Of a stretch of 46,025 nt of DNA, positions 1-46,025 are shown in pieces. Made by a program: the position numbers and the translations under genes. The DNA comes from Candidatus Saccharimonadota bacterium (GTDB lineage: Bacteria; Patescibacteriota; Saccharimonadia; Saccharimonadales; Saccharimonadaceae): positions 1 through 46,025 of the forward strand of contig JAFWLT010000009.1 in the NCBI GenBank assembly GCA_017510925.1, written 5' to 3'. The first letter of the stretch is position 1; every line of letters begins with the position of its first letter. The notes beneath the pieces were generated by a model. It had not been told where the DNA came from. It searched no databases and saw only the letters and a list, made by a program, of their open reading frames with translations.

Positions 1-138
1 AGCAATCCCTCTAACCGGCGGGCCCCAATTTGTGTGAGGTGGGTCGCGCTTCCGGGGTTCTCCCGGTATAGTGAGAAGCGTTAGAGGGCCAAAATAGCCT
101 CAGGTAGTGCCCACCCATACCTGAGGCTATTTTGGTTT
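1..138 (+). ncRNA. 3' part of an unidentified structured RNA, ending in a terminator
   Basis: No ORF is present. Bases 7-15 (CCCTCTAAC) pair perfectly with 80-88 (GTTAGAGGG), and inside this stem 52-56 pairs with 62-66 (CCGGG/CCCGG). A terminator-like inverted repeat follows at 91-133. The terminator orientation puts the RNA on the plus strand. I looked for the diagnostic cores of SRP RNA, RNase P RNA, tmRNA and 6S RNA and saw none. The 5' end may lie outside the window, so the family is left open. Confidence 0.4.
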
Positions 139-140
139 TT
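91..140 (+). terminator. Rho-independent terminator upstream of topA
   Basis: A 16-bp perfect inverted repeat (AAAATAGCCTCAGGTA and its complement, with a 12-nt loop) is followed by TTTTGGTTTTT on the plus strand. It separates the upstream RNA from topA, which starts about 25 nt later. Confidence 0.75.
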
Positions 141-165
141 GAATTATTATGATATTATATATTAT

Positions 166-2433
166 ATGTCTAAAAACTTAGTGATCGTAGAGAGCCCGGC
201 AAAGGCGCACACTATCGAGAAATATCTCGGTAAAGATTTTAAGGTGTTGGCCTCGGTGGGGCATATCAGAAAAGACACTAAGGTTGATAAATCTACTTTT
301 GATGTGACTTACGAAATCGATCCGGAGCACACCAAAATTATCGCAGAACTTAAAAAAGAAGCCAAAGCTGCAGACAAAATCTGGCTCGCAACGGATGAAG
401 ACCGTGAAGGAGAATCTATTTCTTGGCATCTTCTCGAAGTTTTGGGGCTTCCTAAAAATACGGCTAGAATTACTTTTCATGAGATCACTAAACCAGCACT
501 CGACGAAGCCATTAAGAACCCACGCAAAGTAGATATGGATATGGTAGCATCCCAGCAAGCACGGCAAACCTTAGATATGCTCGTAGGTTATGATCTTTCT
601 GATATGGTACGCAAAAAAGTACCAGGCGCTATCAGCGCTGGGCGCGTACAATCACCAGCACTTCGTTTAGTAGTAGAGCGCGAAAAAGAAATTGAGAAAC
701 ACGAGGCTAAGGCTTCTTTTAAAGTTACTGGTAAGTTTTCTAAGGGTGCAGAATTTGATGCTAATTATGATGGCGAAGCGCCAAAAGACGAAAAAGCTGC
801 CGAAAAATTATTGGAAAAACTAGGCCCAGCCGAATTTAAGGTAGAAGACGTAGAAGAAACTGAGGGAACTAAAGCTGGCCCTGTGCCATTTACTACTGCA
901 TCACTTCAGATTGAGGCCAACGCAAAGCTTGGTTTTTCGTCACGCACCACAATGAGTGCAGCTCAAGGTTTGTATCAGGCTGGTCTCATCACCTATCATA
1001 GAACGGATTCCTTAAATCTTTCTAAACAGGCCGTGGCTGCGATCGCCGGTTTTGTAGAAGGGAAGTTTGGCAAGGATTATCTTAAAGTAAAGACTTTTAA
1101 AACCAAAGATGCGTCGGCACAAGAAGCACACGAGGCTATTAGGCCTACCGATGTATTTGTGGGTAATGCTGGCAAGAATGATTACGAAAAACGGCTTTAT
1201 AATTTGATTTGGTCACGCACGGTGGCCACACAAATGGCTAACGCCAAAGTGGCAAAAACTACCATCAAATTATCTAACGATTTTATAGCTAAAGGCGAAG
1301 TGGTGATATTTGACGGGTTTTTGAAAGTCTATGGCAAGAGCAAAGATCTGGAATTACCAAAAGTTAAGAAAGGTGACGCCGTTAAATGCCTCTCCATTAC
1401 AGCAAGACAGAATTTTGGCAAACCACCTGCAAGATATACCGAAGGTTCTTTGGTGAAAAAACTAGAAGAGCTTGGTATTGGCCGGCCTTCTACTTATGCA
1501 TCAATTATGACGGCAATTCAAGCGCGTGGCTATGTAGTAAAAGGTGAATCTGAAGGGGAAGAAAGAGAAGTAGTAGAGTTAGTAGCAAAAGGTGGCAAGG
1601 TTTCTCGTAGTGTAGTAAAAGAGAAATACGGCGCCAACAAGGGTAAACTTATTCCTACACCAATCGGCGAACTCGTAGCAGGATTCCTTACTGATAATTT
1701 CAAAAATATCGTAGATTATAAATTTACGGCCAATATTGAAAAAGATTTGGATCTAGTGGCAGATGCCAAACTAGAACGGGTAAAAATGCTCAAAGATTTT
1801 TATGGGCCGTTTAAAGATACAGTGTTGGTAGCTTCTGGTGTAGAAAGATACAACAATGCCAGGCTACTCGGCCACGATCCAGAAACTGGCAAACCAATTT
1901 TTGCTAAAGTGGGGAAGAACGGTGGCTTTATTCAACTGGGCGACAACGAAAAAGAATCTGGCGAAAAGCCACGTTTCGCACCACTTCCTAAGAGGAAATC
2001 CGTAAAAACTGTAACCTTAGACCAAGCTTTGGAACAGCTAGCTTTGCCGGCATTGCCACGACTACTCGGTACAGCACCGGATGGCGCAGAATTAATTGCA
2101 GCAAGTGGGCCATTTGGGCCATATCTAAAAGGCGGTAAGTATAATATACCGATGAAAGATTTTGATCCTTATACTGTAACTCTTAAAGAGGCCTTGTCTT
2201 TGTACCAAGCTAAGATTGATTCTATCATCGCTGATTGGGATGAAATTATGATTATCAACGGGGCTTATGGGCCATACGTAAAGGGGCCAGGGCGTCGCAA
2301 TAATGTGAGAGTGCCAAAAGAGATGGACCCAAAGAAGATCACTCTAGAGCAGGCTAAAGAAATGCTAGAGAACAAGCCAAAAACTGCTTCTAAAACTCGC
2401 CGTGGCAAACGTGGCGGGCGGAAGAAGAAATAA
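166..2433 (+). CDS. topA: DNA topoisomerase I (type IA)
   Basis: Relaxes negatively supercoiled DNA by transient single-strand cleavage. The Toprim start (NLVIVESPAKA) and the acidic triad DEDREGE are near the N-terminus. The catalytic tyrosine is in ITYHRTDS at about residue 277. The C-terminal third carries repeats of the topoisomerase C-terminal type (GPFGPYLKGGKY, GAYGPYVKGPG) and a Lys/Arg-rich tail. No CxxC zinc fingers are visible, unlike the E. coli enzyme. Length is 755 aa. I chose ATG 166 because homologues begin just before the VIVESPAK motif; an in-frame TTG at 139 would add nine residues translated from AT-rich promoter-like DNA. TATATTAT lies just before the ATG, so the message may be leaderless. 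It converges on the next gene with a 7-nt gap. Confidence 0.95.
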   Translation: MSKNLVIVESPAKAHTIEKYLGKDFKVLASVGHIRKDTKVDKSTFDVTYEIDPEHTKIIAELKKEAKAADKIWLATDEDREGESISWHLLEVLGLPKNTARITFHEITKPALDEAIKNPRKVDMDMVASQQARQTLDMLVGYDLSDMVRKKVPGAISAGRVQSPALRLVVEREKEIEKHEAKASFKVTGKFSKGAEFDANYDGEAPKDEKAAEKLLEKLGPAEFKVEDVEETEGTKAGPVPFTTASLQIEANAKLGFSSRTTMSAAQGLYQAGLITYHRTDSLNLSKQAVAAIAGFVEGKFGKDYLKVKTFKTKDASAQEAHEAIRPTDVFVGNAGKNDYEKRLYNLIWSRTVATQMANAKVAKTTIKLSNDFIAKGEVVIFDGFLKVYGKSKDLELPKVKKGDAVKCLSITARQNFGKPPARYTEGSLVKKLEELGIGRPSTYASIMTAIQARGYVVKGESEGEEREVVELVAKGGKVSRSVVKEKYGANKGKLIPTPIGELVAGFLTDNFKNIVDYKFTANIEKDLDLVADAKLERVKMLKDFYGPFKDTVLVASGVERYNNARLLGHDPETGKPIFAKVGKNGGFIQLGDNEKESGEKPRFAPLPKRKSVKTVTLDQALEQLALPALPRLLGTAPDGAELIAASGPFGPYLKGGKYNIPMKDFDPYTVTLKEALSLYQAKIDSIIADWDEIMIINGAYGPYVKGPGRRNNVRVPKEMDPKKITLEQAKEMLENKPKTASKTRRGKRGGRKKK

Positions 2434-2440
2434 ATAAGTC

Positions 2441-4375
2441 TTAATATCTGGCGATGCAGCGGACTGAACGGCCCACCGTTCTGGCGCCGTGGTCAGTGGA
2501 GTGATAGCTGGAATTGAAGAAAAACACACCATATCTTTCGGTTGCATCATAGGCTGTAGCAGAATAATAATACCCCTCTGAACCAACTTGCACTACTGAT
2601 CCACGAACAAAATCGCCAGCAAGCGCGAACGCAGCACCACCATTCGCTAGGGGTGCACGCATTTTGGCGTAGGTGTTGTAATAAGTATTCCGTAGAGCTC
2701 CTATTTCACTACTGCTTGATCCACCAGTAGGGAGTCTCCAACCAGCTGGGCATAAATCATACTGAGCGAGAGTACTGTTTGAATTAGTACAAATACTAGT
2801 AGCAGATGCGGCACAATAATTATATAACATACCGTATTTCGTACCCGACGTACTATCTATACCTCCACCTGTATAGGCCATTACCGGTGCCGTATAGGTA
2901 TCTGGAATCGAAGAAGCGTATTTCCAACTATTAAATGTAGCAGCATCTATGGTGGTTTCTAGATTAGTATTTAGTTTTGTTAGATTCTCTGTTAAAGCAG
3001 TGGCCCCTAGGTTTAAATTATCTGCCATCCAGATCCTATCATCAGCAAGTTTAGCAACAGTATATTCTTCATTGTCGCGTTTGTCTTTTAAGACTTTCGT
3101 TGCTCCAATAGAAGTGTTTTTTACGATCTGTGGATTCATATCTTGCATATAAGTAATATCGGAAAGGGTGCGAGTGTCATTGAGAATGCAACGTGCAAAT
3201 ATCCCACTGTCTCGAGTAAAGTCATTGCTACCTGCCACCATACTATTTCCATCGTAGCCCATATAGTAAAAATGCGTACTGTCAGATACAGTGGATGACC
3301 AATATTTACCAGCATTAGTAGTATAAATATTGCTATTATAGTAATAGCCACCCACCACAGGATTATATTCCGATGCATAGCTTAAAATACCTATCTGTTC
3401 TGAGATCATTGGCAATCTCCAGCCCTTAGGACAAATGTCGTGGCTAGCATTGGATGACACAGAAGATCCTGAAATAGTTCCAGCAGAGACAGCCTTATAG
3501 TTATACCAGCATCCGGTATTATCATTACCGGAGCAATGCATATTAGCAGTAACATAATCGTTGAAGCCAGCAGTAGAGTCTGCCGGGAGAGTGTATTCTG
3601 CGTCGGTTATGTTTGAATCACTACTTGTGATTTTTGTGCCACCGGCGAGGTTAAGATTTGAGGTCATCCAACAACTACCGTTAATCCACCTTACTGTATA
3701 TTCTTTATTGTCTCTTTTATCCATAACGGTGTAATCACTAGAAGAGGCCAAAGTCCTACACATAGCAGGGGTAAAGTTTTGCATATAATCGAGAACTGGA
3801 TGTGCCACAATATTAAACTGAAGTGTAGTAGAGTAAGACCCAGAAGCTTGGAGGTAGTCAATCTTGGCTGCGAGGGAAAGTTCTGCTTCGTCGTGATTTA
3901 CAGCTGTATCACTTTCCATTAGGGTGTTACCGGATTGGAATGGTACGTAGCCACTGGTGATAGTAGATGGAATTGATGTATTGGAGTTAATCTTGTAACC
4001 CCATTTGTCTGCCGTAAAGGAGGATTGAGTATAAGTACCTGGATCTAGGGTTGGCATGATAGCTGAGATACCATCACTTGTAGTATCCCTATTTAGGTTG
4101 GTACCGTCATTTGGAGTAGAGAGAGTTAGTGTATAGCCGGTTCTATTATTAGTGCCTACTGATATTGTAAAGTCTTTTGAGTCAAAAGTTTTACTGGATG
4201 GATCTAGGTTGATGATGATTGGGTTTGATGGAATAGTGAGGGTGAGAGCTGGAGCTATACTGACGTTATAGTCTACGTCTGTGGCTGAAGCGTTTGATGA
4301 ACTTACTCCCAAAGCCAAAAAGGCAAGTGCAAAAACACACATAGAAAATGTTGATTTATGCACAACCTTAAGCAT
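2441..4375 (-). CDS. Secreted surface protein with two FISUMP modules
   Basis: A predicted exported protein of 644 aa. It has an N-terminal signal peptide (hydrophobic run MCVFALAFLALGV, then SNASA). A domain of about 170 residues follows, with NRTGYTLTLST and DKWGYKIN; the same domain occurs in the large protein at 29102-32950. Two FISUMP-type modules (Fibrobacter succinogenes major paralogous domain) start near residues 198 and 410. Each has the order MQ..., D.RDN.EYTV, WM..NLNL, CP.GWRLP and a terminal RCI. Binding partners are unknown; surface adhesion is an inference. The start is supported by TATAAT 6 nt upstream of the ATG (leaderless). No sortase motif is seen. Confidence 0.8.
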   Translation of the reverse strand: MLKVVHKSTFSMCVFALAFLALGVSSSNASATDVDYNVSIAPALTLTIPSNPIIINLDPSSKTFDSKDFTISVGTNNRTGYTLTLSTPNDGTNLNRDTTSDGISAIMPTLDPGTYTQSSFTADKWGYKINSNTSIPSTITSGYVPFQSGNTLMESDTAVNHDEAELSLAAKIDYLQASGSYSTTLQFNIVAHPVLDYMQNFTPAMCRTLASSSDYTVMDKRDNKEYTVRWINGSCWMTSNLNLAGGTKITSSDSNITDAEYTLPADSTAGFNDYVTANMHCSGNDNTGCWYNYKAVSAGTISGSSVSSNASHDICPKGWRLPMISEQIGILSYASEYNPVVGGYYYNSNIYTTNAGKYWSSTVSDSTHFYYMGYDGNSMVAGSNDFTRDSGIFARCILNDTRTLSDITYMQDMNPQIVKNTSIGATKVLKDKRDNEEYTVAKLADDRIWMADNLNLGATALTENLTKLNTNLETTIDAATFNSWKYASSIPDTYTAPVMAYTGGGIDSTSGTKYGMLYNYCAASATSICTNSNSTLAQYDLCPAGWRLPTGGSSSSEIGALRNTYYNTYAKMRAPLANGGAAFALAGDFVRGSVVQVGSEGYYYSATAYDATERYGVFFFNSSYHSTDHGARTVGRSVRCIARY

Positions 4376-4387
4376 AATCTTATTATA

Positions 4388-5635
4388 TCACATTTTAAGC
4401 TCGTCAAAAGCCTTTTTTAAGACTTCTAACATATCTTCATAATCTTTTTCTGTGACTGTAGAAATCGGCGCGTAGATATAGATTACATTATCTACTACTT
4501 CTAAGTTGTAACTTGGATTTTTGTCGTATAGAAATTCCATAAACTTAGGATTTAGAAGCTCAAAGGCTGGCAGAGCATCACGAGAGCTAGCGTAAACTTC
4601 GTAGCGATCGTTAAACTCGTTCCATTCCATTTCAAATTTGTCGTAAGATTTTTCTGGCTTTTTACCGGATTTAAATTTACGAGATTTCACAATTACGCCA
4701 AGATAGTCTTTTGGTACGTTGATTTGCCCAACAATATAATAACTGTTTGCAGCACGACCTGGATATTCTGCATAGGTATAAAGCTGAATGAGAAGATCTC
4801 CCATTTTGCCGATTACGTGGTTGTTAATATCGGCAATGCTCATACTGGCGCCACCAAAGATAAGTCCACGAGAAGGAAGCGCATAACGGCCCCAGTCTGG
4901 ACTGTAGAAGAGGTTATTTTTGTCGGCAAAGGTTGCAAGAGATTTAACTAGATGTGGGGCAGATTCGGTAGGCTGAGCAATGCCGGCGAGTTTGATATTT
5001 TTGCCATCATAGACAAATGTCCAGGTTTCTACTGCGCTTGGCACATATTGGCTATACAGTTTTTTGCCATCGTCTGTGATTACTTCGTCTAGGCCAGCAA
5101 AACTGTAAGCTACGTGAATAGGCGTTGGAATGCCAGTGTTTTCGTTGACTGGATCTAGCAAATAAACTTTCTTGACTTTTAGTTTGCTGACTTTGTTGGC
5201 GCGATGGAGATTCTTGAGAAGCTCCAACATAAGTGATGCGTGCTCATTGTAATGCTCGGTAGTGTATTTTTTGATACTGGCTGTATTAAAATCAGACCAA
5301 TCAGCTTGGTAGGATTTAAAGATTTCTTCGGCTTGACGGTGAATTTCTTTTTCTTCGGCAGTAGAATTGTAATCTTTGAGATTAAGTGATTTGCCAGTCT
5401 TCATACACAGCATAATTACTAGAAATGTAATACCAAAGGTTAATATGACTGCTACCCAGTCATCGTCAGAAGATGATGAACTAGAAGAAGAACTATGCGA
5501 AGAGCTGTGGGACGAGCTGTGGGAGGAGCTACTACCACCTCCACCACCTCCACCCCCACCGGAGCTTGAGCCGCCACCACCAGCAAAGCCAAAAAGCGCG
5601 ATAGCAATACTTGTAATGATAGCAGCGAACTTCAT
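4388..5635 (-). CDS. Membrane protein with Gly/Ser/His-rich segment and Tim44-like domain
   Basis: 415 aa. An N-terminal hydrophobic segment (residues 1-18) is followed by a low-complexity Gly then Ser/His tract (about 19-60) and a transmembrane helix (VAVILTFGITFLVIMLCM). A soluble region with a Tim44-like pattern comes next (IHRQAEEIFKSYQADWSDFN at about 98). The C-terminal half resembles DUF3137-type domains (ALPAFELLNPKFMEFLYD). Tim44-like domains bind membranes or proteins; the bacterial role is not established, so no function is given. TATAAT lies 6 nt before the ATG, predicting a leaderless mRNA. The gene sits 12 nt upstream of the FISUMP gene on the same strand. Confidence 0.7.
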   Translation of the reverse strand: MKFAAIITSIAIALFGFAGGGGSSSGGGGGGGGGSSSSHSSSHSSSHSSSSSSSSSDDDWVAVILTFGITFLVIMLCMKTGKSLNLKDYNSTAEEKEIHRQAEEIFKSYQADWSDFNTASIKKYTTEHYNEHASLMLELLKNLHRANKVSKLKVKKVYLLDPVNENTGIPTPIHVAYSFAGLDEVITDDGKKLYSQYVPSAVETWTFVYDGKNIKLAGIAQPTESAPHLVKSLATFADKNNLFYSPDWGRYALPSRGLIFGGASMSIADINNHVIGKMGDLLIQLYTYAEYPGRAANSYYIVGQINVPKDYLGVIVKSRKFKSGKKPEKSYDKFEMEWNEFNDRYEVYASSRDALPAFELLNPKFMEFLYDKNPSYNLEVVDNVIYIYAPISTVTEKDYEDMLEVLKKAFDELKM

Positions 5636-5756
5636 AGTAATATTATAACACGAAAGGCAAGGAGGCTGAGATTCCTTACCATAATCGTTTTACAATTTTT
5701 TTTCAAAAATGTAAAAAATGTGCTACAATAGTAATAGAAATTAATAAATTCCGTAG

Positions 5757-5785
5757 TTGACACTTACTCAAAACTATGGTATTAT
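5757..5785 (+). promoter_or_regulatory. Consensus promoter for the sigma4/HARE gene
   Basis: TTGACA at 5757-5762, a 17-nt spacer and TATTAT at 5780-5785. The predicted start of transcription near 5791 gives a 5' UTR of about 40 nt containing GAAGGG before the ATG at 5833. A second TATAAT-like box is at 5797-5802. Confidence 0.7.
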
Positions 5786-5832
5786 AAATAAAAGTAATAT
5801 AATTAACAGAGTTGGGCGAAGGGAAAAATTTT

Positions 5833-6861
5833 ATGGACCAAAATGCGGAAATCCTAAAAAAAGCAATCCAAGGAAGCCTCAAAATCGTTGAACAAGACCG
5901 CGAAAAAGAAATCATTTCCAGACGATTTGGCCTAAAAGGATCAAAAGAAACTCTAGAACAAATTGGTGAAACATTGTCTATCACACGTGAACGTGTAAGA
6001 CAACTCGAAAAAGCCATCTTGATTCGCCTTCAAATTTCCGCAGAGGAGAACAAGATCCCAGAACTCATCGCAGCAGAAAAGATATTGGTCCGTAATCTTA
6101 CTGAAATGGGAAGAGTCGCTCGCCTCGATGAACTTGCATCTAAGATCTATGGCAAAACCGCTACTCCTTCGGAGCAGAACGGTATTTATTTTATTGCCAC
6201 CTTTGCAAAGAATCTTACAGTTATAGAAGAAAACGATCGTTATTTTAATGGTGTAGGTATTGCCGAGTATGGTGATGCCATAGCCATAAGAGGGAAGGTA
6301 GACAAGATTGTTTCTACTATTTCTGCCAACAAACAACCAATGACTCTTGATGAGCTTGACAATAAACTAGATTATGAGCATCCTGATCATATAAAAGCAG
6401 TTGCGTCAATTTCTAAGCTTCTTGCTACTCTTAATGGAGTATGGGGTCTTGCTAAATGGCCAGCAGTAAATCCAAAGAATATCCGTGATAAAATTTTTGT
6501 AATTCTTGAGACCAAACACGAACCAATGCATTTTTCTGACATCGCAGAAGAAATCAAGAATTCTAACTTCAAACGCAAGAATGTAACTGTACAAGCTATC
6601 CACAACGAGCTTATCAAAGATCCACGTTTCATCTTGATTGGTCGTGGCATTTACGCTCTTAGCACCTGGGGTTACAAGAAGGGAACTATTTCTGATATTA
6701 TCGTTTCTATCCTAGAAAAGTCCGACAAACCTCTCTCAAAAGAAGAGATCGTTAAGCAAGTTCTTAAAGTTCGCAAAGTTAAAGAAACTACCATTCTTCT
6801 TAATCTTCAGAACAAAAAACTTTTCAAAAAAGTAGACAAAAATTCTTACGAAAAAGCATAG
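5833..6861 (+). CDS. Sigma-70 region 4-like / HARE-HTH DNA-binding protein
   Basis: 342 aa. Residues about 25-75 resemble sigma-70 region 4 (EIISRRFGL, TLEQIGE, ITRERVRQLEKA), the part that reads the -35 box. No region 2 is present, so this is not a complete sigma factor. The C-terminal part (about 215-290) matches the HARE-HTH/RpoE-delta type winged helix (KHEPMHFSDIAEEI, FILIGRGIYALSTWGY), with weaker winged-helix-like repeats on either side. A role in recruiting or modulating RNA polymerase is an inference. I preferred ATG 5833 over TTG 5812 because homology begins after it and GAAGGG lies about 10 nt upstream. Confidence 0.75.
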   Translation: MDQNAEILKKAIQGSLKIVEQDREKEIISRRFGLKGSKETLEQIGETLSITRERVRQLEKAILIRLQISAEENKIPELIAAEKILVRNLTEMGRVARLDELASKIYGKTATPSEQNGIYFIATFAKNLTVIEENDRYFNGVGIAEYGDAIAIRGKVDKIVSTISANKQPMTLDELDNKLDYEHPDHIKAVASISKLLATLNGVWGLAKWPAVNPKNIRDKIFVILETKHEPMHFSDIAEEIKNSNFKRKNVTVQAIHNELIKDPRFILIGRGIYALSTWGYKKGTISDIIVSILEKSDKPLSKEEIVKQVLKVRKVKETTILLNLQNKKLFKKVDKNSYEKA

Positions 6862-6893
6862 TTTTTATCCCTATATTATGCTATAATTAGACT

Positions 6894-9857
6894 ATGGAAA
6901 ATGTCATACATTTTATATTGATGCCGATTTTCTGGATACCGGTAGTATGCATTTTGGCGTACTTAACGTACAAGAATTACAAAAAAATCAACAAGCTAAA
7001 AGTTTTAAATGTAGATTCTGTACTTTTGATGCTAGAGATTCCACGTACCAATGACAAACAAGAGCTTGCAGCAGAGCAATTGTTTGCATCTTTACATGGC
7101 ATATTACGTGACAAAAGAGAACTTAAAAATTCTGGTGGCGTACAAGAACATCTTTCTTTTGAAATCGTCTCAACGGCTGGGCAGATCAGATTTTATGTTT
7201 GGGTACCAAAAGTTTTGCAGAGCTTTGTAGAAGGGCAGATCTATGCTCAATATCCAACTGTGCAGATTTTTAAGATGGACGAAGATTATGCTGATGACAG
7301 AGACAAATACCCTGTGTCTTACACTACCGAGCTTACTTTGACAGACACCGATGCACTCCCAATTAAAACTTTTGATTCTTTTGAAGTAGACCCACTTGCT
7401 GGTATTACCGGCACCCTAGCTAAGCTAGATCCGGACAGAACGGAAGAAATGTGGATCCAAATTTTGGCTCGTCCTATCCCTGATGATTGGCATAAAAACA
7501 CCACAGATAAATGGGTTTCGGCCGTCAAAGCAGGGAAGAAACTAGTGGGCTCTGGTATTGACTGGACTTGGTTTATAGAAGCGATCGGGGCTTTGTTTAG
7601 ACCACCAGCTGGTGGCACTAATTCTGAAACTAAGGTAGAATTATCCGAACGTGCCAAGGCTCAAATCGCCAAAGCAGAAGAAAAGGCCACCAAACTTGGC
7701 TACGACGTAAAGATTCGCTTGGCTTATCTCGGCCAAAACGAAACTGACGCCAAGCTTAATATGCAGGCTCTAGTTGGTACCTTTAAACAGTATAATTCTA
7801 CTTCTATTAACGGCTTTCAACAAAAAGGTGGCAGCTTCAACAAGAAAGATCTCGAAGCTTACAAAACTCGTGAATTCTCTGATAGTGGCTTTATTCTTAA
7901 TATCTCCGAGCTGGCTTCGGTTTATCACTTACCACACACTTCTGTGGAAACACCAAATATCGTGTGGGCCAACGCCAAGACAGCCGAACCACCTGCTCAG
8001 CTCCCAGTACTCACTGGCGAAAAATCTATCGACGAAAACATCTCAGCCTTTGGTCTTACCAATTTCCGTGGTATCAACCACCAGTTTGGTTTGCAGCGTA
8101 TAGACCGTTCACGTCACGTTTATATTATTGGTCAAACCGGGGCAGGGAAAAGTGGTATGCTAGAACTCTTGGCCCTTTCTGATGTATTTTATAATCAAGG
8201 TTATTGTATTATCGATCCACACGGTGATTTTGCTATCGACAACCTTAAATTTATCCCAGAATCTAGAGTAAAAGATGTAGTTTATTTCAACCCAGCAGAC
8301 ACAGCCTTCCCTATTGCATTTAACCCTCTAGAGATTTCTGATCCTTCTAGAAAGCCTAATATTTGTTCCGAGGTAATCGGCGTGCTTAAACGTATGTTTG
8401 GTGATTCTTGGGGCCCTAGACTCGAGCATATCTTACGCTATACTTTGCTTGCTTTACTCGATAGGCCTTCTACTACTCTTCTCGATATTTCTAGAATGCT
8501 CACCGACAAAGAATTTAGAAAAGAAACCCTAAATTATTGCCAAGACGTAACAGTACTTCAATTCTGGAAACACGAGTTTGGCCAATGGAACGAAAAACAA
8601 GTAAATGAATCTATTGCACCAGTACTTAATAAAGTAGGCGCCTTTACGGCTAACCCAATCATTAGAAATATCATCGGCCAGCCAAAATCTTCCTTTGATA
8701 TTCGCAAGATTATGGATGAAGGCAAAATTCTTGTTGTAAACCTCTCTAAGGGCCTAATTGGCGAAGATAACGCTTCTATTCTAGGCGCTTTCCTTGTTAC
8801 TAAAGTACAACTCGCTGCAATGAGTCGCTCTGATATCCCTAGGGTTGAAGATCGCCGGCCATTTTATCTTTATGTAGATGAGTTCCAAAACTTTGCTACC
8901 GATTCGTTTGCTGTGATCCTATCCGAGGCTCGTAAATACGGTCTAAACCTTACCGTAGCCAACCAATATGTCGCTCAAATGACTGATTCGGTGCGTGATG
9001 CCGTATTTGGTAACGTAGGTACTACAATTTCCTTCCGGGTATCTGCCGAAGATGCACCAATCCTCGTAAAGCAGTTTGAGCCGACTTTTGATGCTTCTGA
9101 CCTCTTACAATTAAACAACCGTCACTTTGTAATTTCGATGATTATCAACGGGGAAAAGGTACCTGCTTTCTCTGCTACTACCCTTTCTATCCCATCTTCA
9201 CCACAAGATAACTTCTCTTCTATTGTAGAGTATTCTAGGGTGCGCTATGGCCGTCCACGCGAAGATGTAGAAAAAGAAATTAAAGAGACTATCGAACAAG
9301 CAGAGAAGTACAAAAAAGAGCTTTCTGACTCTGGTAGAGCAACTAGTGTTAGCTTTGAAGCTGCCCCTGTTCTCTCCCCTGTTAACTCCCCTGTTACCAA
9401 GAGTAGAAGTACCGAACAAAAACCGAACTTAAAACCTCATACTCCTCAGGGAGACCTTATCAAGGCTAAACTCAGTCCTAACGCCGTAGAAGGCAAAGAT
9501 CGCCCAGGTCTAAAAGATCTAGCGAAGCTAGCAGAGCAAATATCAGGGAATGAAACCAAGGCAGGGAATGAGCAGCCAGTAGAAAATGGGGAAGAGAAAG
9601 CCCCAGAAACGCCTAAAAAACCGAACAAACACGGGAAAAAGGGTGGTAAAAACAGAGGTAAACAGGGTAAAAATCAGCGTAGTAAGAAGGTGGTAAACCC
9701 TCACGTAAAGGTAGAATTCCAAGAGAAATCGGCAGCAGAAGTACCAACTTCCAAGAGACAAGCTTCCCCGGTTTCCCTGTCCACCCCTGTAAATAACCCA
9801 GATAACTACGACACTAAAGATGTATCAGCAGATGGGTTCTTAGCAGTCAAAAAATAA
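6894..9857 (+). CDS. TraG/VirD4-like type IV secretion coupling ATPase
   Basis: 987 aa. One N-terminal membrane segment (about residues 5-22), a long mixed region, then an ATPase domain with Walker A IIGQTGAGKS (about 412-420), IIDPHGDF, and a Walker B/TraM-recognition segment LYVDEFQNF (about 660). Such proteins pump DNA or protein substrates at the inner membrane in type IV secretion or conjugation, and versions without other secretion genes are common in CPR genomes. The last 150 residues are low-complexity and strongly basic (KKPNKHGKKGGKNRGKQGKN). No relaxase or VirB genes are nearby. TATAAT ends 6 nt before the ATG, so the mRNA is probably leaderless. Substrate unknown. Confidence 0.8.
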   Translation: MENVIHFILMPIFWIPVVCILAYLTYKNYKKINKLKVLNVDSVLLMLEIPRTNDKQELAAEQLFASLHGILRDKRELKNSGGVQEHLSFEIVSTAGQIRFYVWVPKVLQSFVEGQIYAQYPTVQIFKMDEDYADDRDKYPVSYTTELTLTDTDALPIKTFDSFEVDPLAGITGTLAKLDPDRTEEMWIQILARPIPDDWHKNTTDKWVSAVKAGKKLVGSGIDWTWFIEAIGALFRPPAGGTNSETKVELSERAKAQIAKAEEKATKLGYDVKIRLAYLGQNETDAKLNMQALVGTFKQYNSTSINGFQQKGGSFNKKDLEAYKTREFSDSGFILNISELASVYHLPHTSVETPNIVWANAKTAEPPAQLPVLTGEKSIDENISAFGLTNFRGINHQFGLQRIDRSRHVYIIGQTGAGKSGMLELLALSDVFYNQGYCIIDPHGDFAIDNLKFIPESRVKDVVYFNPADTAFPIAFNPLEISDPSRKPNICSEVIGVLKRMFGDSWGPRLEHILRYTLLALLDRPSTTLLDISRMLTDKEFRKETLNYCQDVTVLQFWKHEFGQWNEKQVNESIAPVLNKVGAFTANPIIRNIIGQPKSSFDIRKIMDEGKILVVNLSKGLIGEDNASILGAFLVTKVQLAAMSRSDIPRVEDRRPFYLYVDEFQNFATDSFAVILSEARKYGLNLTVANQYVAQMTDSVRDAVFGNVGTTISFRVSAEDAPILVKQFEPTFDASDLLQLNNRHFVISMIINGEKVPAFSATTLSIPSSPQDNFSSIVEYSRVRYGRPREDVEKEIKETIEQAEKYKKELSDSGRATSVSFEAAPVLSPVNSPVTKSRSTEQKPNLKPHTPQGDLIKAKLSPNAVEGKDRPGLKDLAKLAEQISGNETKAGNEQPVENGEEKAPETPKKPNKHGKKGGKNRGKQGKNQRSKKVVNPHVKVEFQEKSAAEVPTSKRQASPVSLSTPVNNPDNYDTKDVSADGFLAVKK

Positions 9858-9894
9858 ATTCTCAGAATAAAAGAGAATAAGTAAGTGTAGGTAA

Positions 9895-9917
9895 GTGGCT
9901 GGCCGGGCGCCAGCCAC
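9895..9917. other. GC-rich hairpin after the TraG-like gene
   Basis: GTGGCTGG at 9895-9902 pairs with CCAGCCAC at 9910-9917. No T-run follows, so it is not a classic terminator. It may stabilise or end the upstream mRNA. The rest of 9858-10081 shows no ORF or repeat I can support. Confidence 0.4.
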
Positions 9918-10081
9918 AAATTGGCTCGACAAGCCGTAAATTTGGATGTCCAAACATATGCACATCAAACGTCGCACAATATAGATTTTAGGACATTAGG
10001 GTTATATAAAAAAGACGATAACTTATACCTTTATAATAGGGGCGTTTTTCTGCTTATGCTTAAATAACCAGGGGAGCATAA

Positions 10082-10319
10082 AATTTGGGAGAGTCCAGTA
10101 GAGTTTAAATCCAAATTTCAGCAACGTTGAAGCTCGCGCCGGGTTTTTAAAAATAATTTTAGTCGGATTTGCGCCGGAATTATCGGACGGTTCAAATGAT
10201 TCGAACCATAGCCCCCGGACAGTTCCGTGCTCAATCCGTAAAATTATTTTTAAAACCTCGGGCTCGTTCAAAATATTGTTGAGAATTTAGATTTAAACCC
10301 ACCTGGATCCACCCAAATT
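10082..10319. repeat. 238-bp imperfect palindrome (element A)
   Basis: Both arms of about 115 bp run from AATTTGGG (10082-10089) and its complement (10312-10319) through GTTTAAAT/ATTTAAAC and TTTTAAAAATAATTTTA to a central hairpin GGTTC...GAACC (10189-10207). It lies between convergent genes. Near its middle it shares TTGWAGCTCGCGCC and GGGCTCGTWCAAA with the palindrome at 40171-40327, so the two look like members of one family. No transposase is present. Confidence 0.65.
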
Positions 10320-10552
10320 GGCCTTTACAGGGGTCGCGTGGCTTCACGCGCCGACTTCACGGCCGAGTTTTCCACATTTGACTTTTCCCCACTATTATTT
10401 CCCTATTTGCTATTTTTCCCTGTTATTTTTTATATTTTTATTCCCCATTTTATAGCTACTTTCCAAATTTCCCGAACAAAAACCGAACAAGAAGAGAGGA
10501 GAAAAGAGGTAATCACCCCTGTTGTACCCCTGTTATTTTTGCCCTCTTTTCC

Positions 10553-11158
10553 CTACTTCCAGTAGGCTTTACCGTCTATTCTGACGTCTATATAGGTAAA
10601 TTCACCGATTCCCTGTTCTTTAAGATAGCGAAGCATACGTTCTGTATCCTCAGCTGTGACCCCTGATCCCCTATCTATTGTAGTCTTGATAAAACCAGTG
10701 TATCCATCCAGATAAAAGTCTACTTCCCTGATGGCGCCGGCTGGGACTACGGCTTTTACAGGGGTAAGACTGAGATCTCTTAGATCTGCTTCTAGCTGGC
10801 CGATATATTCGGTCATACGGGTAGTGATCCCCGATACAGGGTTCTCGTTAACTATTTCTATAGTAGGTTTATAGGTTTTTACTACGGTGGTAGGAGTAGT
10901 TTCGGCTTCGTTTTCGGCACGGTTTTTAAGAAAAACGATTACTAGCGTGACGACTACTGCGATGACTATCAAAAATAATACTACTGTAAAACCAACCCTA
11001 AAAGTTTGGCGCTTTTTAATCTTTTTCTTAGCTTCGAGACGCTCCGAAGTAGTTTCTGGGCGTTCGCGAGTGCTAGCAATAGTACGCCCGGATTTTAGAT
11101 GCGAGTGTTTGTTTAGTCGACGCTTAGCAAGCTTTGGTGGCTCAGGATTTTTGGCCAT
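10553..11158 (-). CDS. ftsQ: FtsQ/DivIB-like division protein (short form)
   Basis: 201 aa. A basic cytoplasmic N-terminus (about 1-50), one transmembrane helix (about 53-75, VGFTVVLFLIVIAVVVTLVIVFL) and a short extracytoplasmic domain. The C-terminus ends FTYIDVRIDGKAYWK, which resembles the closing strand of FtsQ. Position directly after murG in a dcw cluster supports the call. It is shorter than typical FtsQ and a clear POTRA domain is not obvious. FtsQ links FtsL/FtsB to the divisome. It overlaps the murG 3' end by 17 nt, with GGAGG upstream of its ATG inside murG. Similarity is modest, so context carries much of the weight. Confidence 0.55.
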   Translation of the reverse strand: MAKNPEPPKLAKRRLNKHSHLKSGRTIASTRERPETTSERLEAKKKIKKRQTFRVGFTVVLFLIVIAVVVTLVIVFLKNRAENEAETTPTTVVKTYKPTIEIVNENPVSGITTRMTEYIGQLEADLRDLSLTPVKAVVPAGAIREVDFYLDGYTGFIKTTIDRGSGVTAEDTERMLRYLKEQGIGEFTYIDVRIDGKAYWK

Positions 11159-12386
11159 CAGCTTCCTCCAGGATCAAATCGGCAAGTTTGGTAGCAGCAT
11201 CTGAATGCGCCTCGGCGTGAAGCTTTTCGGCAAGATCGGCACGCTCACGAGGGCTTCTAACTAAATGACGAATAGCATCAAGGAGCTCAGCTGGATTCTT
11301 CATCATCTTAGCGTCACTTACTACTGTAGCAGCGCCAGCTGCTTCTAGACGCTTAGCGTTTTCGGTTTGATGACCACCAGGAAGACGCTCAAACGGTACT
11401 AGTATCACAGCCTTTTCTAGAGCTGCTAACTCGGCAATAGTAGTAGCGCCAGCACGAGAGACTACCACGTCGGCAGCGCCCATAAGTTCGTCCATAGTGG
11501 TATTGAATTCCCACATCCGGAAGTTTGATTCGAGTGATGCGTGATCCCAGTTCTCGTATTTTTTGAGATCGAGCATATTTTCGTAATGCTTGCGACCAGC
11601 CACTAACGCCACGGAAGTGAATTGCAATAATTCTGGCAAAATCAAACGGGTGGTTTCGTTGAGATTTTCAGAACCCTGTGAACCACCAGTGATTACGACG
11701 AGAGGTTTATCAGGGTTAAAAGAAAAGGCCTTTTTGAGCTGCTCTTCTTTAAATAAACTCACGCTCTTAAATTCTGGTGCTACCGGAATGCCGGTGCAGA
11801 CGTAGTTTTTGTGTTTCTCCATTACCTCTTCTTTTGGAGGCATACCAAAGGCTACTTTTTTGGCTTTCTTCATCAGTAGACGGTTGGCAAGGCCAGCTAC
11901 AGAATCTGATTCGTGAATAATATAAGGAATCCTAAAGAGCTTAGCCACCATACCGATCGGAAGGCACGTGTAGCCACCTTTTAGGAAAATGATGTCTGGG
12001 CGATTAAACATCAGTCTAAAGAAACTCATAATAAGGCCTCCTAGAAAACCTAGAAAACCAAAAATGTTACCAAAAATAAGATCCTTTAAAGTGATATCAA
12101 AATGCACAAAATAATCTCTAAAGCTCCAGCCAGCAAAACGATGAAACTTGCCAGCTAGGGTTCTTTTTACTCTAATAACCGGGCCTTTTATTCCCTTTTT
12201 TGATTCGTATCCTTCTGCCCAAGACACTCCAATTTCTGAGCAAAGTTTGGTGACATTTTTGAAATATTTGAAGTCAGTCCAAAATTCCACCTCTGAGCGC
12301 GGGCGTTTTTCTAGGATTTCACGAATGACGGCGACGGCTGGAGTAATGTGGCCCCCGCTGCCGCCCCCCACTACTAATATTTTCAT
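11142..12386 (-). CDS. murG: UDP-GlcNAc:lipid I N-acetylglucosaminyltransferase
   Basis: Adds GlcNAc to lipid I to make lipid II on the inner face of the membrane. The N-terminus MKILVVGGGSGGHITPAVAV is the MurG signature loop. A second glycine-rich motif (VVITGGSQGSENLN) and the donor-site segment SRAGATTIAELAAL with LPGGHQTENA are in the C-terminal half. 414 aa, longer than the usual 350-360 because of an insertion (about 95-145) containing hydrophobic IFGFLGFLGGLIMSFF. I chose ATG 12386: GGGAGGG lies 8 nt upstream and homology starts there. It overlaps the end of ftsW by 68 nt. Confidence 0.93.
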   Translation of the reverse strand: MKILVVGGGSGGHITPAVAVIREILEKRPRSEVEFWTDFKYFKNVTKLCSEIGVSWAEGYESKKGIKGPVIRVKRTLAGKFHRFAGWSFRDYFVHFDITLKDLIFGNIFGFLGFLGGLIMSFFRLMFNRPDIIFLKGGYTCLPIGMVAKLFRIPYIIHESDSVAGLANRLLMKKAKKVAFGMPPKEEVMEKHKNYVCTGIPVAPEFKSVSLFKEEQLKKAFSFNPDKPLVVITGGSQGSENLNETTRLILPELLQFTSVALVAGRKHYENMLDLKKYENWDHASLESNFRMWEFNTTMDELMGAADVVVSRAGATTIAELAALEKAVILVPFERLPGGHQTENAKRLEAAGAATVVSDAKMMKNPAELLDAIRHLVRSPRERADLAEKLHAEAHSDAATKLADLILEEADGQKS

Positions 12387-13545
12387 TCTTAATTCCCTCC
12401 CTACTAGTATAACACGAAAGTTGCAAAACGAGGCCAATTGCAAAAGCAATAAAGATCATAGAAGTACCACCATAAGATAAGAGTGGTAAAGTAATACCAG
12501 TAACTGGTACTAAAGCAGTCATTGCCATAATGTTTACCACCACCTGAGCTAACGTCCAAGAAAATACGCCAATAATCAAAAATCTGTTATTATCGTCTGG
12601 AGTATGATCAGCAACTTTGAGCATTCTAAGTAGCATAATACAGAAAACTGTAATAACTAGAAATAGCCCTACAAAACCAAAGGTTTCGCCCATAATAGCA
12701 AAGACAGAGTCGTTGATGGATTCTGGTAGATATCCTGTAGCCTGAACTGAATTGCCAATGCCAACACCTGTAAAACCACCAGCGCCAATAGCAAGCATAG
12801 CATTGTCGATATGATAAGTAGAGTCAGTTGATTCCCCACCAGTAAGTGTGGTAAACCAAGCCGTAACGCGTTCCATCCGGTGACTCGATAAAGCCACAGA
12901 ACCTACAGCCCCAACCAGCACAATAGTTAGCATCAAAAGATACTGCCATTTTGGAACTTTGGCAATTAGAAGCATTCCGAAGATAATTGCCATCAAGGCT
13001 ACGCCGGTGCCAAGATCACCCTGTGCTATTACTACGAGACCAAGCGAAAGCCCACAGACAATAACAAGTGGTAACCAAAACTCTTTAAGGTCGCCAATTT
13101 TGCCTTCTTCCCTTTTTCTGGCCAAAAAATCGGCAAGATAAACAACAAGAGTAATTTTGAGAATTTCGGCTGGCTGGAAGCTAGTGCCACCAATTTGGAA
13201 CCAACGACATTCGCCGAGTTCGCATTTTACAATTGGCGAGTGATTTAAAGATAAAATCCAAAGCAGTGCTGACAAAACCAAAGCAAAAATAAGAAGTGGT
13301 TTGGCAAATTTTTGGATATATTTATACGGGATGACTTTAAAGGCTAAAAAGAATGCAACAAGAGACAACGCTACAGAACGAAGTTGCCCGAGGAAAAAAT
13401 CGTTTGGGCCGTAATCCGTGCCATAGGTAGTGTTCAAAACGTTAGCACGCATAGGGCCAATAGCATAAATCACAATAAGACCTAGAGCCATTAAACCTAA
13501 CGTAGTAAAAAGTATCACAAGATCAGACTTGTGTTTTCGGTTCAT
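12319..13545 (-). CDS. ftsW: SEDS peptidoglycan glycosyltransferase FtsW/RodA
   Basis: Polytopic SEDS protein of 408 aa with about ten hydrophobic segments. It polymerises lipid II together with the class B PBP encoded upstream. Family motifs include AEILKITLVVYLADFLARK, the periplasmic stretch with GIGNSVQATGYLPESINDSVFAIMGE, and GITLPLLSYGGTSM near the C-terminus. The start codon directly follows the mraY stop (TAA then ATG), with GGAGG 10 nt upstream. The last 20 or so residues are polar and lie inside the murG reading region. Context in the dcw cluster favours FtsW over RodA. Confidence 0.9.
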   Translation of the reverse strand: MNRKHKSDLVILFTTLGLMALGLIVIYAIGPMRANVLNTTYGTDYGPNDFFLGQLRSVALSLVAFFLAFKVIPYKYIQKFAKPLLIFALVLSALLWILSLNHSPIVKCELGECRWFQIGGTSFQPAEILKITLVVYLADFLARKREEGKIGDLKEFWLPLVIVCGLSLGLVVIAQGDLGTGVALMAIIFGMLLIAKVPKWQYLLMLTIVLVGAVGSVALSSHRMERVTAWFTTLTGGESTDSTYHIDNAMLAIGAGGFTGVGIGNSVQATGYLPESINDSVFAIMGETFGFVGLFLVITVFCIMLLRMLKVADHTPDDNNRFLIIGVFSWTLAQVVVNIMAMTALVPVTGITLPLLSYGGTSMIFIAFAIGLVLQLSCYTSREGIKNENISSGGRQRGPHYSSRRRHS

Positions 13546-14571
13546 TTAAATTGCGCCTCCAACAGCAGCTAGGAATACGCCGAAGATGGCGCAAACGCCG
13601 GCGATAATCCAGAAACGCATTACAATCTTAGCTTCCCCCCAACCTTTTGCTTCTAGGTGATGGTGAAGTGGTGCAGAAATAAAGATCTTTCTTCCCCAGA
13701 ATTTTTTGGAGAGTAGTTGGATTAATGATGAGCTAGTTTCGATTACAAATGGAAGGCCAATGATAGGAAGAAGTAAAAGTGAGTTAGTCATCATAGCAAC
13801 TACACCGAGACCAGCACCAAGTGCAAATGAGCCAGTGTCGCCCATCATAAAACGAGCTGGTGGCACATTAAACCAGATGTAGCTAAGAAGCCAACCAATT
13901 ACCGTCATACAAAAACCAAATAACAAGATATTACCTTGGAGTAATGCAATGATACCAAAGGCGCCATATGAAAGCATAGCGAGACCACCAGCGAGGCCGT
14001 CTAGGCCATCGGTAATATTAACGGCATTTGAAGTTGCTACTACAATAAAGGCAAAGATGATAATCATACCGACAATACCAACTTCTAGATTGCCAAGGAA
14101 TGGCACCAAGATAGTGGTCCAACCGAGTTTGGTGGCAAAGAACCAACCGAGCATCACGCCAACTAGAGTAATTAGGAAGAATTTAACTGGACCTCTAAGC
14201 CCAGCAGCGCCTCTGCCGGTACCAAAAATATTGATAGAATCATCTACTACACCCACAAAAGAACCACCTAGAAAACCAATGAGAGGAAGCCAAGTTTGGC
14301 CACGATCTAGGTTGAAAATCCAGGTGACAACAGTAACGGAAATAATACCAATCAAACCTGCCATGGTAGGAAAATTGCGAGTAAATTTGTGAGCGTGAAG
14401 CTTAGCCATTACTGGCAAATCTTTGCCGTCCACAGTTTTTTGCTTTTGTTTTTTCCAGAAATGATATTTATAAGCAAAATGTGTATAAAGAGGGGTTAAA
14501 ATCATAGATAGCAAGAACCCAGCTAGCGCTAAGAGTAAGCCGTAAAATACCTCCTCATTGATAATTCCCAT
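13546..14571 (-). CDS. mraY: Phospho-N-acetylmuramoyl-pentapeptide transferase
   Basis: Transfers phospho-MurNAc-pentapeptide to undecaprenyl phosphate to give lipid I. Multi-pass membrane protein of 341 aa. Signatures: VDDSINIFG (Asp-rich motif), NAVNITDGLDGLAGG, and the late APLHHHLEAKGW histidine motif. It starts 8 nt after ftsI. The preceding sequence carries AAAGGAG and also TATAAT 6 nt before the ATG, so both operon translation and a leaderless start are possible. Confidence 0.95.
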   Translation of the reverse strand: MGIINEEVFYGLLLALAGFLLSMILTPLYTHFAYKYHFWKKQKQKTVDGKDLPVMAKLHAHKFTRNFPTMAGLIGIISVTVVTWIFNLDRGQTWLPLIGFLGGSFVGVVDDSINIFGTGRGAAGLRGPVKFFLITLVGVMLGWFFATKLGWTTILVPFLGNLEVGIVGMIIIFAFIVVATSNAVNITDGLDGLAGGLAMLSYGAFGIIALLQGNILLFGFCMTVIGWLLSYIWFNVPPARFMMGDTGSFALGAGLGVVAMMTNSLLLLPIIGLPFVIETSSSLIQLLSKKFWGRKIFISAPLHHHLEAKGWGEAKIVMRFWIIAGVCAIFGVFLAAVGGAI

Positions 14572-14578
14572 AGTGCTA

Positions 14579-16324
14579 TTATACTCCTTTTGGTTTAACT
14601 TTTAAATAGTCTATCACGTAGTTTGAGAGAGTGTCGAAAAGATTTTGAGCTTCGCCACCAGAAAGGGCCTTCCCTTCCCCCCACATTTTGACCATAATGA
14701 CGTATTCAGGCATTTCGCCACTTGGTGCTACAAAACCGATGTAAGAACCCACGAGATTGCTCATAGACTCATCGTAGGCACCATCTACAATTACCTGAGC
14801 CGTACCAGATTTACCACCTACATCATAACCTGGTTTATCGATACCGGCACGGGCTTTGTAACTACGGTTATTAACGAGTAGGCTCCTCATAGTAGCTGAG
14901 GTTTCTGGTGTCAAAATTTGATCTTCGATTTTCTCGTAATTTTCGAGGGGCTTGATGGTTTTGTCATCCTCTAGAGTACCCTTAACAATGGATGGAGTAC
15001 GCCAAACACCACCATTAACTACTGAAGAAAAGGCTGTGGCAGTTTGAATCATAGTAGCTGAAAGGTTCTGACCAAAAGTCATATTGGCGTAGGCAGCGTT
15101 AAGACCATAAATCTCGGCGTGTGGATCCCAAATAAAACCTTCGGCTTCGATAAGCTCAATGCCAGTAGCGTGACCAAGACGGAACTTGTCGTTGTAATAA
15201 TGATAAAGTCTTTCCCTACCCTCGGCAGTAATTTCGTTTGGGTTGTCACCTAGGAATTTAAGCGCTTGGATAGACCCCACGTTAAGAGACCAATAAAGAG
15301 CGTCTCTCATAGTGAGATTTTGATTATTTAGTTTGGCGCGCTGCTCGGCGTTCCAAATAGTGTTACCGTCTACTTCGGTTGATGGAGTGTTGAAATAAGT
15401 AGTATCGGCAGTCATCTTCCCTTCATTTATCGCAGCTGAAAAAACGAAATTCTTAAAAATTGAAGCTGGCTCGTATGGAACTTCGGTAACTTGATTAAGG
15501 TAAACAGAGGCATCCTTAACGTTGCCATAATCGCCTGGATTGTAACCAGGCAGTGCAGTCATAGCGAGCACTTCCCCATTTCTTGGGTTCATCACGAGCG
15601 CTGCAGCGTTGGTAGCAGCAGTACTATTGATAGCCTCGGCCAAAACTTCCTCCACGCCTTTTTCTAGACCACGATCTACCGACAAAACTACATTTTTACC
15701 ATCTTCGGCTGGGATTTTAATATTATCCTTACCGATCGAAAGCGCCACATTATTAACATCTGAAATAGATTTAAGTAAACCATCTTTACCGGTTAGTAGG
15801 TTGTTTAAGGAACCCTCTACGCCATACTGACCAAGACCGTCAGAATTTACAAAACCAAGAATAGTGGAGCCCATTTCGCCTTCTGGATAAACCCGTTTGT
15901 TCCCTTCTTTTAGCCAGACATTTTTGATTTCTTCGTCGGCAATTTTACTAGCATTAGTGTAAGGCACATTTTTGGCCACAATATAATAACGTAGACCTTC
16001 TGTATTATATACTTCGTCTAAATCGGCTGTAATATATTCTTTGGCATACTTTTCTAGAGCGTTTTTGATTTCGTCTTTTGGCGTAACAGCTGGATCGATA
16101 ATAATTTGATAAGCCGATTGATTCAATACTACGGCTGTTGGCTGGTCGCCATCCATCATATAAATTTCACCACGTTTAGCCGTGATGGTTTCGAGAAGTG
16201 TGTGCTGCTCGTTAGCCTTAGCAACCCAAAAATCATGCTGAATAATTTGAATAAAAAATAGTCGCACCACAATAATCGCGAATGCGCCTAAGGTGATATA
16301 TTTTAGAATTTTTAAACGTCGCAT
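14579..16324 (-). CDS. ftsI: Class B penicillin-binding protein (FtsI-like transpeptidase)
   Basis: 581 aa, one N-terminal membrane anchor (residues about 7-25), a PBP dimerisation domain, then a transpeptidase domain. The active-site serine is Ser288 in SIFK, followed by an SLN motif in YWSLNVGS and KSGT at about 505-508. It crosslinks septal peptidoglycan and works with the SEDS polymerase in the same cluster. The start is 2 nt after the ftsL stop. No C-terminal PASTA domains are present. Confidence 0.92.
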   Translation of the reverse strand: MRRLKILKYITLGAFAIIVVRLFFIQIIQHDFWVAKANEQHTLLETITAKRGEIYMMDGDQPTAVVLNQSAYQIIIDPAVTPKDEIKNALEKYAKEYITADLDEVYNTEGLRYYIVAKNVPYTNASKIADEEIKNVWLKEGNKRVYPEGEMGSTILGFVNSDGLGQYGVEGSLNNLLTGKDGLLKSISDVNNVALSIGKDNIKIPAEDGKNVVLSVDRGLEKGVEEVLAEAINSTAATNAAALVMNPRNGEVLAMTALPGYNPGDYGNVKDASVYLNQVTEVPYEPASIFKNFVFSAAINEGKMTADTTYFNTPSTEVDGNTIWNAEQRAKLNNQNLTMRDALYWSLNVGSIQALKFLGDNPNEITAEGRERLYHYYNDKFRLGHATGIELIEAEGFIWDPHAEIYGLNAAYANMTFGQNLSATMIQTATAFSSVVNGGVWRTPSIVKGTLEDDKTIKPLENYEKIEDQILTPETSATMRSLLVNNRSYKARAGIDKPGYDVGGKSGTAQVIVDGAYDESMSNLVGSYIGFVAPSGEMPEYVIMVKMWGEGKALSGGEAQNLFDTLSNYVIDYLKVKPKGV

Positions 16325-16326
16325 AA

Positions 16327-16677
16327 TTATTCGGCAGCGTAACCGGTGACGGTGGCGTCTGGCATAGCAGCAGCTACGGTGCTGGCTTTGGCATTAGCGA
16401 CGGAAGTAAGACGAGCCTTTTCGACCGCAAGGTCATCACGACGGGCATTAAGATCGGAAATTTCGGATTCTACGGCAGAGATTTCGTAGTCAAAGCTAGT
16501 AGCTCTAGTTCCCTCAGCAGCATAAATCAAACCAAATACTAAAGTGAGTAGGCTTACAATTACAATTTGAGAAATAGAACCTAGATTTTTCTTCTCTAGA
16601 CGAACAGTGTTTCTACCACGAGCGAAACTCATTGGCACGGCTTCACGGCGACGGGCATAGGTTTGAACGCTACTCAT
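16327..16677 (-). CDS. ftsL: FtsL-like bitopic division protein
   Basis: 116 aa. Basic N-terminus, one transmembrane helix (about 36-53, ISQIVIVSLLTLVFGLIY), then a coiled-coil segment (FDYEISAVESEISDLNARRDDLAVEKARL). Topology, size and position between rsmH and ftsI are those of FtsL; sequence identity in this family is always low. AAGGAG lies about 14 nt upstream. Its 5' flank holds a strong hairpin array (16722-16880). Confidence 0.7.
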   Translation of the reverse strand: MSSVQTYARRREAVPMSFARGRNTVRLEKKNLGSISQIVIVSLLTLVFGLIYAAEGTRATSFDYEISAVESEISDLNARRDDLAVEKARLTSVANAKASTVAAAMPDATVTGYAAE

Positions 16678-16721
16678 TTTATTTTTTTAACTCCTTTTTG
16701 TTTTTGTTTTTCTACTTAAAT

Positions 16722-16880
16722 GTGTATGGTCATAGGCCAACGGCCCTTGATCTAGCAGAGCTATAAGTGACTAGTCAAGGCCGTTGGAAAGGTCATACAC
16801 TACACTCTACCCAAGTAGAGACTCTATGGTGAGCCCGAGGGCCCATGTGCGGTGGGGTCATTGCCCAGACCCCACAATGG
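16722..16880 (-). promoter_or_regulatory. Array of four hairpins between the 22-codon ORF and ftsL
   Basis: On the minus strand in order: GTGGGGTC/GACCCCAC with an 8-nt loop, a GGGCCC/GGGC stem, CTCTAC/GTAGAG, then a long hairpin. The long hairpin has GTGTATG/CATACAC outside and CCAACGGCC plus TTGA pairing inside, with one bulged G. No U-run follows the last stem. It could be a cis-regulatory leader of ftsL, an mRNA processing region or a separate RNA. No known riboswitch core was recognised. Confidence 0.5.
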
Positions 16881-16889
16881 GTAAGTTAA

Positions 16890-16958
16890 CTATTTCTTAA
16901 AATTAACTTTGATGGTTTGGGTGCGAGAGTGGCTCGCTACTACGATTTGTTTAGGCAT
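16890..16958 (-). CDS. Possible 22-residue protein between rsmH and ftsL
   Basis: ATG at 16958 is preceded at 6 nt by a perfect AAGGAGG in an A-rich context, and the frame ends with TAG after 22 codons. The peptide begins MPKQIVVASHSRTQ and ends IKVNFKK; it is basic with no membrane segment. It lies 39 nt downstream of the rsmH stop on the same strand. The ribosome binding site is as good as any in the window. Too short to assign by homology; it could also act as a leader peptide for the hairpins that follow. Confidence 0.5.
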   Translation of the reverse strand: MPKQIVVASHSRTQTIKVNFKK

Positions 16959-16997
16959 TTTGCCTCCTTTTTTTTGTTTTTATTATTTTTATTTTTA

Positions 16998-17870
16998 TCA
17001 ATTCCGCACAGCAATTCGCAGTTTTGCGCTGCGCGCACGCGGGTTGATAAACAACTCCTCATTTCCCGCAGTGATTGGTTTTTTATTCTTTTGCTTTAGT
17101 TCTGACTCCTCGCCGAGACTGGTTTCTTCCTTTAGGAAGTCCTTAACTAACCGATCTTCTAGACTATGAAAGGTGATGATCGCGAGTCTGCCATTTTTGT
17201 TTAGTAGTTTCGGCAGGAGTGGGAGTGATTTCTCTATAATCCCAAGCTCGTCGTTTACCACAATCCTAATCGCTTGAAAGATGCGTGTGGCAGGATGCGT
17301 TTTTGAAAACCCGTGAGTTTTTGATTTGATCAAGTCTGCGAGTTCTTTGGTATCCTTAATGGGACGGTGATGCACGATTTCTTTGGCTAACATCTTGGCT
17401 CTACCAGGTTTTTCTTCCCCGTATTTTTCGAAGATGTTTGCTAGATCTCGCTCGCTCCAATGGTTGACGATTTTGTCAGCCGTAAGAGTTTGCCGTTTGT
17501 CCATACGCATATCCAGTGGGGCTGCCTCTTTGAATGTAAATCCACGAGAGCCCATGTCTAGCTGCGGTGAAGAAACTCCAAAATCTGCTAGTATCAAATC
17601 AAAAGTTTTTCCACTCTCTAAAAGCTGTAGCATAGCACTATAAAAATCGTCGTGAATGATCGTGATGTCTTTGAACTTGCCTTTTAAATATTCTACGGCA
17701 AATTCATCGCGATCAACTAATACGGAATCTTTATAATTCTGTGTTACATCCAAAATTTTTTCAGCGTGACCACCGTATCCTGCTGTGAGATCTAAATATT
17801 TCTCTCCAGCCTGAGGATTTAGGCCTGCTAAAACTTCTGAAAGTAATACTGGAATATGTAGTTTCTCCAT
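16998..17870 (-). CDS. rsmH: 16S rRNA (cytosine1402-N4)-methyltransferase
   Basis: SAM-dependent methylase of the MraW family, 290 aa. It starts MEKLHIPVLLSEVLAGL and carries the SAM loop DLTAGYGGHAEKIL, the motif LADFGVSSPQLD and the C-terminal FHSLEDRLVKDFL. First recognisable gene of the dcw cluster; no mraZ precedes it. I chose ATG 17870 over the in-frame TTG 17885. A TATAAT box overlaps the region just before the ATG, and a separate promoter near 18200 would produce a long structured leader. Confidence 0.95.
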   Translation of the reverse strand: MEKLHIPVLLSEVLAGLNPQAGEKYLDLTAGYGGHAEKILDVTQNYKDSVLVDRDEFAVEYLKGKFKDITIIHDDFYSAMLQLLESGKTFDLILADFGVSSPQLDMGSRGFTFKEAAPLDMRMDKRQTLTADKIVNHWSERDLANIFEKYGEEKPGRAKMLAKEIVHHRPIKDTKELADLIKSKTHGFSKTHPATRIFQAIRIVVNDELGIIEKSLPLLPKLLNKNGRLAIITFHSLEDRLVKDFLKEETSLGEESELKQKNKKPITAGNEELFINPRARSAKLRIAVRN

Positions 17871-17900
17871 ATATATATTATACAATATATATTCTTCTTT

Positions 17901-18140
17901 GTTTGAGAACGCTCAACTAGAAATTTCAGCAGTTTTGTGTTTGTTTGTTTTTTGTTTTTACACAATCTATCTACCACAATTATAAAAATTGTAGCCGTTG
18001 AGAGACTTATTGTGCTTGGCCGTTTACGGCCTATAGAGTTTTTATTGGGAGGTGTGTTAAAGAAGGTACGCACGATTATTTTGTCGCATCTCGCTTAAAA
18101 TTTAATGCGTGCTAAAACTCCTAGTTGGCCGTTCTCAAAC
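17901..18140 (-). ncRNA. Candidate 240-nt structured RNA or leader upstream of rsmH
   Basis: The two 31-nt ends are complementary (26 Watson-Crick pairs; the arms start GTTTGAGAACG and end CGTTCTCAAAC). Three of the five remaining positions are G-U pairs only if the minus strand is transcribed. Inside are CGCAT/ATGCG, GGCCGTAAACGGCC and CTACAATT/AATTGTGGTAG hairpins and A/C-rich linkers. A promoter lies 49 nt upstream. No ORF fits. I see no tmRNA, RNase P, SRP or CRISPR signature. Confidence 0.5.
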
Positions 18141-18195
18141 CTTTTTAATGTACGTGTTTGTTTGTGGGTTTTTGTGATGACTTTCCACTAATCTC

Positions 18196-18224
18196 AGTAT
18201 AGTATGTTTTTAAATAAAATGCAA
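18196..18224 (-). promoter_or_regulatory. Promoter of the rsmH leader/structured RNA
   Basis: On the minus strand TTGCAT, 17 nt, TATACT, preceded by an A7 tract with GCAC, giving a start of transcription near 18189. The same upstream block, AAAAAAAGCACTTGC, precedes the FISUMP gene promoter at 32974-33002. Confidence 0.6.
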
Positions 18225-18264
18225 GTGCTTTTTTTGACTTTTTTACCATTTTCTTATCTAGGAG

Positions 18265-18284
18265 TTTTCCACAATTGTGGATAA
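18265..18284. promoter_or_regulatory. Inverted pair of DnaA boxes
   Basis: TGTGGATAA at 18276-18284 is a perfect DnaA box (TTATCCACA on the minus strand). It faces TTTTCCACA at 18265-18273, one mismatch from consensus, with 2 bp between them. The flanks are AT-rich. There is no dnaA, dnaN or box cluster here, so this is more likely a regulatory or titration site than an origin. Confidence 0.45.
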
Positions 18285-18334
18285 TTTTCTATTGCTTATT
18301 CCCTACTTTTATTTTGTAATAACCGAACAGTCCA

Positions 18335-18452
18335 GGGGTAGGAATTTCTAAAGCGTGTCCTCTGGACACGCTCCGGGCCGCTACTTCGTGCGCCTTCGGC
18401 GAGCAGGCCAAGTCTTTAAGGTCCGAAAAACACGTTTAGAAATTCCTACCCC
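18335..18452. repeat. 118-bp palindromic element (element C) next to the KwaB-like promoter
   Basis: 18-bp perfect terminal inverted repeats, GGGGTAGGAATTTCTAAA at 18335-18352 and its complement at 18435-18452. Inside are the hairpins GTGTCC-TCT-GGACAC and GCC-TTC-GGC. The right arm overlaps the -35 region of the following promoter. The GC-rich centre contrasts with the AT-rich flanks. Confidence 0.6.
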
Positions 18453-18465
18453 GATATGGTATAAT
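18437..18465 (+). promoter_or_regulatory. Promoter of the KwaB-like gene
   Basis: TAGAAA at 18437-18442, 17 nt, then TGGTATAAT with -10 at 18460-18465 (extended -10). The mRNA would have a short leader with GTGAGGT upstream of ATG 18492. The -35 lies within the right palindrome arm. Confidence 0.6.
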
Positions 18466-18491
18466 AAGATAAAACTAAGTGAGGTAAAACT

Positions 18492-19469
18492 ATGGAAAAT
18501 GAACCGTTTGACGTGTTCTTGTGGGCAAATCAGGTGGACGCAATCAAAAATAATGTGTCGGCAGAGCTATTTCTTTTTAATAAAAACTACACACCGTATA
18601 AGATTCGCTATTCCGACAAATTGACAGGGGCCGTAAAGTCCGTGTTTATGCAGGAAGCTGTTTCTTATATTATTAACGAGGCTGAGAAGGGTCTAGAATG
18701 TCGTGACTACGAGAAGGCTGACGGTGAAGAGAATGTAATTTATCGTGCTTCCCTTTCTAAGGTAGATCGGGCCGAAACCTTGATTCATCTGATTGAGCAC
18801 GAATACAAAGACATTGATTATTTCTCTGAGAATGAATATGACTTTAAGAAAGTGAAAGGTATTATTGCCAAGTTTACCTACCCTGGTGAAGAAGGTATGG
18901 AGACTTTCTATATCGCCAAGATTTTACCAGCATCATCTGCCCTTAAGGGCTCTTCTTCCTGGGAGATCAACGGCGAAAGCTTTGAACCGTTCTCTGCAGA
19001 GATTGCACTCAAGATGCCTACCGACAACCAAGTAGCAATCGTAGGTGATACGATCGTAGTATTCAACCAATCTAAGTTTGAAAATCTCTTCCAATATGAT
19101 TTTAAATCTCAGGTTCTCGCCGAAGCTAAGGCTAAAGAGCTCACCGAAAAATATAAGCTTTCCTTCTCTGAAGGTTTGACGCTCGATGGACTTCTTGCAG
19201 ATAAAAAACCTTTGCTCAAAAAAGTCCAAGCTATGGATATCGCCGAAGAAATGCCTCAGGATAAGTTGCTTGATTATGCCGACGAAATGCAACTTGAACT
19301 GATGACTGATGATGATGGCTCCATTATTATTATGGACGACAAAGACCTCACGATGTTTGTAAATCTCTTAAACGAAGATTACTATATTTCGCCAGTAAAT
19401 GGCAAACGCTACGAAATCAAGAGCAAAAAGCTACTTGGTGAACCAGATGGTGAACCACCACGTGGATAA
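18492..19469 (+). CDS. KwaB-like (DUF4868) protein, possible antiphage factor
   Basis: 325 aa, soluble. The central block DTIVVFNQSKFENLFQYDF (about 185-203) and C-terminal block LLNEDYYISPVNGKRYEI (about 291-308) followed by KSKKLL fit the DUF4868 pattern. That family includes KwaB of the Kiwa antiphage system; KwaA is its small membrane partner. No KwaA-like gene is adjacent: the left flank is non-coding and the right neighbour is a convergent CYTH gene whose end abuts this stop. Defence is therefore an inference from family membership. The call rests on remembered family patterns, not a search. Confidence 0.55.
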   Translation: MENEPFDVFLWANQVDAIKNNVSAELFLFNKNYTPYKIRYSDKLTGAVKSVFMQEAVSYIINEAEKGLECRDYEKADGEENVIYRASLSKVDRAETLIHLIEHEYKDIDYFSENEYDFKKVKGIIAKFTYPGEEGMETFYIAKILPASSALKGSSSWEINGESFEPFSAEIALKMPTDNQVAIVGDTIVVFNQSKFENLFQYDFKSQVLAEAKAKELTEKYKLSFSEGLTLDGLLADKKPLLKKVQAMDIAEEMPQDKLLDYADEMQLELMTDDDGSIIIMDDKDLTMFVNLLNEDYYISPVNGKRYEIKSKKLLGEPDGEPPRG

Positions 19470-20000
19470 TTACAATTCGAAATAAGTTGATTCTACTACA
19501 TCATTCTCGCCAAAAGAGCGCATAGTGTTGATGAGCTCTAGTTTGGCTTGAGTGGCCGGCTCTTTATCTTCTAGAACAGATTCGATTTTGGCATAGATAG
19601 TGTTGTCTTCGTCTAGAGTGTCTAGGTAGAGCATAGTGTTTTCGGTCATTTTGATCTCTTGACGACGACGAGAAACTTCGCCAAATTGTTTGAAACCAAG
19701 CTGCAAAATAACATTAACCATACCCTGATAATCAGTGATTGGACAATCTTCAATAATATCTACACCAGAATCTTCGATATGACGACGAAGGCTAAGGAGA
19801 TACGTAGGTGGGTCATCGACGGCGTGCATCTCGGTGCGCATAATGAGACGTGGGAAATTGCTTCTTCCCTTATAACCACGTGGCACATACACGCGATCGT
19901 GTTGCCAATAGACCGGCGAAAAATCTAGATCCACACCTTCTAACTTTTTTTCAAAACGATCCCTATTATGTACTTTACACTTTACAATAACCTTCCTCAT
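19470..20000 (-). CDS. CYTH-domain protein (class IV adenylate cyclase-like)
   Basis: 176 aa. Overall pattern of the triphosphate tunnel fold: N-terminal strand, basic and acidic strands (PRLIMRTEMHA, EVSRRRQEI) and the late LYLDTLDEDNTIYAKIE. The usual ExExK motif at the N-terminus is degenerate here (VIVKCKV), so catalysis is doubtful. A nucleotide- or triphosphate-binding role is inferred. ATG 20000 is preceded by AAGGAAGG and, further up, TATAAT, so it has its own promoter. It converges on the KwaB-like gene with no gap. Confidence 0.55.
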   Translation of the reverse strand: MRKVIVKCKVHNRDRFEKKLEGVDLDFSPVYWQHDRVYVPRGYKGRSNFPRLIMRTEMHAVDDPPTYLLSLRRHIEDSGVDIIEDCPITDYQGMVNVILQLGFKQFGEVSRRRQEIKMTENTMLYLDTLDEDNTIYAKIESVLEDKEPATQAKLELINTMRSFGENDVVESTYFEL

Positions 20001-20050
20001 TCTACCTTCCTTTTGATTTCATTATAACATACCGGCGCTGAATTTAAATA

Positions 20051-20083
20051 TAAAAAGTGGCCCGGGGATGTTCTCCCGGGCCG
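20051..20083 (-). terminator. Rho-independent terminator of the orphan RNA
   Basis: 8-bp perfect GC stem, 8-nt loop and a downstream T5 on the minus strand. The next promoter (for the CYTH gene) starts right after it. Confidence 0.7.
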
Positions 20084-20152
20084 AGGGTATATTGCTGGCC
20101 CCCGGGGGGCCAATTGAGGGGGTGAGAGTTTATGCCTCTTTAATGTACAGGT
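20051..20152 (-). ncRNA. Orphan small RNA between recJ and the CYTH gene
   Basis: Promoter TTGCGC (minus; 20182-20187), 17 nt, TATAAT (20159-20164). About 100 nt later comes a terminator: GGCCCGGG (20059-20066) pairs with CCCGGGCC (20075-20082), followed on the minus strand by CTTTTT. A second GC hairpin, GGCCCCC/GGGGGCC, lies just before it. No start codon with a frame is present. Family unknown. Confidence 0.55.
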
Positions 20153-20192
20153 AGTGCTATTATATCATATTTTGATTATAAGCGCAATGGTT

Positions 20193-21812
20193 TTACTCTT
20201 GAATGTCTAGGAGTCTAGCTTCTATAGAACGAGTGCCGTTCCATTCGTTTAGAGTGGGTTGAATCAAGAAGTTATAAGTCTGATCGTCATAGAGATTAAA
20301 CCAGCTCTCTTTAGCAAAGAAGGCTACGGACTTGATAGTCTTTTTATCTTTCCCTTTTAAGTCTAATCTAAGGTGATTTTGGTCTTCACCCATACGTTTT
20401 GCCTCAATAATTTCGGCATTTTTGAGACAGAAAATTGGTTCTTCATTACCTGGACCGAAGGGTTCTAATTTGGCTAAATCTTCTAGAAGCTCCAGATTAA
20501 AATCTTGGAGGTTTTCTATATCTAGATCGGCCTTTTTCTTGAGGTATTTTTCTTGGTCCTTTAAGTTTAGGCTCTCATAATAATCGTTGATTCTCTCGTA
20601 AAATTTGTAGAGGTTAGCTTGTTTTACCTGAACGCCAGCTGCAGCTGCGTGCCCACCACCACCTTCTATGATGTCTTTTACGTGGGATAAAGCATCAGCT
20701 AGATTGAAGTCGCCGAAGCTACGGCCGGAACCTTTAAAAATACCATCTTCCACCTCTGTTAAAATAAAGGCTGGCTTATGATAAGTTTCCACTAATCTTC
20801 CGGCGACGATGCCAATAATCCCCTCGTGATAGTTGCCAGTTTCGATAATTACTGGAGTATCATTAGGGTGTTTCTTGAATCTTTCGGCAATTTCTTTGAC
20901 GGCAGCACGCTGTTCGTCGCGCCTTTTCTTGTTGAGATTTTCTAGTTTTTTGGCCAGCTTAGCAGCCTCGGTATTAGAGGTAGTTCTTAGTAAATCTAGG
21001 GCAATTTTGGCAGTATCAAGGCGACCAGCAGCGTTTAGTCTTGGTCCAATTTGAAAGCCAATAGATTGAGATGTAATCTGTTTGACACCAGCGTTTTTCA
21101 TTAATTCTTTGAGGCCTGGGCGCCTAGTTTTTTCTAAAACAATCTTGCCAAAATAAGTGAGGATGCGATTTTCATCTGTTAGAACCATACTGTCACAAAT
21201 AGTGCCAAGAAGAACTAGGTCTAAAAGCCATTTTTCTTGGCCATTTTTGATGAGGTTTTTCTCTGTTAGGCCTTGGGCGAGTTTGAATGCTACACCTACA
21301 CCAGCAAGATTCTTAAGAATTTCTGGACCATTGTAATCTTTGCGATGAGGGTTAATCACAGCTACTGCATCAGGGAGAGTTTCTTCGCATTCGTGGTGAT
21401 CGGTGACAATAGTGTCGATATGCTCCCTGTTTAGCTCCTCGATAATAGTGTGGTTTCTGGAGCCACAGTCTACTGTAACAACAAGGGTAAATTTGCCTTT
21501 TTTGGCTTCTTTAATAAGACGTTCACTCATACCGTATCCATCGATAAAACGGTCTGGGAGCATAATATCTACCTCTTTTAATCCGGCCATCTTAAGAGCC
21601 TGCTCCATAAGGGTGGAAGCCGTGACGCCGTCCACATCATAGTCGCCGTAAATCAGCACTTTCTCCCCTGTTTTTACGGCTTTTTCGATGCGAGTAATCG
21701 CTTTTTTCATATCTGGAAGTTCATTAGGGCTCTTTAGATTCTCATATTTTGGCTCCAAAAAAGCCTGATTTAGCCCACGAGCCTTCACGAGTTGAGTAAA
21801 AATTTTGTTCAA
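20193..21812 (-). CDS. recJ: Single-stranded-DNA-specific exonuclease RecJ
   Basis: 5'-3' ssDNA exonuclease of the DHH superfamily, 539 aa. Motifs: YGDYDVDGVTA (about 55-65), VVTVDCGS, VTDHHE, and DHHA1 motif GGGGHAAAAG; the C-terminal OB-like domain follows. Works in recombination and mismatch or stalled-fork repair. The start is TTG at 21812 because no upstream ATG exists and homology begins there; the ribosome binding site is weak (AGGGG). The winged-helix gene ends 12 nt upstream, suggesting one operon. Confidence 0.93.
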   Translation of the reverse strand: MNKIFTQLVKARGLNQAFLEPKYENLKSPNELPDMKKAITRIEKAVKTGEKVLIYGDYDVDGVTASTLMEQALKMAGLKEVDIMLPDRFIDGYGMSERLIKEAKKGKFTLVVTVDCGSRNHTIIEELNREHIDTIVTDHHECEETLPDAVAVINPHRKDYNGPEILKNLAGVGVAFKLAQGLTEKNLIKNGQEKWLLDLVLLGTICDSMVLTDENRILTYFGKIVLEKTRRPGLKELMKNAGVKQITSQSIGFQIGPRLNAAGRLDTAKIALDLLRTTSNTEAAKLAKKLENLNKKRRDEQRAAVKEIAERFKKHPNDTPVIIETGNYHEGIIGIVAGRLVETYHKPAFILTEVEDGIFKGSGRSFGDFNLADALSHVKDIIEGGGGHAAAAGVQVKQANLYKFYERINDYYESLNLKDQEKYLKKKADLDIENLQDFNLELLEDLAKLEPFGPGNEEPIFCLKNAEIIEAKRMGEDQNHLRLDLKGKDKKTIKSVAFFAKESWFNLYDDQTYNFLIQPTLNEWNGTRSIEARLLDIQE

Positions 21813-21824
21813 TTACTACCCCTG

Positions 21825-22115
21825 TTAATTAATCGTTTTTGATGGTTTTCCACCCTTTTGGCTCTTAATAACAATGGATTGAAGCTCTTTTAAAATTGGA
21901 TAATTTTTGTTGGTTTGGTAGATTCTAGTAGCACCTTTTTTGGTCATAATAAGAAAATTGCCATCTACGAGACGTTGGAGCTCTCTCTGAATATTGCCAG
22001 GATCTTCCTTTATTAGCTTGGCGAGACCACGGGAATGGATCTTAAAATCTGGGTATTTAGCAAAAACAACCACGATTTTACGTCGGACGCGCGAAGAAAT
22101 AAACAGATCTAACAT
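21825..22115 (-). CDS. Winged helix-turn-helix regulator (ArsR-like)
   Basis: 96 aa. One wHTH domain: FISSRVRRKIVVVFAKYP, then IHSRGLAKLIKEDPGNIQRE as the recognition region and the wing NFLIMTKKGATRIYQTN. Domains of this type often occur next to or fused to nucleotidyltransferases, but none is present here. AAGGAGG precedes the ATG. Co-transcribed with recJ; target genes unknown. Confidence 0.7.
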   Translation of the reverse strand: MLDLFISSRVRRKIVVVFAKYPDFKIHSRGLAKLIKEDPGNIQRELQRLVDGNFLIMTKKGATRIYQTNKNYPILKELQSIVIKSQKGGKPSKTIN

Positions 22116-22186
22116 GCTCTACCTCCTTAACTTACTCTATTATAGCATAGATGGTGTCAAATTTACAACAATGATATAATAGAAAT

Positions 22187-24133
22187 ATGTACGTGGAGGT
22201 GATAGTTGGTAAAGGGGTGGGTAAGGGAGCGAGCCTACTCACTTATTTTTCTTCCCTGTCTGTTTCGCCTGGTATGATTGTGGAAGTGCCTTTGATGCGA
22301 GGCAAAACTCCAGCCGTGGTATACAAAAAAGTTGCTCAACCGGATTTTTCTTGCAAAGAAATTACACGAATTTTGTATTCAAAACCACTGCCAAAGCACT
22401 TGGTGGAGACGGCTAAATGGATGAGCGAATATTATGCCACACCACTATCAGGAGTAATGGGTATGATACTACCGACAGGAGTGCTCAAAAAGCGTCGTAA
22501 CAGAGGTATCACCGAACAATACCGAACAGCCCTCGGAAACACCATTTCTGAGCCCTCCGTGCCCCTTAACCCCTCGCAAAAGAATGCTCTTAAACAGCTC
22601 CAGGAGGCTCCAGGAGGCACGAAACTGCTGTTTGGCGTTACTGGTAGTGGTAAAACCAATATCTACCTTACGGAGGCTTCTAGGGCCCTTTCCGGGCAAA
22701 AATCAGTTGTGCTTCTAGTGCCAGAGATTGCTCTTACCGGTCAACTGGTAAAAGTCTTCAAAGACACCTTTGGCGAGATCGTAACAGTGATCCACTCTAA
22801 ACAAACAGAGGTAGAAAGGCAGCAAATTTTTGATTCCCTACTCTATAAAGAAGAGCCTAGGATCGTGATTGGCCCTAGATCTGCTCTGTTTGCGCCTCTT
22901 GATGATCTGGGGTTAATTATTATTGACGAGGAGCACGAGTCTACCTATTACCAAGAAAATACCCCTAAATATTCGGCGATTCGGGTGGCGTCCAAGATGG
23001 CAGATTTTCTGGAATGTCCGTGCATACTGGGGTCGGCTACACCTGCTATTGAGGATTTTTACCTGGCTAAAAAGCGAGACTCCCTGGTGATTCTCTCTGA
23101 AAAAGCCAAGGATACAGCTATAAAACCAGAGGTATCAATTATTGATTTTAAAAACCGAGACGAATTCTCTAAGAACCGATACTTTTCTAATTCCCTGTTA
23201 AAAGCCATCGATAACAACTTAAAACAGGGGCGCCAAACGTTGATTTTTCATAATCGACGAGGGTCTTCACCTCTAACGGTATGTGACAATTGTGGCGAAG
23301 AACTGCTTTGCCCAAACTGCTATTTGCCTCTGACACTACACGTAGATACCTACGAGATGCGCTGCCATACCTGTGGCTATAAGACCAAGGTGCCAACTAA
23401 CTGCCCTCATTGTGGTGGTGCAGGTTTGATCCATAAAGGGTTTGGCACTAAGCTTCTCGAGAATGAACTCTCTAAATTATTCCCTAAAGCTCGGGTGAAA
23501 CGCTTTGACGCCGACAATAAAAAGGGTGAGGGGCTAGACGAAATCTATTCCTCTGTAAGAGACGGCGACGTAGACATTTTGGTGGGTACACAGACGCTTG
23601 CTAAGGGGTTAGATCTACCACTGCTCGCCACTGTGGGGATTGTACAGGCTGATGCAGGGCTCTCGCTCCCTGATTTCTCGGCCGAGGAACGAGTGTTTCA
23701 GCTAATTACTCAGGTGATGGGTAGAGTCGGCCGTGGGCACCAGGCAAAAGCAGAGGTGTTTATTCAGACTTATCGGCCAGAACATCCGGTTTTGTCATTC
23801 GCTGTAAAAGAAGACTATTTGGGCTTTTCGGAGTATCTGTTGAAGACTAGAAAAAAGAGTGGTTTCCCTCCGTTTTTGTTCGTAGCAAAAGTCTCCGTTA
23901 CAGCAAAGACAGAACAAACGGCTATCAGAAAAATTCGCGAAGCAGCACGCAAGTTCTCATCTGATAAAAGGTTGTTTGTTTCCCCACCTCTGCCGGCTTT
24001 TCACGAGAGAACAGCAAGGGGCTTTACTTGGGGAATTGTGGTGCGTGCCACCTCAAGAAAAGCACTCATCGAGAACTTCTCTAATCTCGACGCCAACTTC
24101 CACGCCTCTTTGGATTTGCCTAGTCTTTTATAA
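22187..24133 (+). CDS. priA: Primosomal replication restart helicase PriA
   Basis: 648 aa 3'-5' SF2 helicase that reloads the replisome at stalled forks. N-terminal 3'-DNA-binding domain, Walker A GVTGSGKT (about 149-156), DEEH box (about 245-248), and a double zinc site with four CxxC pairs between CDNCGEELLCPNC and CPHCGG (about 366-410). Helicase motifs include VGTQTLAKGLDLP and QVMGRVGRG. Somewhat shorter than the E. coli protein. TATAAT lies 6 nt before the ATG: leaderless. The 3' end overlaps the convergent next gene by 14 nt. Confidence 0.94.
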   Translation: MYVEVIVGKGVGKGASLLTYFSSLSVSPGMIVEVPLMRGKTPAVVYKKVAQPDFSCKEITRILYSKPLPKHLVETAKWMSEYYATPLSGVMGMILPTGVLKKRRNRGITEQYRTALGNTISEPSVPLNPSQKNALKQLQEAPGGTKLLFGVTGSGKTNIYLTEASRALSGQKSVVLLVPEIALTGQLVKVFKDTFGEIVTVIHSKQTEVERQQIFDSLLYKEEPRIVIGPRSALFAPLDDLGLIIIDEEHESTYYQENTPKYSAIRVASKMADFLECPCILGSATPAIEDFYLAKKRDSLVILSEKAKDTAIKPEVSIIDFKNRDEFSKNRYFSNSLLKAIDNNLKQGRQTLIFHNRRGSSPLTVCDNCGEELLCPNCYLPLTLHVDTYEMRCHTCGYKTKVPTNCPHCGGAGLIHKGFGTKLLENELSKLFPKARVKRFDADNKKGEGLDEIYSSVRDGDVDILVGTQTLAKGLDLPLLATVGIVQADAGLSLPDFSAEERVFQLITQVMGRVGRGHQAKAEVFIQTYRPEHPVLSFAVKEDYLGFSEYLLKTRKKSGFPPFLFVAKVSVTAKTEQTAIRKIREAARKFSSDKRLFVSPPLPAFHERTARGFTWGIVVRATSRKALIENFSNLDANFHASLDLPSLL

Positions 24134-24722
24134 AACTTGCAAGAGCTCTACAAATTTTGTTCAGATTTCTGATCTTGCGAATGTTGCGATAGTTGTAGTT
24201 AATCTCTAGTTGAATACAGTCTATGCCAGTGGACTCGTGGATGGTTTTGGTAATGTCACCACCCTTAAACGGGTCGTTTTCTGCAATGTTTTTGATGCCC
24301 TGTTTTTTTAGATTCTTGATGAGCTTCTCTACTAACTCCGGGTTGGCAGACTCGCCGTTTAAAGTGCCGATTTCTACGTCAAAATCACGGTCTTTTTTGG
24401 CGCCGTGAAGGTCCACCATCAGTTTGATATTATTTCTTGAGATAACGTCTTTTAAAAAAGCCTTAAATTCGTCGTGGTTTTCTTTGTTTGGATCTATACC
24501 GGTATCTTGATTTTTGACCAAATAAAAACAGCCGGTTTTTTCGCTTACATACTTGGCGATACCTCTGGTATAAGGCTCGGCGAGCTTAAACCTGCCGTTT
24601 CTTTTTTTCTGGCCGATACCGTGAGCCGAGACCAAAATCACCGGTAAAGTCCCCACTACCATCTCATAAGTGCTGTCTTCTTCGCGCTCGAGGTTTTTGA
24701 TTTTGGTAGAAAAATTGTTCAT
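24120..24722 (-). CDS. N-formylglutamate amidohydrolase-like protein
   Basis: 200 aa. Family-like features are PVILVSAHGIG near the start (metal-binding His), KLMVDLHGAKKDRDFDVEIG (DLHG motif) and the late CIQLEINYNYR. The superfamily hydrolyses amide or N-formyl bonds with a zinc centre; the substrate here cannot be inferred. TATAAT lies 7 nt before the ATG, predicting a leaderless mRNA divergent from def. Confidence 0.65.
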   Translation of the reverse strand: MNNFSTKIKNLEREEDSTYEMVVGTLPVILVSAHGIGQKKRNGRFKLAEPYTRGIAKYVSEKTGCFYLVKNQDTGIDPNKENHDEFKAFLKDVISRNNIKLMVDLHGAKKDRDFDVEIGTLNGESANPELVEKLIKNLKKQGIKNIAENDPFKGGDITKTIHESTGIDCIQLEINYNYRNIRKIRNLNKICRALASFIKD

Positions 24723-24787
24723 TAAGTTTATTATAGCACAAGCGCTTATGGTTTATTAATAGAGGGCTTTATGGTATAATCAATCCT

Positions 24788-25363
24788 ATGAAAATCATCA
24801 CTACACCAGATAAAAGACTCCGTGAGCCGTCCGAAAAGGTCCGGCAGATTGATGATGATACTCTTAAAATTATTGAAGATATGAGAAAACTCTCTTTAGA
24901 ATGGGAGGCCAAACACCCTTATGAGCTCTCGGCTGCGATGGCAGCACCTCAGATGGGTGTAAATAAACGCATTATTATTATCCGTGATGATATGGAAGAC
25001 AAGAAAAATGCGCACTTTACAGCATTTATCAACCCAGAGGTAACTAAGACTGAAGGTAAAACCGTTACAGATTATGAAGGTTGTCTCTCTGTCCCTCATA
25101 TCTACGGGATGGTACCACGGCCATTCAAGGTGCGCGTAAAGGCTAAACTAGAAGATGGTAAAGAGGTGCGCATCAAAGCTACTGGCGAACTCGCTAGAAC
25201 ACTTCTCCACGAAATAGATCACCTTAACGGCGTGCTTTTTATCGATCATATCAAAGACAAAAAAGATGCATTCTACTATATGGATAATAAGGGTGAACTT
25301 TTGCCTATCAAAGATTACGAAAAGGAGATCTTAAATAATGAAAAACTCTGGGGCGAAGAGTAA
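24788..25363 (+). CDS. def: Peptide deformylase
   Basis: Removes the formyl group from nascent N-terminal fMet. 191 aa. Metal and active-site motifs: AAMAAPQMGV (motif 1), EGCLSVP (motif 2, Cys ligand) and LLHEIDHLNGVLF (motif 3, HExxH). Motif 1 has AAMAAPQ in place of the common GxGLAAPQ. TATAAT lies 7 nt before the ATG (leaderless). It overlaps fmt by 26 nt, the usual def-fmt pairing. Confidence 0.93.
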   Translation: MKIITTPDKRLREPSEKVRQIDDDTLKIIEDMRKLSLEWEAKHPYELSAAMAAPQMGVNKRIIIIRDDMEDKKNAHFTAFINPEVTKTEGKTVTDYEGCLSVPHIYGMVPRPFKVRVKAKLEDGKEVRIKATGELARTLLHEIDHLNGVLFIDHIKDKKDAFYYMDNKGELLPIKDYEKEILNNEKLWGEE

Positions 25364-26132
25364 AATTATCTTTTTTGGCAACGGGCCACTCTCTGATTAT
25401 GCTTTGGATGTTTTAGAAAAAGACTGTGAAGTGATTTTTCACGCACATACCAAGGAAGATCTCTCTGAAGCAGTGCGCATCAAAGAGGAAAATCCAGATG
25501 CTCACGGAGTATTAGCCTCTTTTGGGGTTCTTATTCCCTCCTCTGTTCTTGAGGTGTTTGAGTCAGAAGGAATTTTGAATATTCATCCATCTTTGCTTCC
25601 TCTTTATAGAGGCGCCTCACCGATAGAAAGTGCAATTCTTGCCGGTGATACTACTTTTGGCGTATCTGTAATGAAGCTTGTAAAGGCGATGGATGCCGGG
25701 CCGGTATATGCCCAAGCTACTCTAGAGAACCCACCACTTAACAAAGACTTTCTATATAGAGAGCTAGCTCACGCTGGGGCTTCAATGGTGTTGTCTCTCT
25801 TAAAAAAGCCAGTGGAACCAGTAGAACAAGATGATTCTAAGGCTACTTATTGTGGCAAATTAGATAAAAGTATGTCTGTTTTGACACCAGAAACAGATAC
25901 GGCCGAGCAGACTTTTCGCAAAATTGTGGCATTTCAGATTTTCCCAAAGCCAAAATATGAGTTTTTTGGCATAAAATGTATCGTAATAGAAGCACATATA
26001 CTAGAGCAGGGTGAGACGGCACCTATTACTCTCCCCTGCGCTGACGGGCAGGCTCTTGCGATTGACCTCTTACAACCAGAGGGTCGCAAAGTAATGGACG
26101 CAAAAAGCTTCCTTAACGGGTACGGTAAATAG
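25338..26132 (+). CDS. fmt: Methionyl-tRNA formyltransferase (short form)
   Basis: Formylates initiator Met-tRNA with 10-formyl-THF. 264 aa against about 310 usual; the C-terminal OB domain appears reduced. The catalytic segment reads LNIHPSLLPLYRGASPIESAI, matching HxSLLPxxRGxxPI, with GVSVMKLVKAMDAGPVY downstream. ATG 25338 lies inside the def 3' end, preceded by AAGGAG. It ends exactly where the convergent DUF5663-like gene ends. Confidence 0.9.
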   Translation: MKNSGAKSKIIFFGNGPLSDYALDVLEKDCEVIFHAHTKEDLSEAVRIKEENPDAHGVLASFGVLIPSSVLEVFESEGILNIHPSLLPLYRGASPIESAILAGDTTFGVSVMKLVKAMDAGPVYAQATLENPPLNKDFLYRELAHAGASMVLSLLKKPVEPVEQDDSKATYCGKLDKSMSVLTPETDTAEQTFRKIVAFQIFPKPKYEFFGIKCIVIEAHILEQGETAPITLPCADGQALAIDLLQPEGRKVMDAKSFLNGYGK

Positions 26133-26423
26133 CTACTTAAGCAGTGCTGCGCGATTTTTGACGATAGCTTCTTTCATTTCGGCAATGCAGCGATTGACGA
26201 TTTCGCGATAGTCTGGACGATTCTTCTCTAGCCATTTGGCAGCTTCTGGGGTGCCAAGCAGAGAGTCGAATTCTTTGAGCTGTGCATCAGTGAGACCTCT
26301 AGAAATACGATCGCCGATTCTAACTTCTAGCTCCTCTTGAACATATTTTAAAAACTCTTGTTTTTTGTCTGCCGGCATAGCCGAAAGACCCATTTCTTGT
26401 AAAAAGTCTTCATTGAATTCCAT
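26133..26423 (-). CDS. Small helical DUF5663-like protein
   Basis: 96 aa, all-alpha and charged: MEFNEDFLQEMGLSAM, then VRIGDRISRGLTDAQLKEFD and AKWLEKNRPDYREIV. The pattern matches small proteins frequent in Patescibacteria that I associate with DUF5663; the function is unknown. A second protein of the same kind is at 39783-40091. ATG 26423 is chosen because TATAAT ends 6 nt upstream (leaderless). Confidence 0.55.
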   Translation of the reverse strand: MEFNEDFLQEMGLSAMPADKKQEFLKYVQEELEVRIGDRISRGLTDAQLKEFDSLLGTPEAAKWLEKNRPDYREIVNRCIAEMKEAIVKNRAALLK

Positions 26424-26447
26424 AAGTTCATTATAACACACTTATGT

Positions 26448-28220
26448 TTAGAGTGTGCGTTTTTTGGTTTCACGAGTGAAGAATGAGAGTCTATCGCCGA
26501 TTTGGAGATCAATTTTTGAAGTAGTTTTGAGAGCGAGACCACCAGTTTCGCCGGCTACGAGGCTATCTACATCCATCTTCTCTTTTTGAGTTGAAGTAAC
26601 TTCGGTTTCGCCGATGAATTTCTTATCTCTGACTACTCTAGCGAGGTAGCCTGGTTTTACTTCCCCTCTTAAGACTTCCCCACCAGCAATGATAGAGGTT
26701 TTTTCGGTACGGAAGACGCCGAGAACTTTCATTTCGCCTTTGTCTTCTTCTACGATTTCGGCATCGAGGAGATTTTCCATCTCTTTTTTGGCATCATCTA
26801 GGAGTTCGTAAATCACCTTGTAGGTGCGAACTGGGATATTGTCTCTGGCTGCCATCTTGGAAATGTTGATAGGCACGCCTACGTTAAAGCCATAAATTAC
26901 AGTGTTTTCGCCGGCAGCCATATAAACATCATTTTCGTTGATATCGCCTACACCGGTAGATACGATATTAAGGGTGATTTCGCCGTGGGTATCAATGAGT
27001 TTAAGACTGTCTACTACAGAGGTAACGGAGCCTAAAACATCGCCTTTTACAATAACGTTAAAGACCTTGGAATTGTCGGCTACATTCATCATACGGAGAA
27101 GATCGGTAGAGGTAACGTTGGCGTTGGCAGACTCGTCGGCAGCAGCTTGAGCATTGAGAAGAGCCATTTTTCTGGCAGTTTTTTCGTCTGCAACTTCGTT
27201 AAATCTATCACCAAAGTTTGGAAGTTCTTTAAAACCAGTAATAGTAACAGGGGTAGATGGAGTGGCTTTGCCTTTTGGTTTGCCCTTCCAATCTAGCATA
27301 GTACGAACTTTGCCATAGGTGGAGCCGGCCACCACAAACTCGCCAGTTTTTAGTTCGCCACCGGTAACAAGAAGGTTTACTACGGAACCTTTACCGGTTT
27401 CCATATGAGATTCAATCACGAGACCTTCGGCTGGAATATCTACGTCAGCCTTGAGCTCTTCGATATCAGCAGTCAAAAGAATCATATCAAGAAGTTGGTC
27501 GAGGTTTTGATTTTGCTTGGCAGAAATTGGCACCATAGTGATATCGCCACCCCATTCTTCTGGCTGGAGACCGTGGTTTGAAAGATCTGCTTTGGTGCGA
27601 TCAATATCGGCACCTTCTCTATCGATCTTATTGATAGCTACGATGATCTTAGCATTGGCAGATTTAGCAAAGTTGATAGCCTCTACGGTCTGTGGTTTAA
27701 CGCCGTCATCGGCAGCAACTACAATTACTACGATGTCCGTAAGGAGTGCACCGTGCTGACGAATAGCTGCAAAAGCTTCGTGGCCTGGAGTATCCAGAAA
27801 AGTAATGAGTCTATCGTTGTATTTGAGCTGATAAGCAGAAATGTGTTGAGTAATACCACCGGCTTCGCCCTCTACAGTCTTCTTGTTTAACAAGGTATCT
27901 AGAAGAGTGGTTTTACCGTGATCTACGTGACCCATTACAGCTACTACTGGTGGCCTTAACACGGCTTTGTCAGATAGCTCACGATGATAATCAGAAGTCT
28001 TGGTAGCAGTATTTTTCTTCTCTAGTTTGACGTTTTTAAGGCCAAGTTCGTCGATAATGATCTGGGCAGTTTCGTAATCTAGTCTCTGATTGATGGTAGC
28101 AACGATACCGTTCTTAAAGAGAGTGCCGATTAATTCGGTAACAGAAAGGCCGAGGGCGTTTGAGAGTTCGTCCACAGTGATAGAACCAGCAATCTGAATG
28201 GTTTTTTCCTCTTGATCCAT
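26448..28220 (-). CDS. infB: Translation initiation factor IF-2
   Basis: GTPase that positions fMet-tRNA on the 30S subunit. 590 aa, short because the N-terminal extension is nearly absent: a single IF2_N-like segment (ITVDELSNALGLSVTELIGT) leads into the G domain. G1 GHVDHGKT, G3 DTPGHEAF and G4 NKID are intact. Domains II-IV follow with GDVLGS and the C-terminal tRNA-binding barrel. AAAGGAAG precedes the ATG. Its promoter region is shared with the divergent tRNA-Asn. Confidence 0.95.
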   Translation of the reverse strand: MDQEEKTIQIAGSITVDELSNALGLSVTELIGTLFKNGIVATINQRLDYETAQIIIDELGLKNVKLEKKNTATKTSDYHRELSDKAVLRPPVVAVMGHVDHGKTTLLDTLLNKKTVEGEAGGITQHISAYQLKYNDRLITFLDTPGHEAFAAIRQHGALLTDIVVIVVAADDGVKPQTVEAINFAKSANAKIIVAINKIDREGADIDRTKADLSNHGLQPEEWGGDITMVPISAKQNQNLDQLLDMILLTADIEELKADVDIPAEGLVIESHMETGKGSVVNLLVTGGELKTGEFVVAGSTYGKVRTMLDWKGKPKGKATPSTPVTITGFKELPNFGDRFNEVADEKTARKMALLNAQAAADESANANVTSTDLLRMMNVADNSKVFNVIVKGDVLGSVTSVVDSLKLIDTHGEITLNIVSTGVGDINENDVYMAAGENTVIYGFNVGVPINISKMAARDNIPVRTYKVIYELLDDAKKEMENLLDAEIVEEDKGEMKVLGVFRTEKTSIIAGGEVLRGEVKPGYLARVVRDKKFIGETEVTSTQKEKMDVDSLVAGETGGLALKTTSKIDLQIGDRLSFFTRETKKRTL

Positions 28221-28284
28221 CTTCTTCCTTTCTGCTTGAAAAATAAAACTTCTCTTAATTTTACCATATTTTGAGAAAATATGC

Positions 28285-28290
28285 TATAAT
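28285..28290 (+). promoter_or_regulatory. Extended -10 box of tRNA-Asn
   Basis: TGCTATAAT ends 15 nt before the mature tRNA 5' end. No good -35 at 17 nt is seen, consistent with an extended -10 promoter. Confidence 0.55.
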
Positions 28291-28305
28291 AGAGGTACAT
28301 AATAG

Positions 28306-28380
28306 TCCCGGGTAGCTCAATGGTGGAGCAAGAAGCTGTTAACTTCGAGGTTGCTGGTTCGAGTCCAGTCCCGGGAGCCA
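28306..28380 (+). tRNA. tRNA-Asn (GTT), CCA encoded
   Basis: Full cloverleaf: 7-bp acceptor stem TCCCGGG/CCCGGGA, D stem GCTC/GAGC, anticodon loop CTGTTAA with GTT at 28338-28340, T stem with loop TTCGAGT, discriminator G, encoded CCA. The outermost anticodon-stem pair is an A-G mismatch. A terminator (AGACC/GGTCT plus T8) follows directly, then a partial copy of the tRNA's own 3' end. Confidence 0.93.
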
Positions 28381-28381
28381 C

Positions 28382-28404
28382 AGACCTCTACGGGTCTTTT
28401 TTTT
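28382..28404 (+). terminator. Terminator of tRNA-Asn
   Basis: AGACC, a 5-nt loop and GGGTCT followed by eight T. A near-identical copy follows the duplicated tRNA fragment at 28446-28467. Confidence 0.65.
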
Positions 28405-28407
28405 CTT

Positions 28408-28467
28408 GGACTCGTTCTTCGAATCGAGTCCAGTCCCGGGAGCCACAGACCTACGGGTCTTTTTTTA
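28408..28467 (+). repeat. T-arm-like hairpin fused to a copy of the tRNA-Asn 3' end and terminator
   Basis: GGACTCG (28408-28414), loop TTCTTCGAAT, CGAGTCC (28425-28431). From 28425 the sequence repeats 27 nt of the tRNA-Asn 3' end including CCA (original 28360-28386), then a second terminator copy lacking 2 nt. The offset is 65 nt. The loop contains the consensus T-loop heptamer TTCGAAT. The same design follows tRNA-Ile at 43176-43222. Confidence 0.8.
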
Positions 28468-28698
28468 TTTCTGTAATTCAAAGCGATATTTCTGTTTTAC
28501 GTCTGGATATTTTTTGTGATCTACTTCTTCAAAAAACATATCGTATGGCCGGCACCAAAGTTTGCCGTCGCCATAGAGTGCCCGGTAAGCGACCATCTTC
28601 TCCTCTGTTTCGCTATTATAAATCACGTCTTCAAGTAAATACAAGTTACCTTTGAAATGGCGATAAACACCGTGGAGCTTGAACCTCTCGTTTTCCAT
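28465..28698 (-). CDS. DUF1653 family protein
   Basis: 77 aa. Matches the DUF1653 pattern in order: GVYRHFKGNLYLLEDVI, MVAYRALYGDGKLWCRPYDM, FFEEV. A small single-domain beta-rich protein of unknown role. TATAAT ends 6 nt before the ATG (leaderless). It converges on the duplicated tRNA terminator. Confidence 0.8.
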   Translation of the reverse strand: MENERFKLHGVYRHFKGNLYLLEDVIYNSETEEKMVAYRALYGDGKLWCRPYDMFFEEVDHKKYPDVKQKYRFELQK

Positions 28699-28771
28699 AG
28701 TTTAATTATAGCACGCTTAGGAATCTCTTTATTCCATTGCTTTTTTTAAGAATATAGCATATACTTAAAAC

Positions 28772-28838
28772 ATAACGCAGGCGCCAGAAACCTGCAAGGT
28801 TGGTTTGTTACCGTTCTACGCGAACGGTAACTTTTTTG
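28772..28838 (+). ncRNA. Orphan small RNA of about 67 nt with its own promoter and terminator
   Basis: TTGCTT (28737-28742), 17 nt, TATACT (28760-28765). The RNA would contain GCAGG/CCTGC and end in a 10-bp perfect hairpin, GTTACCGTTC with GAACGGTAAC, followed by T6. No ORF. It overlaps, on the opposite strand, the last codons of the 24-codon ORF at 28808-28882. Confidence 0.55.
28807..28838 (+). terminator. Strong rho-independent terminator
   Basis: 10-bp perfect stem, 5-nt loop (TACGC) and T6 on the plus strand. There is no U-run in the minus direction. Confidence 0.75.
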
Positions 28839-28882
28839 ATTTTAGGCTTCCACACGAATCTAAAGTGCAACTCTATCTCCAT
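28808..28882 (-). CDS. Possible 24-residue protein
   Basis: ATG 28882 has AAGGAG 6 nt upstream; the frame is 24 codons and ends in TAA. The peptide begins MEIELHFRFVWKPKI and ends VTVRVER, with alternating beta-like residues and a net positive charge. Its last codons coincide with the terminator of the opposite-strand RNA, so either the peptide or the terminator could be the selected feature. It lies 17 nt after another small frame. Confidence 0.35.
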   Translation of the reverse strand: MEIELHFRFVWKPKIKKVTVRVER

Positions 28883-28899
28883 ATGTGACTCCTTTTTAA

Positions 28900-29013
28900 T
28901 TATTTATTTTCATAAACAACTAACGGGAATCTAGGACCCAGTTTATCTAGCATCACTACGTTTTGATCCCCGTTGAGAGTCTTACAGCTTTCAATGCCAC
29001 CATCCAGAACCAA
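28900..29013 (-). CDS. Possible 37-residue protein (TTG start)
   Basis: An open frame from TTG 29013, or a shorter one from ATG 28953, ends in TAA at 28900. It ends LDKLGPRFPLVVYENK, which looks protein-like. A promoter-like TTGTTT-17-TATAAA on the minus strand lies just upstream (about 29049-29077). No ribosome binding site is clear. Offered because it forms a tidy unit with the 24-codon ORF; it may be chance. Confidence 0.25.
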   Translation of the reverse strand: MVLDGGIESCKTLNGDQNVVMLDKLGPRFPLVVYENK

Positions 29014-29101
29014 ATACGAAAATCAAAAGTGGCACCAACCCGGTGTCTTTATAGCACACCAAGAGGTGGAAAACAACCCCCTACCCTGTGGTTATGCTAA
29101 T

Positions 29102-32100
29102 CTAGCGAGCCATACACCGGACTGGGAAACCGTTGGCGTATGATTGGACGAGAGCGCTATTTACGGAATACGAGCCATCAGATCTTTTCTTAAAATTAAG
29201 GTAATAAGCACCGAGATAAGAATAATTACCACCAGCATCGTGGAATCCTTGGTTAGTAGATGACCAGTAATTAGAATCGCTACCCCCACTACGGAGACCA
29301 TTACTAGCATAATAATATCCTGGGCGTAAGAAATTAGGAATAGTACCAGGGCCTGCATTATTATCAAAATTACTAGCAGTAACATTGTTATCGCTATAAG
29401 CGCTATAAGATGACTCTAAATCTACTCCATAAGAAGTAATTAGCCTATAGTAATCGCCAGTCTTCCAATTAGAATTAGTCCGGGGGTTATCATTGCTAGT
29501 AGTAGATGTAGGCAGTCTCCAACCTCTAGGACACATAGAATAAGCTGCGTTATAACCATCACTAGTAACGACAGTACCACTTGCGTCCTTACCACCAGCT
29601 GTAGCAACTCTCCAAGAATAGTAAGAGTTACATGGATGGTCAGCATAACAATCTGCCTGGTCAGTAGTTTCATTACCAGAGTTATAAACATAATCTTTAG
29701 TGTAATCATAAAAATCAGTAGTACTAATACTAGTATTTGAAGCCGGGAGAGTATAATAGTTATCTGTAGGCACATCAGAAGTGCTAGCATTAAGTGTAGT
29801 ACCACCAGCAAGGTTGAGATCACTTGTCATCCATAATTGGCCATCAAGAAGTTTAGCTACAGTGTAATCTTTGTTGTCACGAGCATCTTTAAGAGTGTAG
29901 GTAACCTCAGTTGCAGTATTGGTTACAATTTGTGGATTTATCTGTTGCATATAAGTAATATCATCCACCGTCCGGTTGTCGTCCTTAATACAACGCACCG
30001 AGAAACCATAGTAGCGATAGCCGTAGTTTTGTGGAGTTACTCCTGATGCATTGACGCCAAGATCGTGCATATAGTTACCATCAGTATAGCGCGTAGAAGA
30101 CCAAAAGACGGCATATGTATTTTGGTATTGGGTGGTACCACCAACAATATAACCTGAAAGTGGGGTACTGAGTGCTGCTTTGTAGGTAGAATGGTTGGAC
30201 CCATAAGCTTCGTAAAGCTTTTGGTATTCCCCGGTTGCGCCACTAGTAGGCATACGCCAACCACTTGGACAAACATCTTCAGAAGCATCACCAGTGCCAG
30301 CGCCAGATGCATAACAATACGATCCAGCCGATGCTGCGCAGAAGTTGTAATATATACCAACTTTACCATTACCAGCGCCATAATTGGTGGTAGTAGTATT
30401 CTTGGAGGCAGTATTAATCTTTGGTAAGTTATAAGCATCTGCCCAAGAACTACTCACGTTATTTTTGAGATTAGTAAGGCTAGCAGTGGATGCATTAGTA
30501 GTAGATTCCGTAAGATTAGCCTGCACACTGGAGTCGGTAAGATCTAGCGCGAGGTTGTCTAGCATCCAAATGTTGCCATCGGCAAGCTTGGAGACTTTGT
30601 ACTTCCCTCCGTCACGATTGTCTTTGAGCATAGCCGTATCACCAGTGTTTGGCATTAAGCTGTCTAGTTCACTTTGCGAGATATTTTGCATTACTGGCAA
30701 ATCACTATCATCCTTGATGCAACGTACGTGAATACCATCACCACGACCATCGTTATTATTTGGGTCATAGAACATATTTGTACCATTGTACATCAAGAGG
30801 TAGCGTCCATAATCCTGCGATGCGCTATTGGTAGAACTCCACCAAATACCATAGCTTGTACCGAGAGTACCATTATAGTATCGGCCACCCTGTATTGGGC
30901 TAAACTGGGTCCCATAATCAACAGCGTTTATAACTTCTGTAGAGTTTGGAAGACGCCAGCCTTTAGGGCAAATGCTATACTCTGCTTCGTTTGTATTTGA
31001 CGAACCGGTGATGGTTTTTGCAGAAGCTGCAGCGTAGTTATAATAAGCGCCGTAAGTAGAATTACAAGTTATATAATCATCGTCATAAGAGTTAGTTTTG
31101 CCTGCAACCGTAACAGTAGAAGTGGTATAATCGGTGGATACGTTAGAGTCTGCGCTAGTAAGAGTTTTGGCAGCGTAGCCAGAACCATAAGTACTGCCTG
31201 TGCCGTTACAACCAATAGCTAAGTTTCTAATCATCCAAACGTTACCATCGCTAAACTTCTTTACTGTATATATCTGGCCATCGCGTTCGTCTTCTAGGGT
31301 CTTGGTTTCGTTTACAGCCATCGCGCCAGCATCTTGGCTAGAGAATTTTTGCATAGTCTGGCGCATAATACAGCGGATAGAGAACCCATTGCGACTACGA
31401 TAGCCAGCTGTACTGTTAACAAATGAAGATCCATCATATTGAGTTTGGTATCTATTTTGAGCAGAGGACGAAGTAGATGTCCACCAAACTCCCACATTCT
31501 GCCGTTTTTCGCCATCAATATAATATCCGGTAACTGCTGCATTGAAGTTTGTAGTGGCACCACTCGTAGAAGTCATCGCTGTCATTTCGCTATATGACGG
31601 GAGTTTCCAGCCAGCCGGACAAATATCCTGTGTCGCATCAATAGTATTAGAATTAGTAGAAATAGTACCTGCACTAGCTGCATAAAAATTATAATAAACG
31701 CCGACATTGTTGTCTCCAGAATCTTTAGCGCAAGCATAATTATAACCGTTAGTAGAGTCACAGTGGCCAGTATAAGACGAATCAGTAGAAACTATACTGT
31801 AGGCAGATACATCAAAATCGGGCCCAGAAAAGTTCGACTGATCAGCTGAAATAGTACCAGTAGTACGTAAGTTCTGAGTCATCCAACAATTACCGTTTAT
31901 CCACCTTACCGTGTATTCATTGCCATCACGAGAATCTCTGAGCGTGTAATCTCCTGACGATGCACGAGTTCTACAAAGTTCTGGGGTGAAGGATTGCATA
32001 GTGTCCCCCATCTCCCATATAGCATAGAGATTAGCAGTAGCAGTACCAGTGGATGGAATGGATGTGAAGGTAAAGGTATCACCAGACTGGTAAGTAGTGC

Positions 32101-32950
32101 CAGTACAAGTAGATGGGTTGGTAGTATGATCTATAGTACCATAGCACCAGCCTTTAAATATAGCACCAGATCTAGTTGGGTTAGTTGCTGAGATAATAAA
32201 TTCTGATGCAGTGATGTTAGACTGTGCATCTTGTTCTAGTACAGTAGCTGTACCATCATAGTTATCTATATAGTCTATTTGGTATGAAATAGGATTACCA
32301 ACAGCAGTAAGTACAAAGGTATTAGTATAAGTACCAGTTTGTTTCTCGTAGTCTACTCTAGCACCTAGAGCAAGAGTAAAGTTGTCTGATGTACCAGTGG
32401 TGTTTGGTGCATTTGTGCTGTAGATGGTTTTAGCAGTAGATGATGTAGGAGCTGCCATAAAGTCTGTGGTAGTAGTGTTATTGACGTTTAGTCTGTATCC
32501 CCATTTGTTAGCATAGGTAGAAGCAGAGCCTGTCCTGAAGTCAGATTCTGTAGTGTTAGATGTAATGGTATCTAGAGTATCTCCTGTGATGTTGTTTACT
32601 AGTTGGCCTGATGTATCACTGCCGAGCAAAGTTACACTATAGCCCGTGAGGTTGTCTGTGGTAACTGAGAATTCTGCTTGGTCTGCTGCAGCTGAGATAG
32701 CAAAGGTACCATCCTTTGAGGTTGGTGTGATATCTACTGAAGCTGTATCTTTTGATGAGATGATAGAAAGTGAGGTAGTAGCAGGAACGGTTGTAGCTTC
32801 TGCATCTTCTTTATGTTTAGCAATAGGAAATACAGCAAGGAGAGTGAGGATAGCGAGAGCACAGAAAGCTCCCGTACTTACAATACGAAATCTCCTAGAG
32901 CGAGATATTACACGCTCTGTACCACTGTTTGTTTTCCCGTTAAAAAACAT
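29102..32950 (-). CDS. Giant secreted surface protein with four FISUMP modules
   Basis: 1282 aa. N-terminal membrane/signal segment (about 25-45, IVSTGAFCALAILTLLAVF), then the LTGYSVTLLG...NKWGYRLNV domain shared with the protein at 2441-4375. An InlB B-repeat/Listeria-Bacteroides-like domain (IDYIDNYDGTATV, FKGWCYG, ANLYAIWE) lies before residue 317. Four FISUMP-type modules start near residues 318, 533, 754 and 1001, each with a D.RDG/N motif, WM..NL, CP.GWRLP-like and a closing RCI/RCM. Likely exposed on the cell surface; adhesion or host contact is an inference. No anchoring motif is seen at the C-terminus, which ends on the last module. Confidence 0.8.
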   Translation of the reverse strand: MFFNGKTNSGTERVISRSRRFRIVSTGAFCALAILTLLAVFPIAKHKEDAEATTVPATTSLSIISSKDTASVDITPTSKDGTFAISAAADQAEFSVTTDNLTGYSVTLLGSDTSGQLVNNITGDTLDTITSNTTESDFRTGSASTYANKWGYRLNVNNTTTTDFMAAPTSSTAKTIYSTNAPNTTGTSDNFTLALGARVDYEKQTGTYTNTFVLTAVGNPISYQIDYIDNYDGTATVLEQDAQSNITASEFIISATNPTRSGAIFKGWCYGTIDHTTNPSTCTGTTYQSGDTFTFTSIPSTGTATANLYAIWEMGDTMQSFTPELCRTRASSGDYTLRDSRDGNEYTVRWINGNCWMTQNLRTTGTISADQSNFSGPDFDVSAYSIVSTDSSYTGHCDSTNGYNYACAKDSGDNNVGVYYNFYAASAGTISTNSNTIDATQDICPAGWKLPSYSEMTAMTSTSGATTNFNAAVTGYYIDGEKRQNVGVWWTSTSSSAQNRYQTQYDGSSFVNSTAGYRSRNGFSIRCIMRQTMQKFSSQDAGAMAVNETKTLEDERDGQIYTVKKFSDGNVWMIRNLAIGCNGTGSTYGSGYAAKTLTSADSNVSTDYTTSTVTVAGKTNSYDDDYITCNSTYGAYYNYAAASAKTITGSSNTNEAEYSICPKGWRLPNSTEVINAVDYGTQFSPIQGGRYYNGTLGTSYGIWWSSTNSASQDYGRYLLMYNGTNMFYDPNNNDGRGDGIHVRCIKDDSDLPVMQNISQSELDSLMPNTGDTAMLKDNRDGGKYKVSKLADGNIWMLDNLALDLTDSSVQANLTESTTNASTASLTNLKNNVSSSWADAYNLPKINTASKNTTTTNYGAGNGKVGIYYNFCAASAGSYCYASGAGTGDASEDVCPSGWRMPTSGATGEYQKLYEAYGSNHSTYKAALSTPLSGYIVGGTTQYQNTYAVFWSSTRYTDGNYMHDLGVNASGVTPQNYGYRYYGFSVRCIKDDNRTVDDITYMQQINPQIVTNTATEVTYTLKDARDNKDYTVAKLLDGQLWMTSDLNLAGGTTLNASTSDVPTDNYYTLPASNTSISTTDFYDYTKDYVYNSGNETTDQADCYADHPCNSYYSWRVATAGGKDASGTVVTSDGYNAAYSMCPRGWRLPTSTTSNDNPRTNSNWKTGDYYRLITSYGVDLESSYSAYSDNNVTASNFDNNAGPGTIPNFLRPGYYYASNGLRSGGSDSNYWSSTNQGFHDAGGNYSYLGAYYLNFKKRSDGSYSVNSALVQSYANGFPVRCMAR

Positions 32951-32973
32951 TTTTGTATGACCTGTATGGTTTT

Positions 32974-33002
32974 ATTTTAATATGATATTTTTTAAAACGC
33001 AA
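32974..33002 (-). promoter_or_regulatory. Promoter of the giant FISUMP gene
   Basis: On the minus strand TTGCGT, 17 nt, TAAAAT (32974-32979), with an A-tract and GCAC just upstream. The start would be near 32968, leaving an 18-nt leader without a ribosome binding site. Confidence 0.55.
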
Positions 33003-33015
33003 GTGCTTTTTTTAC

Positions 33016-34209
33016 TTATTTTTGCTTTTTTAAGAATTTTGGTAAAGCCAGTTCAAAATTGATAGCGTTTCTTTGGAAGCTCACTACCGTGGCACGAATT
33101 ACGAGCGTAGATAATATAGCAATTTCTACTAAACCAATAATAAGTTCTGGAGTGGTGAGTGTGCCAAAGACGTTTCTTAGCATCATAGCAGTTGGAGCAG
33201 ACAATGGGAAGTAGGTTAAGAAATACACAAACCCACCTGGCTCGCTAGCCATAAAGGCAGACATAAAGTAGAGTGGAAATACTACACCAATAATTACTGG
33301 GCCAATAAATTGCGATGCGTCTTTGGCGGTAGGTGTAATAGTGCCAATATAAGTAAGGCAGCCAGTGGCAAAGAAAACTGAAAAGATAAACAGCACAAGG
33401 TTAGTAATGATGGTGATTGGATCAAATTCCATTTGTGACAAAACGGTAGAGACTATTGGATTATCTTTATAAATAATGAGTGCAACAATAAGTGGGACGA
33501 TCAAAGTTAACATTTGAATGATCCCAAGTAGCATCATAGAAAGGATCTTACCCACAATGAGATGTTTGGTAGAGACGGAAGTTAAAATCATCTCGGAAAT
33601 ACGGTTTTCCTTTTCTTCTACTACCGTCATTAACATACGACCACCAAAGAGTGTGACCAAGAAGAAGAATAGCACTAAGAATATGATTGGGACAACAGCT
33701 TTCCCTAATGCGTTTGGCTCTTCGCCGGTGGTGGTGAGTTTGTTGTCGTTGACTTCAAACTGACCGGTAAGTGCCATTACGTCTAATTCATCGAATTTAG
33801 GCGCGACGGCTTGGTTTAAAATGCCTTTAATAGCCTGGCCATCCATATTAAATAGTTCTAGACCCTCAGAAATATGATAAAAGTCTACTTTTTTGGTGTC
33901 TTTGAAATCTGCTGGGATATAGAAGAATAGGTCTAGCTCGCCATCAACAACTTTCTGCCTTCCCTCTTCTTTTGTAATATTTGCTTTAATTGGCATCCCT
34001 TCTGGCAAAATACCAGCATCATCGGCAATGGCAAATTTAGTATCTTCGCTAAGAGTTGGGTTGGCATCTACGCCATTTGCAGTGAGCATTGAAATTACAA
34101 ACATTGCTACTACCATTAATGGGATCAGGAGGATCGTAGCCCAAAATGATGGCTTTTTAACCTGACGGATAAATTCAAATTTAGTGACAGTCCAAAGTGG
34201 ATTACTCAT
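33016..34209 (-). CDS. ABC-2 type transporter permease (NatB-like)
   Basis: 397 aa. N-terminal transmembrane helix (about 24-45), a large extracytoplasmic domain (about 50-170), then five more membrane segments including VVPIIFLVLFFFLVTLFGG and a motif EEKENRISEMILTSVS typical of the NatB/DUF3526 group. ATG 34209 has GGAGGTG upstream and overlaps the natA-like stop by 8 nt. Together with the ATPase it forms an exporter; the substrate (Na+, drug or lipid) cannot be told. Confidence 0.85.
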   Translation of the reverse strand: MSNPLWTVTKFEFIRQVKKPSFWATILLIPLMVVAMFVISMLTANGVDANPTLSEDTKFAIADDAGILPEGMPIKANITKEEGRQKVVDGELDLFFYIPADFKDTKKVDFYHISEGLELFNMDGQAIKGILNQAVAPKFDELDVMALTGQFEVNDNKLTTTGEEPNALGKAVVPIIFLVLFFFLVTLFGGRMLMTVVEEKENRISEMILTSVSTKHLIVGKILSMMLLGIIQMLTLIVPLIVALIIYKDNPIVSTVLSQMEFDPITIITNLVLFIFSVFFATGCLTYIGTITPTAKDASQFIGPVIIGVVFPLYFMSAFMASEPGGFVYFLTYFPLSAPTAMMLRNVFGTLTTPELIIGLVEIAILSTLVIRATVVSFQRNAINFELALPKFLKKQK

Positions 34210-34924
34210 CTTCACCTCCATATATATCAATAAAGATTTGTTCTAATGATTTGTTCTTGTGAGCTTTTTTGATTTCTGCAATGGTGCCGTAGGCGTGTGC
34301 AACGCCATCTTTTAAGAGGATTACTCTGTCGCATAGCTTCTCTACTTCGTCCATATAATGGGTAATCATAATGATAGCAGCACCTTTTTTGTGGGCTTCT
34401 TCGATAATCTCCATTAGAAGGCGTCTGTTCATAGGGTCAAAACCCTTGGTAGGCTCATCTAGAATAAGTAACTTTGGGTTGTTCATAATAGTAACGCCCA
34501 GCTGGATTTTTTGTTGCTGGCCACCAGAGAGTTTTTCGAGTTTTTGGTTGGCTTTGTCTTCTAGTTTGACGCGTTTTAGGTATTTTTCTGCCCATTCTTT
34601 TGGATCTTTGAGACCTTTGAGCTGGCCAAAATAAAGTAGGTTATCCATAACGGTTTCTTTTTTGTAAAGGCCACGTTCTTCTGGAAGATAGCCTATGGTA
34701 ACATTGGTATCTTCTGGGTCGTACTTTTTGCCGTCGATCAAAAGCTCACCACCAGTAGGTTTATAAAAGCCTAAAAGTGCCCTTAATGTAGTAGTTTTAC
34801 CGGAACCGTTGGCACCAAGTAAGCCAAAGATTTCGCCAGCTTTTACTTCGAATGACAGGTCTTTGATAACTGTTTTATTACCAAAGTCCATTCGGAAGTT
34901 TTTGATTTCTACGATGTTTTTCAT
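34202..34924 (-). CDS. ABC transporter ATPase (NatA-like)
   Basis: 240 aa. Walker A GANGSGKT (about 35-42), signature LSGGQQQK, Walker B LLILDEPTKGFD and switch His in MITHYMDEVEKL are intact. The C-terminal portion is short. GGAGG precedes the ATG, which directly follows the stop of the upstream membrane gene (TAA, ATG). Operon order: membrane exporter, ATPase, permease. Confidence 0.92.
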   Translation of the reverse strand: MKNIVEIKNFRMDFGNKTVIKDLSFEVKAGEIFGLLGANGSGKTTTLRALLGFYKPTGGELLIDGKKYDPEDTNVTIGYLPEERGLYKKETVMDNLLYFGQLKGLKDPKEWAEKYLKRVKLEDKANQKLEKLSGGQQQKIQLGVTIMNNPKLLILDEPTKGFDPMNRRLLMEIIEEAHKKGAAIIMITHYMDEVEKLCDRVILLKDGVAHAYGTIAEIKKAHKNKSLEQIFIDIYGGEDE

Positions 34925-35410
34925 TTAACCTCCAAACATTACTTTAAATACGCCAAGGGATACAAGAAGCATAATCAAGCCGGCGGTGATAACGCCTAAC
35001 ATCACAGCAACCATAGATTTTTTGAAATCTAGATTTAGGATGCTGGCTGCAAGGGTTCCTGTCCAGGCGCCGGTGCCAGGAATTGGAATAGCTACAAATA
35101 AATATAGAGCAATATAAACGCCAGCTTTGGTCTTTTTGAGGAGTTTGTCGCCAGCCTTTTTGCCTTTTTCTAGGCAGAAATTACAGAACTTTTTGAACCA
35201 TTTGATTTTGCACTTTTGGCCCCATTCTAGTACTTTTCTTGCAAAGAGATAGATGACTGGTACTGGGATAAGATTACCAATAAGAGCGATAATAAGCACT
35301 GCCCACTCTGGAAGGCCAAGATCCATACCGATAGCAATAGGGATAGCGCCTCTAAGCTCAATTAATGGAACCATAGAAACCAAGAATACTAGTAATACCT
35401 TCCAAATCAT
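34925..35410 (-). CDS. Small multidrug export-like membrane protein (COG2426 type)
   Basis: 161 aa, four to five hydrophobic segments. Hallmarks: VPLIELRGAIPIAIGMDLGLP near the N-terminus and AIPIPGTGAWTGTLAASIL near residue 115, the pair of motifs of the Sm_multidrug_ex family. The transport substrate is unproven for the family. TATAAT ends 6 nt before the ATG (leaderless). First gene of the exporter operon. Confidence 0.8.
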   Translation of the reverse strand: MIWKVLLVFLVSMVPLIELRGAIPIAIGMDLGLPEWAVLIIALIGNLIPVPVIYLFARKVLEWGQKCKIKWFKKFCNFCLEKGKKAGDKLLKKTKAGVYIALYLFVAIPIPGTGAWTGTLAASILNLDFKKSMVAVMLGVITAGLIMLLVSLGVFKVMFGG

Positions 35411-35443
35411 ATATACATTATAGCATAGTGTTATAATTATATT

Positions 35444-36379
35444 ATGTTACTTTCCGTGATTATTCCTACGTATAACGCTGAAAAATATTTAGACAGGTGT
35501 CTTAAATCTGTGTTCAAAGCCGTGGCACTTTCTAAGGTATCAGCTGAAGTACTCGTGGTAGATAATGGTTCTACTGATAATTCCATAAAAGTTGCTAAAG
35601 AATTTGCAAGTAAATCACCTCTTAGAATTTCGGTTTTACAGTGCCCTGCTAAAGGTGCTGCTGCCGTAAGAAATTTTGGGGTGCCTTATGCTAAGGGTGA
35701 ATATATTTGGTTTGTAGATGCCGACGATGAAGTGTCCGAAAACAGTATTAAGCTTTTGATGGAAAAGGCTAGACGCGCCAGGGCCGATATTGCAATGATG
35801 GGCGCTAAGCGTATTTATGCAAATGGGCATTCTGATTATCTCTCGGCCATTGACCCTACCAAGCCTGATTTTAAGAGTAGATTTGTGCGATATGGCGCTG
35901 GACCGTGGCAATTTATCTTTAAACGTTCTTGGTGGGTTAGTAACGATTTTCGTTTTAAGGAAGGAATTATCCACGAAGATATGGAAATGATTTCTTCCCT
36001 GATTCTATATACGAACAAATTTGTATCTATAGACAAACCACTTTATACCTACTATCAGAATGAAGATTCGGTACTTCACAAAAAAGCTTGGGATCCACAT
36101 TACTTAGATATTTTCCCAGCACTTACTGGACTTTATAATCGGTTCTCTAAGATGGGGGCCTTGGAAGAATATCACGATGAGCTAGAGTGGTTCTTTATTT
36201 GGAATCTTCTGATTGACTCAGCAAAAGATTTTAAGAAGTTTAATGAAGGTAAAGAGGGCTTTAAATTCTCTCGTGAAATGCTCAAAAAATACTTCCCAAA
36301 ATGGCGCAAGAATAAATTCCTGCGCCAGAAACCACTTAAACTACGTTTAAGAGTTAGACTCTTTTTCTTCGGCCTCTAG
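35444..36379 (+). CDS. Family 2 glycosyltransferase
   Basis: 311 aa. GT-A fold: LLSVIIPTYNAEKYLDRCL at the start, VVDNGSTDNSIKVA, and the DXD-like VDADDEVSENS (about 88-98). A later HEDMEM motif is typical of CpsJ/WbyL-type enzymes. Adds a sugar to a surface polysaccharide or lipid; donor and acceptor unknown. TATAAT ends 6 nt before the ATG. The last 33 nt overlap the 3' end of the convergent acyl-CoA ligase gene. Confidence 0.88.
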   Translation: MLLSVIIPTYNAEKYLDRCLKSVFKAVALSKVSAEVLVVDNGSTDNSIKVAKEFASKSPLRISVLQCPAKGAAAVRNFGVPYAKGEYIWFVDADDEVSENSIKLLMEKARRARADIAMMGAKRIYANGHSDYLSAIDPTKPDFKSRFVRYGAGPWQFIFKRSWWVSNDFRFKEGIIHEDMEMISSLILYTNKFVSIDKPLYTYYQNEDSVLHKKAWDPHYLDIFPALTGLYNRFSKMGALEEYHDELEWFFIWNLLIDSAKDFKKFNEGKEGFKFSREMLKKYFPKWRKNKFLRQKPLKLRLRVRLFFFGL

Positions 36380-38119
36380 TTTCTTGAAAGCAACTTTGCC
36401 AACGAGAGTCTTTGGTAATTCATCTCTAAATTCGTAAGCAGATGGCATTGCATAGACTGGGATGTTTCTTGAGAGAAGCTCTCTGATTTCCTTTTCGATG
36501 CGTTTGCCTGGTTTGTAACCTTCTTTTAGTACGATGAAGGCCTTTGGTACTTGACCCTTGTGTGGATGATCGATACCAATTACGATAGAGGTTTCTACGG
36601 CCTCGTGAGAGTTGATGATAGACTCTAGGTGAGTTGGATAAATATTGTAACCAGATGAGATAATGATGCGTTTAAGTCTTTGACCAAAGTAAATTAGCCC
36701 GTCTTCACCAAAGTGGCCGATGTCGCCAGTGTGAAGCCAAAGCTTGCCATCGTCGTGAACCTTTAAAACTTTCTTAGTTTCTTCTTCGTCGCCAAGATAG
36801 CCCATCATTACAAGTGGACCAGAGATACAGATTTCGCCGTCTTCGCCTACACCGATTTCTTTTTTGGTATTTGGCTTAACGATCTTAAAGTCCATATTTG
36901 GCATTGGAGCACCGATGATACCATCTTTAAAGGCGTTTTCTGGAGAAAGACAAACAGCACCAGAACCTTCGGTGAGACCATAGCCTACGCGAATCTTAGC
37001 GTTGGAGCCGTGAGCAGCTAGGTAATCGTTTACCTTATCTCTGAGGGTGCTATTCAAGGTGTCACCACCACAGATTACTGCTGTAACAGATTCTAGATCG
37101 TTTGGACCAAGCTTAGTGTTAATAAGAGCCTCAAAGAGCGTAGGCACGCCTACGATGAAGCTAGGGGTGTTTTTGTGTAAAATATCTGCAAATAGTTTAT
37201 GTGAAAAGGCTGGGATAAGGTTACATTCCATACCCTTACAGAGAGGGGTGTGAATACAAACGCCTAAGCCAAAGCAGTGGAATAGTGGCAAGATAGAAAG
37301 TACTGATGCCCCTGGAACGATCTGACGGATCATAGTGGCATCGCACATAGATTCTGCGTTGATATTAAGGTTTGAAAGCATAACGGCCTTAGGAGCGCCT
37401 GTAGTGCCTCCAGAGTACATAATAATAGCCGGGTCTGCCCCACCACGATCTTCGTGATAGCTTCCCTGGTAGAAATAGCTATTAGCAATGAAATCTTCCC
37501 AAAGAACTACGCGACCGTCGTTCATTGGTAAACGCACCTTTTTAACGTGAAGTAGTCTGTAAAGTTTTTGCTTTAAGAAACCAAGACCATCAGATGGGCG
37601 TACTACAATGATACGCTCGAGGCTTGCCGTGTCTTTTAATCTGTAGATCTTATCAAATACAGCATCAATCACCATTACGTATTTAGATTCTGCTACCTTG
37701 ATGTAATACTCAAGCTCCTTCTCTGATGATAGAGGGTGAACCATATTACAAACAGCGCCAACCATATTTACAGCGTAAACCATAGTAATACCTTCTGGGG
37801 TATTTGGCATACAAATAGTAACGCGATCGCCTTCTTTAACACCGTAGTTTTTAAGAGCACGAGCAGCTTTTTCGATCTTTCTTACGAAGTTTTTATAGGT
37901 GACTTTATGGCCATAATAAGAATATGCCACGTTGTCTGGGTATTTTTCGGCAGTTTGAATGATCATATCCACGATAGAACAATCTGGAAATTCCAGAGTT
38001 TCTGGGATGCCGTCTTCTTTGTAATATGCGTACCAAGGGTATTTGCCGGTCTTGGCAGCTGGTTTTTTGGCTGCAGCCTTAGCTGCAGGTTTTTTCGCAG
38101 TTAATACTTTTTTCTTCAC
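36347..38119 (-). CDS. Acyl-CoA/AMP ligase with a histone H1-like N-terminal tail
   Basis: 590 aa. ANL superfamily: P-loop MYSGGTTGAPKAVML (about 233-247), YGLTEGSG, GEICISGP, and the hinge TGDIGHFGEDGLIYFGQRLK with the late catalytic Lys segment KTLVGKVAFKKL. It probably activates fatty acids to acyl-CoA. Residues 1-26 form a Lys/Ala/Pro-rich tail (KKPAAKAAAKKPAAK) unlike the rest of the enzyme. The start is GTG 38119 with AAGGAG upstream. No fatty acid synthesis genes lie nearby; scavenged host lipids are a plausible substrate. Confidence 0.85.
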   Translation of the reverse strand: MKKKVLTAKKPAAKAAAKKPAAKTGKYPWYAYYKEDGIPETLEFPDCSIVDMIIQTAEKYPDNVAYSYYGHKVTYKNFVRKIEKAARALKNYGVKEGDRVTICMPNTPEGITMVYAVNMVGAVCNMVHPLSSEKELEYYIKVAESKYVMVIDAVFDKIYRLKDTASLERIIVVRPSDGLGFLKQKLYRLLHVKKVRLPMNDGRVVLWEDFIANSYFYQGSYHEDRGGADPAIIMYSGGTTGAPKAVMLSNLNINAESMCDATMIRQIVPGASVLSILPLFHCFGLGVCIHTPLCKGMECNLIPAFSHKLFADILHKNTPSFIVGVPTLFEALINTKLGPNDLESVTAVICGGDTLNSTLRDKVNDYLAAHGSNAKIRVGYGLTEGSGAVCLSPENAFKDGIIGAPMPNMDFKIVKPNTKKEIGVGEDGEICISGPLVMMGYLGDEEETKKVLKVHDDGKLWLHTGDIGHFGEDGLIYFGQRLKRIIISSGYNIYPTHLESIINSHEAVETSIVIGIDHPHKGQVPKAFIVLKEGYKPGKRIEKEIRELLSRNIPVYAMPSAYEFRDELPKTLVGKVAFKKLEAEEKESNS

Positions 38120-38171
38120 AAAAATCTCCTTATGGATAATTATAGCATAGTTTTGTGGTTATGCTGATATT

Positions 38172-39782
38172 TTATGCTGCGAGGATTTTATCGGCGTTTT
38201 TGATGATAAGCCAGGTTCTAAAACCGTTACCCCAAGCTAGATTGTAGCGATCTGGGGAATTATTGACCATCTTTACGAGGTTGCCTACGTATTCTCTACC
38301 TTCGTCGGTTAGACTATCCCACCATTCGTTCCAGCGTTCTTGGCTTTCTGGACTAATTGGGCTTTTGTCTAGCATAATTTCGACACCTTTGTCGCCACCG
38401 ATTAATTCTTTGGCGTCTTTAATGTCATCTATGATTTCTTCTTCGCCTGCACCTTCGGCCGCCTCTTCGTCGAATTCTTCGCCAGCAGCAACTGCGTCTG
38501 CAGCCTTAGAAAAGGCTTCGATCGAGACTACTTTTTTGTGACCGAGTCTATCCATAATCTTGTCGATATTAGACTTGTGCTCAGTTGAGAATCTCTTGGT
38601 AGATTCATAGTTGTAAGCTCTAAAGCCATACATAACTTTGGCCATAGCAGCGTCCTGTTCTACCTTGTCTTTAGCATTCTTAGCAGCTTCTTTGTAACGG
38701 CTTAGAGCCTCTTTGGCTACGTCTAGGTAATTATTGTGTTGAATATAACCTTCGACTCTGCCAGATTTTTCGGCTTTTTCTAGAATCTTAAACATATAGC
38801 GATCGAATTTTTCGTCTACTTCAGCGACAAATTCTGGATCTTCTGCTAGATCAGGCCTAATTTGGCTGATGTCATACATAAAGCGAGCGTAATCTTCGAT
38901 AGTAGATTTGATCTTGTTGTTAGTCTTGTCGTCCATTGGAACGATCTTTCGGCTAATTTCTTCATCGTTTTTCTCACGTACTTCTTCGGTAACGTCTACG
39001 GTGATTTGATCAAACATCTCATTCTTCTGTTTTTCAATGACGTCGTAAAGAGTCTCGCCATCTTTGTTGACGCGTTCACCCTGAAGATACTCATCCATAT
39101 ACTTATCTTCATAGAGATTTCTAAACAATGTGCCTTTCCAAATGCGCTTGATAATATTGGCACCTTTTAGTTCGTCTTTTAGATCTTTTCTAGCCATCTT
39201 TCTGGCTGTTCTCTCTTCGCCTTTGCTCCAGTCTGCACCTACAGCTACCAAGCGATTTTTTCTAAGCTCGGCTAGTTTAGCTTGAATTTCTTCATATTCT
39301 TTTTTCTTGGCCTCTAATTCTTCTTGCTGTTTCATAAAGGCTTCGACGTTTTTGACTAGTTCTGGGCTAGCTGGTTTGGAATACATATCTAGAAGTTCGA
39401 TCTCGGTGCGTTCTGGTTTGACCGGAACGATTTCTTGCATATGTGGGTCGAATTCGGATTGTTTTAAGATAAATTGCTGGCCTTCTTTAGCTTCTTTTTT
39501 AGCTGCGCCATCTTGATCGGACGCAATTTCACGAACGTTAACGCCACGAGCCAAATCGACTTCGCGATCTTTCTGAAGGTCGTTTTCTCTATCTTTAGCT
39601 AGCTCTGCCTCTCTATCTTCGTCTAGAGCTGTTTCTTTGTCTGTATCGCCAATGATGATAATATCTGGCTGGCCGTGATCTCTTCTAATTTGGTTGAGTT
39701 CTCTTAGGATAGCTCTAGTGCGCTTTTGTTTTTCTGCGTTAGGATTGCTAGCTGATTCAGGATTATGTGACTTTTCGGACAT
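38172..39782 (-). CDS. Large charged helical protein, function unknown
   Basis: 536 aa, acidic and almost fully alpha-helical. Near residues 52-79 there are three tandem octads of the form L-x-x-D-R-E-x-D/E. A coiled-coil stretch follows (MKQQEELEAKKKEYEEIQAKL, about 149-169, first Met-Lys included in a longer heptad run). No signal peptide, membrane helix or catalytic motif. Its ATG directly follows the stop of the DUF5663-like gene upstream, so the two are probably co-translated. I do not recognise the family. Confidence 0.65.
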   Translation of the reverse strand: MSEKSHNPESASNPNAEKQKRTRAILRELNQIRRDHGQPDIIIIGDTDKETALDEDREAELAKDRENDLQKDREVDLARGVNVREIASDQDGAAKKEAKEGQQFILKQSEFDPHMQEIVPVKPERTEIELLDMYSKPASPELVKNVEAFMKQQEELEAKKKEYEEIQAKLAELRKNRLVAVGADWSKGEERTARKMARKDLKDELKGANIIKRIWKGTLFRNLYEDKYMDEYLQGERVNKDGETLYDVIEKQKNEMFDQITVDVTEEVREKNDEEISRKIVPMDDKTNNKIKSTIEDYARFMYDISQIRPDLAEDPEFVAEVDEKFDRYMFKILEKAEKSGRVEGYIQHNNYLDVAKEALSRYKEAAKNAKDKVEQDAAMAKVMYGFRAYNYESTKRFSTEHKSNIDKIMDRLGHKKVVSIEAFSKAADAVAAGEEFDEEAAEGAGEEEIIDDIKDAKELIGGDKGVEIMLDKSPISPESQERWNEWWDSLTDEGREYVGNLVKMVNNSPDRYNLAWGNGFRTWLIIKNADKILAA

Positions 39783-40091
39783 TTATTTTTCCTCCCCTTT
39801 AAGATAAAATTCACGAAATCTATTTTTGGTTTCTTCGATAATTTTAGCGATATCTACACCGGAATTCTGGATGAATTCGGCGATTTTGTCTTCGGTAAAG
39901 TTTGGATCGTCGATCTTCTCGGCCAATTCTTTGGCTTTTTCTTCTGGGAGAGCTTCAACTGAGGCACGGTTGATTTCTTCTTGTAGTTTAGCAGCCATAT
40001 CGGCTACCACTTCTTTTTTAGCCTCTTCGTCGTCGATAGAAATACCCTTTTCTTGGATTAGGCTTTCTATAAAATCATTTATGTTTTGCAT
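39783..40091 (-). CDS. Small helical DUF5663-like protein (second copy)
   Basis: 102 aa. Acidic, all-alpha: MQNINDFIESLIQEKGI, EVVADMAAKLQEEINRASVE, DIAKIIEETKNRFREFYLKG. Resembles the protein at 26133-26423 in size and layout. Abuts the 536-aa gene, suggesting that the two act together. GAAAGG lies about 13 nt upstream of the ATG. Function unknown. Confidence 0.55.
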   Translation of the reverse strand: MQNINDFIESLIQEKGISIDDEEAKKEVVADMAAKLQEEINRASVEALPEEKAKELAEKIDDPNFTEDKIAEFIQNSGVDIAKIIEETKNRFREFYLKGEEK

Positions 40092-40170
40092 TTTTGTGTA
40101 GCCTTTCTGTTGCTATTTCCTTCATTATAACGCTTATTTTTAAAAATGCAATAGCTACAAGAAAAAAGGC

Positions 40171-40327
40171 AAGAAAAAACGGTTTTTCTTCGTGGTTGTA
40201 GCTCGCGCCAGGCAAAATCTTCGTGACTTAGCCGGGCCTGTGCCCGGTACTATCCGGTACTCGGCTCGGTAAGCCACTCAGATTTTGCTTGGGCTCGTAC
40301 AAATACTCAGAAAACCGTATTTTTCTT
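40171..40327 (-). repeat. 157-bp palindrome (element B) serving as rpsA terminator
   Basis: Arms AAGAAAAAACGGTTTTTC (40171-40188) and GAAAACCGTATTTTTCTT (40310-40327), then TTGTAGCTCGCGCC and GGGCTCGTACAA inside, CAAAATCT/AGATTTTG, and a central CCGGGC-CTGT-GCCCGG hairpin. It begins 2 nt after the rpsA stop. On the minus strand the distal arm runs into GTTTTTTCTTGCCTTTTTT, so it can terminate rpsA transcription. The internal motif is shared with element A at 10082-10319. Confidence 0.65.
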
Positions 40328-40329
40328 AC

Positions 40330-41397
40330 CTATTTACTAATAGATAATGAGATCTTGCGACCTTCTTTGTCGATGTCTAGTACTTTGAAACTCTTGCGTT
40401 CGTTCAAGGTGAAGACCTTTTCTGGGTCTACATCAGAACCTTCGCCAAGCTCAGATACGTGGACCAAAGCTTCTACAGCTGGGCTGATTTGAACAAAAGC
40501 ACCAAATGGGGTGATGCGAGTAACAGTACCTTCCACCTTGGAACCTTTCTTCAATTTTTCTACTTCGTGTAGCCAAGGATCTTCGGTGAGTTGCTTCATA
40601 GAGAGAGACAAGCGTTCTTTGTCGATAGCAATGATCTTAGCTTCGATTTCGTCGCCAATCTTGACGTAATCAGATGGATTGTTAACGCGTTCCCAAGAAA
40701 TCTCGGAAATGTGTACCAAACCTTCGATACCGTCTACATTTACGAATACACCAAAGTCTACTACGCCGGTAACTACACCTTTTACTACATCGCCAACCTT
40801 AAGGTTAGAGAAGCGTTCAGCAAGACCATCTTTGATAGCTTCCTTCTCAGAGAAGATAAGCTTGTTTTCTTTCTTGATAGCATCAAGAATACGTACCTTG
40901 ATAGTTTTACCTACGAGAGAATTGAGTCTCTGCAAGATTTCGTCTTTGTCGGCGCTACCTACGCGTGGGTAATGCTCAGCAGAAAGTTGAGAAACTGGCA
41001 AGAAGCCTCTGATTCCCTCGTATTCTACCAAGAGACCACCACGGTTGGCATCGTATGGAGTAATCTCCACGGTTTCGGCATTGTCCATTTTTTCTTGGAC
41101 AAGGTCCCAACCTTTGTCTTTGACAGCTTTTCTAAGAGAAAGAAGTACATAGCCGTCGTCCATTTCTGCCTCGATAACAGAAGCAGTGACATCGGCACCT
41201 AACTCCAAGTCTCTGATATAAGAAGCTTCACGGCGAGGTACAAGACCTACCCCTTGGCTTCCAAGATCAATTAAGATCTCGTGTTTTTTGATGGAGATAA
41301 CTTTACCTTCTACGGTATCCCCAGCAATAACTTTTTTGGACGCAGCATCATTCTTTGCTAGGAGCTCGTCCATAGTAATTTTTTTGGCATCAGCCAT
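40330..41397 (-). CDS. rpsA: 30S ribosomal protein S1 (four S1 domains)
   Basis: 355 aa with four OB-fold S1 repeats (about 20-90, 105-175, 190-265, 275-350). Domain 3 is the best conserved (VVKGVVTGVVDFGVFVNVDG, GLVHISEISWERV), and domain 4 reads VEGTVTRITPFGAFVQISP. It binds mRNA on the 30S subunit. The four-domain form is shorter than the six-domain E. coli protein. I preferred ATG 41397 (AAGGAAGG upstream) to the in-frame start at 41430. The leader contains a strong hairpin. Confidence 0.92.
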   Translation of the reverse strand: MADAKKITMDELLAKNDAASKKVIAGDTVEGKVISIKKHEILIDLGSQGVGLVPRREASYIRDLELGADVTASVIEAEMDDGYVLLSLRKAVKDKGWDLVQEKMDNAETVEITPYDANRGGLLVEYEGIRGFLPVSQLSAEHYPRVGSADKDEILQRLNSLVGKTIKVRILDAIKKENKLIFSEKEAIKDGLAERFSNLKVGDVVKGVVTGVVDFGVFVNVDGIEGLVHISEISWERVNNPSDYVKIGDEIEAKIIAIDKERLSLSMKQLTEDPWLHEVEKLKKGSKVEGTVTRITPFGAFVQISPAVEALVHVSELGEGSDVDPEKVFTLNERKSFKVLDIDKEGRKISLSISK

Positions 41398-41419
41398 AAT
41401 TAATATTTTCCTTCCTTTA

Positions 41420-41470
41420 GGCTCATTCAAAGGCCTCGCCTTTCTTGGTTGCGAGATCTATGAATGAGCC
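41420..41470 (-). promoter_or_regulatory. rpsA leader hairpin
   Basis: On the minus strand GGCTCATTCA pairs perfectly with TGAATGAGCC (10 bp), and inside CTCGC pairs with GCGAG. It sits in the 5' UTR about 10 nt upstream of the ribosome binding site. It may be an autoregulatory site for S1; this is inference. Confidence 0.5.
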
Positions 41471-41484
41471 CAAATCTACTCTTA

Positions 41485-41513
41485 ATTATAGCAAATTTAT
41501 CTGTAAATGTCTA
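41485..41513 (-). promoter_or_regulatory. rpsA promoter
   Basis: Minus strand TAGACA (41508-41513), 17 nt, TGCTATAAT (-10 at 41485-41490, extended). Confidence 0.7.
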
Positions 41514-41550
41514 GGGTGTAATTTTAAAAATGGTGTAGTATAATGGGGAT

Positions 41551-42321
41551 ATGTATTTAGCAGTGGACATCGGAGGTACCAAAACACTGGTGGCCCTCTT
41601 CTCTAAGAGGGGTCGGGTATTGCGCAGAGTAAAGTTTAAAACCTCTTGGCAAAAAGAGAGATTTATACGTGAACTCACCCGAGTCCTAGAGCAATTTGGC
41701 AAGTATAAAAAACTTAAAGCCGTAGTAGTAGCTGTTCCGGGAGTTGTACAAAAAAATTGTTCAGTCCGGCTCGGCAACCGTGATTGGGGCAATTTCTCCC
41801 TGGTAGAAACGATGCAAAAATTGTTCGACTGTCCAATTTATTTTGAAAACGATGCAAATTTAGCGTCCGTTTATGAGTCACATAAAATACCAGGTAAGAC
41901 CGTTTTTCTTACCTTCTCTACCGGTATTGGTGGAGGCGTAGCCGAGCGTGGCCATATCCTGCCAGAGTCTGATAGCTTTGAGCCTGGGCACAAAATTTAT
42001 ACCTATAATGGAGTTAAAGCTGAGTGGGAGGATATCGCTGCTTCCTCTGCCCTAGAAAAAGCCTTTCACGTTGATGCTGCTACCGACCTCAGGGGTAAAG
42101 AATATATGATGGAAATTGCCGAGAGAGTATATCTGGGGCTTCCAGATGTAGTTTCTAAATACTCCCCTGATACGATTGTTTTGGGTGGTCCACTTGGGAA
42201 GATCTTTAGCCTTTACGTAAAATATTTACCCAAAATCGAGGGCGTGAAGTATGTGCGGCCAAAGCGTCCATTGGAGTCGGTGATTTATGGATGCTACATT
42301 TTTGGCAAAAATCAAAAGTGA
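41551..42321 (+). CDS. ROK family sugar kinase-like protein
   Basis: 256 aa. ASKHA fold: phosphate-1 loop MYLAVDIGGTKTLVALF, VVVAVPGVV, catalytic-type FENDANLASV, and FSTGIGGGV. The ExGH motif appears as FEPGHKI, but the usual ROK zinc motif CxCGxxGC is missing. The family phosphorylates glucose or amino sugars; the substrate is uncertain. TATAAT ends 6 nt before the ATG. It ends in TGA and overlaps the next gene by 35 nt. Confidence 0.8.
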   Translation: MYLAVDIGGTKTLVALFSKRGRVLRRVKFKTSWQKERFIRELTRVLEQFGKYKKLKAVVVAVPGVVQKNCSVRLGNRDWGNFSLVETMQKLFDCPIYFENDANLASVYESHKIPGKTVFLTFSTGIGGGVAERGHILPESDSFEPGHKIYTYNGVKAEWEDIAASSALEKAFHVDAATDLRGKEYMMEIAERVYLGLPDVVSKYSPDTIVLGGPLGKIFSLYVKYLPKIEGVKYVRPKRPLESVIYGCYIFGKNQK

Positions 42322-42679
42322 TTTCCCTGATATTCGGTTTGTTTCCGGAAAGAGATTTAGTTTTCGTCCCCCTAAAACGGTGGTAGTAGAACCAGACGGT
42401 GAACCCCTACTGCTCCTTCACGAGATTGGGCACGCATTAATTGAGAAATATGACTTTAAAACAGAGGTGGGCCGGCTTAAGATAGAGGTGATGGCCTGGG
42501 AAAAGGCTCGTGAGTTAGCTTCTTCTTATAAGGTAGCTATCGATGAGGATCTGATAGAGACAGAGCTAGACACTTATAGAGATTGGCTACACCAAAAATC
42601 GCGTTGCCCAAAGTGTGGACTAACGCGATTTCAGACACCTGATGGGACGTTTTATTGCCCCAAATGCGATGTAAATTAG
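42287..42679 (+). CDS. Putative HExxH zinc peptidase with C-terminal zinc ribbon
   Basis: 130 aa. LLLLHEIGHALIEKYDF (about 41-57) is a zinc metallopeptidase HExxH helix. The C-terminus has two CxxC pairs (CPKCGLTRFQTPDGTFYCPKC), a zinc ribbon. No signal peptide or membrane segment, so it is cytosolic. The start overlaps the ROK gene by 35 nt, implying coupled translation. Size and motif resemble short ImmA/M78-like enzymes, but no adjacent repressor is present. Substrate unknown. Confidence 0.6.
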   Translation: MDATFLAKIKSDFPDIRFVSGKRFSFRPPKTVVVEPDGEPLLLLHEIGHALIEKYDFKTEVGRLKIEVMAWEKARELASSYKVAIDEDLIETELDTYRDWLHQKSRCPKCGLTRFQTPDGTFYCPKCDVN

Positions 42680-42879
42680 GCAGCTTTTTTAGCTGGGCCA
42701 CGGCGGGAGATACGGCCACCTTTTGCACCAGCAATGCGTGCTAGAGCAGGGTTAGCAGCGAAACCGCCAGTGTGACCATTTTGGCCACCTTTTTTACCGA
42801 TACGGGCATAGAATTCTTTGCCGTATTTGGCTTTGTTGGTAGCAGCGGCTTTCATACCGCCGGCTTTGGTTCCAGACAT
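42676..42879 (-). CDS. KGG-repeat small basic protein (YciG/stress-protein-like)
   Basis: 67 aa, Gly/Lys/Ala-rich. Contains GKKGGQNGHTGGFAANPALA and a second AGAKGGRISRRG segment, the KGG pattern of Con-10/YciG-type proteins common in CPR. Probably intrinsically disordered and possibly nucleic-acid binding. It has a perfect-consensus promoter whose -10 lies inside a palindrome. A weak GGAG is 11 nt before the ATG. It overlaps the convergent peptidase gene by 4 nt. Confidence 0.75.
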   Translation of the reverse strand: MSGTKAGGMKAAATNKAKYGKEFYARIGKKGGQNGHTGGFAANPALARIAGAKGGRISRRGPAKKAA

Positions 42880-42934
42880 TGTGGAAACTCCGTTCTGCCC
42901 ACCAGATTATACTAATAAAACACACCTCCTTAGA

Positions 42935-42975
42935 GGCTATGCTTTAATTATAGCATAGCCATTTAGTTTTGTCAA
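42935..42975 (-). promoter_or_regulatory. Perfect-consensus promoter with operator-like palindrome for the KGG gene
   Basis: Minus strand TTGACA (42970-42975), 17 nt, TATAAT (42947-42952). The -10 sits in the spacer of a palindrome with 9-bp arms, GGCTATGCT (42935-42943) and AGCATAGCC (42952-42960), as expected for a repressor site. Confidence 0.65.
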
Positions 42976-43023
42976 TAGCTTTTTACCGAACACTTTTTTT
43001 AAAAAATGCGCTAAAAAAGTGTT

Positions 43024-43052
43024 GACATTATGCATATGGTGATATATAATAG
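43024..43052 (+). promoter_or_regulatory. Perfect-consensus promoter of an orphan sRNA
   Basis: TTGACA (43024-43029), 17 nt, TATAAT (43047-43052). Confidence 0.75.
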
Positions 43053-43058
43053 AGGTAA

Positions 43059-43145
43059 CTTGCGCAGATTAAACTGCGAGGCTGCACAAGTTATATGTAT
43101 GACCTGGAAAACCGCCCCTCTCAATTAAAAATAGGCGGTTTTCTC
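43059..43145 (+). ncRNA. Orphan sRNA of about 87 nt
   Basis: Starts at the consensus promoter and ends in a terminator. The 5' domain folds as AACTTG/CAAGTT enclosing CGCAG/CTGCG. The terminator is AAAACCGCC with GGCGGTTTT. A 19-codon frame from 43097 (MYDLENRPSQLK...) runs through the terminator and has no ribosome binding site, so I favour an RNA product. No known family was recognised. Confidence 0.6.
43109..43145. terminator. Bidirectional terminator
   Basis: AAAACCGCC and GGCGGTTTT form a 9-bp stem with T-rich ends in both directions. It can end the plus-strand sRNA and the minus-strand tRNA-Ala/Ile transcript. Confidence 0.7.
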
Positions 43146-43147
43146 TT

Positions 43148-43172
43148 GGGCTAAAATTTGGCCCATTTTTTT
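43148..43172 (+). terminator. Second terminator after the sRNA
   Basis: GGGC, an 8-nt loop rich in A/T, then GCCC followed by eight T on the plus strand. Confidence 0.5.
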
Positions 43173-43175
43173 TGG

Positions 43176-43222
43176 CATAAAAAATGGTGGGGATATGTGG
43201 ACTTGATTCGAAGAACAAGTCC
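43176..43222 (-). repeat. T-arm-like hairpin fused to a copy of the tRNA-Ile 3' end
   Basis: On the minus strand GGACTTG, loop TTCTTCGAAT, CAAGTCC, then an exact 31-nt copy (43176-43206 against 43242-43272) of the T-arm 3' half, acceptor 3' strand and CCA of tRNA-Ile plus 9 nt downstream. The offset is 66 nt. The loop is identical to that at 28415-28424, while the stem differs by one base pair that follows the host tRNA. Confidence 0.8.
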
Positions 43223-43250
43223 TGGTTATTAGTTTTATAGACATAAAAAA

Positions 43251-43327
43251 TGGTGGGGATATGTGGACTTGAACCACAGACCTCGTCATTATCAGTGACG
43301 CGCTCTAACCAGCTGAGCTATATCCCC
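43251..43327 (-). tRNA. tRNA-Ile (GAT), CCA encoded
   Basis: 77 nt on the minus strand: acceptor GGGGATA/TATCCCC, anticodon loop CTGATAA with GAT, T loop TTCAAGT, encoded CCA. It follows tRNA-Ala by 3 nt in the same transcript. Confidence 0.95.
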
Positions 43328-43330
43328 ACG

Positions 43331-43407
43331 TGGTGGAGTAACAGGGATTCAAACCCTGGACCTCTGCCTTGCAAAGGCAGCGCTCTAATCAACTGAGCTA
43401 TTACCCC
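43331..43407 (-). tRNA. tRNA-Ala (TGC), CCA encoded
   Basis: 77 nt on the minus strand. The acceptor stem GGGGTAA/TTACTCC carries the G3-U70 pair that identifies alanine tRNAs. Anticodon loop TTTGCAA with TGC, encoded CCA. A likely -10 (TATAAA) lies just upstream at 43413-43418. Confidence 0.95.
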
Positions 43408-43478
43408 AAGTTTATAAGGTGCCCTTTTATTTTACACCAAATCCCCTAAAAATGCAAGTTTTATGTTATAATGAGGTT

Positions 43479-43715
43479 ATGGATTTTACTTTTAGCATCG
43501 GATGGGTATTCGGGGGGCTAGTAATCGCTGCGATTGGTGGGGCAATTGTGGTATTTTATCAAAAGATCGCCGATAATATGGCAAACGGTGTGTCTTCTTA
43601 TGACAAGGTGAAATTATTTGGCGTAATCACCGTAGTAGTGGGGCTTTTAATTGCAATGAATCTCCACACTTTGATTTTGACTATTTTGGTAAATATTATC
43701 AGAGGTGGTAAATAG
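43479..43715 (+). CDS. Small two-helix membrane protein, unknown
   Basis: 78 aa. Two hydrophobic helices (about 8-27 and 47-70) separated by a short polar loop (YQKIADNMANGVSSYDKVK). Resembles the small integral membrane proteins of pilin/TrbC-like size only in topology, so no function is claimed. ATG 43479 is chosen because TATAAT ends 6 nt upstream (leaderless). It ends adjacent to the convergent methylase gene. Confidence 0.65.
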   Translation: MDFTFSIGWVFGGLVIAAIGGAIVVFYQKIADNMANGVSSYDKVKLFGVITVVVGLLIAMNLHTLILTILVNIIRGGK

Positions 43716-44240
43716 CTATTGCCAGAGAATTTGGCGAGTCCATTCGTACATCGCAATAGCTGCTGCTGCACCAACATTAACGGAGCGCGTGGAGCCAAAG
43801 GACTCAATATAACGCGTATCGGCCACGTGATCTAGTAGTTCTTCTGTAATACCGTTATTCTCGGAGCCAAAGATCAAGGTGGTATTTTTGGTAAATTTTT
43901 TCTCGTGGAGAGGTTTTGAGCCTTTGGTGTTATTTTCTATGGCCACCAATTCTCTGTTTTCTTGGGTCTTTAGAAAATCTTCTAGAGAGGCGTGGTGAAC
44001 AATTTCTAGATATTTATCTGTACACATAGCTCCACGGCGATTATATTTTTTGCGCCCAATAATATGAACTCTAGAAGCATTAAAAGAGTTAGCTGTTCTA
44101 ACGATTGAGCCAATATTAAAATCGTGTTCAACGTTTTCGATGGCGATCTCTAGTGAGTTACGAGTTTTTGAAAGCTCGTCTTTAACTTGTTCGTTTTCTA
44201 ACCCCTTAAATTTATCAATCAAATTCCTTGTATCTTCCAT
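43716..44240 (-). CDS. SpoU/TrmH family RNA 2'-O-methyltransferase
   Basis: 175 aa, the SPOUT domain with little else. Motif 1 DFNIGSIVRTANSFNA, motif 2 LIFGSENNGITEELL and motif 3 RSVNVGAAAAIAMYEWTRQ build the trefoil-knot SAM site. Methylates a ribose in tRNA or rRNA; the target is not decided by sequence. ATG 44240 is chosen since homology starts shortly after it and TATAAT lies 9 nt upstream; the longer open frame runs into the promoter. Confidence 0.88.
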   Translation of the reverse strand: MEDTRNLIDKFKGLENEQVKDELSKTRNSLEIAIENVEHDFNIGSIVRTANSFNASRVHIIGRKKYNRRGAMCTDKYLEIVHHASLEDFLKTQENRELVAIENNTKGSKPLHEKKFTKNTTLIFGSENNGITEELLDHVADTRYIESFGSTRSVNVGAAAAIAMYEWTRQILWQ

Positions 44241-44272
44241 TGTGATATAATTATACCAGTAAAGGAGGTAAA

Positions 44273-44635
44273 ATGGAATTTGATGAGTACCAAAAACAGG
44301 CGATGACGACGGACCTTGGGATTGATAATATGGGTGAAGTGATGACAAAAAAGACCTTAAATGTGCCCGAGTTTATTGATAAGGTACTAGGGCTCTCTGG
44401 TGAATCAGGTGAATTTGCCGACAAAGTTAAAAAAATTATGCGCGACAAACGGGGGGATTTTACCGAAGAAGAACGGACTGAACTTTTGAAGGAACTCGGT
44501 GATGTGCTCTGGTATGTGGCAGAGGTTTCCATCTACCTAGATACACCGATGAGCGAGCTCGCTAAGATGAATCTGGACAAGCTCGCTAGCAGAAAAAAAC
44601 GTGGCACCCTAGTAGGCGCCGGAGATAACAGATAA
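44273..44635 (+). CDS. MazG-like nucleotide pyrophosphohydrolase
   Basis: 120 aa. All-alpha NTP-PPase: GLSGESGEFADKVKKI (the ExxE half) and ELGDVLWYVAEVS (the ExxD half), then NLDKLASRKKRG. Hydrolyses (d)NTPs to monophosphates and may clean the nucleotide pool. AAAGGAGG sits 4 nt before the ATG, and a divergent promoter is shared with the methylase. A strong terminator follows. Confidence 0.85.
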   Translation: MEFDEYQKQAMTTDLGIDNMGEVMTKKTLNVPEFIDKVLGLSGESGEFADKVKKIMRDKRGDFTEEERTELLKELGDVLWYVAEVSIYLDTPMSELAKMNLDKLASRKKRGTLVGAGDNR

Positions 44636-44638
44636 AAT

Positions 44639-44669
44639 TAAAGCCGGTCAATGATATGACCGGCTTTTT
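44639..44669. terminator. Terminator after the MazG-like gene
   Basis: AAAGCCGGTCA and TGACCGGCTTT form an 11-bp stem with a short loop, followed by TTTTT. The minus direction is also A/T-flanked, so it may serve the convergent gene too. Confidence 0.8.
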
Positions 44670-44684
44670 GTTGACGATTATGAT

Positions 44685-44993
44685 TTATTGAAGCTGTTGT
44701 TCCTGATACTGTGACCACGGTGTCCTTATGGGACTTACGATGCAAGGGTCTTTCCCCTCAAGGCGTCTTTTCTCTCTTACGGCTGCAATATTCAATATAG
44801 CATATATTGCTTTCCGAGGGTTTTCGGTCCTGAAGAGTTTGAGATCATCCCTGAGACCCAGATCATCCAGTAACTGGTACTGCTCGGCTTCGGTGAAATG
44901 TTCGTCATAGTCCTCCTGAAGAGGAAAAATTGATCTGGTGTTGATGAACTTCATCAATTTCGCCATTGCCTCTTTTCTTGTGCTTTCTACCAT
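44685..44993 (-). CDS. Hypothetical protein
   Basis: 102 aa. Mostly helical and charged (MVESTRKEAMAKLMKF, TEAEQYQLLDDLGLRDDLK, YAILNIAAVREKRRLEGKD), with no membrane segment or known motif. ATG 44993 is preferred over GTG 45002 because AGGAGG lies 8 nt upstream. An upstream promoter (TAGACA-17-TATAAT, 45061-45089) and a small CAAC/GTTG hairpin precede it. I do not recognise the family. Confidence 0.6.
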   Translation of the reverse strand: MVESTRKEAMAKLMKFINTRSIFPLQEDYDEHFTEAEQYQLLDDLGLRDDLKLFRTENPRKAIYAILNIAAVREKRRLEGKDPCIVSPIRTPWSQYQEQQLQ

Positions 44994-45060
44994 TTGTCCC
45001 ACCTCCTAGAAAAAAGATAATCGTCGTATAAAACTACTTCAACTATTCGTTGATAGTACC

Positions 45061-45089
45061 ATTATAGCATAAAAACTATGATTTGTCTA
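45061..45089 (-). promoter_or_regulatory. Promoter of the 44685-44993 gene
   Basis: Minus strand TAGACA (45084-45089), 17 nt, TGCTATAAT (-10 at 45061-45066). It overlaps the last codon of the upstream gene. Confidence 0.65.
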
Positions 45090-45338
45090 GTCCTTGATGT
45101 GTTTTAGGGCTTCTTCACGAGCTTTTCTGGCTGTTTCTGGATCGAATTCTGGGATATCATCCTCTTCGTCGCCGTAATCGTATTTTTCTCCATCTGGGTA
45201 ATAGCCTCTTTCTCTCCACACTTCATCTGGATCTTTTTTTCGAGGTTTATAGCCAGTAGTATCAAGGCGTCCGTAGCCATTTCCGGTTGGCTCTTCTCTG
45301 TCTCTAAATTCCATTAATGCTTCTTTTACTCTCCCCAT
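45087..45338 (-). CDS. Small acidic hypothetical protein
   Basis: 83 aa, highly charged and Tyr/Gly-rich (YYPDGEKYDYGDEEDDIPEF), probably disordered, with a helical end (ETARKAREEALKHIKD). AAGGAGG lies 9 nt before the ATG, and TATAAT sits about 30 nt upstream. No family recognised. Confidence 0.55.
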   Translation of the reverse strand: MGRVKEALMEFRDREEPTGNGYGRLDTTGYKPRKKDPDEVWRERGYYPDGEKYDYGDEEDDIPEFDPETARKAREEALKHIKD

Positions 45339-45387
45339 TGGTGGATACCTCCTTTTTTATTATTATAGCAAATTTTTTGCAAAAGAA

Positions 45388-45414
45388 AATCGCCCCCTAA
45401 TTGTGGGGGCGACC
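45388..45414 (-). terminator. Terminator overlapping the stop of the next gene
   Basis: Minus strand TCGCCCCC, a 7-nt loop and GGGGGCGA followed by TTTTC. The loop contains the stop codon region of the gene at 45397-45684. Confidence 0.7.
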
Positions 45415-45684
45415 AAAGTGCGTGGTATGATTTATATTCTGATACGGTGGGTTGTAAACTGGTTTAACGGCTTTTTTGAGTGTAACTCCTCTCTTTAATT
45501 CTCTGCTATGGACCTTTTGATAAGCTTCTTTTGCAGCATTATCGAAACTACCAAAGTGGAACGGGTAGTCGTTGGGGTTAGGCATAGCAGGGTCGTTTCT
45601 AAAGTCAGATGGAGTGACCTGACGGCCGAGTTCCTCTGTTTTATTTAATAACTTTTCAAACAATTCCTCCCTAGACGCGTTCAT
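45397..45684 (-). CDS. Stand-alone homing-endonuclease-associated repeat-like protein
   Basis: 95 aa. ELFEKLLNKTEELGRQVTPS followed by DFRNDPAMPNPNDYPFHFGS and FDNAAKEAY fits the helical DNA-binding repeat found beside HNH endonucleases. No nuclease domain is present. The C-terminus is basic and His-rich. AGAGGTGAT lies upstream of the ATG. It may bind DNA; the role is unknown. Confidence 0.5.
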   Translation of the reverse strand: MNASREELFEKLLNKTEELGRQVTPSDFRNDPAMPNPNDYPFHFGSFDNAAKEAYQKVHSRELKRGVTLKKAVKPVYNPPYQNINHTTHFGRPHN

Positions 45685-45799
45685 TTCATCACCTCTTTTC
45701 TAAGTGAGCCTCATACCAGTTTAAAATGCCGTATCCCAACCTATACCTATTTATATTATACCATATTTTTGCAAAAAATGGAAGAGTGAAACAAAAAAA

Positions 45800-45828
45800 C
45801 CACCTTTTTAGGGGTGGTTTTAGAGTTT
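45800..45828 (-). terminator. Terminator of the 16S rRNA transcript
   Basis: Minus strand AAACCACC, an 8-nt loop and GGTGGTTTTTTT. It lies about 170 nt after the 16S 3' end, before any 23S gene. Confidence 0.75.
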
Positions 45829-45992
45829 AACAATTTGGTTGTGCAATCATTATCTCAAGTTCCGTGTTAGCTTAATGCTACGTCTGGTAAAACCAGAGTT
45901 GTTATGATTCAAGCTTGCTAATCATAACACGTATTCCGACCTGACTATCTGCGACAGATAAATCCGTTTCAGACGTCTAATTCCTTCTCAAG
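45829..45992 (-). other. 16S rRNA 3' trailer with processing stems
   Basis: No ORF. On the minus strand a perfect 9-bp stem GTTATGATT/AATCATAAC (45901-45928) and the smaller TCTGGT/ACCAGA (45883-45897) and TAGC/GCTA stems look like RNase III or trailer structures. No tRNA is embedded here. Confidence 0.5.
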
Positions 45993-46025
45993 AAAGGAGG
46001 TAATCCATCGACACGTTCTCGTACC
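45993..46025 (-). rRNA. 16S rRNA, 3' end only (partial)
   Basis: On the minus strand the window begins inside helix 45 (GGTACG-AGAA-CGTGTC) and ends GATGGATTACCTCCTTT, the anti-Shine-Dalgarno tail of 16S rRNA. The rest of the gene lies beyond the window. The tail matches the AAGGAGG sites seen upstream of many genes here. Confidence 0.9.

Follow-up and report, generated by a model that had tools for sequence, protein, structure and literature searches.

The window analysed here is a stretch of 46,025 nucleotides, contig 8 of the host genome (Candidatus Saccharimonadota bacterium, G000; 662 kb, 9 contigs). The genes for tRNA-Ile and tRNA-Asn are each followed by a short unit that contains a hairpin (H2) and repeats the tRNA 3′ end at its far side. 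The features are:

28306-28380, plus strand: host gene tRNA-Asn (GTT), called by ARAGORN
28381-28445, plus strand: Asn unit of 65 bp, class A′, opening with a terminator-like hairpin (AGACC-TCTACG-GGTCT-TTTTTTT)
28408-28431, plus strand: hairpin H2 of the Asn unit, GGACTCG-TTCTTCGAAT-CGAGTCC
28424-28452, plus strand: second copy of the tRNA-Asn 3′ end, exact against 28359-28387
43176-43206, minus strand: direct repeat copy 2 at tRNA-Ile, exact
43185-43250, minus strand: Ile unit of 66 bp, gene-less, from the first base past CCA to the CCA of the copy
43199-43222, minus strand: hairpin H2 of the Ile unit, GGACTTG, TTCTTCGAAT, CAAGTCC, with a bulged T
43233-43248, minus strand: hairpin H1 of the Ile unit, TTTTAT-GTCT-ATAAAA, adjoining the 3′ side of tRNA-Ile, read from the sequence and of a pattern common to other class A units
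43242-43272, minus strand: direct repeat copy 1, from the T-loop to 9 nt beyond the CCA of tRNA-Ile
43251-43327, minus strand: host gene tRNA-Ile (GAT), called by ARAGORN

The repeats are exact, as an earlier note on this DNA had described: the tRNA-Ile repeat (TCAAGTCCACATATCCCCACCATTTTTTATG) is 31 nt long at an offset of 66, and that of tRNA-Asn is 29 nt at an offset of 65. The two stems that it had read, GGACTTG/CAAGTCC and GGACTCG/CGAGTCC, are likewise present, and the right arm CAAGTCC of the Ile hairpin is the beginning of the tRNA 3′-end copy. The loop reported as identical at the two loci is indeed TTCTTCGAAT at both, but these 10 nt are partly stem: TTC pairs with GAA round a 3-nt loop and one T is bulged, giving 10 pairs in total. 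TTCTTCGAAT occurs only at these two sites in the window (0.18 expected; two reached in 0 of 100 shuffles). A third copy of the hairpin lies 3′ of tRNA-Tyr in the same genome. The window also encodes two large proteins that look secreted and contain repeated segments of the DICPKGWRLP type (29102-32950 and 2441-4375, minus strand).

Comparison of the regions downstream of tRNA genes across relatives, which the earlier note had proposed, gave further copies, and covariation between arm and tRNA tail was seen among them. The bacteria concerned, Saccharibacteria and relatives, are minute and parasitic. The units form at least five families of about 57-260 bp, with no genes in any. Each starts at or just past CCA; hairpin H1 comes first, followed by the left arm, the core and a repeat of the tRNA tail that ends in CCA. 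The left arm is complementary to the tRNA 3′-end copy within the unit. Family A has the core TTCTTCGAAT and variants, and A′ is the form with a terminator. Family B has an almost full-length inverted tail and a long AT-rich H1, in the layout tail, inverted tail, tail. Family C is about 138 nt long and has five helices round a junction, a multi-branched fold that is conserved together with its internal-loop bases. Families D and P have further cores. H1 is terminator-like in many families, the position in the tRNA at which the repeat starts differs between families, and bulged bases are present in the paired arms. Where apical loops measure 3-4 nt, most read GNA or GNNA on a single strand in each family: the minus strand for short units (73:7), a bias that for class A partly reflects one inherited loop with which the set was collected, and the plus strand in class C (25:1). 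In the class C loci L152, L149 and L140, H1 is swapped for a long imperfect hairpin, AAAAGCCGGCATCTCGGC...TCTTGCTCGCTC...GCCGGCTTTT, that is common to several genomes and may represent a further small mobile element that entered H1.

In the host genome, units lie at 8 of 44 tRNA genes by a strict test, with a ninth, Arg-tct, by a looser one; in G072 they lie at about 20 of 45. Beyond the window, G000 has units of several families on C3, C4, C6 and C7 (loci L068, L071, L073, L078, L079), 3′ of tRNA-Tyr, Ala(ggc), Lys(ctt), Ser(gga), Gly(gcc) and Phe. The class A hairpin pattern occurs in 27 of 100 congeneric genomes, always with a tRNA upstream on the same strand wherever a tRNA could be called. 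A 22-base version, matched exactly, is present in 34 stretches among 257 Gb of GTDB genomes, all Saccharibacteria and mostly from ruminant guts, and the only records with the class A hairpin outside the host genome are those named Candidatus Saccharibacteria. Tandem and mixed arrays are common, such as a run of four 67-nt units in G072 and, in G054, the array C-A-A′.

The class C model matches 61 of 295 Saccharimonadales genomes, in 17 of 143 genera, and each of 30 loci chosen solely on model score has a tRNA upstream on the same strand. One match (E 1.1e-10) lies in a distant Patescibacteria family, 3′ of tRNA-Arg in G588, and has an exact tail copy at its end. Most of the weaker class C matches across the phylum lack an adjacent tRNA and are probably due to chance. 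An exception is a class C-like sequence in G625, also of a distant Patescibacteria family (L306, around 1501-1630, minus strand): it has no recognisable upstream tRNA gene either, but its end resembles the 3′ end of tRNA-Ser, and it may be an orphan unit.

Comparison of empty and filled sites shows where the units begin and end. The tRNA-Lys site has no unit in G056, a 120-bp class D unit in G061 and a 78-bp class A′ unit in G085; the same 45-base downstream flank, identical or one base off across the three genomes, lies directly past CCA when the site is empty and past the tail copy when it is filled. At tRNA-Tyr, a class A unit sits between the tRNA and a class C unit in G083, and the class C unit is directly past CCA in G003 and G103. 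The Phe site is filled in G000 and empty in G007, and the Val site is empty in G000 and filled in G007. Insertion is thus exact, directly 3′ of CCA, recurrent and tRNA-proximal, and the tRNA is left intact because a second copy of its 3′ end stands at the far end of the unit. No excised or circular forms and no movement were seen directly among the genomes compared, one per species.

The earlier note had further claimed that the left arm varies with its host tRNA, and this is borne out. Over 37 distinct class A copies at 25 tRNA species, the arm makes 7.05 of 8 pairs with its own tRNA (shuffled 5.54±0.13, maximum 6.03 in 5000 shuffles), and over class C it makes 5.44 of 7 (shuffled 3.00±0.19, maximum 3.67 in 2000 shuffles), where the shuffles ignore relatedness. 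The closing helix is made of the element's left arm and the tRNA-tail copy, and in class C all 7 of its 7 pairs have changed on both sides. A class C consensus from 24 sequences has 42 pairs, 35 of them changed on both sides. With 44 sequences aligned, 94.9% of cells pair and the covariation score is 0.72 (shuffled 0.19±0.01; slid at most 0.125), values that are flattered by an alignment fitted to the model.

Almost identical cores bear different arms, each fitted to its local tail. The nearest core of most class C copies is in another genome, often at a different tRNA. Cores in G373 that are 89% identical stand at a Leu tail and at tRNA-Val with different arms, and the Tyr units of G083 and G103 have cores that are 99% identical and differ in arm and tail. 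The arm follows the local copy: in L255, whose tail copy has diverged from the tRNA, the arm tracks the copy, and at the tRNA-Ile of L177 (G047) the T-stem strand is CCTGA, the downstream copy is CCACA and the arm fits CCACA. Copies whose arm departs from its host tRNA, which the earlier note had named as counter-evidence, exist but are few (L009, L016, L020, L031 and L100, for example), mostly with one mismatch, usually an A.C. A single mechanism at unrelated tRNAs, which the earlier note had deduced from two loci, is strongly supported across many tRNAs and genomes.

Literature searches did not find such units described, and we regard them as real and widespread gene-less insertions, tailored to their target and of a kind apparently undescribed so far, with a well supported architecture. 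Of the mechanisms that the earlier note had offered, fold-back synthesis fits best. We tentatively propose, at a little below an even chance, that the units are target-tailored, folded, non-coding DNA cassettes at tRNA 3′ ends whose arm is recopied for each target by fold-back synthesis, and that they are mobile elements of a new kind, occurring in Saccharimonadales and other Patescibacteria, whose several core families are independent of one another. These “tRNA-tail cassettes” would enter directly 3′ of CCA and leave a tail copy at the far end, and a folded single strand or a cruciform would be the form in which they are inserted and maintained. Intrastrand fold-back DNA synthesis would rewrite the arm, with the local tail copy as its template. 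In class A, priming may occur on the minus strand at the mini-hairpin TTC-GAA-GAA, with GGACTNG copied into CNAGTCC; a strand ending ...GGACTCGATTCGAAGAA-3′ would prime itself and write CGAGTCC. The order on the class A minus strand (tail complement, TTC-GAA-GAA, arm) fits fold-back. Priming from the loop would recopy the arm while preserving the loop, and rewriting of the arm would let a single core live at many tRNAs. Hairpin-loop priming has been proposed for template-switch mutation, in which stems are fixed by compensatory changes and the loop is kept (PMC8794818). Against fold-back, some copies retain mismatched arms, and neither the rewriting of the multi-branched class C closing helix nor the persistence of bulges and internal loops is obviously accounted for.

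Insertion may depend on a housekeeping enzyme, Xer for example, or on one supplied from outside. The only PF00589 protein of G000 is a Xer-like tyrosine recombinase; Xer-type recombinases are encoded in nearly all genomes, and extra integrases in some. A Y1 transposase (PF01797) is absent from G000 and present in only 2 of 60 genomes, and we rejected it as the machine on this inconsistent presence. Reverse transcriptase (PF00078) was rejected on the same ground: it occurs in 39 of 60 congeneric genomes, with one to four domains each that are perhaps those of diversity-generating retroelements, and is absent from G000 and 21 of the 60, including the class C carriers G010, G036, G046 and G055. 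A past or transient enzyme is possible.

An RNA-level explanation, also raised by the earlier note, would have the units act as RNA (non-coding RNAs, terminators or tRNA trailers), with selection on the transcript maintaining their helices. Many units do open with terminator-like hairpins, class C has its conserved multi-branched fold and internal-loop bases, and class A H2 is followed on the minus strand by GCTTTTT and looks like an antisense terminator. Yet the terminator-like hairpins often lie on the tRNA side of the core, and precise insertion with a tail copy is left unexplained by an RNA role. G.T pairs are expected often in RNA helices. RNA folding energy alone is indecisive on the strand of class C, so pair types were counted: G.T to A.C is 50:39 in class C against 165:10 in acceptor and T stems of tRNAs from these genomes (Fisher 2.5e-13), and 1:6 in class A arms. 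The near-equal counts in class C argue for folding as DNA, not RNA. Part of this balance can come from neutral decay of old copies, but decay adds equally to G.T and A.C, and the G.T excess is far below the tRNA level. When closed by C-G, GNA and GNNA loops give very stable DNA hairpins. GNRA and CUUG loops are stable in DNA and RNA alike (PMC8794818). A search of Rfam 15 with four class C loci gave only tRNA above the cut-off. We therefore think selection on RNA structure improbable.

The main rival is an integron-like use of the folded strand: a tyrosine recombinase, Xer or phage, would join a folded single strand to the tRNA end, and arms would persist only because unfolded copies are immobile, with no special rewriting. 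The tail repeat, tRNA-proximal insertion and mixed arrays resemble attI-proximal insertion of cassettes, the bulged bases in the arms recall the extrahelical ones of folded attC bottom strands (PMC3053210), and the Xer-type recombinases are nearly everywhere. The fit of the arm to each new tRNA is left unexplained, however, no attC consensus boxes were seen by eye, and the repeat start varies between families; we consider this rival rather unlikely. The 3′ end of a tRNA is the usual att core of tRNA-targeting integrative elements, and the units could be scars or deleted forms of such elements, cut by double-stranded tyrosine integrases. The direct repeat and the additional integrases of some genomes would suit it. 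Against it, no larger element flanked by the same tRNA-tail copies was found in the checked regions of G000, G072, G061 and G056, a pattern related to the class A hairpin has zero matches among the 2.9 million viral contigs of IMG/VR, recurrent homologous cores of constant size are unlike scars, and arm tailoring is unexplained; this reading is quite improbable. The integrase core that the earlier note had suggested is not supported: the units are gene-less, the checked regions gave no larger element of this kind, and the start of the repeat in the tRNA varies with the family. Least probable, and given very little weight here, is that no mobile element exists: each unit would originate in place, through replication slippage and template switching at the end of a tRNA gene, and later persist or decay. 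The class B layout and the tandem duplications would suit this, and template-switch mutations can create hairpins (PMC8794818). Chance would not repeat homologous cores such as class C in 17 genera or the TTCTTCGAAT hairpin at 25 tRNA species, so a local origin is largely refuted for classes A and C.

If the fold-back cassette reading is true, it adds a further class of mobile DNA, one without genes, in a bacterial group that is among the largest and the least tractable, provides a natural system for the rewriting of hairpins by fold-back (template switching), and accounts for part of the non-coding space near tRNA genes in reduced genomes.

We know of no element with a complement of its target that changes along with the target, and each known system shares part of the design. 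Like integron cassettes and their attC sites, the units are inserted next to a fixed site, form arrays and have a folded strand with bulged bases and with arms whose sequence varies without loss of the fold; unlike them, they are gene-less, have no demonstrated integron integrase or attI, repeat the tRNA tail and carry one arm that is the complement of that tail. With tRNA-targeted integrative elements they share the flanking direct repeat of the tRNA 3′ end, the intact tRNA and tandem accretion, but they are only 57-260 bp long, with no integrase or cargo between the repeats, and have an arm tailored to each tRNA and a family-dependent repeat start. REP/BIME sequences and MITEs are likewise short, non-coding, palindromic and non-autonomous repeats with several families per genome, whereas the units are bound to tRNA 3′ ends, their arms follow the target rather than being fixed, and Y1 transposase is nearly absent. 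The hairpins of template switching (quasi-palindromes) also have a stem rewritten to the opposite arm and a loop that is kept; these are mutations of existing sequence, whereas the units are homologous cores inserted at many loci.
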